NCBI RefSeq assembly: GCF_000469155.1
Contig: NZ_AWXE01000004.1
Coordinates: 620,001 to 684,000, forward strand
Length of the DNA stretch: 64,000 nucleotides
From: Candidatus Micropelagos thuwalensis
GTDB taxonomy: Bacteria > Pseudomonadota > Alphaproteobacteria > RS24
Direction: 5' to 3'
Shown here piece by piece: positions 1 through 64,000 of the stretch. Within the stretch, counting starts at the first letter, position 1, and the number at the start of each line of letters is the position of its first letter. Made by a program: the position numbers and the translations under genes. Under the pieces are notes generated by a model. The model made no database searches. It had not been told where the DNA came from and was given only the letters and a program-made list of their open reading frames with translations.

Positions 1-219
1 GCGTATACCCTCTTCGCCGAGGGCAACCATTTTTTCCGGGGTGTCCGCCAGTTGGAACAGAGTCTTAGTGGCTTTATTCACGCCCTTATCCGTTGCTTGA
101 GCAGACAATACGACGGCAACCAAAAGGGTGAACATATTTACATAATCCAGCTCACCCTCAGGGTTAGGCATGGACTCGGCTAGACGGGCAAAAAATTCGG
201 GTATCTGAGAAACTTTCAT
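1..219 (-). CDS. nth: Endonuclease III, N-terminal part (cut by window edge)
   Basis: DNA glycosylase/AP lyase of base excision repair that removes oxidised pyrimidines. Only the first 73 residues lie in the window; translation of the complement from ATG at 219 gives the family N-terminus, with FTLLVAVVLSAQATDKGVN followed by LADTPEKMVALGEEGIR, typical of Nth. The helix-hairpin-helix, catalytic Lys/Asp and [4Fe-4S] cysteines lie beyond the edge and cannot be checked. It is divergent from the DUF2244 gene with a 99-base gap, a pairing known in other alphaproteobacteria. Confidence 0.93.
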   Translation of the reverse strand, partial: MKVSQIPEFFARLAESMPNPEGELDYVNMFTLLVAVVLSAQATDKGVNKATKTLFQLADTPEKMVALGEEGIR

Positions 220-318
220 ATATATTTTGTCTTATAGATTGGTTTTCAACGAAATACTGCGAAATTAAGACGCACCTCGATTGCTTGAGGTAAGAGTTTT
301 AAGACTTATTATAATTGC

Positions 319-789
319 ATGTCTGATGAAAAGCCTTTTTTCAGTGCCGTATTGCGTCCTAATTGTTCTTTGAATAATCTGGGTTTCATTGTGTTGATGT
401 CTTTGTTGTCAGCCATTTGCTTGATTTCGGGTATATTCTTTTTGCTGATTGGCGCGTGGCCTGTATTTGGTTTTTTCGGCCTTGATATTTTAATGCTTTA
501 TCTTGCTTTTCGGCTTAATTACCGTGCGGCAAAGCGTTATGAGCTTGTAGAGATTTGCGATGATCGGTTGACCGTAACAACCGGCTGGGACGGGGTGGCA
601 ACAGATCTCAAAGCGTTTGATCCATATTGGGTTCGGCTGCAGCTGTCTAAATCTGAACGCGCGGTAGGGCCGCTTCATCTTACATCTCATGGACAAAAGC
701 TTGAAATAGCATCTTTTCTTGGCCCAGACGAGCGTTGCGATTTTGCTGATGCACTTGGCAACGCGCTACAAAACTACCGTACCGTTTAA
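319..789 (+). CDS. DUF2244 family membrane protein
   Basis: A 156-residue protein of unknown function that matches the DUF2244 pattern. A short N-terminus with FSAVLRPNCSL is followed by two closely spaced hydrophobic helices at roughly residues 23-65. A soluble C-terminal half follows, ending in a segment around SFLGPDERCDFADAL that resembles the usual family ending. It is probably an inner-membrane protein with a cytoplasmic PH-like tail (inference). It is divergent from nth and followed by ogt 45 bases later on the same strand. The ATG at 319 has no strong ribosome binding site. Confidence 0.8.
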   Translation: MSDEKPFFSAVLRPNCSLNNLGFIVLMSLLSAICLISGIFFLLIGAWPVFGFFGLDILMLYLAFRLNYRAAKRYELVEICDDRLTVTTGWDGVATDLKAFDPYWVRLQLSKSERAVGPLHLTSHGQKLEIASFLGPDERCDFADALGNALQNYRTV

Positions 790-834
790 AACTTCGTTGT
801 TTGCATTAAATATTTTTGTGACTAAGCTGGAGAT

Positions 835-1374
835 ATGTCACAAAATAACAATAATTATGCGGCAGGATTTGACACCCCGTTGGGGCGTATGATTTTACTT
901 GCTGAAGACACCTCAACAGAAAATAAGAAAGCCACTTCAATGCAGCTTATTGGGTTAGGCTTTGCCGGTATAAAAATGAATGATGAAGCGGTCATCGCCG
1001 ATTTGTCTCGTCAGCTTGGCTGTCAAAATGTGCTGTCCAACCCCGAAAAGCTCAGGCCTCTTGCCACCCAAATTCTTGATCAGCCACATAAAGTACCCGT
1101 GTCGTTGCGCGGTACGAATTTTCAGAAAAAAGTGTGGCGCAGGCTCATGGAAATTCCAACAGGCACTACAACCACATATGGAAAGATTTCTGATAATTTG
1201 CAAAGCGCGCCGCGCGCGGTCGGTACTGCTGTCGGCAAAAACCCTATTTCCCTGCTCGTTCCCTGTCACAGGGTTATCGGTTCAACAGGCCATCTGCATG
1301 GTTATAGATGGGGGTTGGATATTAAAAAATCCTTACTCGCAGCCGAGGGTGCGCCCGTTTCAGTTGCGCTTTAA
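835..1374 (+). CDS. ogt: Methylated-DNA--[protein]-cysteine S-methyltransferase
   Basis: Suicide repair protein that moves the methyl group from O6-methylguanine to its own cysteine. The 179-residue product has the full C-terminal signature: FQKKVWRRLMEIPTGTTTTYG, then RAVGTAVGKNP, then the active-site PCHRVIG, and GYRWGLDIKKSLLAAEG. There is no Ada-type N-terminal zinc domain, so this is the stand-alone Ogt form. The start is supported by GGAG at 827-830. It is convergent with gpmA, with only 18 bases between the stops and no clear terminator. Confidence 0.93.
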   Translation: MSQNNNNYAAGFDTPLGRMILLAEDTSTENKKATSMQLIGLGFAGIKMNDEAVIADLSRQLGCQNVLSNPEKLRPLATQILDQPHKVPVSLRGTNFQKKVWRRLMEIPTGTTTTYGKISDNLQSAPRAVGTAVGKNPISLLVPCHRVIGSTGHLHGYRWGLDIKKSLLAAEGAPVSVAL

Positions 1375-1392
1375 AATAACAGGACTTTGAAG

Positions 1393-2001
1393 TTAAAGTG
1401 TTTTGGGCGTCGCCGCGCCAGTGCTGGAAATATCATAAATTATAGGTTCGCCTGTGCCAATTTCCTTGGCAAGAATTTCTTCTTGGGACAGGTTCTCCAG
1501 CATCATAACAAGCGCGCGTAACGAATTGCCATGCGCCGCAACCAGAACATTTTCACCATCCAATAAGCGTGGCTTGATGCTGGCTTGATAATAAGGCAAC
1601 ACTCTGTCGGCGGTGTCCTTTAGGCTTTCACCGCCGGGTGGTGGAATATCATAGGAGCGACGCCATATATGCACCTGTTCGTCACCCCATTTTTCACGAG
1701 CGTCATCTTTGTTTAGGCCCGCAAGGTCGCCATAGTCGCGCTCATTCAGGGCTTGATCTCTGATGACGTCAAGGTCGCCCAACCCAAGAGCGTCAAGAAT
1801 AAGCGCGCAGGTTTTTTGGGCGCGCTGTAAATCAGATGTAAAGGCAACATCAAAATTATAACCGGCTTGCTTGAGTGTCTTGCCGGCTTGAACGGCCTCT
1901 TCAACACCTTTTTCTGTCAAATCCGGATCGCGCCAGCCCGTGAACAGATTTTTTGCATTCCATTCACTTTTCCCGTGACGCACAAGAACTAAACACCCCA
2001 T
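1393..2001 (-). CDS. gpmA: 2,3-bisphosphoglycerate-dependent phosphoglycerate mutase
   Basis: Interconverts 2- and 3-phosphoglycerate in glycolysis and gluconeogenesis. The 202-residue protein has the phosphohistidine motif [10 protein letters not shown] (His9), [15 protein letters not shown], the acid NERDYGDL and the second histidine in [10 protein letters not shown]. The length fits the short alphaproteobacterial form. An AGGAGG site (complement of 2009-2014) lies 7 bases before the ATG and overlaps the dapB stop codon, so translation is probably coupled to dapB. It is the last gene of the dnaK-dnaJ-dapB-gpmA run. Confidence 0.95.
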
Positions 2002-2012
2002 TGTGTTGCCTC

Positions 2013-2810
2013 CTAAAGACCTAAAACATCTGACATGGTATAGAGGCCGGGAGATTTATCTCCGCCCCATAAGGCGGCTTGAAGTGCGCCTTGTGCAAAA
2101 ATATCCCGACTTTCAGCGTGATGACTGAGAACAAGACGTTCATTTGGCCCTGCCAGAATAAGCTGATGATCTCCAACGACACTCCCGCCGCGCAGGGCTG
2201 AAATACCAATCGCGCCGTGTTCACGTGGCCCCGTTAGCCCGTCACGACCACGGTCTGCAACCTCGTCCAGCGAGACATCGCGCCCTTCGGCTGCCGCTTC
2301 AGCCAGCATTAAAGCTGTGCCGGATGGCGCGTCTACTTTATGACGGTGATGCATATCAAGAATTTCAATATCCCATGAGGCGTCTAGACTAGCGGTTGCT
2401 TGTTTTGCGAGATTGGTAAGCAGGTTAATCCCGAGACTCATATTGCCGGATTTCACAATCACAGCGTGACGCGCTGCGGCTTCTATTTCGGCCTCTTGAT
2501 CGGCAGTAAATCCCGTCGTCCCAATGACATGTACAATTCTTGTTTGCGCGGCAAGTGCGGAAAGAGCCGCGCTGGCAGAGGGGTCAGAGAAGTCGATAAC
2601 GCCATCCGCATCTTTCATAACATTGAGCGCATTATCGGTGACTTTCACGCCAAGCGCGTCTAGCCCTGCTAATTTACCGGCATCTTCATTAAGGGCCGGG
2701 CTGTTGGCATGCTCCAATGCGCCCACAAGTGTTAAGCGCTCATCTTCTGCGATGAGGCGGACAAGTGTCTGTCCCATTCTTCCGGCGCAACCATTTACGA
2801 CAAGTTTCAT
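2013..2810 (-). CDS. dapB: 4-hydroxy-tetrahydrodipicolinate reductase
   Basis: NAD(P)H-dependent step of lysine and diaminopimelate synthesis. The 265-residue protein starts with the dinucleotide-binding loop NGCAGRMGQ, carries GTTGF near residue 100, and has the catalytic block [21 protein letters not shown] (His, Lys and substrate-binding loop). It lies 54 bases after dnaJ and is followed directly by gpmA. Linkage of dapB to dnaJ is common in alphaproteobacteria. No good Shine-Dalgarno is visible before the ATG. Confidence 0.96.
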
Positions 2811-2864
2811 ATGGTTTTAATAGCAGGGGTTTGCTTTGAGGGCTAGTGCCGAGCGAAGCACCTA

Positions 2865-3977
2865 TCAATCATCAAGGCTTTTGAGAAATTTTTCACTATC
2901 GGGGTATAGACCCGGCTTGTTCTCTGCATCGAACTTTTTCAGTAAATCTTTCTGCTTGCGGGAGATTTTCTTCGGTATCTCCACCGCAATCTGGACATAT
3001 AAATCACCGAAATGACGATTACGCAGGACGGGCATCCCTTTGCCGCGCAGGCGGAATTGCTGGCCCGATTGCGCCCCTTCAGGAATGGTGAGCTTTACTT
3101 TTTTGCCATCAAGCATGGGGACTTCAATCGCCCCGCCTAATATTGCTTGTGTCATCTTCACCGGTATACGGCAGAACAAATCTGCGCCATCGCGCTGCAA
3201 GAGACTGTGCGGGCGGATGCTTATAAAAACATAAAGGTCGCCCCGCGGTCCGCCGCGCGCACCGGCATCCCCTTCGCCGCTTAGGCGAATGCGTGTGCCG
3301 TCCTCAATGCCTTTGGGGACATCAAAGGAAAGATTGCGCTCTTTATGAACATGACCACGTCCGCCGCAATCTGCGCACGGGTCTCTGATCATCCGGCCTT
3401 CACCGCCGCAAGCATGGCAAGTTCTTTCAACAGTAAAAAAGCCCTGTTGGGCGCGCACTGTTCCTTGTCCGTTACATGTGCCACACGTTACGGGCTCGGT
3501 TCCCTTTTTGGCACCGCTCCCATTGCAGCTTGAGCATGTGACAGCGCCCGTAACTGCAATTTGTTTAGAGACACCATTAAATGCTTCCATGAGATCTATT
3601 TCTAGGTCATAGCGAAGGTCATTGCCGCGACTGGGGCCCGCCTGTCGACGGCTGCGGCTTCTGCCGCCAAAGAATTCTTCAAAAATATCGCCCATTGAAC
3701 CGAAGTCACCAAACCCTGCGCCTCCGGCACCTGCTGCGCCCGAGCCGCCATTCTGAAAGGCGGCATGACCATAGCGGTCATAGGCGGCACGGTTGTCAGC
3801 ATCTTTAAGACATTCATAGGCTTCATTGGCCTCTTTGAAGTTTTTTTCAGCCGTTGCGTCGCCCGGATTAAGGTCGGGGTGATATTTTTTGGCAAGAACC
3901 CTGTACGCTTTTTTTAGCTCAGCCGCATCTGCATCGCGGCTAACGCCCAGCGTTTCGTAATAGTCTCGTTTTTCCAA
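2865..3977 (-). CDS. dnaJ: Chaperone protein DnaJ (Hsp40), TTG start
   Basis: Co-chaperone that loads substrates on DnaK and stimulates its ATPase. The 370-residue type I DnaJ has a J domain (residues 1-70) with the HPD motif in YHPDLNPGD, a Gly/Phe-rich linker (about 75-110), four CxxCxGxG-type zinc repeats starting at CSSCNGSG and ending at CADCGGRG (about 148-210), and the C-terminal substrate domains. The family start ([11 protein letters not shown]) is encoded by TTG at 3977-3975, with AGGAG 9 bases upstream and no usable ATG nearby. It sits 64 bases after dnaK. Confidence 0.97.
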
Positions 3978-4041
3978 GGTCAGGCACTCCTGTGAAAGCG
4001 CATGTCAGCATGTCAGACAGTCATCCGCTTTGGGAAGTCTG

Positions 4042-5967
4042 TCAGGATGCTTTCTGTTCTTCATCTGTGTCGTCGTCGCTTACTTCTTCAAAGTCAGCAT
4101 CGACAACATCTTCACTATCCGTCTGAGCATCAGCCGCCGCATCGCCTGCTGCCTCCGCCTCTTGCTGGGCTTTGTAAACCGATTCCCCAATTTTCATTGC
4201 GGCCTGACTGAGGGCCTGAGCTTTGGCATTAATATCATCCAAATCTTCACCTTCCAGTGCCGTTTGCAAATCGGAAATTGCAATTTCTGCGGCATCTTTA
4301 TCTGCCAGCTCGATTTTGTCTTCATTCTCGGCGATTGTTTTCTCCGTCGCATGAATAAGACTCTCAGCATTGTTTCTGGCCTCGGCAGACTCACGGCGCG
4401 CCTTATCGGCCTCAGCATTGGCCTCTGCATCTTTGACCATATTTTCAATGTCGTCATCAGAAAGGCCGCCTGAGGCCTCAATACGGATGGCTTGCTCTTT
4501 GCCGGTAGCCTTGTCGGTTGCCGAAACATTCACAATACCGTTGGAGTCAATATCAAAGGCAACTTCGATTTGCGGCACACCTCTTGGGGCGGAGGGGAGA
4601 CCCTCAAGATTAAACTGGCCCAGTGCCTTGTTGTCTTTTGCCATTTCACGCTCGCCTTGATAAACGGCAATGGTCACGGCAGACTGATTGTCCTCAGCAG
4701 TAGAGAAGACCTGAGATTTCTTAGTCGGTATTGTTGTGTTGCGCTCAATCAGACGGGTGAAAACACCGCCAAGAGTTTCAATACCCAAAGATAAAGGTGT
4801 TACGTCGAGAAGCAGCACATCTTTAACATCGCCCTGTAAAACGCCTGCTTGAATTGCTGCACCCATCGCAACAACTTCATCCGGGTTCACGCTCATATTA
4901 GGCTCTTTGCCGAAAACATTCTTCACGAACTCTCGGATTTTAGGCATACGCGTTTGTCCGCCGACCAGCACGACCTCATCAATTTCACCAGCAGATATGC
5001 CGGCATCGCTCATGGCCTCTTCGCATGGCTTGCGGGTGCGCTGGATCAGGTCATCCACCATGCCCTCAAGCGTGGCGCGGGTAAGTTTGGTGTTCAGGTG
5101 CTTTGGCCCTGATTGATCAGCCGTTATGAAGGGGAGGTTCACTTCAGTCTGAGTAGAAGAGGAAAGCTCAATCTTAGCTTTTTCAGCCGCTTCTTTTAGG
5201 CGCTGAAGTGCGAGCTTGTCCTCGCGCAAGTCAATGCCCTGCTCTTTTTGAAATGTCTCGGCAAGATAGTCCAGGATAACGGTATCGAAATCTTCACCAC
5301 CAAGGAATGTGTCACCATTGGTTGCTTTCACTTCAAAAACGCCATCGCCAATCTCAAGAATGGATACGTCAAACGTGCCGCCGCCGAGGTCATAAACAGC
5401 AATCGTCTGACCCTCTTTTTTCTCCATGCCATAAGCAAGAGATGCGGCTGTCGGCTCATTGATAATGCGTAGCACCTCAAGCCCTGCAATTTTACCGGCG
5501 TCTTTTGTGGCCTGGCGCTGGGAGTCGTTAAAATAGGCCGGAACAGTAATAACGGCTTGATCGACCTTTTCACCTAAATAGCTTTCGGCTGTTTCTTTCA
5601 TTTTCTGCAAGATAAAAGCAGAAATTTGCGATGGAGAATATTGTTCACCCCGTGCTTCAACCCAAGCATCGCCATTATCTGCGGAACAAATTGTGAAGGG
5701 AACCATTTCAATGTCTTTTTGTGTGGCAGGGTCTTTAAAGGTTCTGCCAATCAGTCGTTTGACAGCAAACACCGTGTCTGTCGGGTTGGTGACAGCCTGA
5801 CGTTTTGAGGGTTGCCCAACAAGTCGTTCTCCGTCTTCTGCAAAGCCAACCATGGAAGGCGTTGTTCTTGCGCCCTCTGAGTTCTCAATCACACGGGGGG
5901 TATCGCCGTCCATAACAGCAACACAGGAGTTTGTGGTTCCCAGATCAATTCCGATAACTTTACCCAT
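4042..5967 (-). CDS. dnaK: Chaperone protein DnaK (Hsp70)
   Basis: ATP-dependent chaperone. The 641-residue product has the nucleotide-binding N-terminus ([14 protein letters not shown]), the second phosphate loop [16 protein letters not shown], the adenosine motif [11 protein letters not shown], the interdomain linker [13 protein letters not shown], a substrate-binding domain and an acidic disordered tail ending EEQKAS. The ATG at 5967 has AGGTGGA upstream. A sigma-32-like promoter lies at 6101-6129, giving a leader of about 125 bases. It is the first gene of dnaK-dnaJ-dapB-gpmA. Confidence 0.98.
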
Positions 5968-6100
5968 TGTTCCACCTATTCACTTTATTCGTCTATAATT
6001 CGTATTTGCGCCTGTTTAGGGCTATCTTAAGTCTTCAAAAAAGGCTTTAGACACCTGAAACAGTTTCACATTTTGCCTTTATCAAGGCCGGTTGAGGTTT

Positions 6101-6129
6101 ATATAAGATTGGGGTTAAGGGACTACAAG
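6101..6129 (-). promoter_or_regulatory. Predicted sigma-32 (RpoH) promoter of dnaK
   Basis: On the minus strand, CTTG (complement of 6126-6129) is followed after 18 bases by CTTATAT (complement of 6101-6107). This matches the alphaproteobacterial RpoH consensus CTTG-N17/18-CYTATNT at every defined position. It points toward dnaK. No CIRCE inverted repeat is seen in the same region, so heat control is inferred to be sigma-32 only. Confidence 0.65.
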
Positions 6130-6191
6130 GTCGCAACCCAAAAAAATTTAATCACCTTACTTTGAGGGTAAGAAAGCTTTTGGTGTCATTT

Positions 6192-6812
6192 ATGGACTTA
6201 AATCACGCAAAATATATTCCGGAATACTGGTCACCCAAGCAACAAAGGGCTGTTTTGGACGCTTTAATGCCTGTGATTGCAAAAGCCCCCTTTTTTAAGC
6301 CTCGTATGCCGCGCACCAATCAGCCCTGGTCAATTATTATGACAAATGCCGGGTCACTGGGGTGGGTTTCCGATGTCAATGGTTACAGATATCAGGCGGC
6401 TCATCCTGAAACCGGTGAAACATGGCCGCCCTTACCGAATATTTTGCAGGCGGCATGGACTGATTTAACGGGTCTCGATGTGCCGGCAGAATGTTGTCTG
6501 ATTAATTTGTACCAAGGCCAGCGTGCGAAAATGGGTTTGCATCAGGATCGCGATGAAATTGATAAAAGTTTTCCGGTTCTGTCTTTTTCGCTCGGTGACT
6601 CCGCGCGGTTTCGGGTCGGCGGCAAAACCAGAAAAGGCCCAACGCAATCGGTGAAGCTTAATTCGGGAGATGTTGTTATACTGCAAGGTGAGTCTCGTTT
6701 GAGCTTTCATGGTATTGATCGCATCATGCCGGACTCGTCCCAGCTCATCGGTGATTATATTGAGGGCGGTGGGCGGATAAATCTGACACTGCGACGGGTA
6801 AATCCAGCTTAA
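6192..6812 (+). CDS. alkB: AlkB-type alpha-ketoglutarate/Fe(II) DNA repair dioxygenase
   Basis: Oxidative demethylase for 1-methyladenine and 3-methylcytosine. From the ATG at 6192 the 206-residue protein carries the iron ligands His117 and Asp119 (GLHQDRDE), His173 (SFHGIDRI), and the 2-oxoglutarate arginines in RINLTLRR (Arg195 and Arg201), with the spacing of AlkB. A TTG 30 bases upstream keeps the frame open but adds an atypical leader, so the ATG is preferred. It lies between dnaK (divergent) and grpE (convergent, 15-base gap). Confidence 0.93.
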   Translation: MDLNHAKYIPEYWSPKQQRAVLDALMPVIAKAPFFKPRMPRTNQPWSIIMTNAGSLGWVSDVNGYRYQAAHPETGETWPPLPNILQAAWTDLTGLDVPAECCLINLYQGQRAKMGLHQDRDEIDKSFPVLSFSLGDSARFRVGGKTRKGPTQSVKLNSGDVVILQGESRLSFHGIDRIMPDSSQLIGDYIEGGGRINLTLRRVNPA

Positions 6813-6827
6813 TTCAGCTGTGAAGGT

Positions 6828-7493
6828 TTAACCGTCTTTCGCAACCCCAACCTTTGCAGCTCTTAGCAGGCGATCGCCAATCATATAGCCGATTTCCACG
6901 ACTTCGATAATTGTGCCATTATCCTGCCCTGTGCCCGGCGCTTCATACATAGCTTCGTGGAAATTGGGGTCAAACTTTTCGCCTTCAGGGGCAATCGGTT
7001 TTACGCCATTGCGTTGAAGCGCCGCCATCAGGTCGCGCTGGGTGGCGCCGACACCTTCCAGCAGATTGACCATGTTATCAGACAATCCTTCCCGGTCGGT
7101 TTCTTCTATGGCGTTGAGGGCGCGTGTCAGGTTATCGCCTACTGACACCATATCACGAGCAAAACCAGTCACGCCGTATCGGAGAGCATCGGACTTATCG
7201 CGCTCAGCACGGCGGCGGGTATTTTCTAGCTCAGCCGCCAGCCGAAGCATTTTTTCGTTCAATTCGGCAATTTGTTGTTCGGGATCAATTTCCTCTGGCT
7301 CTTCAACCACTTCTGCGGGCGCTTCTTCTAAAGATTTCTTCTCAGTAGGTTCTTCTTCAGATTTTGAAGGCTCCTCTGTATTTTTATGAGATGCTTCTAT
7401 TTGAGATGTGTCGGCTTTTGGGGCATCTGTTTCCGTTTTAGGGGCCTCTTGATTTTCCGGATTTGTGTCAGTTTCGTTTTCGTGACTCATCAT
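6828..7493 (-). CDS. grpE: Nucleotide exchange factor GrpE
   Basis: Releases ADP from DnaK. The protein is about 221 residues: a long acidic, disordered N-terminus (Glu/Thr/Pro-rich, about 75 residues), a coiled coil through LNEKMLRLAAELENTRRRAERD, and the beta domain ending HEAMYEAPGTG...GYMIGDRLLRAAKVGVAK, the classic GrpE signature. Two adjacent ATGs (7493 and 7490) follow AGGGA, spaced 5 and 8 bases; the frame also opens farther up at a GTG (7529) with no Shine-Dalgarno. hrcA, usually next to grpE in this group, is absent here. Confidence 0.95.
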   Translation of the reverse strand: MMSHENETDTNPENQEAPKTETDAPKADTSQIEASHKNTEEPSKSEEEPTEKKSLEEAPAEVVEEPEEIDPEQQIAELNEKMLRLAAELENTRRRAERDKSDALRYGVTGFARDMVSVGDNLTRALNAIEETDREGLSDNMVNLLEGVGATQRDLMAALQRNGVKPIAPEGEKFDPNFHEAMYEAPGTGQDNGTIIEVVEIGYMIGDRLLRAAKVGVAKDG

Positions 7494-7534
7494 TTCATTC
7501 CCTAAATTATCTGATATGGGCTTCAGCACATCTT

Positions 7535-7563
7535 ATTTAGGAGGTATAGCGCGCGAGTTCAAC
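7535..7563 (-). promoter_or_regulatory. Candidate sigma-32 promoter of grpE
   Basis: On the minus strand, GTTG (complement of 7560-7563) is followed after 18 bases by CCTAAAT (complement of 7535-7541). Compared with the alphaproteobacterial heat-shock consensus CTTG-N17/18-CYTATNT there is one mismatch in each element. Position (about 40 bases before the grpE ATG) and the same 18-base spacing as the dnaK site support it. No CIRCE element is present. Confidence 0.45.
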
Positions 7564-7649
7564 CTTTTGGATTTATTCACCCTTGCTGATGTTCCGTCCA
7601 GCCGCTAAACAGATGACTAAATTATAGTTTTCAACGAACAGGACTGTTA

Positions 7650-8381
7650 ATGACACAAATGATAAGACCATCAGGTCGCCAATATAATCAATTGCGATCC
7701 GTCACGCTTGAGAAGGGAGTTACTAAACATGCCGAGGGCTCCTGTTTGATAAAAGCGGGCGATACGCATGTATTGTGCACAGCAAGCGTTGAAACGCGTG
7801 TCCCGCCATGGCTAAGAAATGGCGGTACGGGCTGGGTTACGGCAGAATACGGTATGTTGCCGCGCTCGACATCTGATCGCATGCGCCGCGAGGCATCGGC
7901 TGGTAAACAGTCAGGGCGCACCCAAGAAATTCAGCGCCTTATCGGTCGCTCACTGCGTGCCGTCACGGATCTCGCCGCGTTGGGTGAAAATCAAATCAGT
8001 ATTGATTGTGATGTGCTGCAGGCTGATGGCGGTACACGAACGGCTTCTATCACTGGCGCTTTTGTTGCGCTTTCACAGGCGGTTGATTGGATGAAAGCCA
8101 AACAAATTGTTGATGCTAACGCAGTTGTTATTCGCGATCATGTCGCGGCAATTTCATGTGGTATTTATAAGGATGAGCCGGTGCTGGATTTGGATTATGC
8201 AGAAGACAGCAACGCGATTGCTGATGCGAATTTTGTGATGACCGGGAGTGGCACACTTGTTGAAGTGCAGGCCACAGCCGAAGAAAGACCTTTTAGCCAG
8301 CAGGATTTTTCTGCTCTTATGATGCTTGCTGAAGCGGGTATTCGTAATCTGGTCGTGCTGCAGAAGCAATCTCTCGGTTAA
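7650..8381 (+). CDS. rph: Ribonuclease PH
   Basis: Phosphorolytic 3'-5' exoribonuclease that trims tRNA 3' ends. The 243-residue protein has the RNase PH fold throughout, with an N-terminus of the form MIRPSGRxxNQLR, [14 protein letters not shown] and the signature [41 protein letters not shown] carries the phosphate and metal site. It heads the plus-strand run rph-rdgB-hemW and is divergent from grpE. In many alphaproteobacteria this junction also holds hrcA. Confidence 0.97.
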
Positions 8382-8414
8382 TACAGTTTTTGGTTACAAC
8401 ATTTGGGGCGCTAC

Positions 8415-9050
8415 ATGTCTGAAAACCGGAAAGTCTTGTCAGGGAAGATTGTCGTTGCCAGTCATAATGCCGGCAAGGTAACTGAAATTAATGAATTGGT
8501 CGCCGCCTTCGGCATTGAAACAATCAGTGCGGCTGACTTGAATTTGCCTGAGCCAGAGGAAGCCGGTGACACTTTTATAGCTAATGCGGAACTAAAAGCC
8601 TTGGCGGCGGCGCAAGCGGCAGGTTTGCCGGCACTGGCTGATGATAGTGGGCTAGCGGTTGACGCGTTGGGTGGTGCGCCAGGTATTCATTCTGCCAGAT
8701 GGGCGGAGGGAGATATTGAGAAGGGGGAAACTCCCGGGCGCGATTTCGAGCGCGCCATGAGAAAGGTCGAGGAAGCGCTTACGCGCATTCCCGATGCGCC
8801 CAGAACAGCACATTTTGTTTGTGCGCTAACGCTTGCATGGCCGGACGGACATTGTGAAAGCTTCGAAGGTAAGGTTTATGGTGAGCTGGTTTGGCCGCCG
8901 CGCGGGGATCTAGGCTTTGGTTATGATCCGGTGTTCCAGCCTGACGGTCTTGCAAAAACCTTTGGCGAGATACAACCGGAGATGAAACATGCAATGTCGC
9001 ATCGGGCAGCAGCATTTCAAAAACTTGTTACGGCATGTCTGAAAGACTAG
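8415..9050 (+). CDS. rdgB: Non-canonical purine NTP pyrophosphatase (RdgB/HAM1)
   Basis: Hydrolyses dITP, ITP and XTP to keep deaminated purines out of nucleic acids. The 211-residue protein has the substrate loop [14 protein letters not shown], the acidic catalytic patch [25 protein letters not shown], then [13 protein letters not shown] and the end MSHRAAAF. The ATG at 8415 is preceded by GGGG at 8405-8408; an in-frame TTG at 8403 is less likely. The 3' end overlaps hemW by 16 bases, indicating translational coupling. Confidence 0.96.
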
Positions 9051-10219
9051 ACGCGTCAATAGCAGACTCTCTCGGTGTTTATGTCCACTGGCCGTTTTGC
9101 CTGTCAATTTGCCCCTATTGTGATTTCAATGTTCACGTATTTAAAAATGTTGATCAGGATAGCTGGCTGAAAGCCTATGCAGCTGAAATCCAACACCTTG
9201 GTAATCTGACGGATTATGCGCACCCCGTGACGAGTGTATTTTTCGGTGGCGGCACGCCGTCACTGGTGCGTCCGGATATTCTTGAAGGCGTTTTAAACGA
9301 AATCGCTTCCGTTTGGGGGCTGGCCCAAAATGCAGAAATATCGCTTGAGGCTAATCCTGTTGGGTTGGACAGGCCATTGCTTGAGGATCTAAAGCGGGCC
9401 GGCATTACGCGTTTTTCCATGGGTGTGCAATCGCTGGATGACGAGGCTCTTTCATTTCTTGGGCGCACTCATAATGCGGCTGACGCCATTTCTGCTTTCG
9501 CCTTGGCGCGGGATCTTTTTGAGTACACATCCCTAGATTTGATTTATTCCCGTCCTGATCAAACGGTTGCCGCTTGGGCGGCGGAGTTGACAACGGCGCT
9601 CGCTTTGGCACCTGATCATCTGTCGGCCTATCAGCTGACGATTGAGCAAGGCACAAATTTCGGCAAGTTACATCAGGCGGGGCGACTGACCTTGCCGGAT
9701 GAAGACGTCCAAATTGGGCTATATGATATCACCCAATCGCTCTGCCATGATGTGGGGTTGGTGACTTACGAAGTTTCAAATCATGCCCGCCCAGGTCATG
9801 AGTCTCGTCATAATATACAATGCTGGCAGGGGGCGCCCTATATTGGCATCGGACCCGGTGCACATGGTCGCATTGATATTGGGGGTCAACGCCATGCTTC
9901 CATCGGTATTAAACAACCTGCAGCATGGCTCGCATCCACATCAGACATTTCCGTTGGTCACGGTCTCGCCTCACTTGAGTGCTTGTCGAATGAAGAGGTT
10001 TTTGAAGAACGCCTGATGTTCGGTTTGCGCCTTGTTGATGGCGTGTCTTTTTCAGATATTTTTAAAAATACCACAGCACCGGATGGCGCGTTAGGCCCCG
10101 CAAAAATTGATTTTCTTGTCGGCGCAGGCTTATTGGAGGATCGGCGAGACAGGCTCGTCGCCACCCGCAGCGGGCGTCTTGTCCTCGACAGGCTGGTCGC
10201 TGAATTGTTGATCGCCTGA
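9035..10219 (+). CDS. hemW: Radical SAM heme chaperone HemW
   Basis: HemN-like radical SAM protein; HemW proteins bind heme and deliver it to apo-proteins rather than oxidising coproporphyrinogen. The 394-residue product has the cluster motif CLSICPYC (Cys22, Cys26, Cys29), the SAM-binding FFGGGTPSL and the SPASM-free C-terminal HemN domain. The usual HNxxYW motif reads HNIQCW here, with Cys replacing Tyr. It overlaps rdgB by 16 bases and its 3' end overlaps the convergent lipoprotein gene by 90 bases. Confidence 0.93.
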
Positions 10220-11791
10220 GTCCAGAAATAAAACTCCGTCTTCTGTCTTTATTTCTGTTGGTGTTTCCAAATCATCAGACAGGAACAGCGCATTGAAATT
10301 TAACTTAGCGCGGTCAATTTGGACAAAACTATCAGGCGCTTGCGTCACGATTTTATTTTTTCGCCGCCTCACTTCAAGCACGGCTAGGCCCCGCTCATTG
10401 AGCCCATCTTCATTAAGGCGGAAAATGCCGTCAATACCTAAAAATCCGTCGGCATTTGTCATCGCTGTATCGTTAAAGGGGTTGTCCGGATTTATGACAG
10501 AAAGCGCGGCAGTCAGGCTAACGGCATCATAGGCAAGGCTGGCAATACGACGCGGCTTCTGTCCGTATACTTTTTTGTAGCGGCCTGAAAATGCTTTCCA
10601 GCCCCCAGGGTCAGGTGCGGCATACCAGCCGCCAACAAGTGGCGGCTCTTGGCCAAGTTGAGGGTCATCCCACAGGCCGGTTCCTAAAAATTTAACTTCA
10701 CGCGGATCCACATCAAAATAAGGGAGTAAAGGTGCAAGACTTCTTAGTTTCACACCACCTTCTGGCAGAATAACCGCATCAAAGGGTAGCTCGCCGAAAG
10801 TCTCGCGACGCTCAAGTTCTTGTATCTGGGCAAAAAGTTCGGGCGCTTTCTCCGCTAGCGCCTTTTCAAATTCTTCCTCTTCCGTGTTGGGCAGTAAGAG
10901 GCGTGCCTCCTCCATAAGCCGCGCCATTTCTTCTTCCTTGGCGAGTTTTCGGTCATCATATTGGGCAAGCTTTTGAACCGGGTCGAACATGGATTGCGCT
11001 TCTTCTTGATAATATTCCACTTGTACCAACTCACCACCATAGCGCGTGACCGTCGGCTCTAATGCCGCCGCGATTCTTTGGCCGTAAGGTGTTTCTGGAA
11101 TGAGTGCTGCGAAACGCTCTTTTCCTTCAAGTCTAGCCGTTTCGATTATTCTTTCTAGATTTTGCTCTGGCAAAAACCCGATAAGCCAGACGCCCTGATG
11201 AGCTACAGAGCGGTCATTGGAAAAAGCAATTAACGGTATATTTGCGGATTTGGCGATTGGGGTTACGGCACGAACGGAGTCAGCAAAGACAGGGCCGATA
11301 ATAATCTGAACGCCCTCATTAAGTGCTGCGCGTGCGGCTCTTACCGCTCCCTTTTTTGTGCCATTTGTGGGCTTCACAATAAGCGTTATTTCAGGGCGGT
11401 TAACATCAAAAACCGCCAACTGTGCCGCATTAAAAAGATCGGTAGCAACCTCATTTACGGTTTCATTGCCTGACTCGAAGGGGAGCAACAGCCCGACGCG
11501 TATCCGCCCATCATTTATGACCTGGGTGCGGCTCTCTTTCGGGAGGGTGTCGGACCGACTTTCAAATGCTGTCGGTTGATTGCTGGTTTCAGGCAAAGCG
11601 CGCAAAAAAGCTTTAGTGTTTTCAACGATGCGATAGTCCAAGGGGCTGGCTGGCGCTTTTTTGCCCGGCATTTCATAAATAGTGCCTTGAGTTACAGAGC
11701 CGCGCACTTTTGACCCACTTATACCAGTTTCGCTTGCACAGCCCGCAATAAGGCCAGTCAGCACCAGTGCCATAAGGGTATTTTTTTTCAT
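10130..11791 (-). CDS. LppC/LpoA-like penicillin-binding protein activator lipoprotein
   Basis: Outer-membrane lipoprotein of the LppC family (in gammaproteobacteria LpoA activates PBP1A). From the ATG at 11791 it begins with a short signal peptide and the lipobox LIAGC. It then has a periplasmic-binding-protein-like fold (IRVGLLLPFESGN..., GPVFADSVRAVTPIA) with a Glu-rich helical insertion around residues 265-310 and a disordered acidic tail. Upstream in-frame starts (up to 11824) are possible. It is divergent from rsmI, as lpoA is in E. coli, and its last 90 bases are antisense to hemW. Confidence 0.88.
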   Translation of the reverse strand: MKKNTLMALVLTGLIAGCASETGISGSKVRGSVTQGTIYEMPGKKAPASPLDYRIVENTKAFLRALPETSNQPTAFESRSDTLPKESRTQVINDGRIRVGLLLPFESGNETVNEVATDLFNAAQLAVFDVNRPEITLIVKPTNGTKKGAVRAARAALNEGVQIIIGPVFADSVRAVTPIAKSANIPLIAFSNDRSVAHQGVWLIGFLPEQNLERIIETARLEGKERFAALIPETPYGQRIAAALEPTVTRYGGELVQVEYYQEEAQSMFDPVQKLAQYDDRKLAKEEEMARLMEEARLLLPNTEEEEFEKALAEKAPELFAQIQELERRETFGELPFDAVILPEGGVKLRSLAPLLPYFDVDPREVKFLGTGLWDDPQLGQEPPLVGGWYAAPDPGGWKAFSGRYKKVYGQKPRRIASLAYDAVSLTAALSVINPDNPFNDTAMTNADGFLGIDGIFRLNEDGLNERGLAVLEVRRRKNKIVTQAPDSFVQIDRAKLNFNALFLSDDLETPTEIKTEDGVLFLDSGDQQFSDQPVEDKTPAAGGDEPVSPILQ

Positions 11792-11969
11792 TTCGGCGTA
11801 TCTCATCAACATCACTTTACTCATGTTAACAGGTTTAGATATAAATTATGTCCGGAGTATGGCTTTAACATATTCCCGAACTGGCTGAAATACCTATGCT
11901 TGGGAAGCTTGAGGCCCACCTTAAGGGATAGGCTCTTGCCATTTGGGGCGAATAAGGCAAAGTCATATC

Positions 11970-12857
11970 ATGACTGACCATACTGTCTCAAAGCCAATGA
12001 CGCATGCCAAGGGCGGCCTAAAGAGTGGGCTTTATGTTGTTGCTACGCCTATAGGCAATGCCATGGACATTACTCTGCGTGCGCTGGACGTTCTGATGCA
12101 GGCAGATAAAGTCTATTGCGAAGATACGCGCATCACTAAAAAATTATTTTCCTTGCACGGTATTCAACGCAAGCCAGATAGCTATCACGAGCATTCATCA
12201 GATCATGTCCGGGCAGAGATTTTGTATCACCTTGAAAATGGCCTCACTGTTGCGTTGGTCAGTGATGCCGGAACACCGCTGATTTCAGATCCGGGTTATC
12301 GTTTAGTGAAAGAGGTGCGTGATGCGGGGCAAGAGGTTTTTTCAGTGCCTGGTGCTTCCAGTCCGATTGCGGCTTTGAGTATTGCAGGTTTCCCGAGTGA
12401 CCGGTTTTTATTTGCTGGATTCCTGCCAACTAAATCTGCGGCACGGCAAACTGCTCTGGGAGAATTAGTCGACATTCCGGTCACACTTGTTTTGTTCGAA
12501 AGCCCGAAAAGGCTGACGGGACTATTGAAAGATATTGATGCTGTAATGCCTAATCGCGAAGCCGCGATCTGCCGCGAAATGACCAAAGCGTATGAGGAGG
12601 TTCTTGTCGGGGCGCCAGCAGAATTGATCGAAACCCTTGATGCCAATGCCTCTGCGCGTGGGGAAGTTGTGGTTCTTATTCATCCGCCCGCTGCGCGCGA
12701 AAGAATGTCCGAGGCAGATGTGCGGGAGAGTCTCAGGGTCGCCTTGCAAAGCCAACCCTTAAAAACGGCCGCCGCGCGGGTTGCTGCGCTTTCCGGGTGG
12801 TCAAAGCGAGATGTCTATCAATTAGCGTTGACGTTTTCAGAAAATGTAGATGAATGA
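11970..12857 (+). CDS. rsmI: 16S rRNA (cytidine1402-2'-O)-methyltransferase
   Basis: 2'-O-methylates C1402 of 16S rRNA near the decoding centre. The 295-residue protein has LYVVATPIGNAMDITLRAL, EDTRITKKL, SDAGTPLISDPGYRLV and PGASSPIAALSIAGFPSDRFLFAGFLP, all typical of the RsmI tetrapyrrole-methylase fold, and the small C-terminal domain. The ATG at 11970 is preferred to an in-frame TTG at 11943. It overlaps yraN by four bases (ATGA), so the two are co-translated. Confidence 0.97.
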   Translation: MTDHTVSKPMTHAKGGLKSGLYVVATPIGNAMDITLRALDVLMQADKVYCEDTRITKKLFSLHGIQRKPDSYHEHSSDHVRAEILYHLENGLTVALVSDAGTPLISDPGYRLVKEVRDAGQEVFSVPGASSPIAALSIAGFPSDRFLFAGFLPTKSAARQTALGELVDIPVTLVLFESPKRLTGLLKDIDAVMPNREAAICREMTKAYEEVLVGAPAELIETLDANASARGEVVVLIHPPAARERMSEADVRESLRVALQSQPLKTAAARVAALSGWSKRDVYQLALTFSENVDE

Positions 12858-13237
12858 TTTTTACAGAAAAGAAAAAGCTACAAAACAAAAAAATTCAGGC
12901 ATACAGACGGGGTATACGTGCTGAGATTGTTGCCGGGCTTTATTTGTCGGTAACGGGTTGGCGCGTTTTGGTGTGGCGTTGGAAATGTCCGTTGGGGGAA
13001 ATTGATTTGGTTGCCAAAAGAGGAAAAATCATTTCCTTTATCGAAGTGAAGGCGCGCCGGAACGAGCAGGCGGCGATTGACTCGATAACAGCGCATCAAT
13101 GGCGACGGATTTCAAATGCTGCAGATTTATTTATGGCACGGCATGGGCAATACGCTGATTGCTCATGGCGTTTTGATGCGATTATTATTGTTCCGAGGAA
13201 ATGGCCAAGGCGATTTAAAAATATGTGGCTCGACTAG
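12854..13237 (+). CDS. yraN: UPF0102 family endonuclease-fold protein YraN
   Basis: A 127-residue member of the YraN (UPF0102) family, related to Holliday-junction-resolvase-like nucleases but with no settled function. The nuclease-fold motif is visible: RGIRAEIVAGLYL, then PLGEIDLVAKRGKIISFIEVKAR, giving the E...GEIDLV...FIEVKxR acid/lysine pattern. It sits in the conserved rsmI-yraN block next to the lpoA-like gene, the same neighbourhood as in E. coli. Confidence 0.93.
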   Translation: MIFTEKKKLQNKKIQAYRRGIRAEIVAGLYLSVTGWRVLVWRWKCPLGEIDLVAKRGKIISFIEVKARRNEQAAIDSITAHQWRRISNAADLFMARHGQYADCSWRFDAIIIVPRKWPRRFKNMWLD

Positions 13238-13240
13238 TAT

Positions 13241-13933
13241 ATGGGTTTTGTAAATAGTAAAAAAATGGAAACATTGAAGCATCGAATTAATCGGCATGCT
13301 TTAGTTGTTTGGTCGGCCTTATTGCCAGCTTTGGTGTCCCTTGGCTGCACAGTGCCAAGTACGATAGTTGGTGGCATGTCAGCTGTCGGGTCGGCGGCGT
13401 TGAGTGCGCCTGGTTTTGAAAGGCGGGTGGATGATGCCGGCCTCATGGTTGCGCTGAACCGCGCGCTTCTTCAAGAAGACGATACACTTCTGCTTAAAAT
13501 CAAAATTGATGCTTTGGCAGGGCGGTTGATGCTGACGGGTACGGTGCAAGACGAAGCGGCTCAAAAAACCTTGCAGAAGATTGTTGGTGAAACAGATGGC
13601 ATTCGGCAGGTTTTTGATTATGTACAGGTCAGTGAGGCGCGCAGTTTTTCAAAAGTGGCACGCGATGGTCTTATCAGTGCCCGCCTGCGAACTGCTATGA
13701 TGACTGACCAAGCCATCTCAGCGGTGAATTTCATCATCAGAACCCACAGAGGTGTGGTATATATTCTGGGTATTGCGCCAACGGAAGAAGAGGCGATACG
13801 TGTCGTTAATCATGCCCGAACAATATCTGGTGTGGTTGAGGTTAAGCTTGAGTTTGAAACAGTGGATGAAATGATGCTGGCATTTGCCGCCGCAGAAGAG
13901 CTCAGTAATGCAGAGGCATCACACGAGAGATAA
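13241..13933 (+). CDS. BON-domain protein, DolP(YraP)-like lipoprotein
   Basis: A 230-residue envelope protein with a hydrophobic signal segment (about residues 20-35) ending in LVSLGC, a loose lipobox. Two BON domains follow (about 65-130 and 140-205): the first has LKIKIDALAGRLMLTGTV, the second AVNFIIRTHRGVVYILGIA. In E. coli the dual-BON lipoprotein DolP lies in the same cluster (rsmI, lpoA, yraN, dolP) and supports outer-membrane integrity; the same role is inferred here from order and domain layout. It starts 3 bases after the yraN stop. Confidence 0.82.
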   Translation: MGFVNSKKMETLKHRINRHALVVWSALLPALVSLGCTVPSTIVGGMSAVGSAALSAPGFERRVDDAGLMVALNRALLQEDDTLLLKIKIDALAGRLMLTGTVQDEAAQKTLQKIVGETDGIRQVFDYVQVSEARSFSKVARDGLISARLRTAMMTDQAISAVNFIIRTHRGVVYILGIAPTEEEAIRVVNHARTISGVVEVKLEFETVDEMMLAFAAAEELSNAEASHER

Positions 13934-13947
13934 TCCGGATAAATGAA

Positions 13948-14892
13948 ATGGTTTTAAAAGTCGCAATTCAAATGGATCCCATCGAGTCGATTGATGTAGG
14001 CGGCGACAGTACTTTTGCCCTTGGCTTAGAGGCGCAAAAGCGGGGTTTTGAACTTTATTATTACTTGCCTGAAAATATGAGTCTGCGGGATGGTGCGGTT
14101 ACAGCGCGCATTCGTTCCTTGGCTCTCAAGGACAAAGGCGAAGATTATTTCTCTGCAGGGCCGGAAGAGGTGCGCCATCTGACGGATATGGATGTTGTGT
14201 TGATGCGGCAGGATCCGCCTTTTGACATGGCTTATATTTCCGCCACACATATGCTAGAGCAAATTTGTGACCATACGCTGGTGGTCAACAATCCTGTTGC
14301 TGTGCGGAACGGGCCGGAGAAAATCCTGCCAGTTCTGTTTCCCTCGCTTCAGCCGCCGACTTTATTGACGCGAGATTCGAATGCGCTGGAAGACTTTAGA
14401 GAAGAGTTTGGCGATATCATTCTCAAGCCCGTTTACGGCAATGGTGGCGCCGGGGTTTTCAGGGTTACAGAGCAAGATGAAAATTTTTCTGCCTTGGTAG
14501 AAATGTTCATGGTCTCCAACCGCGAGCCGATAGTTGCCCAGCAATATTTGCCCGATGTGCGGCAAGGCGATAAGCGTGTCATTCTTGTTGAGGGTGAGGC
14601 GGTGGCGTCGGTGAACCGCATTCCACAGCCAGGTGAGGCGCGGGCAAATGTTCATGTCGGCGGTCGCCCGGAGGCCTCTGAATTATCTGATAGGGATTTT
14701 GAAATTGCTAAAACTATCGGGAGTTATTTGAAGGATAATGGGATTGTTTTTGCTGGCATTGATGTGATTGGTGATTATCTCACAGAGATCAATGTAACGT
14801 CTCCGACCTGCATTCGCGAAATCGCAGAATTTGGAGGGCCTGACGTTGCCAAGCTCATTTGGGATGCGATAGAGGTTCGGTTGAAGCGTTAA
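13948..14892 (+). CDS. gshB: Glutathione synthetase
   Basis: ATP-dependent ligation of gamma-glutamylcysteine and glycine. The 314-residue protein follows the bacterial GshB pattern: N-terminal VAIQMDPIESIDVGGDSTFAL, MRQDPPFDMAYI, then an ATP-grasp domain with LKPVYGNGGAGVFRV, QQYLPDVRQGDKRVILVEG and a C-terminal FAGIDVIGDYLTEINVTSPT metal-binding segment. It begins 14 bases after the BON gene. A weak stem-loop with a T-run spans its stop codon. Confidence 0.97.
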   Translation: MVLKVAIQMDPIESIDVGGDSTFALGLEAQKRGFELYYYLPENMSLRDGAVTARIRSLALKDKGEDYFSAGPEEVRHLTDMDVVLMRQDPPFDMAYISATHMLEQICDHTLVVNNPVAVRNGPEKILPVLFPSLQPPTLLTRDSNALEDFREEFGDIILKPVYGNGGAGVFRVTEQDENFSALVEMFMVSNREPIVAQQYLPDVRQGDKRVILVEGEAVASVNRIPQPGEARANVHVGGRPEASELSDRDFEIAKTIGSYLKDNGIVFAGIDVIGDYLTEINVTSPTCIREIAEFGGPDVAKLIWDAIEVRLKR

Positions 14893-14902
14893 AGCTTCTT
14901 TT
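14883..14902 (+). terminator. Possible weak terminator at the gshB stop
   Basis: A 5-bp stem GAAGC (14883-14887) and GCTTC (14894-14898) with a six-base loop containing the gshB stop, followed by TTTT. The stem is short, so termination may be partial. It lies just where the convergent 94-residue ORF ends. Confidence 0.35.
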
Positions 14903-15185
14903 AAACAGCCTTATCGAGTTGCTCCGGGGTGTATTTTTTGTAGTTTTCTTGTTTTTCAAGGGCATCAACGGCAATAATTCTGGTGCCGCCGCTTTTTGTA
15001 TCATGCAATTCTGCATGAGGATAACCGCTGAAATTATTAATACGGACAACTGTCCATAGATTCTGAAAGTTGGAAATTTCAAAATCTTTAGACAACCCCA
15101 TCATGGACAGGATTTTTTTCTTGTTGTGAAAATATTCGACAAAAACATCGCCGATTTTTACTTCTATGCGTTTCTGGTTAAACAT
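14901..15185 (-). CDS. Hypothetical protein, 94 residues
   Basis: I do not recognise the family. The ORF encodes a small soluble protein without signal peptide or membrane segment. Its N-terminal half is basic and aromatic (FVEYFHNKKKILSMMG), its middle is WTVVRINNFSGYPHAELHDTKSGGTR, and its C-terminus is charged and helical. It fills the space between gshB and comM, convergent with gshB. Base composition is more AT-rich than its neighbours and the ribosome binding site is weak (GAG about 8 bases before ATG). The 161 bases upstream to comM are AT-rich with no other gene seen. Confidence 0.6.
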   Translation of the reverse strand: MFNQKRIEVKIGDVFVEYFHNKKKILSMMGLSKDFEISNFQNLWTVVRINNFSGYPHAELHDTKSGGTRIIAVDALEKQENYKKYTPEQLDKAV

Positions 15186-15346
15186 AACAAAAGCTCAACT
15201 TTGCAACAAAAACAGACAATTAATACTACATAAAAAAGCGCTAATAAACAAAAAATTTCTGCTTGGTCGATTATAATCTCAATTATTTTGTAAGTGTATC
15301 TATCTTGTTTTCCCTTTAAATCGGTCCGGCCCAATAAAGAAGAATA

Positions 15347-16846
15347 ATGGTCGCACGTATCAATACACTAGCCTTTCAAGGCATGAATGCTGTTAAGGTG
15401 GATGTGCAAGTACACCTCTCCCCTGGCAAGATGGTTTTTAACACTGTGGGATTGCCTGATAAAGCAATCGGTGAAAGCCGTGAGCGGGTAAGAAGTGCGC
15501 TTTCTGCAATAGGATTGGGCTTGCCGCCGGAACGCATTACCGTCAATCTTGCGCCGGCTGATTTGCCAAAAGAAGGCAGTCATTATGATTTACCCATTGC
15601 GTTGGGGTTAATGGTCGCGATGGGTGCGTTACCTGCAGAAGCTGTAGATGGGTTTGTTGCTATAGGCGAACTGTCCTTGGATGGGCGCATTGGCGGGGTC
15701 CCGGGCGCACTTCCCGCTGCAATGGCTGCGATGTCGTGGGGGCTGTGTCTCATCTGTCCCGCCGATTGTGGCCCGGAGGCTGCATGGTCGGGGTTGGGCG
15801 CGCCAGACAATCAGGGCATTATCGCAGCAGAGCATATTCTTCAACTGATTAGTCACCTGCGCGAGACACAAACTCTACCTCCGCCTGAGCCTCGTATTGA
15901 AACGGCACACGAAGACATGCCTGATATGTCGGATGTGCGGGGTCAACCGGAAGCAAGGCTTGCGCTAGAGGTCGCGGCGGCAGGCGGGCATAATCTTTTG
16001 CTTACTGGCCCTCCTGGTGCTGGAAAGTCCATGTTGGCCGCAAGGTTGCCGGGCATTTTACCACCGCTTCAGTCAAGGCAACGCCTTGAAGTAACGATGA
16101 TTAAGAGTCTCTCCTGTGGCGGGAGTGGGGTGAATATGGCAAGTCATAGGCCTTTTCGCGCACCTCATCATTCGGCAAGCATGGCGGCTTTAATTGGGGG
16201 TGGGCGTCAGGCCAAGCCGGGTGAGATTTCCCTTTCGCATAATGGTGTTTTGTTTCTGGATGAATTGCCTGAGTTTTCTCGCCAGACGCTTGATGTCTTG
16301 CGCCAGCCCATTGAAACCGGAGAAGTTGAGATTGCTCGCGCGGAAGCGCATATCACCCACCCTGCGAAATTTCAGCTTGTTGCAGCCATGAATCCCTGTC
16401 GCTGTGGTCACGCCAATGATCCAGAGCTTGCCTGTCGTCGAATTCCGCAATGTATAAACGAATACCTGGTCCGCCTGTCTGGGCCTTTGTTAGATAGGTT
16501 TGATATTCGCATTGAAGTACCGCCGGTATCGTCACGAGATATGTTGTCACCCGATAGCGGGGAGAGTAGCGCTGATATTGCCCGGCGAGTCGAACACGCT
16601 CAGAACATCCAGTTTAATCGCAATCAAGGTTGTTTGAATGCCAATCTGGATGGTGAGCTTTTGCGAGACCTCGCAAGGCCTGATGAGGAGGGGCAGGCGC
16701 TTATTGATAAAATCACCAATGAGGCCATAAGCTCCAAGCTGACGGCGCGAGGTTATATCCGCATTATAAGGGTTGCGCGGACGATAGCCGATTTGGACGG
16801 CTGTGAACATCTTGCCGCAAGACATGTTGCTTCAGCCATGGTATAG
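15347..16846 (+). CDS. comM: ComM/YifB family AAA+ ATPase (Mg-chelatase-like)
   Basis: Hexameric helicase-like ATPase; ComM in naturally competent bacteria promotes branch migration during integration of transformed DNA. The 499-residue protein has the N-terminal Lon-protease-like domain (ARINTLAFQGMNAVKVDVQVHLSPG), Walker A GPPGAGKSMLAARLPGILPPL, Walker B GVLFLDELPEFSR, a sensor region AAMNPCRCG with a cysteine cluster, and the C-terminal Mg-chelatase subdomain. Its presence does not by itself prove competence. It is convergent with maeB. Confidence 0.94.
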   Translation: MVARINTLAFQGMNAVKVDVQVHLSPGKMVFNTVGLPDKAIGESRERVRSALSAIGLGLPPERITVNLAPADLPKEGSHYDLPIALGLMVAMGALPAEAVDGFVAIGELSLDGRIGGVPGALPAAMAAMSWGLCLICPADCGPEAAWSGLGAPDNQGIIAAEHILQLISHLRETQTLPPPEPRIETAHEDMPDMSDVRGQPEARLALEVAAAGGHNLLLTGPPGAGKSMLAARLPGILPPLQSRQRLEVTMIKSLSCGGSGVNMASHRPFRAPHHSASMAALIGGGRQAKPGEISLSHNGVLFLDELPEFSRQTLDVLRQPIETGEVEIARAEAHITHPAKFQLVAAMNPCRCGHANDPELACRRIPQCINEYLVRLSGPLLDRFDIRIEVPPVSSRDMLSPDSGESSADIARRVEHAQNIQFNRNQGCLNANLDGELLRDLARPDEEGQALIDKITNEAISSKLTARGYIRIIRVARTIADLDGCEHLAARHVASAMV

Positions 16847-16883
16847 CGCGGCGTGACATCAGATGTAAAAGGGTGATGATTAT

Positions 16884-19145
16884 TTAAAAATCATAAGCCG
16901 CAATCGCTGCCATGTTGAGCAATTCGGAAGACGTACACCCGATGCGAACAATTTGAACCGGCTTGGACATTCCGATAAGCATTGGCCCAATCACCGTTGC
17001 GCCGCCGAGTTCACCCAACATTTTTGTCGAAATAGAAGCGGAGTGAATGGCAGGCATGACGAGCACATTGGCATTATCTTTGAGGCGGGAGAACGGATAC
17101 ATGCTCCGCACATCTTTATTAAGCGCCACATCAGCAGCCATTTCCCCATCAAATTCGAAATCAACGCAACGATGTTCCAAAATCTTGATGGCGTCGCGCA
17201 CATATCTTGATCTGTCGCCCTCTGGGTGACCGAAGGTAGAATAGGCGAGTAGGGCGACTCTTGGCTCATAACCGAGCGCGCGCGCAGTTTCAGCCGTTTG
17301 CTCTGTAATATCCGCCAGCTCTTCACCATTCGGCATGTCATGAACATTAGTGTCAGCAACAAGCACAGTCCGCCCACGCGTCAAAATCATAGAAACCCCT
17401 ATCATTCTTTTGCCGGGCAGCGGGTCAATCACTTTGGTGACTTGTTCAAGCACTATCGAATAATTGCGTGTTACGCCGGTAATCATCGCATCAGCATCGC
17501 CCAGTGCCAGCATGCAAGAGCCAAAAATATTTCGGTCATTGCTGACCATGCGCATCACATCCCTTTCAAGGAACCCTTTACGTTGTAAGCGATTATAGAG
17601 ATAAGCAGCATAGTCATTAACCCGTTCAGATTTACTGGTATTGGCGATTTCCAGATCATCTCTGTCGCCCAGTCCAATTGATTTCATGTTTTCGAGCACA
17701 ATTTCATCGCGCCCAATAAGAACAGGCTCGCCCAGACCGGCATCCTTATAGGCAATCGCTGCGCGGATAACTTGTTCTTGCTCGCCCTCAGCAAATATCA
17801 TGCGTTTAGGTTTCTGGCGGACTTTATTGAAAATAACTTGCAAGGAACCCGCTGCGGGATCGAGGCGCGCTGACAAACGATCTCGATAAGCATCCATATC
17901 CACAATCGGCTTTCTGGCAACGCCCGTTTCCATCGCGGCCATGGCCACAGCAGGCGGAATATCTCTAATAAGACGTGGGTCAAACGGCACCGGGATAATG
18001 TAATTCGGGCCAAAGCGCAGACGTTCATCATTATAAGCTGCAGCGACCTCATCGGGCACATCTTCCCGCGCTAATGCCGCTAAAGCCTCGGCACAAGCGA
18101 TTTTCATTTCTTCATTAATCGTTGTGGCTTGCACATCCAATGCGCCACGGAAGATATAGGGAAAGCCGAGCACATTATTTACCTGGTTTGGATAATCTGA
18201 CCGACCGGTGGCAACAATCGCATCAGGGCGAATTTCATGCGCCTCTTCGGGTGTGATTTCGGGGTCTGGGTTTGCCATGGCAAAAATTATCGGGTCTTTC
18301 GCCATTGATTTCAGCATCTCACCCGTCAGTGCGCCTTTTACCGAAAGCCCGATGAAAATATCTGCGCCTTGCATGGCCTCAGCGAGTGTCCGTGAGTCTG
18401 TTTTGACAGCATGGGCTGATTTCCATTGGTTCATGCCCTCTTCGCGCCCTGTAAAGATGACGCCTTTTGTGTCGCATAAAATCGCATTATCCGACGGTAA
18501 GCCCATCGCCTTTAATAGTTCCAGACAGGCAATACCCGCCGCGCCAGCGCCATTCATTACGACTTTTGTTTCTTTGATATCTCTTCCCGTGAGATGTAGG
18601 GCATTGATAAGCCCCGCAACGCAAATAATAGCTGTGCCGTGCTGATCGTCATGGAAGACGGGAATATCCATCTCCTCGCGCAGTTTTTGTTCAATAATGA
18701 AACAATCCGGCGCTTTGATATCTTCAAGGTTAATGCCGCCAAAGCTGGGGCCCATATAACGTACGGCATTGATAAATTGATCTGGGTCTTCGGTATCAAT
18801 TTCAAGGTCAATACTGTCAACATCAGCAAAACGCTTAAAAAGAACAGCCTTGCCTTCCATGACTGGTTTAGACGCGAGGGCGCCAAGATTGCCAAGTCCT
18901 AAAATAGCTGTACCGTTTGAGATAACAGCGACCATATTACCGCGGCTGGTTAAATCATAGGATGCGTCGGGATTATCTGAAATCGCGCGCACCGGAACCG
19001 CCACTCCCGGCGAATAAGCAAGAGACAAATCTCTCTGCGTCGCCATGGGTTTGGTCGGATTGATTTCAAGTTTGCCCGGCTTGCCGCGACTATGAAATCT
19101 CAGCGCCTCACGGTCACCTATATTTTTTTCAGTTGAATCATCCAT
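16884..19145 (-). CDS. maeB: NADP-type malic enzyme with phosphotransacetylase-like domain
   Basis: Decarboxylates malate to pyruvate. The 753-residue two-domain protein has an N-terminal malic enzyme (residues 1-430: [47 protein letters not shown]) and a C-terminal phosphotransacetylase-like domain (from about 435: [16 protein letters not shown]..., [23 protein letters not shown]), a regulatory domain in this class. It is divergent from mutS with a 158-base AT-rich spacer, a common alphaproteobacterial arrangement. Confidence 0.96.
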
Positions 19146-19303
19146 TGAACACCTACCTTGATGATGTTTACGGTGAAGTGCGATTTATCTCAAGCCCTGA
19201 GTTTATTTCATCTGAATGTAATTATTATTTTAACAGATATTTCCCAACAGTAATTTTCGATATCGCGTTTTCCATTGCGGTATGGCTCTGCTAAGATAGT
19301 GTC

Positions 19304-22060
19304 ATGCTGAACGCCGAAAACAACATGTCATCAACAACACCAAAAATGCCGACAACAGATCCAAATATCACCCCAATGATGCGTCAGTTTCTGGACATCA
19401 AGGCAGACCATCAAGATTTTCTGCTTTTTTATAGGATGGGTGATTTCTATGAGTTGTTTTTTGACGATGCCATTGTGGCTGCGGCGGCATTAGATATCAC
19501 CCTCACCCACCGTGGAAAACATCTGGGCGAAAATATTCCAATGTGTGGTGTGCCTTTTCATGCCGCCGAGAGCTATTTGCATCGGCTTATCCGGCAGGGG
19601 CATAAGGTGGCGATTTGCGAACAGACGGAAGATCCTGCTGAGGCCAAAAAGCGGGGTTCAAAATCTGTTGTCCGGCGCGAGGTGGTGCGCCTCGTAACCG
19701 CTGGCACCCTAACGGAAGAGGGTCTCTTGGAGGCGAGGGCGAATAATTATCTCGCCGCGTTCGGACAAACCCGACATGAGGAAAGCCCTGCTTTAGCCTG
19801 GGTGGATATATCGACAGGTGACGTGCAGATTTTCGCCGGGAAGTTCGATGCCATTCAGGGGCGTTTAGCTGCCTTAATGCCGCGCGAATTACTTTTACCG
19901 GACAGTTTACCACCAGAGAAACAGCGTCTTTTGACTGAAAGTTGCGGTGATGTTGTGGCGACAGAGCTCACCGCCTCACAGGCAAATTCTGAGTCCGGTC
20001 ATGCGGCTTTAGTAGAAGCGTATCATGTCTCGACACTGGATGGTTTCGGTAATTGGTCGCGGTCAATGTATGCCGCAGGCGGCGCCCTGATTAATTATCT
20101 CACCCTTACCCAGCTTGGAAAGTTACCGAACTTAAAGCCACCGCGTTTAATGTCTGCTGATGACAGAATGCGAATAGATGTGGCGACCTGTCAGAATTTG
20201 GAGATTCTTCAAAATAAAACCGGTGAGAAAAAGGGGTCACTCTTTGCAGCCATTGACAAAACAGTCACCGGGCCCGGCGCGCGCATGCTGTCGCAAAGGC
20301 TTGCGGCACCTCTGGCGCAAAAAGATGCTATTGAGGGGCGGCTTGATGCGATCAGTTTTTATGCAGGGCATGATGCCGAGACCACAAAAACGCGTGAAAC
20401 CAAACGGTCTATCTTAAAAAATGCGCCGGATATGGCGCGTGCGCTCGGGCGCATGTCGCTGGAAAGGTGCGGGCCGCGCGATTTGGCGGCAGTAAGAGAT
20501 GGGCTGATGCAGGGCTTTGAATTGGCGGCAACGGCGCTCCCCGATATCACGCCCTGCCCACCACAAATTGAGTCGGTGCTGGCGGCTATTGCGCCTATTC
20601 AAAAACCCCTGAAAGATTTGTGTGACCATTTGGCTAAGGCGCTTGCTGACGAACTGCCAGTTCTGACACGTGATGGCGGCTTTATTGCCATGGGTTATCA
20701 CCCCGGCTTGGATGAAGCCCGTCGCTTGCGAGATGAAAGCCGTCGTGTGATTGCGGGCCTCCAAAACAGCTACCGAGAAGATACGGGCATTAAAGCACTT
20801 AAAGTTAAACATAATGCTGTGCTGGGTTATCACATTGATGTCCCGGCGGCACATGGCGACCGGTTGATGACAGCACCTTATGCCGATACATTTTTTCATC
20901 GCCAGACACTCGCAAATTCGGTGCGGTTTTCAACCACGGAACTCGCGGAGCTCGCGGGTCAAATTTCTCGTGCCGGTGAAAAAGCGACCGGGCTGGAGCA
21001 GGAAATTTTTAGCACCCTATGCGGTGAGGTGCTGGCCCAAGCCGAGGCGGTCAGCCGTGCGGCTGAGGCGCTGGCTGAACTGGATGTGGCGCTGGCACTC
21101 GCTGAGCTCGCCTGCGACATGAACTGGGTACGGCCTGAGATTTATGATGATCATCGCTTTTTTGTCGAGGCCGGACGACATCCGGTGGTTGAGGCCTCAT
21201 TGTCCGGACAGGGTGACAGCCCATTCATTGCCAATGATTGCCATATTCATGCAGATGATAAACAGGGCAATACAGGCCGATTATTATTGCTCACGGGCCC
21301 AAATATGGCGGGTAAATCAACCTATTTGCGCCAAAATGCATTAATTGCCGTATTGGCCCAAAGTGGGTGCTATGTGCCTGCTACGAAGGCAGAAATCGGG
21401 ATTGTTGATCGGCTGTTTAGTCGTGTCGGGGCGGCTGATGATTTGGCTCGCGGACAGTCAACTTTTATGGTCGAAATGGTTGAAACAGCGGCGATATTAA
21501 ATCAGGCGGGGCCTGCGAGCATGGTCATTCTTGACGAAATTGGGCGTGGTACGTCAACATTTGACGGTCTCTCGATTGCTTGGGCAACCATTGAGCATAT
21601 GCATGAGATGAATAAATGTCGAACTATGTTTGCCACGCATTATCACGAACTGACGGGCTTGTCGGAGAAGCTTGACAAGGTGACGAATATTACCATGCGG
21701 GTTGCAGAATATCAGGGCGATGTTGTTTTTCTCCACGAGGTTGTTGCCGGTGCTGCTGATCGTTCTTACGGCATTCATGTCGCTAAGCTTGCGGGACTGC
21801 CCGCCCCTGTGATTGACCGCGCCAGAATACTGCTCGACCAGTTGGAACAAAGTCGTGAACAAGCTGTTCCTGAGGGTGTGCTGGAGAGCTTGCCGTTATT
21901 CGCGCCTACGCAATCTGTGGAACAGGTGCAGGTCAGTAAAACGGATAGTCCAGCCGAAAAGTTAAGTCGTGAGATTGCTGAGCTGGATCCGGACAGCTTG
22001 TCTCCGAAACAGGCTTTGGATTTTATTTATCGCTTGCGCAATATTTTGGATGACGTGTGA
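19304..22060 (+). CDS. mutS: DNA mismatch repair protein MutS
   Basis: Mismatch-recognition ATPase. The 918-residue protein has the mismatch-binding domain with [15 protein letters not shown] (the Phe-x-Glu motif), connector, lever and clamp domains, then the ABC-type ATPase with Walker [17 protein letters not shown], Walker [23 protein letters not shown] and [11 protein letters not shown], and the C-terminal tetramer segment. It stands first in mutS-glnD-murJ-trpS. Confidence 0.98.
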
Positions 22061-22131
22061 AGATGTAATTTTTCGGTTCCCAGCTTATGTGTAGAAGAGG
22101 TTTTGTATATAAAAGGGGGGTTGGATTTTAA

Positions 22132-24945
22132 GTGAATGGGCTCATGAAAACTAAACAGTCACAAAAATTAAAAAAGCCACATACGGCAGGAAAAATTCGA
22201 AAAGAGTTTGATAAAATTGCGCGCGACCATATGAACGTGTCTGATGATGCCCTCAATCAATCAAAAGCTAGAGCGCTTGAGATGCTTAAAAAGACACTGG
22301 CAAAAGGGCATGCGCGCGCGCATAAAAACTTGCTCAACCGGATTTATCGTGGCGGCAAATGTGCAGAAGTCATTAGCACTTTGATGGATGATATTATTGT
22401 TGAACTGGCGCGCTTCGCTAACAATCTTTTGAAGGGTGAAGATGGGCAGCCGATATCATGTGCGATTGTTGCGGTTGGGGGCTATGGGCGCCAGCGTCTT
22501 GCACCCGGCTCTGATATTGATTTGCTATTTATCACCCCGCCAAATGCAGACAAAGCCAGCCTGGAAGTCGTGGAATTTATTTTATATATGCTCTGGGATA
22601 TGGGGCTTAAGGTTGGACACGCGACGCGTGATGTTGAGGATTGCATCTTCCAAGCCAAAGAGGATATGACGACCCGGACAGCGATGCTCGAGTCACGCTT
22701 TTTGACGGGTGATGAAGTCTTGTTCACTAAATTTCGTAAGAAATTTGCTGGAAAAATTCTAAGCGGGTCGGCGCGTAATTTTGTCAAAGCCAAGTTGGAT
22801 GAGCGTGACCTCAGGCACAAAAGAAGTGGTGAAAGCCGATATTTGGTTGAACCCAATGTTAAAGAAGGTAAGGGCGGGTTGCGCGATCTGAACACATTAT
22901 TCTGGATTGCTAAATATTGTTATGCGGTTGACACGGTTGATGAGCTGGTAAGTTGCGGATTTCTCTCTCGGGAGGAGCTGAACCTTTTTAAACGTTGTGA
23001 CAATTTTTTATGGGCTGTCAGATGTCATTTGCATTTTCTGACAGGGCGCGCCGAGGAGCGGCTGGGCTTTGACAATCAATCTGCCATGGCAGAAGCAATG
23101 GGTTTCAGGTCCACAAGTGGCCTCAGTAAGGTTGAGCGCTTCATGCGCCAATATTTTTTAATCGCCAAGGATGTTGGCGATCTGACAAGAATTTTCTGCG
23201 CGCGCCTTGAGGCGGAGCAAACCAAGCCAGGTCGCATGGCGCGTTTGCCGGCGCTGTTCCAACGTCAAAAACAGGTACATGGTTTCACCATATCCGGACA
23301 GCGCCTCACCATGGTTCGCTCGGATGTCTTTCGTCGCAATCCAGTCAATCTCATCCGCATGTTTAAAATTGCCAATGATTATAAATTGCTAATCGACCCC
23401 AATACGTTGCGGGAGGTAACGCGGTCGCGCCACCTTATTGATAAGAATTTACGCGAAAACCCTGAAGCCAATAAGCTGTTTCTGGAAATCCTCACATCGC
23501 GCAATCACCCTGAGCGCATTTTGCGCCGCATGAATGAGGCCGGAGTTTTGGGCAAGCTATTGCCGGATTTCGGGCGGATTGTCGCTATGATGCAGTTTAA
23601 CATGTATCACCATTATACGGCTGATGAGCATTTGCTCAGAGCCATTGGTATTTTGTCTGAATTGGAGCGCGGTGAATTGGAGGACGACAGTCCGTTGGCG
23701 CACCGCTTAATGTCGCAAAATATCAACCGCAAGGTGATTTACCTGGCTGTCCTGCTCCACGATATTGCCAAGGGGAGGCCTGAGGATCACTCGCTTGCTG
23801 GCGCGCGTATTGCTCGGCGTCTTGGGCCACGGCTTGGCTTGACCAAAAATGAAACCGAACTTGTAGCCTGGCTTGTGGAATTCCATCTGGTTATGAGTGA
23901 TACGGCGCAACGGCGCGATCTGACGGATCCACAAACCATTGAAGATTTTGTATCGAGTGTTCAGACGTTAGAAAGATTACGCCATTTATTAGTTCTCACC
24001 GTGGTCGATATTCGTGCCGTCGGGCCGGGTGTTTGGAATGGCTGGAAGGGCCAGCTCTTGCGAGAGCTTTATTTTGAGGCCGAGGCTTTATTGGTTGGTT
24101 CTGCCAGCCATGCCAACAGACCCTTGCGGGTTGCAAATGCTCAGAAGGAATTTCTCGATGTTTTGAAAAAAAACATGCCCGATTGGGCGGAAGCCCAATG
24201 CAAGAAATATATCGCCCGTCATCATGATGCCTATTGGTTGAGTTACGACATTGATACAAAAATTAAGCATGCGACTTTGCTCTCTTCGGTTGAAGACTCA
24301 GCTTTTCAGATTGAGGTTACGGAAGATAAAAAGCAGGAAATTCTTGAGTTAAACTTCACCTGCCCTGACCATCCCGGCTTGTTTTCGCGTTTATCGGGCG
24401 CATGTGCTGTGGCTGGGTTGACGATTGTTGATGCCAAGCTGGCCATCACCAAGGACGGCATGGCGCTGGATGTTTTGCGGTTGCAAGAGCCTGAGCGTGA
24501 AAACTTTCCCGATAAGGCGCGAGTTAAAAGACTTATTGCAACCATAAAAAGTGTTTTACAGGGCGATATTTTACCTCCTGACCGCCTTGCAGATGTGCCT
24601 TTCTCACGGCGGGTTAACGCCTTTAATGTTGTTAATAATGTGACGATTGATAATGAGCTATCGAGTCATTCGACAGTTATTGAGGTCAGCGGACTTGACC
24701 GGCCAGGATTACTCTATGCCCTCGCCAAAACATTATTTAATCTCAATGTAACAATCGTATCGGCGCGCGCGGTTACTTTTGGTGAAAGAGCGGTGGATGT
24801 GTTTTATGTGCAAGACCTAACAGGAGAAAAAATAAAACGTAAATCCAAATTGACGGCCATAATGGACGGCTTGGAGATGGTGCTAGCTAACCAATCCAAC
24901 CCAAAACGCGCCAAACCAGCTAAACAAGGAAGAAAAGCGGCTTGA
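22132..24945 (+). CDS. glnD: Bifunctional [protein-PII] uridylyltransferase/uridylyl-removing enzyme
   Basis: Nitrogen sensor that uridylylates PII proteins when glutamine is low and reverses this when it is high. The 937-residue protein has a nucleotidyltransferase domain with AVGGYGRQRLAPGSDIDLLF, the GlnD-specific helical domain, an HD hydrolase domain with LLHDIAKGRPEDHSLAGARIA, and two C-terminal ACT domains (about 735-800 and 845-920, the second with VSGLDRPGLLYALAKTL). The GTG at 22132 follows a GGGGGG stretch; ATG at 22144 is an alternative. Its stop overlaps murJ by four bases. Confidence 0.96.
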   Translation: MNGLMKTKQSQKLKKPHTAGKIRKEFDKIARDHMNVSDDALNQSKARALEMLKKTLAKGHARAHKNLLNRIYRGGKCAEVISTLMDDIIVELARFANNLLKGEDGQPISCAIVAVGGYGRQRLAPGSDIDLLFITPPNADKASLEVVEFILYMLWDMGLKVGHATRDVEDCIFQAKEDMTTRTAMLESRFLTGDEVLFTKFRKKFAGKILSGSARNFVKAKLDERDLRHKRSGESRYLVEPNVKEGKGGLRDLNTLFWIAKYCYAVDTVDELVSCGFLSREELNLFKRCDNFLWAVRCHLHFLTGRAEERLGFDNQSAMAEAMGFRSTSGLSKVERFMRQYFLIAKDVGDLTRIFCARLEAEQTKPGRMARLPALFQRQKQVHGFTISGQRLTMVRSDVFRRNPVNLIRMFKIANDYKLLIDPNTLREVTRSRHLIDKNLRENPEANKLFLEILTSRNHPERILRRMNEAGVLGKLLPDFGRIVAMMQFNMYHHYTADEHLLRAIGILSELERGELEDDSPLAHRLMSQNINRKVIYLAVLLHDIAKGRPEDHSLAGARIARRLGPRLGLTKNETELVAWLVEFHLVMSDTAQRRDLTDPQTIEDFVSSVQTLERLRHLLVLTVVDIRAVGPGVWNGWKGQLLRELYFEAEALLVGSASHANRPLRVANAQKEFLDVLKKNMPDWAEAQCKKYIARHHDAYWLSYDIDTKIKHATLLSSVEDSAFQIEVTEDKKQEILELNFTCPDHPGLFSRLSGACAVAGLTIVDAKLAITKDGMALDVLRLQEPERENFPDKARVKRLIATIKSVLQGDILPPDRLADVPFSRRVNAFNVVNNVTIDNELSSHSTVIEVSGLDRPGLLYALAKTLFNLNVTIVSARAVTFGERAVDVFYVQDLTGEKIKRKSKLTAIMDGLEMVLANQSNPKRAKPAKQGRKAA

Positions 24946-26558
24946 TGAAGCGTTTTTCCATAATCAAAGCTGCGGCGACGGCGGGGGTTGCGACTTTAAT
25001 GAGTCGTATTCTTGGGTTTATGCGCGATGTGATGATTGCAGCCTCATTGGGCGCGGGCCCTTTGGCGGATATATTTGTTGTTGCTTTTAGGTTGCCTAAT
25101 CTTTTCCGTCGGCTCTTTGCAGAGGGCGCATTTAACGCTGCTTTTGTGCCTGTTTTTGCAAAGCGGATGGAAGCTGAAGGTGTTGACGCGGCGCGCAAGT
25201 TATCGGCAGAGGTTTTGGCGGTATTGCTTGCCGGACTGATTGTTTTCACGCTTCTTGCTGAGTGGTATATGCCCTATTTAGTGCATGCGCTGGCGGGCGG
25301 TTTTCGGGCTACGCCGGAAAAGTTTGATTTGGCAGTAACCTATTCGCGCATCACCTTTCCCTATCTTGTTTTCATGTCGCTCTTGTCGCTTTATGCGGCG
25401 ATGCTGAATGCGTCGGGTCGTTTTGCTGTTGCCGCATTTGCGCCTGTTTTGCTCAATGTTGTTCTAATTGGCGCTCTGGTATTGGCGGCAATGATGGGGC
25501 GGGACAGTCTCGCATCCTTGATTTGGGGCGTTGCGATTGCCGGGGTGGTGCAATTTCTGATGGTTTGGTTCGCGGTCAAGCAAGCTGGTCTGGGCATAAG
25601 ACTGCAACGCCCTCGCCTTACCGAGGATGTAAAAAGGGTTTTGACTCTGGGTATTCCGGGCGTACTCGCTGCGGGCGTAGGTCAAATTAATTTATTAGTG
25701 GGGACGAATATCGCCTCTGCACAAAATGGGGCGGCGTCATGGCTCTATTATGCCGACAGGCTATATCAATTGCCGCTTGGTGTTATTGGCATAGCCCTTT
25801 CAATCGCTTTATTGCCTGACCTCTCGCGGCGATTAAAGGCGGGCGATGAGGCGGGTGCGCGCAACAGCCAGAATCGCAGTTTGCAAATCGCCATATTGTT
25901 TTCTATCCCATGTGCCGTCGGCTTGTATCTTCTGGCTGATCCGGTCATTGCCGTTTTGTTTCAACGCGGCGCATTTTCTGTGGCAGATACTACGGCTACC
26001 GGTGTTGCGCTTATGGGTTTTGCCATTGGCCTTCCCGCTTTTATAGGCATTAAAGTTTTGCAACCAAGCTTCTTCGCGCGCGAGAATACTTTTTATCCCT
26101 TTATTTATGGTGCGCTGGGTGTGGTGGCGAATATCGCTATTAGCCTGACATTCTTCCCTATCTATGGGCATGTAGCGATTGCCATTGCCACGAGCATTGC
26201 AGGATGGCTCACACTGGTAACCATGAGTGTGCATTTGTTCATCAGTGGCTGGCGACCTGATAGGGCTTTGGTTTTTGGCACGCTGGCAATTCTTTTTTCG
26301 GCAGTGCTGATGGCTGTGGTGCTTTATAATTCTCCTTTTGCGCCGCCTGAAGGTGAACCTAATCAGACTGTGTCACTTGCGCTATGGCTTGGTGGTCATA
26401 TTCTAGCAGGCACAGTGCTTTTCCTGTTCTCCGCTTTGGTAACAGGGGCTTTGGGAAGAGATTTACTTGGCAATTTTAAATCTCTTGATCGTGCGTCACG
26501 GCTTGCCAAATCCAACGCATTGCGTGATAAGGCTGATGAAAATGAAAAGGATGATTAA
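24942..26558 (+). CDS. murJ: Lipid II flippase MurJ
   Basis: Moves lipid II across the inner membrane for peptidoglycan synthesis. The 538-residue protein is almost entirely hydrophobic helices (about 14) and begins with the family pattern TAGVATLMSRILGFMRDVMIAASLGAG, followed by FRLPNLFRRLFAEGAFNAAFVPVF, a MurJ hallmark carrying essential arginines. The ATG overlaps the glnD stop (ATGA) and the TAA is directly followed by the trpS ATG, so this is a tight operon. Confidence 0.97.
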   Translation: MMKRFSIIKAAATAGVATLMSRILGFMRDVMIAASLGAGPLADIFVVAFRLPNLFRRLFAEGAFNAAFVPVFAKRMEAEGVDAARKLSAEVLAVLLAGLIVFTLLAEWYMPYLVHALAGGFRATPEKFDLAVTYSRITFPYLVFMSLLSLYAAMLNASGRFAVAAFAPVLLNVVLIGALVLAAMMGRDSLASLIWGVAIAGVVQFLMVWFAVKQAGLGIRLQRPRLTEDVKRVLTLGIPGVLAAGVGQINLLVGTNIASAQNGAASWLYYADRLYQLPLGVIGIALSIALLPDLSRRLKAGDEAGARNSQNRSLQIAILFSIPCAVGLYLLADPVIAVLFQRGAFSVADTTATGVALMGFAIGLPAFIGIKVLQPSFFARENTFYPFIYGALGVVANIAISLTFFPIYGHVAIAIATSIAGWLTLVTMSVHLFISGWRPDRALVFGTLAILFSAVLMAVVLYNSPFAPPEGEPNQTVSLALWLGGHILAGTVLFLFSALVTGALGRDLLGNFKSLDRASRLAKSNALRDKADENEKDD

Positions 26559-27578
26559 ATGACGGATTTCCATCCACGGGTCTTTTCTGGTGTCCAGCCG
26601 ACTGGCAATCTCCATCTTGGTAATTATCTTGGCGCGATCAAAAATTTTGTTGCCTTACAGGACAGCCATGATTGCATTTATTGTGTGGTTGATTTACATG
26701 CCATAACTGTCTGGCAGGATCCGCAGGAGTTGAAACAGAATATTTACGAAGTGACTGCGGCGTTTCTGGCAGCCGGGGTGGATGCCACTAAACATGTTGT
26801 TTTCAATCAAAGCCGTGTTTCTGCTCATGCTGAGTTAGGCTGGATTCTAAATTGCGTTTCTCGTATTGGTTGGTTGAACCGGATGACCCAGTTCAAGGAA
26901 AAAGCAGGTAAAAACCGTGAAAATGCCTCAGTCGGTCTTTATGTTTATCCCAATTTGATGGCGGCAGATATTTTGGCCTATCGTGCAACACATGTGCCGG
27001 TCGGTGATGATCAGAAACAGCACCTCGAACTGGCGCGAGACATAGCGCAAAAATTTAATCATGATTATCTCGGTGAAAATGCACCGCCTTTCTTCCCTTT
27101 GCCGGAGCCAGTTATTACCGGAGCGGCGACGCGTGTGATGTCATTGCGCGACGGATCACGTAAAATGTCTAAATCTGAACCATCTGAAATGTCTCGCATC
27201 ACACTGACGGATGATGCTGATGAGATTGCCAAAAAAATCAAGAAGGCCAAGACAGACCCTGATCCGCTTCCCGGCGACAAGGAAGGGCTTCAGGGGCGTC
27301 CTGAAGCATCGAATCTTGTGGGTATTTTTGCTGCTCTATCTGATCGGGATGTGGATGCTGTACTCACCGAATATGGTGGCAAGCAATTCTCAGAATTTAA
27401 ACCGGCTCTGGCAGATTTGGCTGTCGAGGTGCTTGCCCCGATAGGCGCGGAGATGTCCCGTTTGCTTGATGCACCCGAGCATCTTGAGGCGTTTCTTGCC
27501 GACGGTGCGGCGCGGGCTGATGCCATCGCAAGCCCTGTTTTGTCAAAAGTGAAAGAAATGGTTGGTTTCTCGACCTAA
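26559..27578 (+). CDS. trpS: Tryptophan--tRNA ligase
   Basis: Charges tRNA-Trp. The 339-residue class I synthetase has the HIGH-type motif in [18 protein letters not shown], the substrate segment [31 protein letters not shown] and the KMSKS loop [10 protein letters not shown]. Its ATG follows the murJ stop with no gap. No tRNA-Trp or leader peptide is seen upstream. Confidence 0.98.
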
Positions 27579-27657
27579 GACGGTTTTAATATCTGCGACA
27601 AAGAACAAGAACAAAACAGCGCTTGCCGCATCATTTGAGATAAGGCAATTTATAACC

Positions 27658-28134
27658 ATGTATAAAGACGCACACTTACCGCGAAAATTTCTGGTTGTCG
27701 TTGATGGCACGCCCGAGTCACGCGCGGCCTTGCGGTGGGCCGAGCGACGGGCGCATGGCAATGGCGGCCAGTTAGCTCTGCTTGTGGTTTTGGAGCCCGG
27801 CGGCTTTGAGCATTGGCTTGGTGTGGAAACGTTGATGAAAGAAGAGGCCAAAGAGAACGCCGAGCAGATACTAAAAGAACTCTCTACAGAGGTTGAAAAA
27901 ATTGCCGGACGCTTGCCGGAGACCCATATAATGGAGGGTGACAGAATTGAGCAGGTGATAGAGCTAATCAATAGTGATAAGACCATCTCAACCCTTGTGC
28001 TTGCCGCCGGCACGGACCCAGCCGGCCCGGGGCCGCTTGTCGGTGCTCTGGCTACTGGAAAGGCGGGTTTTCACATCCCCGTTACAGTTGTGCCGGGCGA
28101 GTTAAGTGATGATGAAATAGATGCGTTGACCTAA
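27658..28134 (+). CDS. Universal stress protein UspA family
   Basis: A 158-residue single-domain Usp-fold protein: FLVVVDGTPESRAALRWAERRA (strand 1 and helix 1), then LVVLEPGG, a long helix, and a C-terminal half with TLVLAAGTDPAGPGPLVGAL and FHIPVTVVPGE. The final G-rich segment only loosely fits the ATP-binding form. The ATG at 27658 is preferred because the frame upstream overlaps trpS and adds an atypical leader. Its place between trpS and the NifU-like gene is conserved in alphaproteobacteria. Confidence 0.88.
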   Translation: MYKDAHLPRKFLVVVDGTPESRAALRWAERRAHGNGGQLALLVVLEPGGFEHWLGVETLMKEEAKENAEQILKELSTEVEKIAGRLPETHIMEGDRIEQVIELINSDKTISTLVLAAGTDPAGPGPLVGALATGKAGFHIPVTVVPGELSDDEIDALT

Positions 28135-28166
28135 ATAAGATCCGTGCACGAAAATCTGGAGAAAGA

Positions 28167-28760
28167 ATGTTTATACAAACTGAAGAAACCCCAAACCCAG
28201 CAACACTGAAATTTCTACCCGGGCACGATGTGATGGGCGCTGCGCCGCCGGCTGATTTCCCGAATGCTGAGAGCGCTAAAGCTTCCCCTCTTGCGGAATC
28301 ACTTTTCAAGATTCCTCAGGTAAGTAGTGTTTTTCTTGGCTCGGATTTTATTACAATCACAAAATCTGAGGATGATTGGCGGCAACTTAAGCCCATTCTT
28401 CTCACCGCATTGATGGATTTCTTTTTAACGGGTTTGCCCGTTATTAACCAGACACCAGCCCCTCAAGATGTTTCCGAAGGCGCTGATGGTGAAGAAGGTG
28501 ACTCTGAGATTGTGTCCACCATTAAGCAGTTGCTAGATACGCGTGTTCGTCCTGCCGTAGCGCAGGATGGTGGGGATATCGTTTTTCACGGCTATGAGGA
28601 CGGTGTGGTTTCTCTAACTATGCGTGGTGCATGTGCTGGCTGCCCGAGTTCAACCGCGACGCTCAAGCATGGCATTGAAAACTTACTGAAGCACTTTATC
28701 CCTGAAATTAATGAAGTGAGGGCAACAGAAGGTGGTGCAGAAGGAGATAGTCATGTCTGA
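28167..28760 (+). CDS. NifU-like iron-sulfur carrier (Nfu family)
   Basis: Scaffold or carrier that delivers Fe-S clusters to target proteins. The 197-residue protein has the N-terminal Nfu_N domain (IQTEETPNPATLKFLPG) and the C-terminal NifU domain with VRPAVAQDGGDIVFHGYEDG and the cluster-binding CAGCPSS (CxxC), the same layout as mitochondrial NFU1. Its end overlaps the start region of the nitroreductase gene by eight bases. Confidence 0.94.
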   Translation: MFIQTEETPNPATLKFLPGHDVMGAAPPADFPNAESAKASPLAESLFKIPQVSSVFLGSDFITITKSEDDWRQLKPILLTALMDFFLTGLPVINQTPAPQDVSEGADGEEGDSEIVSTIKQLLDTRVRPAVAQDGGDIVFHGYEDGVVSLTMRGACAGCPSSTATLKHGIENLLKHFIPEINEVRATEGGAEGDSHV

Positions 28761-29349
28761 CAATACGCTAGATAATAAAGCGTTGGATTTATTGTTCCGT
28801 GAAGCGCGTTCACAGAATGCTTATGTTAATGCGCCTCTAACGGACGACATGCTCAAAGAGCTTTACGATATTTGGAAATATGGCCCAACGAGTGCGAATT
28901 GCTCTCCGGCGCGCGTTATTTTCGTCCGCAGTGAAGAAGGTAAAGCAAAGCTATTGCCGCACCTTATGGGGGGCAATCAAGAGAAAACGAAATCAGCCGC
29001 CGTGTGTGCGATTATCGGGCATGATGTTAAATTTTATGACCGTATCCCCGAGCTTTTTCCGCATCTGCCAGAGGCGCGGGAATGGTTCAGCAATGACGAT
29101 AATTTTGCTGCAGAGACGGCTCTTAGAAATAGCTCCTTGCAGGGCGCGTATTTAATGATTGCTGCGCGTGCAATGGGGCTTGATGTTGGCCCGATGTCAG
29201 GCTTTGACCCAATAGGGGTTGAGGAGGCTTTTTTCCCGAACAGCACGATAAAGGTAAACTTTCTATGTAATTTAGGTAAGGGCGATCCGTCGGCTGTTTT
29301 CGAACGTTCGCCACGCCTTTCCTTTGAGGATGCTTGCACTATTGCCTGA
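28753..29349 (+). CDS. Nitroreductase-family protein, RutE/malonic semialdehyde reductase-like
   Basis: FMN-dependent reductase of the RutE/HadB branch; RutE reduces malonic semialdehyde in pyrimidine breakdown, but no other rut gene is near, so the substrate here is open. The 198-residue protein has the FMN-binding WKYGPTSANCSPARVIFV and SLQGAYLMIAARAMGLDVGPMSGFD typical of this group. AAGGAG at 28741-28746 fixes the ATG at 28753. It lies between the nifU-like gene and tsaB and overlaps both ends slightly. Confidence 0.85.
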   Translation: MSDNTLDNKALDLLFREARSQNAYVNAPLTDDMLKELYDIWKYGPTSANCSPARVIFVRSEEGKAKLLPHLMGGNQEKTKSAAVCAIIGHDVKFYDRIPELFPHLPEAREWFSNDDNFAAETALRNSSLQGAYLMIAARAMGLDVGPMSGFDPIGVEEAFFPNSTIKVNFLCNLGKGDPSAVFERSPRLSFEDACTIA

Positions 29350-30070
29350 CCCGCAACACCGCCCTACCGTTCTGGCTTGTGACACGTCACAACAGGCGTG
29401 CTCTGTTGCGCTTGCACTTGCAGATGGCAACATCATTGAGCGTCTTGAAGAAACAGGTCGCGGGCATACCGAAAAACTTCCCTTGATGATTGCTGATATT
29501 TTAGAGTCATCTGGCGTTGGTCTGCAGGATGTGGATAGGTTGGGTGTCACGGTGGGGCCAGGAACATTTGCAGGTGTGCGGGTGGGGCTTGCGGCGATGC
29601 GCGCCATAAGGATTAGCCACCACCTGCCGTTATATCCCATAACAACCACACATGCTCTTGCCTTGCCTATCCAACAAATGATGCAGGAAGATGAAGCGCA
29701 TCACTGCATTGTTGCGATTGATGCACGACGTGGTGAACTTTATTGCCAGATTTTTGATGCGCAAGGTCACCCTGTTAGTGAAGTGATGGCTCATACCCCG
29801 GAAGCGCTGGTAAAAATTATAGCAAAGGAAGGTGTATCCCGTTCCAACATTATTGGTTCGGGGTCTGAAATTCTTGCCGCGCTCATGCGTGCAGATGCTG
29901 TGTCATGTCTAGAAATGCCCTTTTGGCCTCAGGCTGGGTTGATTGCCGATTGGGTTGCCCGTCAGGAGGTCTTGCCGGAAAATACACCGCCGCCAGAGCC
30001 TTTGTATTTGCGCCCGCCCGATGCAGCTCTTCCCGATGCTTCCAGCTTCCTGACGCGCCAAGAGGGGTGA
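29330..30070 (+). CDS. tsaB: tRNA threonylcarbamoyladenosine biosynthesis protein TsaB
   Basis: Partner of TsaD in making t6A37 in ANN-decoding tRNAs. The 246-residue ASKHA-fold protein has VLACDTSQQACSVALA at the N-terminus, GHTEKLPLMIADIL, and GVTVGPGTFAGVRVGLAAMRAI, all hallmark TsaB segments. The start overlaps the preceding gene by 20 bases; ATG at 29330 is chosen over TTG at 29324. It is followed 9 bases later by rimI, the usual partner. Confidence 0.95.
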   Translation: MLALLPDPQHRPTVLACDTSQQACSVALALADGNIIERLEETGRGHTEKLPLMIADILESSGVGLQDVDRLGVTVGPGTFAGVRVGLAAMRAIRISHHLPLYPITTTHALALPIQQMMQEDEAHHCIVAIDARRGELYCQIFDAQGHPVSEVMAHTPEALVKIIAKEGVSRSNIIGSGSEILAALMRADAVSCLEMPFWPQAGLIADWVARQEVLPENTPPPEPLYLRPPDAALPDASSFLTRQEG

Positions 30071-30079
30071 AAACTTTTC

Positions 30080-30595
30080 ATGATTATGAAAGTTCACGAT
30101 ACCAACCTATCCCCGCCTGAAGACATAGATGGTGGAGAGCCTATAATCTGCCCGGCACAAGCTGACCCGGCTTTCCTTGCGGATCTGCATAAGGGTGGTT
30201 TTACGAGCGCATATGAACAACACTGGAATAATAAGGCCATGTCTGAAATGCTTGCTATGCCAGGTGTTTTTGTTCACCAGTTTTCCGCCGGGTTCATTAT
30301 GACCCAAATAAGTTTCGAGACCGCTGAGATTCTTACCTTTACTGTGTTGCCCGGCCTGCGGAGGAAAGGTTATGGTGTTGCTTTATTAAAAGCTGCAATG
30401 CTTCATGCTTTTAATAAGGGGGCGACACGCATGCTTCTGGAAGTGGCTCCGGATCGTGAGGCCGCTTTGGGGCTTTATAGTCGCGCAGGATTTAAACGCA
30501 TAGGGGTTCGTAAAAATTATTATGCGGGCCCTGAAGGTAAAAGAGATGCTTTTTTAATGGAAATCGGACTTGGAACAGAGTTTAATTTTAGGTAA
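30080..30595 (+). CDS. rimI: Ribosomal protein S18-alanine N-acetyltransferase-like GNAT protein
   Basis: GNAT N-acetyltransferase, assigned to RimI mainly by its place after tsaB. The 171-residue protein has LTFTVLPGLRRKGYGVALLKAAM (acetyl-CoA loop RRKGYG) and EAALGLYSRAGFKRIGVRKNYY, the RimI-type C-terminal motif. An N-terminal extension of about 30 residues is longer than in E. coli RimI. Starts at 30080 or 30086 are both possible. The fur-like gene follows after eight bases. Confidence 0.88.
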   Translation: MIMKVHDTNLSPPEDIDGGEPIICPAQADPAFLADLHKGGFTSAYEQHWNNKAMSEMLAMPGVFVHQFSAGFIMTQISFETAEILTFTVLPGLRRKGYGVALLKAAMLHAFNKGATRMLLEVAPDREAALGLYSRAGFKRIGVRKNYYAGPEGKRDAFLMEIGLGTEFNFR

Positions 30596-30603
30596 GAGTG
30601 ATT

Positions 30604-31059
30604 ATGGCTGATAACAGTAAAATTGAAGTTCTTTGTGAGCGCGCCGGTATGCGCATGACGGGTCAGCGTCGTGTTATTGCTCGGATCCTGTCCGAGTCGG
30701 ATGACCATCCTGATGTTGAAGTGCTTCACCGCCGCGCCGTTCTCGAAGATTCGGGGATCTCAATCGCCACGGTTTATCGCACTGTCAAACTCTTTGAAGA
30801 AGCCGGCATTTTGACTCGCCATGATTTTGGAGATGGTCGCTCAAGATATGAGACGATCTCTGAGAATCACCATGATCACCTTATTGATTTGCAATCCGGA
30901 AAAGTTATCGAATTTTCAAATGATGCCATTGAAGAACTCCAGCGGCAAGTAGCAGAGAAGCTAGGATATAAGCTTATTGATCATAGGTTGGAGCTTTACG
31001 GTGTTCCGCTTGAACATGGAAAACCCGCAGGTGCTTCTGACGATAATCAAGATAGTTAA
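30604..31059 (+). CDS. fur: Fur-family metal-dependent regulator (Fur/Mur type)
   Basis: Winged-helix metalloregulator. The 151-residue protein has the DNA-binding region RMTGQRRVIARIL...SIATVYRTVKLFEEAGIL and the metal-site motif ENHHDHLIDLQSG. The CxxC structural zinc motif seen in many Fur proteins is absent. In Rhizobiales the gene at this position is Mur, a manganese sensor, while in others it is Fur, so the metal is uncertain. ATG 30604 follows AAGAG; GTG 30598 is possible. It lies in the conserved tsaB-rimI-fur-plsC-miaB order. Confidence 0.9.
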   Translation: MADNSKIEVLCERAGMRMTGQRRVIARILSESDDHPDVEVLHRRAVLEDSGISIATVYRTVKLFEEAGILTRHDFGDGRSRYETISENHHDHLIDLQSGKVIEFSNDAIEELQRQVAEKLGYKLIDHRLELYGVPLEHGKPAGASDDNQDS

Positions 31060-31061
31060 TT

Positions 31062-31907
31062 ATGCTTCCTGATATTGTTCGTATTGCTCTTCGCCTGATA
31101 TTAGTTTTAGCATTAATAGCTCTTCTTACTCCCTTTCAATTTCTTATAATTACTCTGCGTTTGCCCGGCAGTCATTTCTTGCCGCAACTTTTTCATAAAG
31201 GCGTCCTCAAAATTATTGGTGCTAGAGTACGGCTGTCGGGGCCTTTGCCTGCGCCGGGGACGCTGATTGTCAGTAATCATGTGTCATGGCTGGATATATG
31301 CATTATCGGTTCCGTTTTGCCTGTTAATTTTGTTGCCAAAGCGGATATATCTGGCTGGCCTATTTTCGGATCTATGGCGAAATTGCAAAAGACACTTTTT
31401 ATAAATAGGGATCGACGCAGTGATACGGCTAATCAGAGAAATGCTATGCAGGACAGACTGCTTAATGGCAGCCGTTTGGTGCTCTTCCCTGAAGGGACAA
31501 CAGGGGATGGTACAATTGTATTTCCCTTTAAGTCTGCTCTTTTTGCGGCGGCTGAGTTACCAGAAGACGACAAGCCGATACCTATTCAACCTTTATCCGT
31601 CGCTTTCGCAGAATTAAGCGGTATTCCGATGAGTCGCCGCATTCGGATAAAATATGCCTGGATTGGTGATGTGGGTTTATTAGCCAATATGCTTCATGTC
31701 TTGAGAAGCTATTCTTTCACGATTAATTTAACTTTCCACGAGCCCACCAATCTTGTTGCCGCAGGGGGGCGCAAGAAGCTTGCTCTCTCCGCCCATCGTC
31801 AAGTACAAAATGGTGTTGCTAACACCACTGTGGGCTCTGTTTCTGTTGTGGCGTCAGATGCTGATGTGACACCCGAGTTCGAAGTCTCCCCCAAGCCTCT
31901 TGCCTAG
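31062..31907 (+). CDS. plsC: 1-acyl-sn-glycerol-3-phosphate acyltransferase
   Basis: Makes phosphatidic acid from lysophosphatidic acid at the inner membrane. The 281-residue protein has an N-terminal membrane helix (about residues 8-30), the catalytic HX4D in SNHVSWLDI, and the glycerol-phosphate motif FPEGTTGDG. The C-terminal 30 residues are Val/Ser/Pro-rich and probably disordered. It starts two bases after the fur-like gene stop. Confidence 0.94.
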   Translation: MLPDIVRIALRLILVLALIALLTPFQFLIITLRLPGSHFLPQLFHKGVLKIIGARVRLSGPLPAPGTLIVSNHVSWLDICIIGSVLPVNFVAKADISGWPIFGSMAKLQKTLFINRDRRSDTANQRNAMQDRLLNGSRLVLFPEGTTGDGTIVFPFKSALFAAAELPEDDKPIPIQPLSVAFAELSGIPMSRRIRIKYAWIGDVGLLANMLHVLRSYSFTINLTFHEPTNLVAAGGRKKLALSAHRQVQNGVANTTVGSVSVVASDADVTPEFEVSPKPLA

Positions 31908-31934
31908 AACGTCTAAACTGTCTAAACGAAAATC

Positions 31935-33305
31935 ATGGAAAAGCATAAATCCGTCTTCATAAAGACTTATGGATGCCAAATGAATGTTTATGATAGCGAA
32001 CGCATGGGCGAGGCGCTGAATACGGCTGGCTATCATCCGGTGGATACGCCAGACAAGGCCGATATGGTTATTCTCAATACCTGCCATATCCGTGAGAAAG
32101 CGGCTGAGAAAGTTTATTCCGAGCTTGGTCGGCTCAAAAAGCTAAAAGACATAAATGAAAATATGATTATCGGTGTCGCCGGATGTGTTGCCCAAGCGGA
32201 GGGTGAAGAAATGCTCTCTCGTGCGCCGACGGTGGATTTGGTGTTCGGCCCTCAGACTTTCCAGGCATTGCCCGAAATGCTTGAGGAGCTGGCGGATAAC
32301 AGGGCCGACGCGCTGGAAGAAAACGGACATATCAAGAAAGCAAAGGGCGTCGTCAGAACAAGCTTTCCGGCGGAAGAAAAATTCACCACGTTGTTCGAAA
32401 CACCACGACAGCCCTTGGTCCGCAGTCCTGCTGCCTTTGTCACTGTTCAGGAGGGGTGTGATAAATTCTGCACCTTTTGCGTTGTGCCTTATACAAGGGG
32501 TGCTGAAGTCTCCCGCGCTGCGGCAGAAATTGAAGCCGAAGTCGTGTCCCTTGCGCAAAAAGGCGTCAGTGAAATCACTCTTTTGGGGCAAAACGTCAAT
32601 GCATGGCTTGACGCTGAAGAAAATGATATGGGATTGGGGCAGCTATTAAGGCGGTTAGCGCAAGTGGATGGCATAGAGCGCCTTCGTTATACCACTTCGC
32701 ATCCGCGTGATATGGATGATGCGCTAATCGAAGCGCATGCTGATTTGCCTGAGCTGATGCCTTATTTGCATCTGCCCGTGCAGGCCGGATCGGATAAAAC
32801 CCTCAAAGCCATGAATCGCAAGCATACGGCGGAGGATTATATCGAGCTGGTTGACCGCATCCGTGCTGCACGTCCTGATATTGCATTGTCCTCTGATTTC
32901 ATTGTTGGCTTTCCGGGTGAGACCGAAGAGGATTTTACCGCGACGCTGGATCTTGTGAAGCGGGTGACTTACGCGCAAGCATATTCGTTCAAATATAGCC
33001 CGCGCCCCGGAACGCCAGCTTCTGAGGAAGAGCAGATTGCTGAAGATGTAAAATCAGAGCGTCTAGCGCGCCTACAGGATGTTCTCAATGCTCAACAAGT
33101 CACCTTTAATGCTTCGCAGACGAATGAGACGCTAGAGGTTTTGTTCGAAAAACAGGGTAAAAAAGTTGGGCAGATGGTTGGGCGCAGCCCTTATTTGCAA
33201 ACCGTTCATGTGGATGCAGATGAGACGGTAATCGGGAGAATTTTGCCTGTCAAAATTGAAAAAGCTCACGCTAACAGCCTGTCTGGTAGAATTTCTTCTA
33301 TTTAA
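31935..33305 (+). CDS. miaB: tRNA-2-methylthio-N6-dimethylallyladenosine synthase
   Basis: Radical SAM methylthiotransferase acting on i6A37 of tRNA. The 456-residue protein has the three N-terminal cluster cysteines ([25 protein letters not shown]), the radical SAM motif [15 protein letters not shown], and a C-terminal TRAM domain ending [16 protein letters not shown]. It sits between plsC and phoH as in other alphaproteobacteria. The 146 bases after it hold no gene and the likely phoH leader. Confidence 0.97.
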
Positions 33306-33451
33306 TTCTTATTTGGATTTGCTCCTTTAGATGTTACACCTATATGAAGCTTGTGTGAATTCAGGGATTGTCCCTTGCGCGGCAGACGCAATCACGCCAT
33401 ATTTTTATTAATGATATTTCAACTTAACAGCTATATTCGAGGAGCCCGCGA

Positions 33452-34537
33452 TTGAGCAATTTGAAAGCCGGAGCTACCGCGGATCGCTCCAGATATAACA
33501 GTCAGCTAATTCTTGATTTTGATGACAATCTTTTGCTGAGTGAACTTTTTGGAGCACACGATACCAATCTGGTTCGAATTGAAGAAACGCTCGGCATATC
33601 CATTGTTAGCCGGGGTAACAAGGTTTTCCTCTCCGGCAATCAAACAGCATGCCAGCGTGCTGGCGAGGTTCTAGAGCAGCTTTACAGCCGTCTTAAAGCT
33701 GGTGATCGTATCAGTAAAGGTGATGTTGATGGTGCGCTACGCATGACAGTGGCGCCCTTAAAGGTTAAGAAAAACAAGTCATACGTCAAAAACGGCAAAG
33801 GATCGGGTGGGCAAGATTTGAACAGCGGTGTCAGAACTCAAAAACGGGCGGTTGCGCCAAGGTCGCCCACACAGGCAAGTTACATTGAAGCCTTAATGCG
33901 CGACGAGTTGATTGTCGGTAGTGGCCCCGCAGGAACCGGCAAAACCTATCTCGCGGTAGCCGTTGCGGCGTCTATGCTTGTTGAAGGTAAGGTGGATAGA
34001 ATCATCCTCTCACGGCCAGCCGTAGAGGCGGGGGAAAATTTGGGTTTTCTGCCCGGTGACATGCGGGACAAGGTCGACCCTTATTTGCGCCCGCTATATG
34101 ATGCGCTTTACGACATGCTCCCCGGGCCGCAGGTTATGCGGAGCATGGAGTCCGGGGAAATTGAAATTGCCCCACTCGCTTTTATGCGCGGCAGGACATT
34201 GGCAAATTCTTTTGTCATTTTGGATGAAGCCCAAAATGCGACACCGATGCAAATGAAAATGTTCCTGACCAGAATGGGCGAAAACAGCCGCATGGTGATT
34301 ACTGGTGATCCGAGTCAGGTGGATTTACCTTTTGGGGCAAAATCTGGCCTGCGTGATGCGATGGAAATTCTGCCCAAAGTTAAAGGGGTCAGTATTGTGA
34401 ACTTTACGGAGAAAGATGTTGTGCGGCACGATATGGTCACCCGCATCGTCAAAGCTTATAATAAACGCGACAGAAAACTCACAGATTTTAAAGACAATAA
34501 TGAAACGGAAGATAGTAAAGCCCCTGAGAGTGAATGA
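33452..34537 (+). CDS. phoH: PhoH-like ATPase (YbeZ), TTG start
   Basis: Putative RNA-linked ATPase that works with YbeY in ribosome and RNA quality control. The 361-residue protein has an N-terminal KH-like domain (DNLLLSELFGAHDTNLVRIEETLGI), Walker A GSGPAGTGKTYLAVAVA, and Walker B NSFVILDEAQNATPMQMKMFLTR. The TTG at 33452 has GAGGAG at 33439-33444 (seven-base spacing) and no ATG occurs until far into the protein, so TTG is the start. ybeY follows after 72 bases. Confidence 0.95.
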   Translation: MSNLKAGATADRSRYNSQLILDFDDNLLLSELFGAHDTNLVRIEETLGISIVSRGNKVFLSGNQTACQRAGEVLEQLYSRLKAGDRISKGDVDGALRMTVAPLKVKKNKSYVKNGKGSGGQDLNSGVRTQKRAVAPRSPTQASYIEALMRDELIVGSGPAGTGKTYLAVAVAASMLVEGKVDRIILSRPAVEAGENLGFLPGDMRDKVDPYLRPLYDALYDMLPGPQVMRSMESGEIEIAPLAFMRGRTLANSFVILDEAQNATPMQMKMFLTRMGENSRMVITGDPSQVDLPFGAKSGLRDAMEILPKVKGVSIVNFTEKDVVRHDMVTRIVKAYNKRDRKLTDFKDNNETEDSKAPESE

Positions 34538-34609
34538 AGAGTTTCGAGAGAAGCCGAAAGCGTTGCCGCTTCACATAACTGGACTGTTAATGGTATAAAT
34601 TGCATTGAA

Positions 34610-35182
34610 ATGCCTGATCAAACGTCTGCAAATGTAGCAAATAAAAATGAGCGCGCCCTTTTAGTTGAGATTGAAGCCGAGCAATCCGATTGGGAAACAG
34701 GTGTTTGGGCGGGTGTTGACGCTGATATTCGACATGCGGCAATCGCAGCATTTCATGCCGGTATTGAGGCGAATACGGCTATGACTTTTCCCGAAGCTGA
34801 TATTGAGATTAGCATTCGTTTGACGGATGATAAGGAAATGAAAACCCTTAATGCCAAATGGCGGAACATTGATCGCCCGACAAATGTTCTCTCCTTTCCG
34901 AATTGGGACGCTAGCTCAGAGGCTGTCTATGCTGACTCTGCCGTTTTGTTAGGTGATGTTGTGCTGGCGCGACAAACTGTTGAGGCTGAAGCGGATGACG
35001 CCAATTTGCCGCCCGTGCATCATGTTAAACATCTTGTTGTTCACGGGGTTCTTCATTTGCTGGGGTTTGACCATGAAACAGATCAGGAGGCTGACATAAT
35101 GGAGTCTCTGGAGGTCAAAGTGCTTTCCAATATCGGAGTGGCTTCCCCCTATAAGGAAAAGAATAAGGAAAATGTTATATGA
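34610..35182 (+). CDS. ybeY: Endoribonuclease YbeY
   Basis: Metal-dependent RNase for 16S rRNA 3' maturation and ribosome quality control. The 190-residue protein has the conserved NIDRPTNVLSFP and the zinc motif HLVVHGVLHLLGFDHETDQEADIM (three histidines, H-x3-H-x5-H). An N-terminal stretch of about 30 residues precedes the domain. The start has a weak ribosome binding site. It overlaps corC by four bases (ATGA). Confidence 0.95.
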   Translation: MPDQTSANVANKNERALLVEIEAEQSDWETGVWAGVDADIRHAAIAAFHAGIEANTAMTFPEADIEISIRLTDDKEMKTLNAKWRNIDRPTNVLSFPNWDASSEAVYADSAVLLGDVVLARQTVEAEADDANLPPVHHVKHLVVHGVLHLLGFDHETDQEADIMESLEVKVLSNIGVASPYKEKNKENVI

Positions 35183-36069
35183 GCAGTTCTGAATTTCAGG
35201 GCCAGAGTTTATGGGCTAAACTCAAATCCATTCTCATTCCGCCGGACACAAATTTGCGCGAAAGCCTCGAAGATGTGCTTGAGGAAGAGGCTGGTAATGA
35301 TGAAAGTCTGACCGGCGAAGAGCTTCATATGCTCAGAAATCTCCTTGGCTTCAAAGATGTGCGCGTTGAAGACGTCATGGTGCCGCGCGCGGAGATTACT
35401 GCCGTTGATCAAAAAACTTCATTGGAGGATTTGGGCGGCTTGTTTTCGGAGTCCGGTCATTCGCGCCTGCCGGTTTATAATCAGTCGCTGGATCATCCGA
35501 TAGGCATGGTGCACATTAAAGATCTCGTGGTTATGTTATCCGGGAAAGCCCCAAAAGTGCCGCTTAAGGCGCTTATTCGAGATATTTTATTTGCGCCACC
35601 TTCTATGCCGGCGCTGGATTTACTGCTCCGGATGCAGGCGTCGCGTTCCCATATGGCATTGGTTGTAGATGAATATGGCGGCACTGATGGACTTGTAACG
35701 ATTGAAGATTTAATCGAGGAAATTGTCGGTGAAATTGAGGATGAATATGACGACCAGGACGGCCCTAAAATTGTAACGCGTAGTGGCGATATTTTGGAGG
35801 CGCAGGCGCGCACTCCCATTGAGTTGCTTGAAGAAAAACTCGGCATTACTCTCATTGATGAAGATGAGGATATTGATACGCTGGGTGGGCTGGTGTTTAC
35901 GCTGGCTGGTCGTGTCCCGCAGCGCGGTGAGGTCATCATCCACAAAAACGGGATTGAATTTGAAGTCAGAGATGCTGATCCGCGTCGCATTAAAACCCTG
36001 CGTATTAGACAGAAAAAGGTTCAGGTAAAATCTGAAGATGATGCTCCACCTGCTCAGAAACTGGATTGA
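35179..36069 (+). CDS. corC: CBS-domain hemolysin-like transporter-associated protein (CorC/TlyC)
   Basis: Cytoplasmic CBS-pair protein linked to Mg/Co efflux or membrane homeostasis. The 296-residue protein has VEDVMVPRAEITAVD and GMVHIKDLVV (first CBS), MALVVDEYGGTDGLVTIEDLIEEIVGEIEDEYD (second CBS, the family signature) and a C-terminal CorC/HlyC transporter-associated domain. There is no N-terminal DUF21 membrane domain. It overlaps lnt by 32 bases. Confidence 0.94.
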   Translation: MSSSEFQGQSLWAKLKSILIPPDTNLRESLEDVLEEEAGNDESLTGEELHMLRNLLGFKDVRVEDVMVPRAEITAVDQKTSLEDLGGLFSESGHSRLPVYNQSLDHPIGMVHIKDLVVMLSGKAPKVPLKALIRDILFAPPSMPALDLLLRMQASRSHMALVVDEYGGTDGLVTIEDLIEEIVGEIEDEYDDQDGPKIVTRSGDILEAQARTPIELLEEKLGITLIDEDEDIDTLGGLVFTLAGRVPQRGEVIIHKNGIEFEVRDADPRRIKTLRIRQKKVQVKSEDDAPPAQKLD

Positions 36070-37669
36070 TAATCAGTCAGCCAGACTGGCCCTACTGTCT
36101 CCTGTAAGGGGTGGAATTTTTGATTTTTTCCTCGGTGCGCTTGTGCCTCTGGCAATGCCCCCGATTGGGGCGTGGCCGGTTTTATTTTTTATTTTTCCCG
36201 CCTTGTTATTGAGATTGCAGCGCATCCGGCGTTGGCAGAATGTTGCGCTTACCGCCTGGCTGTTCGGCTTTGGTCAATTCTTTATCGGCCTTTACTGGAT
36301 TGGGTTTGCCTTTTTGGTGGAGCCGGACCTTTTTTTATGGGCTCTGCCCTTTGCTGTAACACTTCTGCCTGCTGGTCTCGCGGTGTTTCCTATGTTGGCC
36401 GCTCTTGTTTGGTTTCGTCTTTTTAGTGATCAGCCCAGATTTGCCGTGCGCGCCCTTGGGCTTGTTTTATGCCTGGTACTGGTATCCTGGTTGCGTTCCA
36501 ACATATTGACTGGCCTGCCTTGGAATCTGTATGGCATGTCGGCATTAAGCTGGCTACCACTTGCGCAATCAGCCCGTTTATGGGGAGTTCATGGTTTGTC
36601 GCTCCTTATGTTAAGCGTGGCGATGCTCCCTCTCTTCATCCGGCACGAAAGAAAGTTGGCAGCCCTGTTATTTTTGGGTTTTTTGCTAGCTGTTTGGGAT
36701 GGTTATACGAGGCTCAACTCTTATGAGCCGGCAACAACGGATTCCGTGATGGTCAGAATTGTGCAGCCATCCATTCCGCAAAAAGAAAAATGGATACCTG
36801 AAAATCGGTTGGGGATTATTCGAACACATCTGGAGTTGACCGGACAGCCTGCTGACGTGCCGATAGATGTGGTGGTTTGGCCAGAAACGGCCTTGCCCGC
36901 ATTGCTGTATAGGGATGTATGGTTGCGAGAGCAAATCACCGATATTTTGCCAGATGGTGCGTATTTGATTACTGGTGGATTGCGGCGTGAGCCTCTTGCT
37001 AAGGCATCAGATACAAAATCAGGTGGGGCTGGTGATGCTCCATCTGATGCCGGTGTATCGGAAAATAAAAAGCCATGGCGAAGCTTTAACAGCGTTTTTG
37101 TGATTTCTCCTGAGGGTAATATTGAAGATTTTTACGATAAGCATCACCTTGTGCCTTTTGGAGAGTACCTCCCGCAACAAAAGTTTTTAGAATTTCTCGG
37201 ACTTCAGCAGCTTACCCGATTGCGTGGTGGGTTTACTGCAGGTGATGGGCCTAGGTCGCTTGCACTTGGCAGGCTGGGCAAGTCTTTTTCGCCCCTCATA
37301 TGTTATGAGGTGATTTTTCCTGGCCGCGTTGTTGCAGAGGCGCGTCCAGATGTATTAATCACGGTGACTAATGATGGGTGGTTTGGAAAATCTGCGGGCC
37401 CTTGGCAACACCTTGAAATGGCGCGCATGCGCACAATCGAAGAGGGGCTGCCCATTATAAGGTCAGCAAATACAGGCATTTCTGCTGTCTTTGATGCGCT
37501 GGGCCGCCAGCAAGCCTTGATGCCATTGATGCAAAGGGGGGTTTTAGACGTGCCTCTGCCCCCAGCTGTCCATGAGACAATCTATGCCCGCTACGGGGAT
37601 TTGATTTTTTCCCTAATGCTCTTTGCTGTCGTGGGGTTTACTTTCAAATTGCGGCGACCCGAAATTTAA
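36038..37669 (+). CDS. lnt: Apolipoprotein N-acyltransferase
   Basis: Adds the third acyl chain to bacterial lipoproteins. The 543-residue protein has about six N-terminal membrane helices (residues 25-225), then a periplasmic nitrilase domain with the catalytic Glu in VWPETALPALL, Lys in DFYDKHHLVPFGEYLP and Cys in LICYEVIFPG, and a last helix. A Gly/Ala/Asp/Ser-rich loop of about 20 residues lies before KPWRSFNSVFVI. The start overlaps corC; ATGs at 36038 and 36041 are equivalent. Confidence 0.95.
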   Translation: MMLHLLRNWIDNQSARLALLSPVRGGIFDFFLGALVPLAMPPIGAWPVLFFIFPALLLRLQRIRRWQNVALTAWLFGFGQFFIGLYWIGFAFLVEPDLFLWALPFAVTLLPAGLAVFPMLAALVWFRLFSDQPRFAVRALGLVLCLVLVSWLRSNILTGLPWNLYGMSALSWLPLAQSARLWGVHGLSLLMLSVAMLPLFIRHERKLAALLFLGFLLAVWDGYTRLNSYEPATTDSVMVRIVQPSIPQKEKWIPENRLGIIRTHLELTGQPADVPIDVVVWPETALPALLYRDVWLREQITDILPDGAYLITGGLRREPLAKASDTKSGGAGDAPSDAGVSENKKPWRSFNSVFVISPEGNIEDFYDKHHLVPFGEYLPQQKFLEFLGLQQLTRLRGGFTAGDGPRSLALGRLGKSFSPLICYEVIFPGRVVAEARPDVLITVTNDGWFGKSAGPWQHLEMARMRTIEEGLPIIRSANTGISAVFDALGRQQALMPLMQRGVLDVPLPPAVHETIYARYGDLIFSLMLFAVVGFTFKLRRPEI

Positions 37670-37679
37670 AAAAGTAAAA

Positions 37680-37708
37680 ATCAGTAGAATTTAATATTAA
37701 ATACTGAT
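37680..37708. promoter_or_regulatory. AT-rich inverted repeat upstream of the Xre regulator
   Basis: A perfect 14-base palindrome ATTTAATATTAAAT (37689-37702) is flanked by ATCAGT (37680-37685) and its exact complement ACTGAT (37703-37708); three unpaired bases AGA break the left side. It ends 36 bases before the GTG of the Xre-family gene, a good place for an autoregulatory operator. Function is inferred. Confidence 0.4.
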
Positions 37709-37744
37709 ATCTAATATGAAATCATTGCAAGCGTAGTTTTTCTG

Positions 37745-38170
37745 GTGGCGTTAAAAGATCCATCTAATATCGATAAACATATTTGTTATAAGCTCAAGCT
37801 GAGACGTGTTGATTCTGGCATGAGCCAAGAGGCACTCGGTGAAAAGGTTGGCTTGTCTTTCCAACAAATCCAAAAATATGAAAAAGGTGCGAACCGGATT
37901 TCAGCATCTCGCTTGTTTGAACTCACACGTATTCTCGAAGTTGATATCTCTTATTTCTTTGAAGGGTATGAAACATCCGGCTCTTATCTCAGAATGGAGG
38001 ACAGTGCCCCCATTCCAAAATTTCTTGATTTTGTCAGCAAAAATGAAGGTATGAGTTTAAACCGCGCTTTTACGCGCATTAAATTCGCCGGACCCGCCGC
38101 GCACACATTGATATGGCAAAATCTCTCGCGGGGTAACAACACCCACCGCCTGTCCTGTCTGCAAAAATAG
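37745..38170 (+). CDS. Xre-family helix-turn-helix regulator (PhrR-like)
   Basis: A 141-residue DNA-binding protein with an N-terminal HTH_3 domain: [38 protein letters not shown], then [20 protein letters not shown]. The C-terminal 60 residues are unassigned. A Cro/CI-type regulator occurs between lnt and metK in many alphaproteobacteria (phrR in Sinorhizobium), so this is a conserved core gene, not phage-derived. The start is GTG with no clear Shine-Dalgarno. A palindrome upstream may be its own operator. Confidence 0.88.
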
Positions 38171-38253
38171 AAATAAAACACATAAGGAAAGCTTTATATG
38201 GCTTGTCTAATGCGCGACGCCCTGCTAAAGATTTGCCAACGAGTGGAGGTTTT

Positions 38254-39423
38254 ATGGCCCGTCAAGATTATATTTTTACAAGTGAGTCAGTTTCCGAAGG
38301 TCACCCGGACAAAGTGTGTGACCTGATTTCGGATAGCGTTCTGGATGCTTTTGTCACTAAAGAACCTGAAGCGCGTGTTGCTGTTGAAACATTAACAACA
38401 ACCAACAAAATTGTTTTGGCTGGTGAAGTACGCCCAGAAGGTCTTATTAGTGCTGAAGAAATGGTCAATATCGCCCGTGAGCGTGTGCGTGACATCGGCT
38501 ATGAACAAGACGGTTTTCATTGGCAGAACGCTGATGTGGATGTTTATGTTCACGCCCAGTCAAAGCATATTTCGCAAGGCGTAGACAGTGATGGCGGCAA
38601 TAAGGATGAAGGTGCGGGCGACCAGGGTATTATGTTTGGCTATGCTTGTCGGGAAACGGATACTTTAATGCCGGCGCCCATCGCGTTCTCTCATCAAATT
38701 CTATCAGATATGGCACAGGCCAGAAAGTCCGGTGCCGTTCAAGGTTTGGGCCCGGACTCCAAAAGCCAAGTTTCCCTTAAATATGAAAACGGAAAACCAG
38801 TCGCAGCAACATCAGTTGTTGTGTCGACACAACATGATGAAGGCCTGTCACAGAGTGATGTCCGTGAACTTGTACGCCCATTTGTCGAAGCTGTTTTGCC
38901 ATCCGGCTGGATGTGCCCTGAAGATGAATTTTACGTCAACCCAACTGGCACGTTTGTCATTGGCGGGCCTGACGGGGATGCCGGTCTTACTGGTCGTAAG
39001 ATAATCGTAGATACCTATGGTGGTGCTGCCCCGCATGGCGGTGGTGCGTTCTCCGGCAAAGACCCGACAAAGGTTGACCGTTCGGCGGCTTATGCTGCGC
39101 GCTATCTTGCCAAAAATGTTGTCGCAGCAGACCTTGCTGATAAATGCACAATTCAGCTTTCTTACGCGATTGGTGTTTCAAAGCCAATTTCTGTTTATGT
39201 TGATCTGCATGAAACCGGAAAAGTGGACGCGACGAAGCTGGAAGGTGTGCTTGGCGAAGTTATGGATCTCAGCCCGAGAGGGATTAGAACGCATCTTGGC
39301 CTGAACAAACCAATATTTGCGCGCACTGCGGCCTATGGACATTTTGGTCGCCAACCTGAAGATGATGGCGGTTTTTCTTGGGAAAAAACGGATCTCGTTG
39401 AGGCGATTAAGTCAGCACTTTAA
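38254..39423 (+). CDS. metK: S-adenosylmethionine synthase
   Basis: Makes SAM from methionine and ATP. The 389-residue protein has [20 protein letters not shown], the [12 protein letters not shown] signature and [25 protein letters not shown] at 38254 follows GGAGG at 38246-38250; a TTG at 38203 opens the frame earlier but would add 17 atypical residues. The 83-base leader before it shows no riboswitch I can recognise. Confidence 0.98.
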
Positions 39424-39441
39424 ATCCGGCACATACACCGC

Positions 39442-40176
39442 GTGAATACAAAGTCCCATACCAATAAAAATGACCTTATTAGAAGGGTTTTTTACGGACG
39501 TCGGCAAGGGCATAAGCTACATCCTAAGCAGGCGCGTTTGGTTGAGAGTTTTCTTCCCGGCATCAGAATAACCGACTTTGCCGCCGCGCCGATTCTGGCC
39601 TTTACGCACAACAATTTTGAACCAGAAAACTTGGTTATGGAAATTGGCTTTGGTGGCGGTGAGCATTTGGCGGCTCAGGCCGAGGCAAATCCAAATATCG
39701 GGTTTATCGGGTGCGAGCCATTTCTCAACGGCGTTGCCAAGCTCCTTAATCACATCCAGCAACATGACTTACTAAATATTCGTATTCATGATGAGGATGC
39801 GCGTGACCTTATTGAATTAATGCCTGATAGTTGTCTTGCGGCGGTATATTTGCTCTACCCCGACCCGTGGCCGAAAAAAAAGCATCATAAAAGGCGTTTT
39901 GTAAATCCAGAAAATCTGCATCACATTCATCGCCTTTTGCAGCCAGATGGGATGTTTTATTTTGCCAGCGATATTCCGGATTATGTTTCATGGGCTTTGA
40001 TGCATATACGCGATCATGGAGGGTTTGAGTGGCAGGCGCGGGCGTCCGCAGATTGGCAGACCCCTTTTGCAGGTTGGGTTCGGACACGCTATGAGGAAAA
40101 GGCTTTGATTGCAGGGCGGACGCCGACATATTTGCGGTTCCAGCACCGTGAGCATATTCGGCCTGGGTATCTTTAG
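39442..40176 (+). CDS. trmB: tRNA (guanine46-N7)-methyltransferase
   Basis: SAM-dependent m7G46 methyltransferase. The 244-residue protein has MEIGFGGGEHLAAQAEANP (SAM loop), GCEPFLNGVAKLL, and the family motif LYPDPWPKKKHHKRRFV, followed by PDGMFYFASDIPDYVSWAL. The start is GTG at 39442, with no ATG in the first part of the domain. It follows metK by 18 bases and ends the tsaB-to-trmB block. Confidence 0.96.
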   Translation: MNTKSHTNKNDLIRRVFYGRRQGHKLHPKQARLVESFLPGIRITDFAAAPILAFTHNNFEPENLVMEIGFGGGEHLAAQAEANPNIGFIGCEPFLNGVAKLLNHIQQHDLLNIRIHDEDARDLIELMPDSCLAAVYLLYPDPWPKKKHHKRRFVNPENLHHIHRLLQPDGMFYFASDIPDYVSWALMHIRDHGGFEWQARASADWQTPFAGWVRTRYEEKALIAGRTPTYLRFQHREHIRPGYL

Positions 40177-40275
40177 ATTTGATATTTGACGAAATAATAA
40201 GAGATTAAAATTTCTTGCTTTTTCAGTTTCACTTTGTATATTCCTTCGAAACAGGCTGCTTTTTTTGAAGTGGAC

Positions 40276-40299
40276 GGCGGAAACGCCCCCGCTTTTTTT
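40276..40299 (+). terminator. Candidate terminator or attenuator before rimP
   Basis: GGCG-GAAA-CGCC (40276-40287, a GNRA-capped stem) or the alternative pairing GCGG (40277-40280) with CCGC (40289-40292), followed directly by seven Ts (40293-40299). The T-run fits the second pairing as an intrinsic terminator. It lies between trmB and rimP, so it either ends the upstream operon or acts as a leader attenuator for the rimP-nusA operon. Confidence 0.5.
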
Positions 40300-40326
40300 A
40301 TTGGTTTTTTTCAGCAGTAGTATTGG

Positions 40327-40944
40327 ATGATGACAGATACAGCACCCGCACAAAATATGGCGCAAAAAGACAATGCTATCGCGCTGGAAGACGCTTGGGA
40401 AACCGCCGCGCATTTGATGGCGCCCGGCCCTGCCGCACCGCTTTTGTCTCTGGTTGCGCCAGTTGTTCAAGATAGCGGGTTGGAATTATTGCGTATTCGC
40501 ATGACCGGTCAGGATGGTGAACAAGTTCTCCAGATTATGGCCGACAGAGATGAGGGCATGATTACGGTTGAGGATTGCGAGCGTATTAGCCGTGCAATCT
40601 CGGCAGTGTTGGATGTGGAAGACCCGTTAAAGGGGCAATATATTTTGGAGGTTTCGTCACCTGGTATGGCGCGCCCACTTTGCCGCCCGAAAGATTTTAT
40701 CCGGTGGGCAGGGTTTGAAGCCAAGCTGGAATTGTCCCGTGCTTTTGATGGTCGCAAGCGCTTTCGTGGGGTGCTTTCAGGCTTTGAGGATGGCGAGGTT
40801 TTGATGGATGTACCGTTGAATGGGCATGATGAGACCCCAACGCTTGGTTTTAAATTTGAGGATATCGTAGAAGCCCGATTAGTGGCGAATGACGAAATGA
40901 TTGCTGACGCCTTAAAGCGTCAAAAAGGGAAAAATGGAGACTAA
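40327..40944 (+). CDS. rimP: Ribosome maturation factor RimP
   Basis: Needed for 30S subunit maturation. The 205-residue protein has GLELLRIRM, ITVEDCERISRAISAVLDVEDPLKGQYILEVSSPGMARPLCRPKDF (the RimP signature) and a C-terminal SH3-like barrel. An N-terminal extension of about 30 residues is longer than usual. It is first in the rimP-nusA-ylxR-infB operon and its stop lies 1 base before the preferred nusA ATG. Confidence 0.96.
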   Translation: MMTDTAPAQNMAQKDNAIALEDAWETAAHLMAPGPAAPLLSLVAPVVQDSGLELLRIRMTGQDGEQVLQIMADRDEGMITVEDCERISRAISAVLDVEDPLKGQYILEVSSPGMARPLCRPKDFIRWAGFEAKLELSRAFDGRKRFRGVLSGFEDGEVLMDVPLNGHDETPTLGFKFEDIVEARLVANDEMIADALKRQKGKNGD

Positions 40945-40945
40945 A

Positions 40946-42664
40946 ATGGCAACTGGCGTAAGCGCAAATAAACTTGAACTCCTCCGTATCGCTGAGTCTA
41001 TGGCGCGGGAGAAAGGTATTGAACCTGAACTGGTATTTGGCGCTATGGCGGATGCAATTCAAAAAGCTGCCAAGGCAAGATATGGCGCGGAGAATGATAT
41101 TCGCGCAGAAATCGATACCAAAACCGGCGACACAATCCTTAAGCGGTTTATGGAGGTGGTTGAAGATGTTGAAAACGACAACACGCAATTAACCCTGGAC
41201 GAAGCCAGAAAAATTAAGGCGGATGCAGAAATCGGTGAATTTCTAAGTGAGGAATTGCCGCCGGTTGAATTTGGCAGAATTGCAACACAAACGGCAAAAC
41301 AGGTTATTGTCCAGCGTGTACGTGACGCTGAACGTGAGCGCCAATATGAAGAATATAAAGACAGGGTTGGCGAAGTTGCTTCCGGCATCGTGAAGCGCGT
41401 TGAATATGGTAATGTCGTTGTTGATCTTGGGCGCGCGGAAGCCATGCTAAGGCGTGATAATCTCATCCCTCGTGAAGTATTTAATCCCAATGATCGTATT
41501 CGTGCTTACATTCAGGATGTCAAGCGCGAGCAACGTGGCCCGCAAATCATTCTATCCCGGACGGATCCAGCTTTTATGGCAAAGCTTTTTGCCCAAGAAG
41601 TGCCGGAAGTCTATGATGGGGTGATTGAAATTAGAGCCGTCGCCCGTGACCCGGGTAGTCGTGCGAAAATTGCTGTGATTTCAAATGATAATTCCATTGA
41701 CCCTGTTGGGGCTTGTGTGGGTATGCGCGGCAGCCGTGTTCAGGCTGTTGTTAATGAACTTCAAGGCGAGAAAGTCGACATTGTTCCATGGTCCGAAGAC
41801 GCTGCCGCCTTTATTGTAAACGGTCTTGGCCCTGCCGAGGTTGCGAAGGTTGTGCTTGATGAGGACACTCAACGGATTGAGGTTGTGGTGCCGGATGACC
41901 AGCTTTCTTTGGCAATCGGACGCCGTGGGCAGAATGTCCGCTTGGCTTCCCAGCTTTCTGGCTGGGATATCGATATTCTAACTGAAGCGGAAGAGTCTGA
42001 GCGGCGTCAGGCGGAATTTGTCGAACGAACGCAAATCTTCATGGCTTCTCTGGATGTTGATGAAATGATTGCACAGCTTCTGACATCTGAGGGCTTTGCC
42101 ACGATTGAAGAGGTCGCTTATGTACCGCTTGATGAAATAACAGTCATTGAAGGTTTTGATGATGAAACGGCGGAAGAACTGCAGAGACGCGCAACCGAGC
42201 ATCTCGACAGACAAAATCAGGCGCTTGATGAAGAGCGCAAAGCCCTTGGTGTTGCCGATGAATTAATGAATGTAGAAGGTCTTACGCCTGCTATGCTTGT
42301 TGCGCTGGGCAAAAATGATGTCTTCACGCTTGAAGATTTTGCAGGCTGTGTTCCTGATGATTTAACGGGATGGTATGAGTCTGTTGACAGGCAGCGCGTA
42401 CGTCAGCCGGGTATATTTGATGATTTTGATGTGTCTGCAGATGAAGCGCAAACAATGATTATGAACACGCGTGTCATGGTCGGCTGGATTACAGAGGAAG
42501 ACTTATTGGCTTCTGAAGATGAGGCTGGTGACGATGAGGGTGCTGAGGTTGATACCTCTGAGGAAACGCCAGAGGCAACTTCGGAAATAAATCCGGAAGC
42601 ACCTGCTGAAGATGTTGTTTCTAACGAAACATCTGAACCAGCAACAGACACCCCGACAGAATAA
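40946..42664 (+). CDS. nusA: Transcription termination/antitermination protein NusA
   Basis: RNA polymerase-binding elongation and antitermination factor. The 572-residue protein has the N-terminal polymerase-binding domain, an S1 domain (VGEVASGIVKRVEYGNVVVDLGRAEAML), two KH domains (the second around PDDQLSLAIGRRGQNVRLASQLSGW) and helical repeats (SEGFATIEEVAYVPLDEI). It ends in an acidic Glu/Thr/Ala-rich tail. GGAG upstream favours ATG 40946 over ATG 40934. Confidence 0.97.
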   Translation: MATGVSANKLELLRIAESMAREKGIEPELVFGAMADAIQKAAKARYGAENDIRAEIDTKTGDTILKRFMEVVEDVENDNTQLTLDEARKIKADAEIGEFLSEELPPVEFGRIATQTAKQVIVQRVRDAERERQYEEYKDRVGEVASGIVKRVEYGNVVVDLGRAEAMLRRDNLIPREVFNPNDRIRAYIQDVKREQRGPQIILSRTDPAFMAKLFAQEVPEVYDGVIEIRAVARDPGSRAKIAVISNDNSIDPVGACVGMRGSRVQAVVNELQGEKVDIVPWSEDAAAFIVNGLGPAEVAKVVLDEDTQRIEVVVPDDQLSLAIGRRGQNVRLASQLSGWDIDILTEAEESERRQAEFVERTQIFMASLDVDEMIAQLLTSEGFATIEEVAYVPLDEITVIEGFDDETAEELQRRATEHLDRQNQALDEERKALGVADELMNVEGLTPAMLVALGKNDVFTLEDFAGCVPDDLTGWYESVDRQRVRQPGIFDDFDVSADEAQTMIMNTRVMVGWITEEDLLASEDEAGDDEGAEVDTSEETPEATSEINPEAPAEDVVSNETSEPATDTPTE

Positions 42665-42682
42665 TGAGAGTGTGCATCATCC

Positions 42683-43279
42683 ATGACAGAAAATTTGCAA
42701 TGTGCGCTGACCGGAAAGCTGCTACCGCGTGAAGAAACAATCAGGTTCGTCATCGGGCCTGATAATGCGGTTATTGCTGATTTATCCGAGGAGCTACCTG
42801 GCGAAGGTATTCGACTTTTGGGCTATCGAGGCACTCTTGAGGAGTCGCTTCGTGATGGGACATTCATAAGGCTTTTTGTCAAAGACCGGTTAGATGATGA
42901 GCCGGTTATTTCCGCCTCATTTCTAGATAAAATTGAGTCACAACTTATGGATAAAGTGCTTGGGCTTATAGGCTTGGCGCGCCGCGCCGGGGCCGTTCTT
43001 AATGGTTTCGCAAAAGTTGAGAGCAGTTTGAAATCAGGGAAGTGTGAGTTGCTGTTGACGGCATCTGACGGTGCGGAAGATGGGCGAATGAAAATGACAC
43101 GCCTCGCTGAGGCGGTACAATGCCAACAAGTTACGTTTTTGCCTTCCGCCAGATTAAGTATGGCTTTAGGCCAGACAAATGTTATACATGCAGGCATTAT
43201 CGGTTCAGGATGGGCCGAACGCCTGAACGCATCGATTGACAGATTGTCTCTTTATGTTAACGGACACGAGGCAGCATAA
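42683..43279 (+). CDS. YlxR-domain plus L7Ae-like RNA-binding protein
   Basis: A 198-residue protein joining two small RNA-binding modules: an N-terminal YlxR/DUF448 domain (CALTGKLLPREETIRFVIGPDNAVIADLSEELPGEGIRLLG) and a C-terminal L7Ae-type domain (LGLIGLARRAGAVLNGFAKVESSLKSGKCELLLTASD). The fusion sits between nusA and infB as in other alphaproteobacteria. A role in nucleic-acid or ribosome regulation is inferred. Confidence 0.92.
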   Translation: MTENLQCALTGKLLPREETIRFVIGPDNAVIADLSEELPGEGIRLLGYRGTLEESLRDGTFIRLFVKDRLDDEPVISASFLDKIESQLMDKVLGLIGLARRAGAVLNGFAKVESSLKSGKCELLLTASDGAEDGRMKMTRLAEAVQCQQVTFLPSARLSMALGQTNVIHAGIIGSGWAERLNASIDRLSLYVNGHEAA

Positions 43280-43333
43280 GGCCTCAACATATGACAATAG
43301 GTTTATGCTATTAGGTTGGAAGTGATAACGGAT

Positions 43334-45823
43334 ATGAGTGAAAAAGAAGAGAACGAAAAAACTGACGAACAAAAGACCGGCAAGACGCTGAGCTTGAAGC
43401 GGACTGTTGACTCTGGTCAGGTGCGTCAGAATTTTTCTCATGGCCGGACTAAATCTGTTCAGGTTGAGCGCAAACGTAAACGCATGGTTGCCCCAGCTAA
43501 TGCAGCGGCTCCAAGTTCAGTGACGCCAAGCGTAACAGAGCCAGTTGAAACAAAAGCCCCTGAGGTTAAAGAGCAAACTTCTGAAAATAATCTTGGCGGT
43601 CTTTCCCGTCAGGAGCAGGCCGCACGTCAGGCTGCTGTTGCTGATGCCAAGGTAAGGGCGGCTGAAGAAGCTATTCGGGAAAAAGAAGAGGCAGAAAAGA
43701 GGGCCTTAGAAGAAGCTGAACGCTTAAAAGAAGAGGCGAAAAGAAAACTTGAGTCACCGGACATTACAGATGTCCTTGTGGCACCAGTGGAAACCACGGA
43801 AGCGCCAGCTACACCGCGCCGGAAAGAACCAGCACGTACGAGTGAAGATACACCTGCACGCCGCAAAGAAAAAACCGAAGAGCCGCGGCGTCCTGCCGTT
43901 GCTAAACGCGGTGAGCAGCAGCGACGACGTACAGGAAAACTAACCATTAACGATGCGCTTAATGATGAAGAACGGATGCGTTCAATGGCGTCTATTCGCC
44001 GCCGCCGCGAGCGCGAAAAAAGACAGTCAATGTCCATGGAGCCACGCGAAAAAGTGGCGCGTACTATTACATTGCCTGAGTCGATTACTATTCAAGAGCT
44101 GGCTAACCGCATGGCGGAGCGCGCTGTAGATGTTATTAAATTGCTCATGCAGCAAGGTGTTATGGCAAAAATCAATGATACGATTGATGCTGACACAGCC
44201 GAATTAATTGCCGAAGAATTGGGGCATAAGGTCAACCGCGTCACAGATGCAGATGTTGAAGATAGCATTGATACTGAAGAAGACACCGATGACGATAAAA
44301 AGCCGCGCCCGCCGGTTGTGACAGTTATGGGTCACGTTGACCACGGTAAAACGTCCTTGCTGGATGCCTTACGCAAAACCAGCATTGTCACTAGTGAGGC
44401 CGGGGGCATTACCCAACATATCGGGGCCTATCAGGTCACCAAGGATGACGGTGAAAAGGTAACATTTATAGATACACCGGGTCATGCGGCCTTTACGTCC
44501 ATGCGTGCGCGTGGTGCTAAGGTTACGGATATTGTTATTCTTGTTGTTGCTGCTGATGATGGTGTGATGCCACAAACTGTTGAAGCCATCAGCCACGCCA
44601 AGGCCGCGGAAGTGCCGATTGTGGTTGCGGTGAATAAAATTGACAAGCCCGAAGCCGACCCGACCAGGGTGAAGAATGAATTGCTACAGCATGAAATTAT
44701 TTCTGAGGACATGGGCGGTGACGTTCAGTTCGTGGAAGTTTCTGCTTTAGCTGGAACAGGGCTTGATGATTTACTCGAGTCCGTTCTGCTGCAGGCTGAA
44801 TTGCTTGATCTAAAAGCTAATCCATACCGGGCCGCGGAAGGCATTGTAATCGAGTCAAAACTCGAAAAAGGCAGAGGCGCGGTTGCGACTGTTCTCGTGC
44901 AACGTGGCACGCTGTCTGTCGGGGATATTTTTGTTGTCGGTGAAGAATCCGGTCGCGTTCGCGCGCTACTGGATGATCAAGGCGAAAGCATAAAATCTGC
45001 GCTTCCCGCATCTCCGGTTGAAGTGCTGGGTGCTGGTGGTTCACCGTCTGCGGGGGATATGTTCAACGTAGTCGAGACAGAAGCTAAGGCCAGAGAGATT
45101 GCTGAATATCGCGCGCGCATCAGTCGTGAGAAACGAACAGCCTCTGGCAATCGCACAACGCTGGATCAGATGATGCAGCAGCTCAAAGACACTGAGCTTA
45201 AAGAGCTTCCGATTGTTGTGAAAGCTGATGTGCAGGGGTCTGCCGAAGCAATTTCACAAGCGGTAGATAAGCTCGGCACTGATGAAGTATGCGGCCGCGT
45301 GGTACATACGGCAGTTGGCGGTATTACAGAAAGCGATATTACATTGGCGGCGGCCTCCAACGCCTCTATTCTGGGCTTCAATGTTCGCGCAAATTCACAG
45401 GCGCGGAATTTGGCTGACGAGCAAGGCGTTGAAATCCGTTATTACAATGTGATTTATGACCTTGTTGATGATATGAAAGCTGCCATGTCCGGCATGTTGA
45501 GTCCTGATTTACGCGAAACCATGCTTGGCAATGCTGAAATACTTGAGATATTTAATGTTTCTAAATCCGGCAAAGTGGCAGGGTGTAAAGTAACAGACGG
45601 GCTGGTGCGTCGTGGTGCCAGAGTCAGACTTATTCGGGACAGTGTCGTTATTCATGAAGGGGAGCTTAGTTCCCTTCGTCGCTTTAAGGACGAAGTGAAA
45701 GAGGTTAATGCCGGTCAAGAATGCGGTATGGCTTTTGAGAATTACGAAGACCTGAAGCAGGGAGATGTGATTGAGTGTTACGAGGTCGAGGAAATCGCGC
45801 GTACGCTTGACGACGTTAATTAA
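43334..45823 (+). CDS. infB: Translation initiation factor IF-2
   Basis: GTPase that brings initiator tRNA to the 30S subunit. The protein of about 829 residues has the alphaproteobacterial N-terminus ([24 protein letters not shown]), a long charged Glu/Ala/Arg-rich linker (about residues 50-250), the IF2_N domain, the G domain with [24 protein letters not shown] and [10 protein letters not shown], and the C-terminal beta barrels. ATG 43334 is preferred to an in-frame TTG at 43316. Confidence 0.97.
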
Positions 45824-45866
45824 TAGTTTCGTCATCTGCCCATAAACTTTAAGCCGGAATATATTC

Positions 45867-46403
45867 ATGGCAAAGCGTTTCAAAAAATCTGCACATTCGG
45901 ACGCGCCTCGCAGTCAAAGACAGTTGCGTGTTGGCGAATTACTGCGTCAGAAGCTTTCAGAAGTCTTCTCAAGAGGGGATGTTAGCGGCACAAATCTTGA
46001 TACCCGACTTGTGACTGTCACGGAAGTGCGCGTTAGCCCTGACTTGAAAAAGGCGACAGCTTTTGTTGTGCCGCTTTTGCAAATGACAGAAACTTTATCA
46101 AAGCGTAAACGCAGTACAGTCGCAAACTCTGCCGCCGATTTAACTGAAGAATTGAATTGTCATGCTGGAGCATTGAGAATTAAGATGGGCGATGGCCTTC
46201 ACCTCAAATATGTTCCAAGCCTTTCGTTTAAATCGGATGATAGCTTCGACAATGCCGCTATGATGGATAATTTGTTGGCGCGTGAGGAAGTCCAGCGTGA
46301 TTTATCAAATTCGCAGCTTAATCAGCAGGAAAGCGCGTCAAATAATTCAGGAATTTCCATTACGCCACCTGAAGCAGAGTCTGAACCAACGAACGAGGCG
46401 TAA
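45867..46403 (+). CDS. rbfA: Ribosome-binding factor A
   Basis: 30S maturation factor. The 178-residue protein has the KH-like RbfA fold: RQLRVGELLRQKLSEVFSRGD, VTVTEVRVSPDLKKATAFVVPL and LKYVPSLSFKSDDSFDNAAMMDNLL. A Ser/Asn/Pro-rich tail of about 40 residues is longer than in E. coli. It lies 43 bases after infB and two bases before truB. Confidence 0.96.
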   Translation: MAKRFKKSAHSDAPRSQRQLRVGELLRQKLSEVFSRGDVSGTNLDTRLVTVTEVRVSPDLKKATAFVVPLLQMTETLSKRKRSTVANSAADLTEELNCHAGALRIKMGDGLHLKYVPSLSFKSDDSFDNAAMMDNLLAREEVQRDLSNSQLNQQESASNNSGISITPPEAESEPTNEA

Positions 46404-46405
46404 GA

Positions 46406-47377
46406 TTGGCCCGGAGACGCAAAGGCTTGCCAATACATGGTTGGGTTAACTTCGATAAACCTGAAGGTATGACGTCAACTGCTGCCGTCGGTAAAATTCG
46501 CCGCTTGTTTAATGCACAAAAAGCCGGACATGCGGGGACGCTGGATCCGCTCGCCCAGGGCATTCTGCCGATTGCGTTGGGGGAAGCCACAAAAACAGTT
46601 CCTTTTATGATGGATGCCACGAAAACATACCATTTCACGGTGCGATGGGGGCTGGCGACCACGACTGATGACCGCGAGGGGGATGTGCTGGAAACATCTG
46701 AGCATCGCCCGACAGATGACGATATTGAAGCTGTTTTAGGGGCGTTTGTCGGAAATATCTCGCAAGTGCCACCGGCTTTTTCGGCGATTAAGATAGATGG
46801 GCGCCGTGCTTATGATATGGCGCGGGCGGGCGAAGCACCTGAAATTTCTGCAAGAAATGTTCTGATTGACCGGCTTACTTTGGTGAATAGACCTGATTGT
46901 GACTCTGCGCATTTCGAGGTGGAGTGCGGGAAAGGTACCTATGTGAGGTCTTTAGCGCGCGATATGGCCGAAAAACTTGGGACTTTAGGGCATGTCAGCT
47001 ATCTGCGTCGGGTGCGTGTTGGGCCATTTAATGAAAAAAACACAATAGGGCTGGATATTCTTGATGATTTAGGCCATATTGCCGCCGAAGTTGATGCTCT
47101 TGATGCGATGAACATGCAATTAAGGCCCCATTTGCTTCCTTTACAGACAGTGCTGGACGACATCCCGGCTCTGCCGGTTAATGAAAAGGAAGCGCGAGAT
47201 ATTCGTATGGGCAGAGCAGTCAACATCACCGCTCATGTGGTGGATGATAAACTGTCCGAAAGTCATGGAGCCGAACAGGTTTTAGTGCTTTCCGACAACC
47301 ATCCAGTTGCATTGGGTAAGCTGGAAGAGGGCAGATTTCAGCCGGTGCGTGTTTTTAACCTGTCCGATATAAATTAA
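46406..47377 (+). CDS. truB: tRNA pseudouridine55 synthase, TTG start
   Basis: Makes pseudouridine 55 in the T-loop of tRNAs. The 323-residue protein has [22 protein letters not shown], the catalytic Asp in [41 protein letters not shown] and [12 protein letters not shown]. The start is TTG at 46406 with GAGG at 46395-46398; the first ATG would remove the conserved N-terminal strand. It follows rbfA by two bases. Confidence 0.96.
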
Positions 47378-47388
47378 AGGAGTTACCG

Positions 47389-47658
47389 ATGTCGATTAGT
47401 CCTGAACGCAAGCTTGAGCTTGTAAAAGAATATGCCACACAGGATGGTGATACAGGATCACCTGAGGTTCAAGTGGCTATCCTCACGGAGAGGATAAACA
47501 ATCTGACCGAACATTTTAAATCTCACGGTAAAGATAATCATTCACGCCGGGGTCTATTGAAAATGGTCAGCCAACGTCGCCGTCTTCTTGATTATCTTAA
47601 TGCACGCAATTCTGAGCGTTATCAAACTCTCATTAAGCGTCTGGGTCTCCGCCGCTAG
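47389..47658 (+). CDS. rpsO: 30S ribosomal protein S15
   Basis: Primary 16S rRNA-binding protein of the 30S platform. The 89 residues match S15 along the full length: [49 protein letters not shown] and ending [17 protein letters not shown] site precedes the ATG by 6 bases. It is followed by the conserved rpsO-pnp intergenic stem-loop. Confidence 0.99.
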
Positions 47659-47685
47659 ATTTTTTAACACTTCGGTTGATTAACA

Positions 47686-47707
47686 GCCTGCATCAGGGGA
47701 TGCGGGC
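47686..47707 (+). promoter_or_regulatory. Stem-loop in the rpsO-pnp spacer (possible pnp leader control site)
   Basis: GCCTGCATC (47686-47694) pairs with GATGCGGGC (47699-47707) around a four-base loop; nine pairs with one G-U wobble. There is no T-run, so it is not a terminator. In E. coli a hairpin at this place is cut by RNase III and mediates PNPase autoregulation; the same role is inferred from position only. Confidence 0.5.
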
Positions 47708-47722
47708 ATATGGAAAGAAAAA

Positions 47723-49879
47723 ATGTTTACAATTTCAAGAGAAGAAATCGATTGGGGCGGGCGTCCGCTAATTCTGGAAACCGGTCGCATTGCCCGTCAG
47801 GCTGACGGTGCTGTTCTGGCAACTTATGGGGATACAACTGTATTGGCGACTGTGGTTGCCGACCGTAGCCCCAAAGCGGGAATTGACTTTTTCCCACTGA
47901 CCGTGAATTACCAAGAAAAATCCTATGCTGCCGGTAAAATCCCCGGGGGGTATTTTAAGCGTGAAGGCCGTCCATCAGAAAAAGAAACACTTGTTTCGCG
48001 CCTGATAGACCGTCCTATTCGCCCACTTTTTGTCAAAGGTTTCAAAAACGAAACACAGGTTATTGCCACTGTTCTCAGTCATGATCTGGAAAATGATAGT
48101 GACATTGTCGCTATGGTTGCTGTTTCTGCAGCCCTGACGATTTCAGGTGTCCCATTTCTTGGGCCTATCGGTGCGGCGCGTGTCGGTTTCGCCGATGGTG
48201 AATATATTCTGAACCCAACGCTGGAAGAGATGAAAGAAAGTAATCTTGATCTTGTGGTTGCGGGGACGGGCGATGCGGTCTTGATGGTTGAGTCCCAAGC
48301 CAGTGAACTTTCAGAAGAAGTTATGCTCGGTGCGGTTATGCACGGGCATCGTGAATTTCAGCCGGTGATTAACGCCATTATTAGCCTTGCTGAAAAATGT
48401 GCAAAAGAGCCGCGTGAAGTGCCTGAAAATAACGATGATGAGTTGAAGGAAAAAGTTTCTGGTATTGCCCGTGGCGACCTTGAGGCTGCCTATCAAGAGG
48501 CTGACAAATCTGCGCGTCAGGAAAAAATCGCTGCAGCTAAAGATAAAGTTATGGCTGATTTGCTTCCCGAAGATGCAGATGCCGATACAGCGATTGCACT
48601 TTCAGGCGCGTTTAAAGGTCTGGAAAGTGACATTGTGCGCGGCGGTATTCTGGATACCGAAAAACGTATTGACGGTCGTGGTCTTGCCGATGTGCGCCCG
48701 ATTGTTTCCGAAGTTGGTGTTCTGCCTCGTGCCCATGGATCGGCACTGTTTACCAGAGGTGAAACACAAGCGTTGGTCGTTGCCACGCTCGGCACCGGCG
48801 ATGACGAACAACTTGTTGATGCACTTGAAGGCACATATAAAGAAAACTTCATGTTGCATTATAACTTCCCGCCCTATTCTGTCGGTGAAACAGGCCGAGT
48901 CGGGTTTACGGGTCGTCGTGAAATTGGTCACGGTAAGCTGGCATGGCGCGCCATAAAGCCGATGTTGCCGACTGCCGAAGATTTTCCATACACATTACGT
49001 CTCGTCTCTGAAATTACCGAGTCCAACGGGTCGTCTTCCATGGCGACGGTATGTGGTGCGTCTCTGGCTATGATGGATGCGGGTGTGCCGTTACAAAAGC
49101 CGGTCGCGGGTATCGCCATGGGTCTGATTAAAGAGGGCGACAGATTTGCCGTTCTTTCTGACATTCTTGGTGATGAAGATCATCTTGGCGACATGGACTT
49201 TAAGGTTGCTGGTACGCAGGACGGGATTACGTCTTTGCAGATGGATATTAAAATCACCGGCATCACCGAAGAGATTATGCAAGTTGCTCTGACCCAAGCT
49301 AAAGGTGGTCGGGATCATATTTTGGGTGAAATGGCGAGTGCCTTGGGCGAAGCCCGTACTGAAATGGGTGAATATGCGCCGAAAATCGAAACCATTAAAA
49401 TCGCACAGGATAAAATTCGTGAGGTTATCGGTTCAGGCGGGAAGGTCATTCGTGAGATTGTCGAGACGACAGGCGCGAAGGTGGACATTTCCGATGATGG
49501 CACGATTAAAGTAGCGTCCAGCGATGCTGCTGTCATTCAGGCTGCGATTGACTGGATTAATTCCATAGCCGCCGAGCCTGAAGTGGGTGTGATTTACGAA
49601 GGCACGGTTGTGAAGACCATGGATTTTGGTGCTTTTGTGAATTTCTTCGGTAAGCGCGATGGGCTGGTTCATATTTCCCAGCTGGCAGACAGACGCGTTG
49701 AGAAGACAACCGATATTGTCAAAGAAGGCGACACGGTGAAGGTCAAGCTTATGGGCTTTGATGATCGCGGCAAGGTACGCCTGTCCATGAAGGTCGTTGA
49801 CCAGGAAACAGGTGAAGACCTTGAAGGCAAAGCCAGCAAAGCGGCTGATGATGCAGCTGAGGCCGATAGCGAGGACTAA
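47723..49879 (+). CDS. pnp: Polyribonucleotide nucleotidyltransferase (PNPase)
   Basis: Phosphorolytic 3'-5' exoribonuclease and degradosome component. The 718-residue protein has two RNase PH domains (first around [21 protein letters not shown], second with [17 protein letters not shown] and [20 protein letters not shown]), a helical linker, a KH domain ([14 protein letters not shown]) and an S1 domain ([15 protein letters not shown]). It closes the operon and a strong terminator follows. Confidence 0.98.
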
Positions 49880-49911
49880 ATCCCTAGCTGTTTTTACAGT
49901 TCCAAATAATC

Positions 49912-49943
49912 AAGGGCGGCGCTCATTTAGCACCGCCCTTTTT
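49912..49943 (+). terminator. Rho-independent terminator after pnp
   Basis: AAGGGCGG (49912-49919) pairs with CCGCCCTT (49933-49940); inside, GCT and AGC extend the stem across a C/A mismatch, and a T-run follows to 49943. It is the clearest intrinsic terminator in the window and ends the rimP-to-pnp operon. Confidence 0.88.
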
Positions 49944-49976
49944 GTTGTGTGGGGTCAGCTGAGATTGTTGCCGCGC

Positions 49977-50159
49977 TTAGTCGGTAGTTTGGTCGTCAAT
50001 GTCAGCGTTGGGGGCGTTTCTTCTGCATGACTCGATGCCGTTTATTGCATTTTGTTTGGTTGTATAGCCTTCACTCACGCAAAGCGTTTCACCATTTGCT
50101 GAATTGAGCTTCCAGTAAAACTGACCGTCTGTTTGTTTACCTAAAACGAATGTGCCCAT
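49977..50159 (-). CDS. DUF1508 (YegP-like) small protein
   Basis: A 60-residue protein of the DUF1508 family: MGTFVLGKQTDGQFYWKLNSANGE followed by SEGYTTKQNAINGIESCRRNAP is the repeat unit of YegP-type proteins (here one repeat instead of two). Function is unknown. ATG at 50159 has AAAGGAAAG upstream; extending to 50195 adds a basic leader with no support. It stands alone between the pnp terminator and fabB on the minus strand. Confidence 0.88.
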   Translation of the reverse strand: MGTFVLGKQTDGQFYWKLNSANGETLCVSEGYTTKQNAINGIESCRRNAPNADIDDQTTD

Positions 50160-50290
50160 TTTTGCTTTCCTTTGTTTTGATTTTGTAGAACGCAACGCAC
50201 AAAATGATATTAAATTTTAACCGTACTCAGGATTACCGAGCCAGCCTATTAAGTCAAGTTGGGTAGAGGTGCTTGCCGTGGATTTAAATG

Positions 50291-51502
50291 TTAAACCCGC
50301 TTCATCACCAGCGAGCCATTCGTACCGCCAAAGCCAAAGGAATTTGACAGTATGCAATTCAAGCCAGCGTTCTCGTGTGTTTCCTGAACAATCGGCATAT
50401 CAGCAAAATCCGGATCCAGCTCTTCGATATGTGCCGATGCCGCGATGAAATCGTCTTGCATCATGAGCAGGCTGTAGATTGCTTCTTGCACGCCGGCGGC
50501 GCCGAGCGAATGACCGGTTAGGGATTTGGTGGCTGAGATGGGTGGGCAGTCTGCGCCGAAAACTTCACGCAGGGCCTCAATCTCTTTAATGTCGCCGACG
50601 GGGGTGGAGGTCGCGTGCGGATTGATATAATCAACCGGTACGTCTAAATCTTTCATGGCCATTTCCATACAGCGTATCGCGCCTTCGCCGGAAGGCTGAA
50701 CCATGTCATGCCCATCAGATGTTGCGCCATAGCCGGCAATTTCGGCATAAATTTTTGCGCCGCGTTTTTGTGCGCGTTCCATTTCTTCGAGTACCAGAAC
50801 CCCTGCGCCGCCGGCAATAACAAATCCGTCGCGGTTTTTGTCATAAGCGCGGCTGGCTGATGCGGGCGTGTCGTTATATTTGCTGGACATGGCGCCCATC
50901 GCGTCAAACAGTGAGGAGAGCGACCATTCCAGAGCTTCGCCGCCGCCGGCAAACACCACATCCTGCTTACCCCATTGGATCATCTCTGCCGCATTACCAA
51001 TACAATGTGTTGATGTCGCACATGCCGAAGAAATCGAGTAATTAACCCCTTTAATGCCAAATGGGGTGGCTAGCGTTGCTGAATTTGTGGAGGACATGCA
51101 TTTTGGCACTGCGAATGGCCCAATCCGTTTTGGGCCGCTTTCACGGGTGGTATCTGCTGCTTCAATAAGTGTGCGCGTGCTGGGTCCGCCCGAACCCATG
51201 ATGAGACCGGTCATCGGGTTGATTATATCGTTTTCTTCAAGCCCCGCATCTGCAATAGCCTGTTCCATCGCAACATAATTCCAGGTGGCGCCTTCCCCCA
51301 TAAATCTGCGGACACGCTTATCGACAGCTGCCTCAATATCCAATGTCGGCATCCCGTATATTTGGGATCTAAAGCCAAGCTCTACATATTTATCGGCACG
51401 GGAAATTCCTGACTTACTGTTTTTTAAACTGTCAGAAACCTCTGCGGTGGAATTACCGATACACGAAACAATTCCAATACCTGTTATGGCGACACGTCTC
51501 AT
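50291..51502 (-). CDS. fabB: 3-oxoacyl-[acyl-carrier-protein] synthase I
   Basis: Condensing enzyme that elongates unsaturated acyl-ACPs made by FabA. The 403-residue protein has the active-site Cys in [14 protein letters not shown], and the two histidines in [11 protein letters not shown] and [12 protein letters not shown]. The N-terminus [16 protein letters not shown] is typical. AGGG precedes the ATG. It follows fabA after 15 bases; the fabA-fabB pair divergent from irr is a standard alphaproteobacterial arrangement. Confidence 0.96.
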
Positions 51503-51517
51503 TTGAAACCCTTTTTT

Positions 51518-52030
51518 TTAAAGCTGTCCGGTTTTGAAAAGGCCGACTCTTAAATCTTTTGCAGTATAAATCTCTTTGTCGTCAACCCTCATGACGCCAT
51601 CAGCGAGACACATAACGAGTGCGCGTGAAATGATACGTTTAATGTTAATTTCATAGGTGATTAATTTTGCATCAGGTTCAACCTGACCAACAAATTTCAC
51701 TTCCCCAGCGCCGAGTGCTCGTCCGCGCCCTTCCAGGCCGGCCCACAAAGGGAAAAATCCGACAAGTTGCCACATGGCGTCTAAACCAAGACAGCCGGGC
51801 ATAACTGGATCATTAACAAAATGACAGTCAAAAAACCATAAATCTGGTTTTACATCTAGTTCGGCAATCATGAGGCCTTTATCGTAACTGCCGCCAGTGT
51901 CAGTAATCTGTGTAATGCGGTCGAACATGAGCATCGGTGGCATCGGCAGACGACCGTTTTCTGGGCCAAATAGATTGCCCTTGGCACAGTCAATGAGTTC
52001 GTCATAGTTAAAACTGTTTTTCATTGTCAT
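51518..52030 (-). CDS. fabA: 3-hydroxydecanoyl-[acyl-carrier-protein] dehydratase/isomerase
   Basis: Dehydrates beta-hydroxydecanoyl-ACP and isomerises the double bond, the branch point to unsaturated fatty acids. The 170-residue protein has the hot-dog fold with the catalytic His in [24 protein letters not shown] and the paired Asp in LGLDAMW. The length and this motif separate it from FabZ. It is divergent from irr over a 179-base AT-rich spacer in which I see no other gene. Confidence 0.97.
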
Positions 52031-52209
52031 TGTTTACTCATAAATAAAGGACTCTTTAATTATTTTAGATGCATTATACCAGCCAGAAGACTATCATAAT
52101 TTGAAAAGCTGTGTTGCAAAAACCATAGGGATAAAATGGAAAGGCTTGAAATTGCTTCTAGTTTATAATAATTATAATTAACTGTTGTATAATATTGATT
52201 TTAGGTATC

Positions 52210-52650
52210 ATGGATAAGCTTAACACTCGAATAAATCAAAATGATAATTACCAATCACTCACCGATAAATTGCGAGGTGTTGGTCTGCGTGCAACACGCC
52301 AAAGGTTGGATATTGGAAGCCTTCTTTTTTCCGGAAAAGATCGTCATGTGACTGCTGAGAGCCTGCATGATGAGGCCGTGGCCTCGGGCATGAAAATTTC
52401 ACTGGCTACTATTTATAATGCTCTGAACCAGTTCACGGATGCCGGACTTCTGAGAGAAGTTTTGATTGATCCTTCTCGTACCTATTTTGATACAAATACG
52501 TCATCTCATCATCACTTTTTTAATATTGATAACGGTCAGCTGACAGATATTCCCAATGAAGAAATCAACCTTCCAGGTCTTCCTAACTTACCCGAGGGAC
52601 AGATTATTGATGGCGTGGATATTTTGATAAGAATTAAGCCTGAAGTCTAA
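52210..52650 (+). CDS. irr: Iron response regulator Irr (Fur family)
   Basis: Alphaproteobacterial heme/iron-status regulator that binds DNA under iron limitation. The 146-residue protein has the winged helix GLRATRQRLDIGSLLF...ISLATIYNALNQFTDAGLLREV and the His-rich site SSHHHFFN (His100-102) followed by the Irr-type ending LPNLPEGQIIDGVDILIRI. The N-terminal heme regulatory motif (GCPWHD-like) of Bradyrhizobium Irr is absent. ATG 52210 follows AGG; an in-frame TTG lies 15 bases up. Its position divergent from fabA-fabB supports the call. Confidence 0.94.
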   Translation: MDKLNTRINQNDNYQSLTDKLRGVGLRATRQRLDIGSLLFSGKDRHVTAESLHDEAVASGMKISLATIYNALNQFTDAGLLREVLIDPSRTYFDTNTSSHHHFFNIDNGQLTDIPNEEINLPGLPNLPEGQIIDGVDILIRIKPEV

Positions 52651-52657
52651 ATTATTT

Positions 52658-52676
52658 GTTTAGAATTGTTCTAAAC
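52658..52676. promoter_or_regulatory. Predicted Irr-box (iron control element)
   Basis: GTTTAGAATTGTTCTAAAC is an inverted repeat with perfect 8-base arms around TTG; its core TTTAGAA-N3-TTCTAAA fits the Irr-box (ICE) described in alphaproteobacteria. It starts seven bases after the irr stop and ends two bases before a TTGACA element that reads into the rubrerythrin gene. Confidence 0.72.
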
Positions 52677-52678
52677 TG

Positions 52679-52708
52679 TTGACATATCTTTCTCGAGACT
52701 TATATAGT
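52679..52708 (+). promoter_or_regulatory. Sigma-70-like promoter of the rubrerythrin gene
   Basis: TTGACA (52679-52684) is a perfect -35 element, followed by TATAGT (52703-52708, 18-base spacer) or TATATA (52701-52706, 16-base spacer) as -10. It gives a leader of about 75-80 bases to the rubrerythrin ATG and sits directly against the Irr-box. Confidence 0.65.
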
Positions 52709-52791
52709 TCCAATAAGAGTTAGGGAAAGGCCTTTCTCTTACTTATGAGCTTTTCGGATGGGCCGGAAAGCGTATTTAGAGGAAGATGATA

Positions 52792-53208
52792 ATGTCACTC
52801 GCAGATTCAAAAACTCTGGAAAACCTGAAGGACGCATTTGCCGGCGAAAGCCAAGCAAACCGTCGCTACCTTTACTTCGCACAAAAAGCCGATGTTGAAG
52901 GATATAACGATGTTGCAACTGTATTTCGTTCAACTGCTGAAGGTGAAACAGGCCACGCACATGGTCACCTCGAATTTCTAGAAGAAGTTGGAGATCCGGC
53001 AACTGGTGAGCCAATCGGTTCAACTGCTGAAAACCTGAAGGCCTCTATTGCTGGTGAAACACATGAGTATACAGACATGTATCCCGGCATGGCACGCACT
53101 GCACGTGAAGAAGGTTTTGATGAAATTGCCGATTGGTTTGAAACACTTGCCAAAGCAGAGAAATCTCATGCTGGCCGTTTCCAAAAGGCACTGGATTCAA
53201 TGGATTAA
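52792..53208 (+). CDS. Rubrerythrin-family diiron protein lacking a rubredoxin domain
   Basis: A 138-residue four-helix ferritin-like protein with the diiron ligand pattern of rubrerythrin: Glu19 (AGESQANRRY), Glu52 and His55 (EGETGHAHGH), Glu89 and Glu92 (AGETHEYT), Glu123 and His126 (AEKSHAGRF). The C-terminal rubredoxin domain (two CxxC) of classic rubrerythrin is missing; the protein has no cysteine. A peroxide-reducing role is inferred from family. AGAGGA at 52778-52783 favours ATG 52792 over ATG 52786. It is the first gene after the Irr-box promoter. Confidence 0.93.
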   Translation: MSLADSKTLENLKDAFAGESQANRRYLYFAQKADVEGYNDVATVFRSTAEGETGHAHGHLEFLEEVGDPATGEPIGSTAENLKASIAGETHEYTDMYPGMARTAREEGFDEIADWFETLAKAEKSHAGRFQKALDSMD

Positions 53209-53218
53209 TTTCCACTCT

Positions 53219-53235
53219 GTGTCTCTTTGAGACAC
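53219..53235 (+). other. Stem-loop just after the rubrerythrin stop
   Basis: GTGTCTC (53219-53225) and GAGACAC (53229-53235) form a perfect seven-base stem around TTT. There is no T-run after it. Together with the next, larger stem-loop it may protect or process the rubrerythrin mRNA 3' end. Confidence 0.6.
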
Positions 53236-53245
53236 TAGATTCAAG

Positions 53246-53274
53246 GAGACTATGGCGGCTAACGCCATAGTCTC
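53246..53274 (+). other. Strong 12-bp stem-loop between rubrerythrin and Fe-S protein genes
   Basis: GAGACTATGGCG (53246-53257) pairs perfectly with CGCCATAGTCTC (53263-53274) across a five-base loop GCTAA. No poly-T follows, so it is not a standard intrinsic terminator. GTCTCC at 53279-53284 could compete for GGAGAC (53245-53250), offering an alternative fold. Role unknown; mRNA processing or differential expression is inferred. Confidence 0.7.
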
Positions 53275-53310
53275 ACTTGTCTCCTATCTATATATAAAAA
53301 GGAACATCTC

Positions 53311-54663
53311 ATGAAAGAGGGCAGCACTGAAGCGCCAATTCGTTACCCTTTAGATTGGCATAACGAAGAATTTTATGACCGCGCAGCACTTGATGAAGAA
53401 GCGCGCCGTCAGTTTGATGTCTGTCATGGTTGCAGACGTTGCTTTAACCTCTGTGATAGTTTTCCACGCCTATTTGATCTCATCGACGAATCTGAATCTG
53501 GCGAACTTGATACGGTCGCGAGTGATGATTTTGGGCCGATTATTGACGGTTGTACCATGTGCGATATGTGCTTCATGACGAAATGCCCATATGTCCCGCC
53601 GCATGAATTTAACCTTGATTTCCCTCATCTTATGCTTCGCTATCGCGCTGTTGAATTGAAAGAAAAAGGCAAAGCCCCTTTCACACAAAACCAGCTTGCG
53701 CAGATGGACAGAAATGGTTCGCTTGCAGAAAAGGTGTCCGGTCTTGCAAATTGGGGATCTGCCAAAGGTAATGTTGTTACCCGTCCGGTTATGTCGGCGA
53801 CTTTGGGTATTGATAAGAATGTTGAGCTACCAAAATTTACTGGTGAGACATTTATGAAGCGTGCTGAAAAATCTGCCAAAAATGGCGAGTTGGAGCCCAA
53901 TAAAGAAGGCACTGCAAAAGACAGAAAAGCCCTTATCTATGCTACCTGCTCAGTTAATTATAATAATCCCGGCGTGGGCGAGGCAGCACTCAAAGTGCTT
54001 ACCCATCTTGGTGTTTCTGTGAAAACTGATTATCCGGGTTGTTGCGGAATGCCCTATTTAGAGCAAGGCAATCTTGAAAAAGTGGCTCAAAATGCGGCAA
54101 GTGTTTCCGCTGCTCTACGCCCTTTTATTGATGAGGGGTATGATATTTTAACTCTGACGGCAAGCTGTGGACTGATGTTCAAATTTGAATGGCCGTTAAT
54201 TGTACCTGATAACGAGGACGTTAAAGCGCTCAGTGCCGCGACGCGCGATATCAGTGAGTATATTGTTCAAATTGCCGATAAAAATGGTCTTCCAGACGGT
54301 CTGCAAACGATAGAAGGTGGCGTGCAGGTGCATCTGGCTTGTCATGCACGTGCCCAAAATATGGGGCCGAAATCAGCCGACCTATTGCGTCTCATTCCTG
54401 ATGCTGACATTGGTGTCATAGAGCGTTGCTCCGGCCATGGCGGTACCTTCGGTGTGATGAAAGACACCCATCAGCTTGCTGTCAAAGTCGGAAAACCTGT
54501 CGCCCGAAATGTTGCCAAATCTGAGGCTAAGACAGTTGTTTCAGACTGTCCGCTGGCGGCAAAACACATCGTTCAAGGAGTCGAATACTTAGACTCATCT
54601 GCAAAACTGCCGGAGGCCGCGCACCCTGTAGAGGTATTTGCGCGCGCTTACGGGTTAATATAA
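53311..54663 (+). CDS. Ferredoxin/CCG-domain iron-sulfur protein (GlpC/HdrD-like)
   Basis: A 450-residue soluble redox protein. Two [4Fe-4S] motifs lie near the N-terminus: Cys38, 41, 44, 48 (CHGCRRCFNLC) and Cys81, 84, 87, 92 (CTMCDMCFMTKCP, with a four-residue last gap). Two cysteine-rich CCG domains follow; the first has PGCCGMPYLEQG, while the second reads ERCSGHGGTFG, with Ser in the second Cys position. Related proteins include GlpC and heterodisulfide reductase subunits; the electron acceptor here is unknown. AAGGA precedes the ATG. The DUF3501 gene follows without a gap. Confidence 0.9.
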   Translation: MKEGSTEAPIRYPLDWHNEEFYDRAALDEEARRQFDVCHGCRRCFNLCDSFPRLFDLIDESESGELDTVASDDFGPIIDGCTMCDMCFMTKCPYVPPHEFNLDFPHLMLRYRAVELKEKGKAPFTQNQLAQMDRNGSLAEKVSGLANWGSAKGNVVTRPVMSATLGIDKNVELPKFTGETFMKRAEKSAKNGELEPNKEGTAKDRKALIYATCSVNYNNPGVGEAALKVLTHLGVSVKTDYPGCCGMPYLEQGNLEKVAQNAASVSAALRPFIDEGYDILTLTASCGLMFKFEWPLIVPDNEDVKALSAATRDISEYIVQIADKNGLPDGLQTIEGGVQVHLACHARAQNMGPKSADLLRLIPDADIGVIERCSGHGGTFGVMKDTHQLAVKVGKPVARNVAKSEAKTVVSDCPLAAKHIVQGVEYLDSSAKLPEAAHPVEVFARAYGLI

Positions 54664-54675
54664 ATGGAGAGTTTT

Positions 54676-55269
54676 ATGTCTGAAGCAAACAGAGTAATTA
54701 CCCCCGAAGATATTGTGCCAATGACCACTTACGTTGCTGAGCGTAAGGAAAGGCGTCAAGCTGTGCTTGCTCTAAAAAAACCGCGTCGGATTGAAATTGG
54801 GCCGGTCGCAACATTCTATTTTGAGAATTACGCGACAATGTTGGCGCAGATTCAGGAGATGCTTTACATCGAAAAAGGCGGTGACGAACAGCTTGAAGAT
54901 GAACTGACCGCTTACAATCCAATGATTCCGGATGGTTCCGAATTGACCGCAACTTTGATGTTTGAAATAGATGACCCGCAACGTCGCGGATCCATTCTGC
55001 GTCGCCTGACGGATGTTGAATTGACCGCTTATATAGAGGTGGCGGGTGAGAAGGTTTTTGCCGTTCCTGAGCAGGAAGTTGAACGCACAGCTTCTGACGG
55101 CAAGACATCATCTGTTCATTTTTTGCACTTTCCGTTTACGGCAGAGCAAATTGCGGCTTTCAGAGATACGAATAATCAAGCCATCCTAGGTATTGGTCAC
55201 GAGAATTACGCGCATATGACGATTTTGTCAGAGGAAACGCGCGCTTCGTTGGCTGGAGATTTTGCTTAA
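54676..55269 (+). CDS. DUF3501 family protein
   Basis: A protein of about 197 residues matching DUF3501, a family of unknown function: RVITPEDIVPMTTYVAERKERR, GPVATFYFENYATMLAQIQEMLYIEKGG, ELTATLMFEIDDPQRRGSILRRL and VHFLHFPFTAEQIAAF. No signal peptide, membrane helix or metal motif stands out. The frame opens at 54664 directly after the Fe-S gene stop, but GGAG at 54667-54670 favours ATG 54676. Constant pairing with the preceding Fe-S protein and rubrerythrin suggests a joint redox task (inference). Confidence 0.88.
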   Translation: MSEANRVITPEDIVPMTTYVAERKERRQAVLALKKPRRIEIGPVATFYFENYATMLAQIQEMLYIEKGGDEQLEDELTAYNPMIPDGSELTATLMFEIDDPQRRGSILRRLTDVELTAYIEVAGEKVFAVPEQEVERTASDGKTSSVHFLHFPFTAEQIAAFRDTNNQAILGIGHENYAHMTILSEETRASLAGDFA

Positions 55270-55270
55270 A

Positions 55271-55810
55271 CTATTTTTTTGTGAACTCATGTGGGTAGAC
55301 GCCCCATAGTGACACACGGGAAATCCAGCCACGATAGCCCTCCACGCGGATGTCACACCATTCACCCTCGCAATCTTCAAGCTCGGCAACTATACCGGGC
55401 TGGAGATAGGCTAAGATAACAGAATTCTCGTCAGGTCTTTTGCGAAGCTTATGTGCTGTTGGGCTTTGGTGCATAACGACGCTGCGTTTACCGCGCAACA
55501 AATTTGCTTGTATCCAGCCAGTGTCACCATCATAGTCTCTGACTTTGCGCCAATTACTATTTTCGTCAAGAATTTCAACTGGCCAGCCCACGCGTCTGAA
55601 GGTTAAGAGGGCAGGGTATTGTGTGCCAGGCCCTTGTCTTAAGTTAACCGGATTGCCTTTAATGCTCACAAATCTGGGTAGTGGCAGGCCACTCTCACCA
55701 CGATTGTCATCCTCTGCATGAATTGGGGAGGTGGGCGTCAATAATAAGACCAGTACAGCTAAACCGGTCGCCAATAAACTAAAATGCCGTGTGAAGAATA
55801 CTGAAATCAT
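55271..55810 (-). CDS. Secreted bacterial SH3-domain protein
   Basis: A 179-residue exported protein with a signal peptide (hydrophobic core about residues 10-27, likely cleavage after SPIHA) and two SH3-like domains: the first with VNLRQGPGTQYPALLTFRRVGWPVEIL and GDTGWIQANLLRGKR, the second with ELEDCEGEWCDIRVEGYRGWI. Such proteins bind cell-wall or other envelope targets; no partner is evident. It is convergent with the DUF3501 gene (one base apart) and divergent from the dehydrogenase gene, a pairing seen in other alphaproteobacteria. Confidence 0.86.
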   Translation of the reverse strand: MISVFFTRHFSLLATGLAVLVLLLTPTSPIHAEDDNRGESGLPLPRFVSIKGNPVNLRQGPGTQYPALLTFRRVGWPVEILDENSNWRKVRDYDGDTGWIQANLLRGKRSVVMHQSPTAHKLRKRPDENSVILAYLQPGIVAELEDCEGEWCDIRVEGYRGWISRVSLWGVYPHEFTKK

Positions 55811-55962
55811 AAATACGCCTTATTGAGCTAACAAATAATAGGTCTTTGTATACCGGTTTGCTTATCTTATTGCCTTATTTAATCCCAAATAGCCTGTCCA
55901 GGTAGAATTAATGTTAAAAAAAGTTTTGCCGAAGAGCTGCATTTGCTACACCTTATCAGAAT

Positions 55963-56961
55963 ATGACCGGAAAATCTGCCAAAGTAATTGTCCTTCGAAA
56001 ACTCCCGGCTGCCGTTGAAGCAAGAATGGCGGAGCTTTTTGATGTGGAATTCAATAATGAAGACCGTCACCTCGATAAAGCAGAAATCGCTTCAGCTATG
56101 GCGCGTGCGGATGTGCTGGTTTCAACAGTCACGGACAGGATCGACGCTGAACTGATTGAAACTGCCGGCGACCAGTTAAAGCTCATCGCGAATTTTGGCA
56201 ATGGCGTAGATAATATAGATGTCGATGCGGCCTATGCTCGGAGCATTACTGTGACGAATACGCCGAGCGTACTGACTGAAGATACGGCAGATATGGTAAT
56301 GGCGCTCATATTAGCGCTTCCACGCCGGATGGTGGAGGGTGATCGCATTATGCGCGAACCGGGTAGTTTCACCGGCTGGTCACCCAATTGGATGCTGGGC
56401 CGGCGGCTGGGCGGCAAGAAGCTTGGTATTGTTGGCATGGGACGCATCGGGCAGGCGGTTGCGAAACGCGCCATCGCCTTTGGTCTTGAAATTCATTATC
56501 ACAACCGTAATCGCGTACATGAAGAAATTGAGCAGGAGCTTGGCGCTAAATACTGGGACAGTCTGGACCGCATGCTTGGTCATGTTGATTTTGTATCTGC
56601 GAATTGTCCAAGTACGCCTGCAACCTATCATCTCATCGGGCAAAGACGGATGAAACTTCTGAAACAGGGAGCGTATTTGATTAATGCTTCGCGGGGTCAG
56701 GTTCTTGATGAAGACGCGCTGGCGGATGCGCTGGAAGAAAACCGCCTTGGCGGTGCAGCGCTAGATGTTTTTGAACGTGAACCTGCGGTTAACCCTCGTC
56801 TGCTGGAATTCCAAAATGTTATTCTCCTTCCTCATATGAGCTCGGCAACCATTGAGGGAAGGCTTGGCATGGGCGAAAAGGTGCTCATTAATATCCGTAC
56901 TTTTTTGGACGGTCACCGCCCGCCGGATCGCGTATTGCCGACACTTGCCGAAGAGCATTAA
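55963..56961 (+). CDS. D-2-hydroxyacid dehydrogenase (glyoxylate/hydroxypyruvate reductase type)
   Basis: NAD(P)-dependent reductase of the D-isomer-specific family. The 332-residue protein has ANFGNGVDNIDVDAA, TPSVLTEDTADMVMALILALPRR, the nucleotide loop GIVGMGRIGQAVAKRA, the catalytic Arg in NASRGQVLDEDAL, the Glu in DVFEREPAV and the His in LLPHMSSATIEGR. The closest functional group is probably glyoxylate reductase/D-glycerate dehydrogenase; the substrate cannot be fixed from sequence. It is convergent with the moeB-like gene. Confidence 0.9.
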   Translation: MTGKSAKVIVLRKLPAAVEARMAELFDVEFNNEDRHLDKAEIASAMARADVLVSTVTDRIDAELIETAGDQLKLIANFGNGVDNIDVDAAYARSITVTNTPSVLTEDTADMVMALILALPRRMVEGDRIMREPGSFTGWSPNWMLGRRLGGKKLGIVGMGRIGQAVAKRAIAFGLEIHYHNRNRVHEEIEQELGAKYWDSLDRMLGHVDFVSANCPSTPATYHLIGQRRMKLLKQGAYLINASRGQVLDEDALADALEENRLGGAALDVFEREPAVNPRLLEFQNVILLPHMSSATIEGRLGMGEKVLINIRTFLDGHRPPDRVLPTLAEEH

Positions 56962-56989
56962 GTGTCATTAAAAGTGTCGCGGGTGATGG

Positions 56990-57814
56990 CTATGCATGGC
57001 ACGACAGATCTTTAATTGTTGGCGTTTCCCCGTTAAGTGGGTTGGTTGGATCCCATGGGAGGTTTACAACCCGCGCGGTTGCAGCAAGACCATCATAAAT
57101 CATAAGCCGCCCTGCTAAACTTTCCCCCGCGCCTGTGATTTCTTTAATAACTTCTAAAGCCTGCAGACTACCCATTATGCCCGTTAGGGCACCAATAATA
57201 CCTGTTGTTTCGCAATCAGCAGCCTCGGATGCCTTCATATCGTCAGATACGAAAGAGCGATAACATGGGTAGGGTGTCCCCTTTAAATCGTTCTCATAGG
57301 CTTTAAAGGTTGTTAGTTGTCCGTCAAACCGACCCACTGCTGCTGAAACAAGGGGTTTGCCAGCGAAATAACAGGCATCATTGACCAGGAATCGCGTCGT
57401 GAAATTATCACAACCATCGGCGATAATATCATGCGCCTCTATCAAAGTTTGCGCATTATCAACCGTGAGACGAGCATCTATAGGCGTTACTTTGCAATCA
57501 GGATTAAGTCTCGCTAGAAACTTTGCGGCACAGATGGCTTTTGGTAGACCAATATCGTCATGATTAAAAAGCACTTGCCTTTGTAGATTGGAAAGCGACA
57601 CAACATCATCATCAATGATGCTGATAGAGCCAACACCTGCAGCAGCTAGATAAGCGAGCAGAGATGCGCCCAGCCCACCTGCGCCAATAACCAGCACCCG
57701 CGCTGCGGAGAGCTTCTGTTGTCCCGCACCCCCAATTTCTTTGAGGACGAGATGGCGCGCATAACGCTCAGTGTATGCGGCGTTTTCTGGCAGACCGTCA
57801 CTGCCTGTCATCAA
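56990..57814 (-). CDS. moeB: MoeB/ThiF/HesA-family adenylyltransferase with reduced zinc site
   Basis: E1-like enzyme that adenylates the C-terminus of a small sulfur carrier (MoaD or ThiS). The 274-residue protein has the ATP loop [37 protein letters not shown] and [13 protein letters not shown]. Zinc ligands are degraded: Cys184 is followed by Ser187 (CYRS instead of CxxC) and the C-terminal CxxC is absent ([13 protein letters not shown]). Cys201 in [10 protein letters not shown] is kept. It overlaps cysK by four bases, linking it to sulfur metabolism. The symbol is by similarity; ThiF is equally possible. Confidence 0.82.
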
Positions 57815-58761
57815 AGGCCTTCGAAAAGTGCTGTTGAGAGATAGCGTTCTGCAAAACTCGGAATAATCGTGACAATGCGTTTGCCTGCCATTTCGGGCAG
57901 GGCGGCAATTTCGAGGGCCGCTGCTGTTGCTGCGCCGGAGGATATGCCGCCGGGAATTCCCTCGGATTTAGCGAGCCGCCGAGCCGTTTCAAAAGCGGTT
58001 TCATTTCCAATGGTAACAACGCCGTCTATTAAGGCTTCATCTAGATTGCCCGGTTTAAAACCTGCGCCAATACCTTGAATCTTATGAGGGCCGGGATCGC
58101 CACCTGACAGAACAGGACTGTCTTCTGGTTCAACAGCATAAATTTTAATGTTCGGATTATGTTGTTTCAAAATACTGCCAACGCCGGTCAAAGTGCCTGC
58201 CGTTCCGACACCGGAGATAACCGCGTCCAGCTTGCCGTCTGTATCGGCGAGAATTTCCTGCGCTGTGGTGTTACGATGAATTTCCGGATTTGCGGGGTTG
58301 TCAAATTGCTGGGGCATCACGGCATTATCGAGATTAGTGATTAGCTCCTCGGCCTTTGCAATCGCACCTTTCATGCCAAGTTCGGCAGGTGTAAGCTCCA
58401 ACTTTGCACCGAGTAGGAGGAGCATTTTGCGTCTCTCAATAGACATGCTTTCAGGCATACAAAGAATAAGCCGATAACCTTTTGCGGCACAGGCAAAGGC
58501 CAACGCAATACCCGTATTGCCGGATGTCGGTTCTACAATTACAGACTTCTCGTTCAAGAGACCACGGTTTTCCAGGTCTTCAATCATTGCCACGCCAATG
58601 CGATCTTTCACGCTGGCCATGGGATTGAAAAATTCAAGTTTCAGAAGTATCTCTGCTGAAACGTCATATTGTTCGGGTAGCCGGTTGAGACGCACCAGAG
58701 GGGTCGCACCGATTGTTTCGGTTATATTATTATAAATTTTTCCGCGATTTTCGAATGTCAT
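57811..58761 (-). CDS. cysK: Cysteine synthase (O-acetylserine sulfhydrylase)
   Basis: PLP enzyme making cysteine from O-acetylserine and sulfide. The 316-residue protein has the PLP lysine in [11 protein letters not shown], the phosphate loop [31 protein letters not shown], and [12 protein letters not shown] and [18 protein letters not shown] 58761 is preferred because the frame upstream (to 58794) overlaps the rrf2 gene and adds an atypical leader. It lies 16 bases after the Rrf2 regulator and overlaps the moeB-like gene. Confidence 0.95.
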
Positions 58762-58777
58762 TATTATACCTGATTGG

Positions 58778-59233
58778 TTAAATGTTGAAGTCAACTGATT
58801 TTTCTGTACTTAAGCGGTTCTTATTTTGATGGCTCTGACAAATATCGTCAATGCTTACTCTGTCGAGATGTTTTAGAAATTCGCCTTCTAGTTCAGAGCA
58901 TTTTTCAAAAGTTATTCCTGCCCCAAGTTGGCTTTCTTTTGGCGTCTGTGCAGCCTCGTTCTCAGCACGCTCAATTTCAGCGATAACGCGCACTACTTCA
59001 CCGGCAAAAATCTTGCGCCTTTCGCGGGCAAGTCTGTAGCCCCCTTTTGGCCCGCGTACGCCGCGAAGAATATCGGCTTTAACAAGGGTTTGCATAATCT
59101 GCTCAAGATAACGCTGAGGTACATTTTGACGTTTTGTGATGTCCTTTGCTTGCACCGGGTCGGGACGCGAATGAAGGGCGACATCCACAACAGTCTCTAA
59201 TGCTAAAACTGTTTTCCGACTAAGAAACAGCAT
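58778..59233 (-). CDS. Rrf2-family transcriptional regulator (CymR-like, next to cysK)
   Basis: A 151-residue winged-helix regulator: [36 protein letters not shown] (helix-turn-helix) and [13 protein letters not shown] (wing) are Rrf2 signatures. Only two cysteines (Cys112 and Cys132) are present, not the three closely spaced ones that bind [2Fe-2S] in IscR, so it is probably cluster-free like CymR. Its place before cysK in the same operon suggests control of cysteine synthesis (inference). It starts two bases after dut. Confidence 0.88.
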
Positions 59234-59235
59234 CT

Positions 59236-59715
59236 TTAACCCTGAGAGCCATTGGATGTGCCGCCAGTGGAGCCAAATCCGCCTTCGCCGCGCTCCGTAT
59301 CGGGTAGCGCGTCTGTTTCCTGCAGAATGCCTTGTGTGATTCGCGCAATAACCATCTGAGCAATTCTGTCACCTCGATTAATCTCAAAGGCTTCTGGCCC
59401 GTGATTAATAAGGATGACTTTCACTTCGCCGCGATAATCACTGTCAACCGTGCCGGGGCTGTTGAGCACGGTCACACCAAATTTGGCTGCGAGTCCCGAA
59501 CGTGGGCGAATCTGAGCTTCAAAACCTTGGGGTAGAGCCATGGACAGACCTGTCGGTACCATTGCAGTTTTGCCTGGAGCCAGCGTCATGGGGTTATCTT
59601 CCGGTAACGCGGCGCGCAAATCCATGCCTGCGGCTTGTTCTGTTTCATAAGATGGCAGAGGTAAGCCCTCGCTATGGGGCATGCGTTTAATCTCAATACT
59701 CACATGTCGGGCCAT
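59236..59715 (-). CDS. dut: Deoxyuridine 5'-triphosphate nucleotidohydrolase
   Basis: Hydrolyses dUTP to dUMP, keeping uracil out of DNA. The 159-residue homotrimer-type protein shows the five family motifs: [40 protein letters not shown] and the C-terminal P-loop-like [10 protein letters not shown]. It overlaps coaBC by one base. Confidence 0.97.
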
Positions 59716-60953
59716 TAGCGCGCCTCCTGTTTTTCTAGTTTATGCGTTTCTAAGAAGTAATCCGCAATTTTATCCGCAAGCCTGAGGGCCACATCTTGTT
59801 TGCTCAGCATCTCCCAACTTTCTTCGGATGTTTGGGTCAAAAAATGAATGGTATTAAAGTCACCGCCCATCACTCCAGTATCGGGGGACACATTATTCGC
59901 CATGAGCCAGTCACAACCTTTACGGGTAAATTTTGCCCGCGCATGATCCATGACTTGTTCGGTTTCAGCGGCAAAGCCGACAATCAAATCAGGGCGAAGT
60001 GTATGAGCGACAAGTCCGGCAAGAATATCCGGGTTTTCTGTCAGCTCTAATGACGGCGGGGTGTTGTCGGTGTTTTTTTTGATTTTTTCTTGAGCGGACT
60101 CTTTCGTGCGCCAGTCTGCAACTGCCGCAGTCATGATGGCAATCTGACTTGGTAAAGCTTCCTCGCAGGCTGCGGCCATTTCAAGCGCAGTCTCTACGCG
60201 AATAACCCGCACACCTTCCGGATCCGGCAAATTAACAGGGCCGGAAACGAGCAAGGTTTCTGCACCCAGGACAGCGATTGCCTCTGCAATGGCATAGCCC
60301 TGTTTACCGGAAGATCGATTGGCAATATAACGAATAGGATCAATCGGCTCATGTGTTGGCCCCGCTGTAATAAGTGCCTTCAGTCCTTTTAGAGGGCCTT
60401 TTGGCATCAGTGCTTGAGCAACGGCTTCCATAATTTCCACGGGTTCAGCCATGCGTCCGGGGCCGGTTTCACCACAGGCCATATCACCCTCATTGGGGTT
60501 AATAATGGTAATGCCGTCATTTTTAAGTGTTTCAAGATTGCGTTGAGTGGCGTCATGAAGCCACATGCGCACATTCATAGCCGGGGCAATCATCACCGGC
60601 TTGTCGGTTGCCAGTAAAGTGGTGCTGGCGAGGTCATTAGCAAATCCTTGGGCCATTTTTGCAATCAAATCTGCCGTTGCCGGTGCGACAAGTACGAGAT
60701 CTGCGTTCCGAGACAGTTGAATGTGACCCATTTCCGTTTCATCGGTGAGGTCAAAAAGATTTTGATAGACTTTATTGCCACTGACCGATGCTAGGGTGAG
60801 GGCGGTTACAAATTCACTACCTGATTTACTGAGCAGACATTGTACATCTGCGCCTTCTTTGACCAATTGTCGAACGAGTTCGGGGGTTTTGTAGGCAGCA
60901 ATGCCGCCTCCGACAATCAGCAAAATACGTTTATTTAACAATCGTGCAGACAT
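59715..60953 (-). CDS. coaBC: Bifunctional phosphopantothenoylcysteine decarboxylase/synthetase
   Basis: Two consecutive steps of coenzyme A synthesis. The 412-residue protein has the FMN-binding CoaC domain ([53 protein letters not shown]) and the CoaB domain ([33 protein letters not shown] and the lysine-rich EKIKKN region). ATG 60953 with AAAGGA upstream is preferred over the open frame to 60992. It lies 89 bases after ubiB. Confidence 0.96.
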
Positions 60954-61042
60954 TCGGAAATCCTTTATCTGTCTGCAATTGGTATAAAACAAATTCTACC
61001 GAAATTAAATGTAATTTTAAGCTCTTGATACCATTCCAGAAT

Positions 61043-62587
61043 TTATTGGAAAATACGATAAGTCAAATAACCGCCGAGAGCGAGACTTGATATGAGCAAC
61101 CATGGCTTCAGAATATTTTTTTTCTCGTCTTCATAATGAATTTTAAACCCTTTATCGGAGAGAATTTTTTCAAGCTGTTCCTGATTGCGTTCAACGCGTT
61201 CCAACGTGTCAGGTAGCCGCCCGATAGATTTGGCAGCGCGTTGCACGCCGTCTACTGCGTCTTTTAAAATTGCCTCAGGCCCCAATTCGCCTTTAATCCA
61301 GCCCGAGACAACGGGATCAGCCGCATCCCATATGTTAAGTTTGGGATCAAAACTTCGAGCAACGCCTTCCACGACAACCATGGTTTTTTGCAGGAGGAGT
61401 AATTGTGGTTGGGTCTGCATGTCGAATTGTTCGGTGACCTCAAACAGTTGGGTTAAAACCCGCCCCATGGAAATGCTGTCGGCATCCTGCCCGCGAATGG
61501 GTTCCCCAATGGCACGCAGAGCCTGAGCGAAGGCCTCCATACTTTTGCTATCCGGTACATAACCCGCATCAAAATGGGTTTGTGCCACGCGCCGATAGTC
61601 TCGAGTGATAAAGCCATAAAGAATTTCTGCCAGAAAACGACGACTGTTCGGGTCAAGTCGTCCCATGATGCCGAGGTCTATAGCTACGAATGTTCCGTCG
61701 GGGCAAATCAGTAAATTTCCTTGATGCATATCGCCATGGAAAAACCCATCGCGGAGCGCGTGGGTCAAAAAGGCCTGTATCAGCCTGATGGAAAGATCTT
61801 GCATATTATGCCCAGCGGCTTCTAGGGCTTCAAGATCTGAGGCTTTTGTGCCATCTGACCAGTGCATGGTCACAACCCGTTTGGCTGTGGCTTCCCATAT
61901 CACCTCCGGAACATCAAATTTAGCATCCTTCAGTGTATTTTCACGCATTTCAGAAAGTGCCGCAGCCTCCATACGCAAATCAATTTCAAGCTTCACACTA
62001 TCCCAGAGTGTGCGGACACCCTCAACCGGGCGTAAGCGTCTCGCTGATGGGATAAGAGCCTCCACCAGATGGGCAACAAACATAAAGGTCGATAATTCAG
62101 TGGTTAGTTTTTGTTCAATGCCCGGGCGCAATATTTTGACCGCCACATGTGTTCCGTCTTTGAGTTTGGCTTTATGCACTTGTGCAATTGAAGCGGCTGC
62201 AACGGGGGGGGCAAAATCGTCAAACAACTCACTGACAGGTTGTTCCAGTTCGTCAATTAGGAGTTTCTCTACAACCTTCATCGGAAAGGCGGGCAGGCTG
62301 TCTTGAAGGAATTGTAAATCCTTTGCCAGCTTGAGGCCGACAATATCGGGACGGGTTGCGAGTGACTGACCGAGCTTTATGTAAGTAGGGCCGAGTGATT
62401 GCAGTTTTTTAGATAATTCAACGCCGCGTGAGTCCTGGTCAAATTTTCTAGCACCAAAAGTGAAAACCTTGCGGAGCCCCTTCAGCCATAATGGTGCCTT
62501 TTCTTTGAAATCAGGAGGTAACAAGCTGTCTTGTGCGAACACCAGCCGAATGAAACCGATAAGTTTGAAGAAACTGACAAGCCGCAT
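61043..62587 (-). CDS. ubiB: UbiB-family atypical kinase/ATPase for ubiquinone synthesis
   Basis: Membrane ATPase of the ABC1/ADCK group that supports ubiquinone biosynthesis. The 514-residue protein has the KxGQ motif in PTYIKLGQSLATRPD, the Ala-rich loop AAASIAQVHKAKLKDGTHVAVK, the catalytic segment GFFHGDMHQGNLLI and the metal-binding VAIDLGIMGRL. A C-terminal membrane helix (LLISSLALGGYLTYRIF) anchors it. ATG 62587 is only one base after the ubiE stop, so the two are co-translated. Confidence 0.95.
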   Translation of the reverse strand: MRLVSFFKLIGFIRLVFAQDSLLPPDFKEKAPLWLKGLRKVFTFGARKFDQDSRGVELSKKLQSLGPTYIKLGQSLATRPDIVGLKLAKDLQFLQDSLPAFPMKVVEKLLIDELEQPVSELFDDFAPPVAAASIAQVHKAKLKDGTHVAVKILRPGIEQKLTTELSTFMFVAHLVEALIPSARRLRPVEGVRTLWDSVKLEIDLRMEAAALSEMRENTLKDAKFDVPEVIWEATAKRVVTMHWSDGTKASDLEALEAAGHNMQDLSIRLIQAFLTHALRDGFFHGDMHQGNLLICPDGTFVAIDLGIMGRLDPNSRRFLAEILYGFITRDYRRVAQTHFDAGYVPDSKSMEAFAQALRAIGEPIRGQDADSISMGRVLTQLFEVTEQFDMQTQPQLLLLQKTMVVVEGVARSFDPKLNIWDAADPVVSGWIKGELGPEAILKDAVDGVQRAAKSIGRLPDTLERVERNQEQLEKILSDKGFKIHYEDEKKNILKPWLLISSLALGGYLTYRIFQ

Positions 62588-62588
62588 T

Positions 62589-63359
62589 TTAAACCCGCCA
62601 TGCACTATGCAGGGCTACAATACCTCCGGAGAGCTTTTCATGCCGAACATGTGAGAAGCCAGCCGCTTCAATTTCACGAGAGAAATTATCCGGCTTGGGA
62701 AACCGTCTGATGCTTTCAACAAGATAATTATAAGCTTCTTCATCTCCGGCGATGAGCTTGCCGACTTTGGGGATGACGTTAAACGACCAGCGGTCATATA
62801 GTCTTCCGAGTATCGGATCGGCCACATGGCTAAACTCCAGACACAAAAACCGTCCGCCGGGTTTTAATACACGATAGGCTTCCGCTAGTGCCTTGTCGCG
62901 ATGTGTGACGTTTCTAATGCCGAAAGCAATTGTGTAAGCGTCAAAGAACCCATCAGGTAAGGCAAGTGCTTCGGCATTACCGACAGTAAAATTAATTTTT
63001 TCTGGGTGAGATATATTTTTCTTTTTCTCAAGCCGTGCTTGCCCAGCTTGTAACATGGCTTCATTGATATCTAAAATGATAGCGGCAAACCCGTTTCCAG
63101 CTTGAGCGGCGGCTTTAAAAGCAATATCGCCCGTGCCACCCGCAACATCCAGTAGATGAAAGTCGCGGTTTCCGTTGGGCAAAGCGAGGCTGTTAACCAT
63201 ATGTTGTTTCCAGACGCGGTGCAGGCCACCCGACATGAGATCATTCATCACATCATATTTATCAGCAACACTTTCAAAAACACGATGCACGCGTTTTTGT
63301 TTTTCATCTATTGGCACGTCTTCGCGACCGAAGGATGCTGTTGTGGTTTTCTCTGTCAT
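62589..63359 (-). CDS. ubiE: Ubiquinone/menaquinone biosynthesis C-methyltransferase
   Basis: SAM-dependent C-methylation of the quinone ring. The 256-residue protein has the UbiE signatures [18 protein letters not shown], the SAM loop [13 protein letters not shown], and [31 protein letters not shown]. It is divergent from mutM over 115 bases and heads the ubiE-ubiB-coaBC-dut-rrf2-cysK-moeB run, all on the minus strand with short gaps. Confidence 0.97.
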
Positions 63360-63474
63360 GTCACTTCATTTGGTTATTTTTCAGGACGATAGCCCAATCC
63401 TTGTGAATAGGCTAGAAATAGCGGCACTGAAAAATTGATATAAGTGATATGTATATCAGATTGAAAGATGTTCC

Positions 63475-64000
63475 ATGCCAGAATTACCTGAAGTTGAGAC
63501 AGTTTGCCGGGGATTGCGCGCACATATAATTGGTCGGCGTATTGTGCGTGCTGAGCTTCGGCGCCCCGATTTGCGCTTCCCTTTCCCTCATGGGTTGCAA
63601 GAAGGGTTGGAGGGCAGCACGGTTAAAAATATTACCCGGCGTGCTAAATATATTCTCATTGAACTCGGCAATCACCAAGCTGGTGATAAAGATGACCAAA
63701 TCTGGCTAACCCATCTGGGCATGACCGGACGTTTTACGGTTTATCCGACCCAATCAGATAAACTTGTCCAGGGTGAAACCGGCGAAACGGCTCGTTTTTA
63801 TCATACGACACATAATCAAATTGGCGTGCATGACCATGTGCATCTCTGGTTTGATGACCGGACGGAGCTTGTTTATACAGATCCGCGCCGGTTCGGCTAC
63901 ATGGATTTGATGGCATCGACTGATATGGATGAGTCAAAACATCTGCGCGCATTGGGGCCGGAGCCTATCGGTGATCGTTTTGATGCAGATTTGTTGCTGG
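63475..64000 (+). CDS. mutM: Formamidopyrimidine-DNA glycosylase, N-terminal part (cut by window edge)
   Basis: Removes 8-oxoguanine and formamidopyrimidines from DNA. Translation from ATG 63475 gives the invariant N-terminus PELPEVETVCRGL (Pro1 nucleophile and Glu2 after Met removal), RRAKYILIEL (catalytic Lys), THLGMTGRFTV and DPRRFGYMDL, then runs off the right edge with no stop after 175 codons. The zinc finger lies outside. Divergence from ubiE is a common alphaproteobacterial arrangement. Confidence 0.96.
   Translation, partial: MPELPEVETVCRGLRAHIIGRRIVRAELRRPDLRFPFPHGLQEGLEGSTVKNITRRAKYILIELGNHQAGDKDDQIWLTHLGMTGRFTVYPTQSDKLVQGETGETARFYHTTHNQIGVHDHVHLWFDDRTELVYTDPRRFGYMDLMASTDMDESKHLRALGPEPIGDRFDADLLL

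Follow-up and report, generated by a model that had tools for sequence, protein, structure and literature searches.

Here, we analysed a window of 64,000 nucleotides from Candidatus Micropelagos thuwalensis and identified a perfect Irr-box that adjoins the promoter of a rubrerythrin (rbr) operon immediately behind irr. The order irr, box and rubrerythrin is not peculiar to this locus but is a class-wide arrangement in Alphaproteobacteria. The box, its geometry relative to the promoter, its conservation, its co-occurrence with irr and the classes of genes behind it were all established by computation. From its sequence and context, the cognate regulator of the box is most likely the adjacent Irr. 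We consider it probable that the box is an Irr operator at an operon composed of rbr, an Fe-S oxidoreductase gene (RFO) and a DUF3501 gene, and that Irr serves there as a local repressor of peroxide defence that is released by haem or peroxide. The best reading of Irr in this organism is a peroxide-defence regulator rather than a general iron regulator.

The Irr-box and the rbr promoter

The features of the locus are listed in Table 1. Two genes transcribed leftwards, fabB and fabA, precede irr, which is followed by the box, the promoter, rbr, the Fe-S oxidoreductase gene and the DUF3501 gene. The initial annotation, made from the sequence alone, had described a palindrome with 8-base perfect arms that ends two bases before TTGACA, with TATAGT 18 bases further on, and had placed the regulator gene seven bases upstream; all of this was exact to the base. 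The box begins 7 nt past the stop codon of irr (TAA, 52648-52650), and its 3' end is followed by TG, the -35 element (52679-52684), an 18-nt spacer and the -10 element (52703-52708). This promoter ranks best among the eight promoter-like sites of the region. With the transcription start predicted at approximately 52715, the box centre lies at about -48, roughly where it had first been put (about 45 bases before the start).

Table 1. Predicted features of the irr-rbr locus and the second Fur-family gene of the window
Feature	Coordinates	Strand	Remarks
Second Fur-family protein, Fur/Mur type	30598-31059		Only other FUR-domain protein in the genome
irr, Fur-family regulator (IrrA)	52213..52650	+	145 aa, without cysteine; NF045678, 185.9 bits
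Irr-box/ICE, GTTTAGAATTGTTCTAAAC	52658-52676	.	8-bp perfect arms, 3-nt spacer, centre 52667
Sigma-70 promoter of the rbr operon, TTGACA-18-TATAGT	52679..52708	+	11/12 consensus
Predicted 5' leader	52714..52795	+	Two tandem hairpins; fold z -2.9
rbr, aerobic-type rubrerythrin	52786..53208	+	Without rubredoxin domain; PF02915, 110 bits
Fe-S oxidoreductase (RFO)	53311..54663	+	PF02754; NF008369, 192.6 bits, under cut-off
DUF3501 protein	54664..55269	+	Third operon gene; PF12007, 202.8 bits

The site agrees with the Irr-box/ICE pattern TTTAGAA-N3-TTCTAAA without mismatch. Its 19-mer is present in a single copy and is absent from the dinucleotide-shuffled window, and the only exact match to TTAGAANNNTTCTAA in the 1.96 Mb genome is the irr-rbr box itself. 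A chance palindrome was ruled out by this uniqueness, by the zero count in shuffles and by the conservation across relatives, the nearest named ones being PS1-clade Alphaproteobacteria (MED-G50 and IMCC14465). A whole-genome scan found no other Irr site with fewer than two mismatches. Sites with two or three mismatches were fewer than in the reversed control (196 vs 365) and are therefore background. The idea that Irr has further targets here was rejected, the two-mismatch sites being located within coding sequences or before unrelated genes. One of them, TTGAGAATTATTCTCAA, is a Fur-type box preceding a TonB receptor gene. This perfect Fur-type palindrome (L048/L183, G000:C4:702036-702052) lies approximately 33 nt 5' of the TonB-dependent receptor gene.

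Distribution of the box in Alphaproteobacteria

A rubrerythrin search of species genomes yielded 80 loci from Alphaproteobacteria and some Gammaproteobacteria, and each was tested for a box within 250 nt, allowing up to two mismatches. The box was present in 40 of the 51 loci that had irr just upstream of rbr (0.11 in shuffles). It was also detected in six of the 29 loci without irr just upstream, including L078, where irr is further off, and five loci with variant palindromes (such as TTTAGACNNNGTCTAAA), mostly from Gammaproteobacteria. In irr-less alphaproteobacterial loci the box was essentially absent. When 24 genomes with irr-less loci were searched as a whole, an Irr-grade gene was identified in three, and the other 21 gave only Fur-grade matches or none. 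The box follows the presence of irr, and the two thus travel together, as expected for an operator and its regulator. The 80 loci share ancestry, and these counts represent non-independent events. Assignment of an Irr-type box to the rubrerythrin promoter, as originally suggested, is supported by the conserved arms and position and by the co-occurrence with irr. The locus was also thought to be unusually compact, which is not the case since the same order occurs throughout the class.

The core motif was found in 36 of 61 relatives, including most of the 28 genomes examined from the family of the window, and in nearly none of the reversed controls. In 13 rbr promoters of this family the TTAGAA/TTCTAA core and TTGAC were invariant, and the central bases and the outermost parts of the arms varied; the core was also nearly invariant in ten katG promoters.

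Two further observations were made on related sites. Several proteobacterial rbr operons, mostly from Gammaproteobacteria (L089, L108 and L131, also L106 and L128), have TTTAGACNNNGTCTAAA or a half-variant of it without an adjacent irr, and two genomes with such operons contain Irr-like genes elsewhere (L178 and L179). In addition, weak Irr-boxes are enriched before irr in many loci (four with two mismatches, 0.06 expected), hinting at autoregulation or control of fabA.

The rubrerythrin operon and its leader

Nearly all of the 80 loci have the Fe-S oxidoreductase gene linked to rbr, and in most of them the DUF3501 gene is linked as well. With these two neighbours and no rubredoxin domain, the operon of the window belongs to the aerobic-type rubrerythrin clusters. 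Translation of rbr probably starts at the ATG at 52792 (MSLADSK) and not at 52786. The leader had no match among known RNA families in Rfam; several sister genera show the same arrangement of two hairpins, mostly with a different sequence where tested. Between rbr and the Fe-S gene, a perfect strong hairpin without T-run (GAGACTATGGCG/CGCCATAGTCTC, 53243-53275) was observed in a 105-nt gap (fold z -8.5). It is kept in L053 and L054 and may set unequal expression inside the operon. Further downstream, one of the two Rrf2-family regulators of the genome (58835-59224, minus strand) adjoins a cysteine synthase-like gene.

Box-promoter geometry and the sign of control

We compared 49 promoters with a box, 41 of rbr and eight of katG. 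In 46 of them, the first T of TTGAC was 12-14 nt past the box centre (shuffled expectation 0.6), and -10 elements were 16-19 nt beyond the -35 element. These spacings place the box centre near -48, and the fixed distance means that the box borders the -35 element on its upstream side in all promoters of the set. Spacing this rigid points to a direct relationship with RNA polymerase, in which the enzyme is either excluded or contacted. Rhodobacter ccpA conforms to the same rule, its transcription start being approximately 40 nt past its Irr-box, as in the window (PMC3413700).

Repression and activation had both been left open by the initial annotation; the evidence now favours repression, without settling the question. 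The preference is based on the near-consensus promoter, on a second box at peroxiredoxin genes and on precedents in R. sphaeroides and Bradyrhizobium. In some sister genomes (such as those of genus g6), some peroxiredoxin promoters contain, besides the box at its customary position, a second one immediately past the likely -10 element, which is a typical repressor position. Irr of R. sphaeroides binds ccpA and mbfA, both of which are higher in an irr mutant at low iron (PMC3413700), and in B. japonicum mbfA and bfr are repressed by Irr, which undergoes degradation in response to H2O2 (PMC4902296).

On the other hand, Irr bound at about -48 might make contact with region 4 of sigma or with the C-terminal domain of alpha and act as an activator, so that rbr would be elevated when haem or iron is low. 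We regard this as unlikely, though deserving serious consideration. Irr is known to activate many promoters (PMC7762939), and the strict 12-14 nt spacing, rigid across the class, is equally expected of a contact-dependent activator and counts against repression. Moreover, in microarray data the rbr transcript of Pelagibacter was 1.57-fold higher under iron limitation (PMC2864753), which argues against simple repression at low iron. However, typical activator-dependent promoters do not have a near-consensus -35 element, some peroxiredoxin promoters also have a box near the transcription start, and R. sphaeroides ccpA, which has a similar geometry, is higher in the low-iron irr mutant (PMC3413700).

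Targets in the family and exchange of peroxidases

In the 28 genomes sampled from the family of the window, 30 core boxes were identified. Peroxide-defence genes were located behind 27 of these: rbr (11), katG (10), a Prx5-like peroxiredoxin gene (5) and dps (1), the last one being a 51-aa partial match at the edge of a contig that scored 22.4 bits (cut-off 24.5). The remaining sites (G002, G004 and G005) are a single orthologous position where a coding sequence ends and were dismissed.

Rubrerythrin was found in 11 genomes and katG in 14, and none of the 28 had both (hypergeometric 1.7e-5, kinship left uncorrected). In two genera (g3 and g4), both the rbr and the katG state occur at the same position behind irr, implying that replacement behind the operator took place more than once. 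In G006, katG is on a different contig and has its own one-mismatch box. Two genomes (G008 and G021) lack both genes, and G008 also lacks a core box; they are counted against the explanation we prefer. Separately, G026 contains a divergent katG without Irr-box (L173:3074-3484), with a PerR-like Fur-family gene beside it.

In view of these targets, the initial description of an iron-control locus is doubtful, since boxes of the family mark peroxidases and a dps, although haem or iron may still provide an input through Irr. A strict version of the iron view, in which Irr reports haem status, rubrerythrin is an iron-handling protein and peroxide is irrelevant, seems to us rather improbable. It is in line with haem sensing by Irr in the rhizobia studied (PMC7762939), with the ferritin-like nature of Dps and rubrerythrin and with the invariant HxH motif of Irr. 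It is difficult to reconcile with the catalase-peroxidase and peroxiredoxin targets of sister genera, or with the TonB receptor gene, which is preceded by a Fur-type palindrome (one of the two perfect ones of the genome) and not by an Irr-box.

Irr as a putative sensor

Both gene names given initially, irr and rubrerythrin, were upheld by profile searches (NF045678 and PF02915). Irr of the window scored over the curated IrrA cut-off (185.9 bits vs 150) and slightly below that of NF045677 (168.8 vs 170), and it was below the cut-offs of PerR models, the best being 64.6 bits for PerRB (cut-off 250), and NF052545 giving 47.5 (cut-off 180).

In an alignment of 78 Irr sequences, H45, N69, D93, H99, H101 and D112 showed no variation. 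H45, D93, H99, H101 and D112 correspond to the His, Asp, His, His and Asp ligands of a PerR-type metal site, H99-x-H101 forms the HxH haem motif, and N69 sits in the recognition helix. The own Fur of the genome has Glu, Glu and Arg where Irr has D93, D112 and N69. Irr has no cysteine; the cysteine zinc site of PerR is therefore absent, and so is the cysteine-based haem regulatory motif of the Bradyrhizobium type, and the HxH site remains. The B. subtilis Per box is TTATAATNATTATAA, from which the consensus of the boxes, TTAGAATNATTCTAA, is one symmetrical change apart. Matching of Irr ligand residues to PerR numbering follows common background on PerR and PMC8638967, where the PerR features of an Asp in the site and an Asn in the helix had already been noted for Irr. 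No OxyR-grade protein was detected in the 28 family genomes (best 58.6 bits vs a cut-off of 329, for a model tuned to enteric OxyR), and the best match in the genome of the window reached 28 bits and was confined to the DNA-binding part.

Binding of the palindrome by the Fur/Mur-type protein instead of Irr is very improbable: no FUR-domain protein besides these two is encoded in the genome and Fur-type boxes are palindromes of similar form, but the box tracks irr and not fur, irr-less alphaproteobacterial loci lack the box although their genomes give Fur-grade matches, and the recognition helix has Asn in Irr and Arg in Fur. A role of the palindrome as an RNA hairpin, for instance as a terminator of irr, is hardly credible, for although it lies 7 nt 3' of irr and is able to pair, it lacks a T-run and any terminator match, folds no better than shuffles (z +0.78), has unpaired outer arms in several sister genera that keep TTAGAA/TTCTAA, and recurs at peroxiredoxin genes distant from irr.

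With Irr as a peroxide-defence repressor, we infer the binding of Irr in the window, the sign of control and the inducing signal as follows. An Irr dimer would bind the palindrome with its centre near -48, next to the -35 hexamer, and would most likely hold back RNA polymerase. Irr would come off when its HxH/PerR-like metal site binds haem and/or is oxidized by peroxide, and rubrerythrin peroxidase would be made in response to rising levels of peroxide or reactive iron. In this family, Irr would be a small local regulator with PerR-like logic, whose main target, rbr or katG, could be swapped behind the same operator.

Comparison with known systems and implications

Irr, ICE boxes, the rubrerythrin cluster and the resemblance of Irr to PerR are already known. 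Irr/ICE systems of Bradyrhizobium and Rhizobium (mbfA, bfr) have the same regulator family and box type, targets that include ferritin-like or rubrerythrin-like proteins, and an Irr that is removed by haem and H2O2 (PMC7762939; PMC4902296). However, Irr controls many iron genes there, whereas the window genome has one strong site, beside irr, and its Irr, unlike that of Bradyrhizobium, lacks the cysteine-based haem regulatory motif. R. sphaeroides is similar in that its Irr has few boxes, one of them before a peroxidase gene with a start about 40 nt past the box, and an irr mutant is more resistant to H2O2; the peroxidase there is a cytochrome c peroxidase, and the part of PMC3413700 consulted shows no target linked to irr, in contrast to the irr-linked rubrerythrin here. 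PerR regulons share peroxidase, katG and dps targets, metal-site residues and the helix Asn with the Irr of this family, but the window protein scores as Irr and lacks cysteines for a structural zinc site. The aerobic-type cluster rbr-RFO-DUF3501 (PMC5114695) has the same three genes and no rubredoxin domain; that text mentions neither Irr nor PerR, and the linkage of irr, box and rbr is an addition of this study. Within the literature searched, which does not extend to the main Irr regulon papers (Rodionov et al., 2006; Rudolph et al., 2006), we found no description of the class-wide linkage, of the fixed -48 geometry or of katG and rubrerythrin replacing each other behind the box.

A broader proposal, which we advance tentatively, is that in marine Alphaproteobacteria lacking OxyR, Irr became, or always was, the regulator of the peroxide response. 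It would be a PerR-like switch whose operator is fixed at -48, and operator and regulator would have been retained as the peroxidases behind them, diiron rubrerythrin and the unrelated haem catalase-peroxidase, were exchanged. This would represent a clean natural case of enzymes being replaced behind a conserved operator. It also suggests that the ancestral job of Irr was perhaps peroxide defence, global iron control being a rhizobial extension. If true, this would provide a testable peroxide-defence circuit for the ocean clades covered by this analysis (PS1, SAR116 and Pelagibacterales), few of which have genetics.
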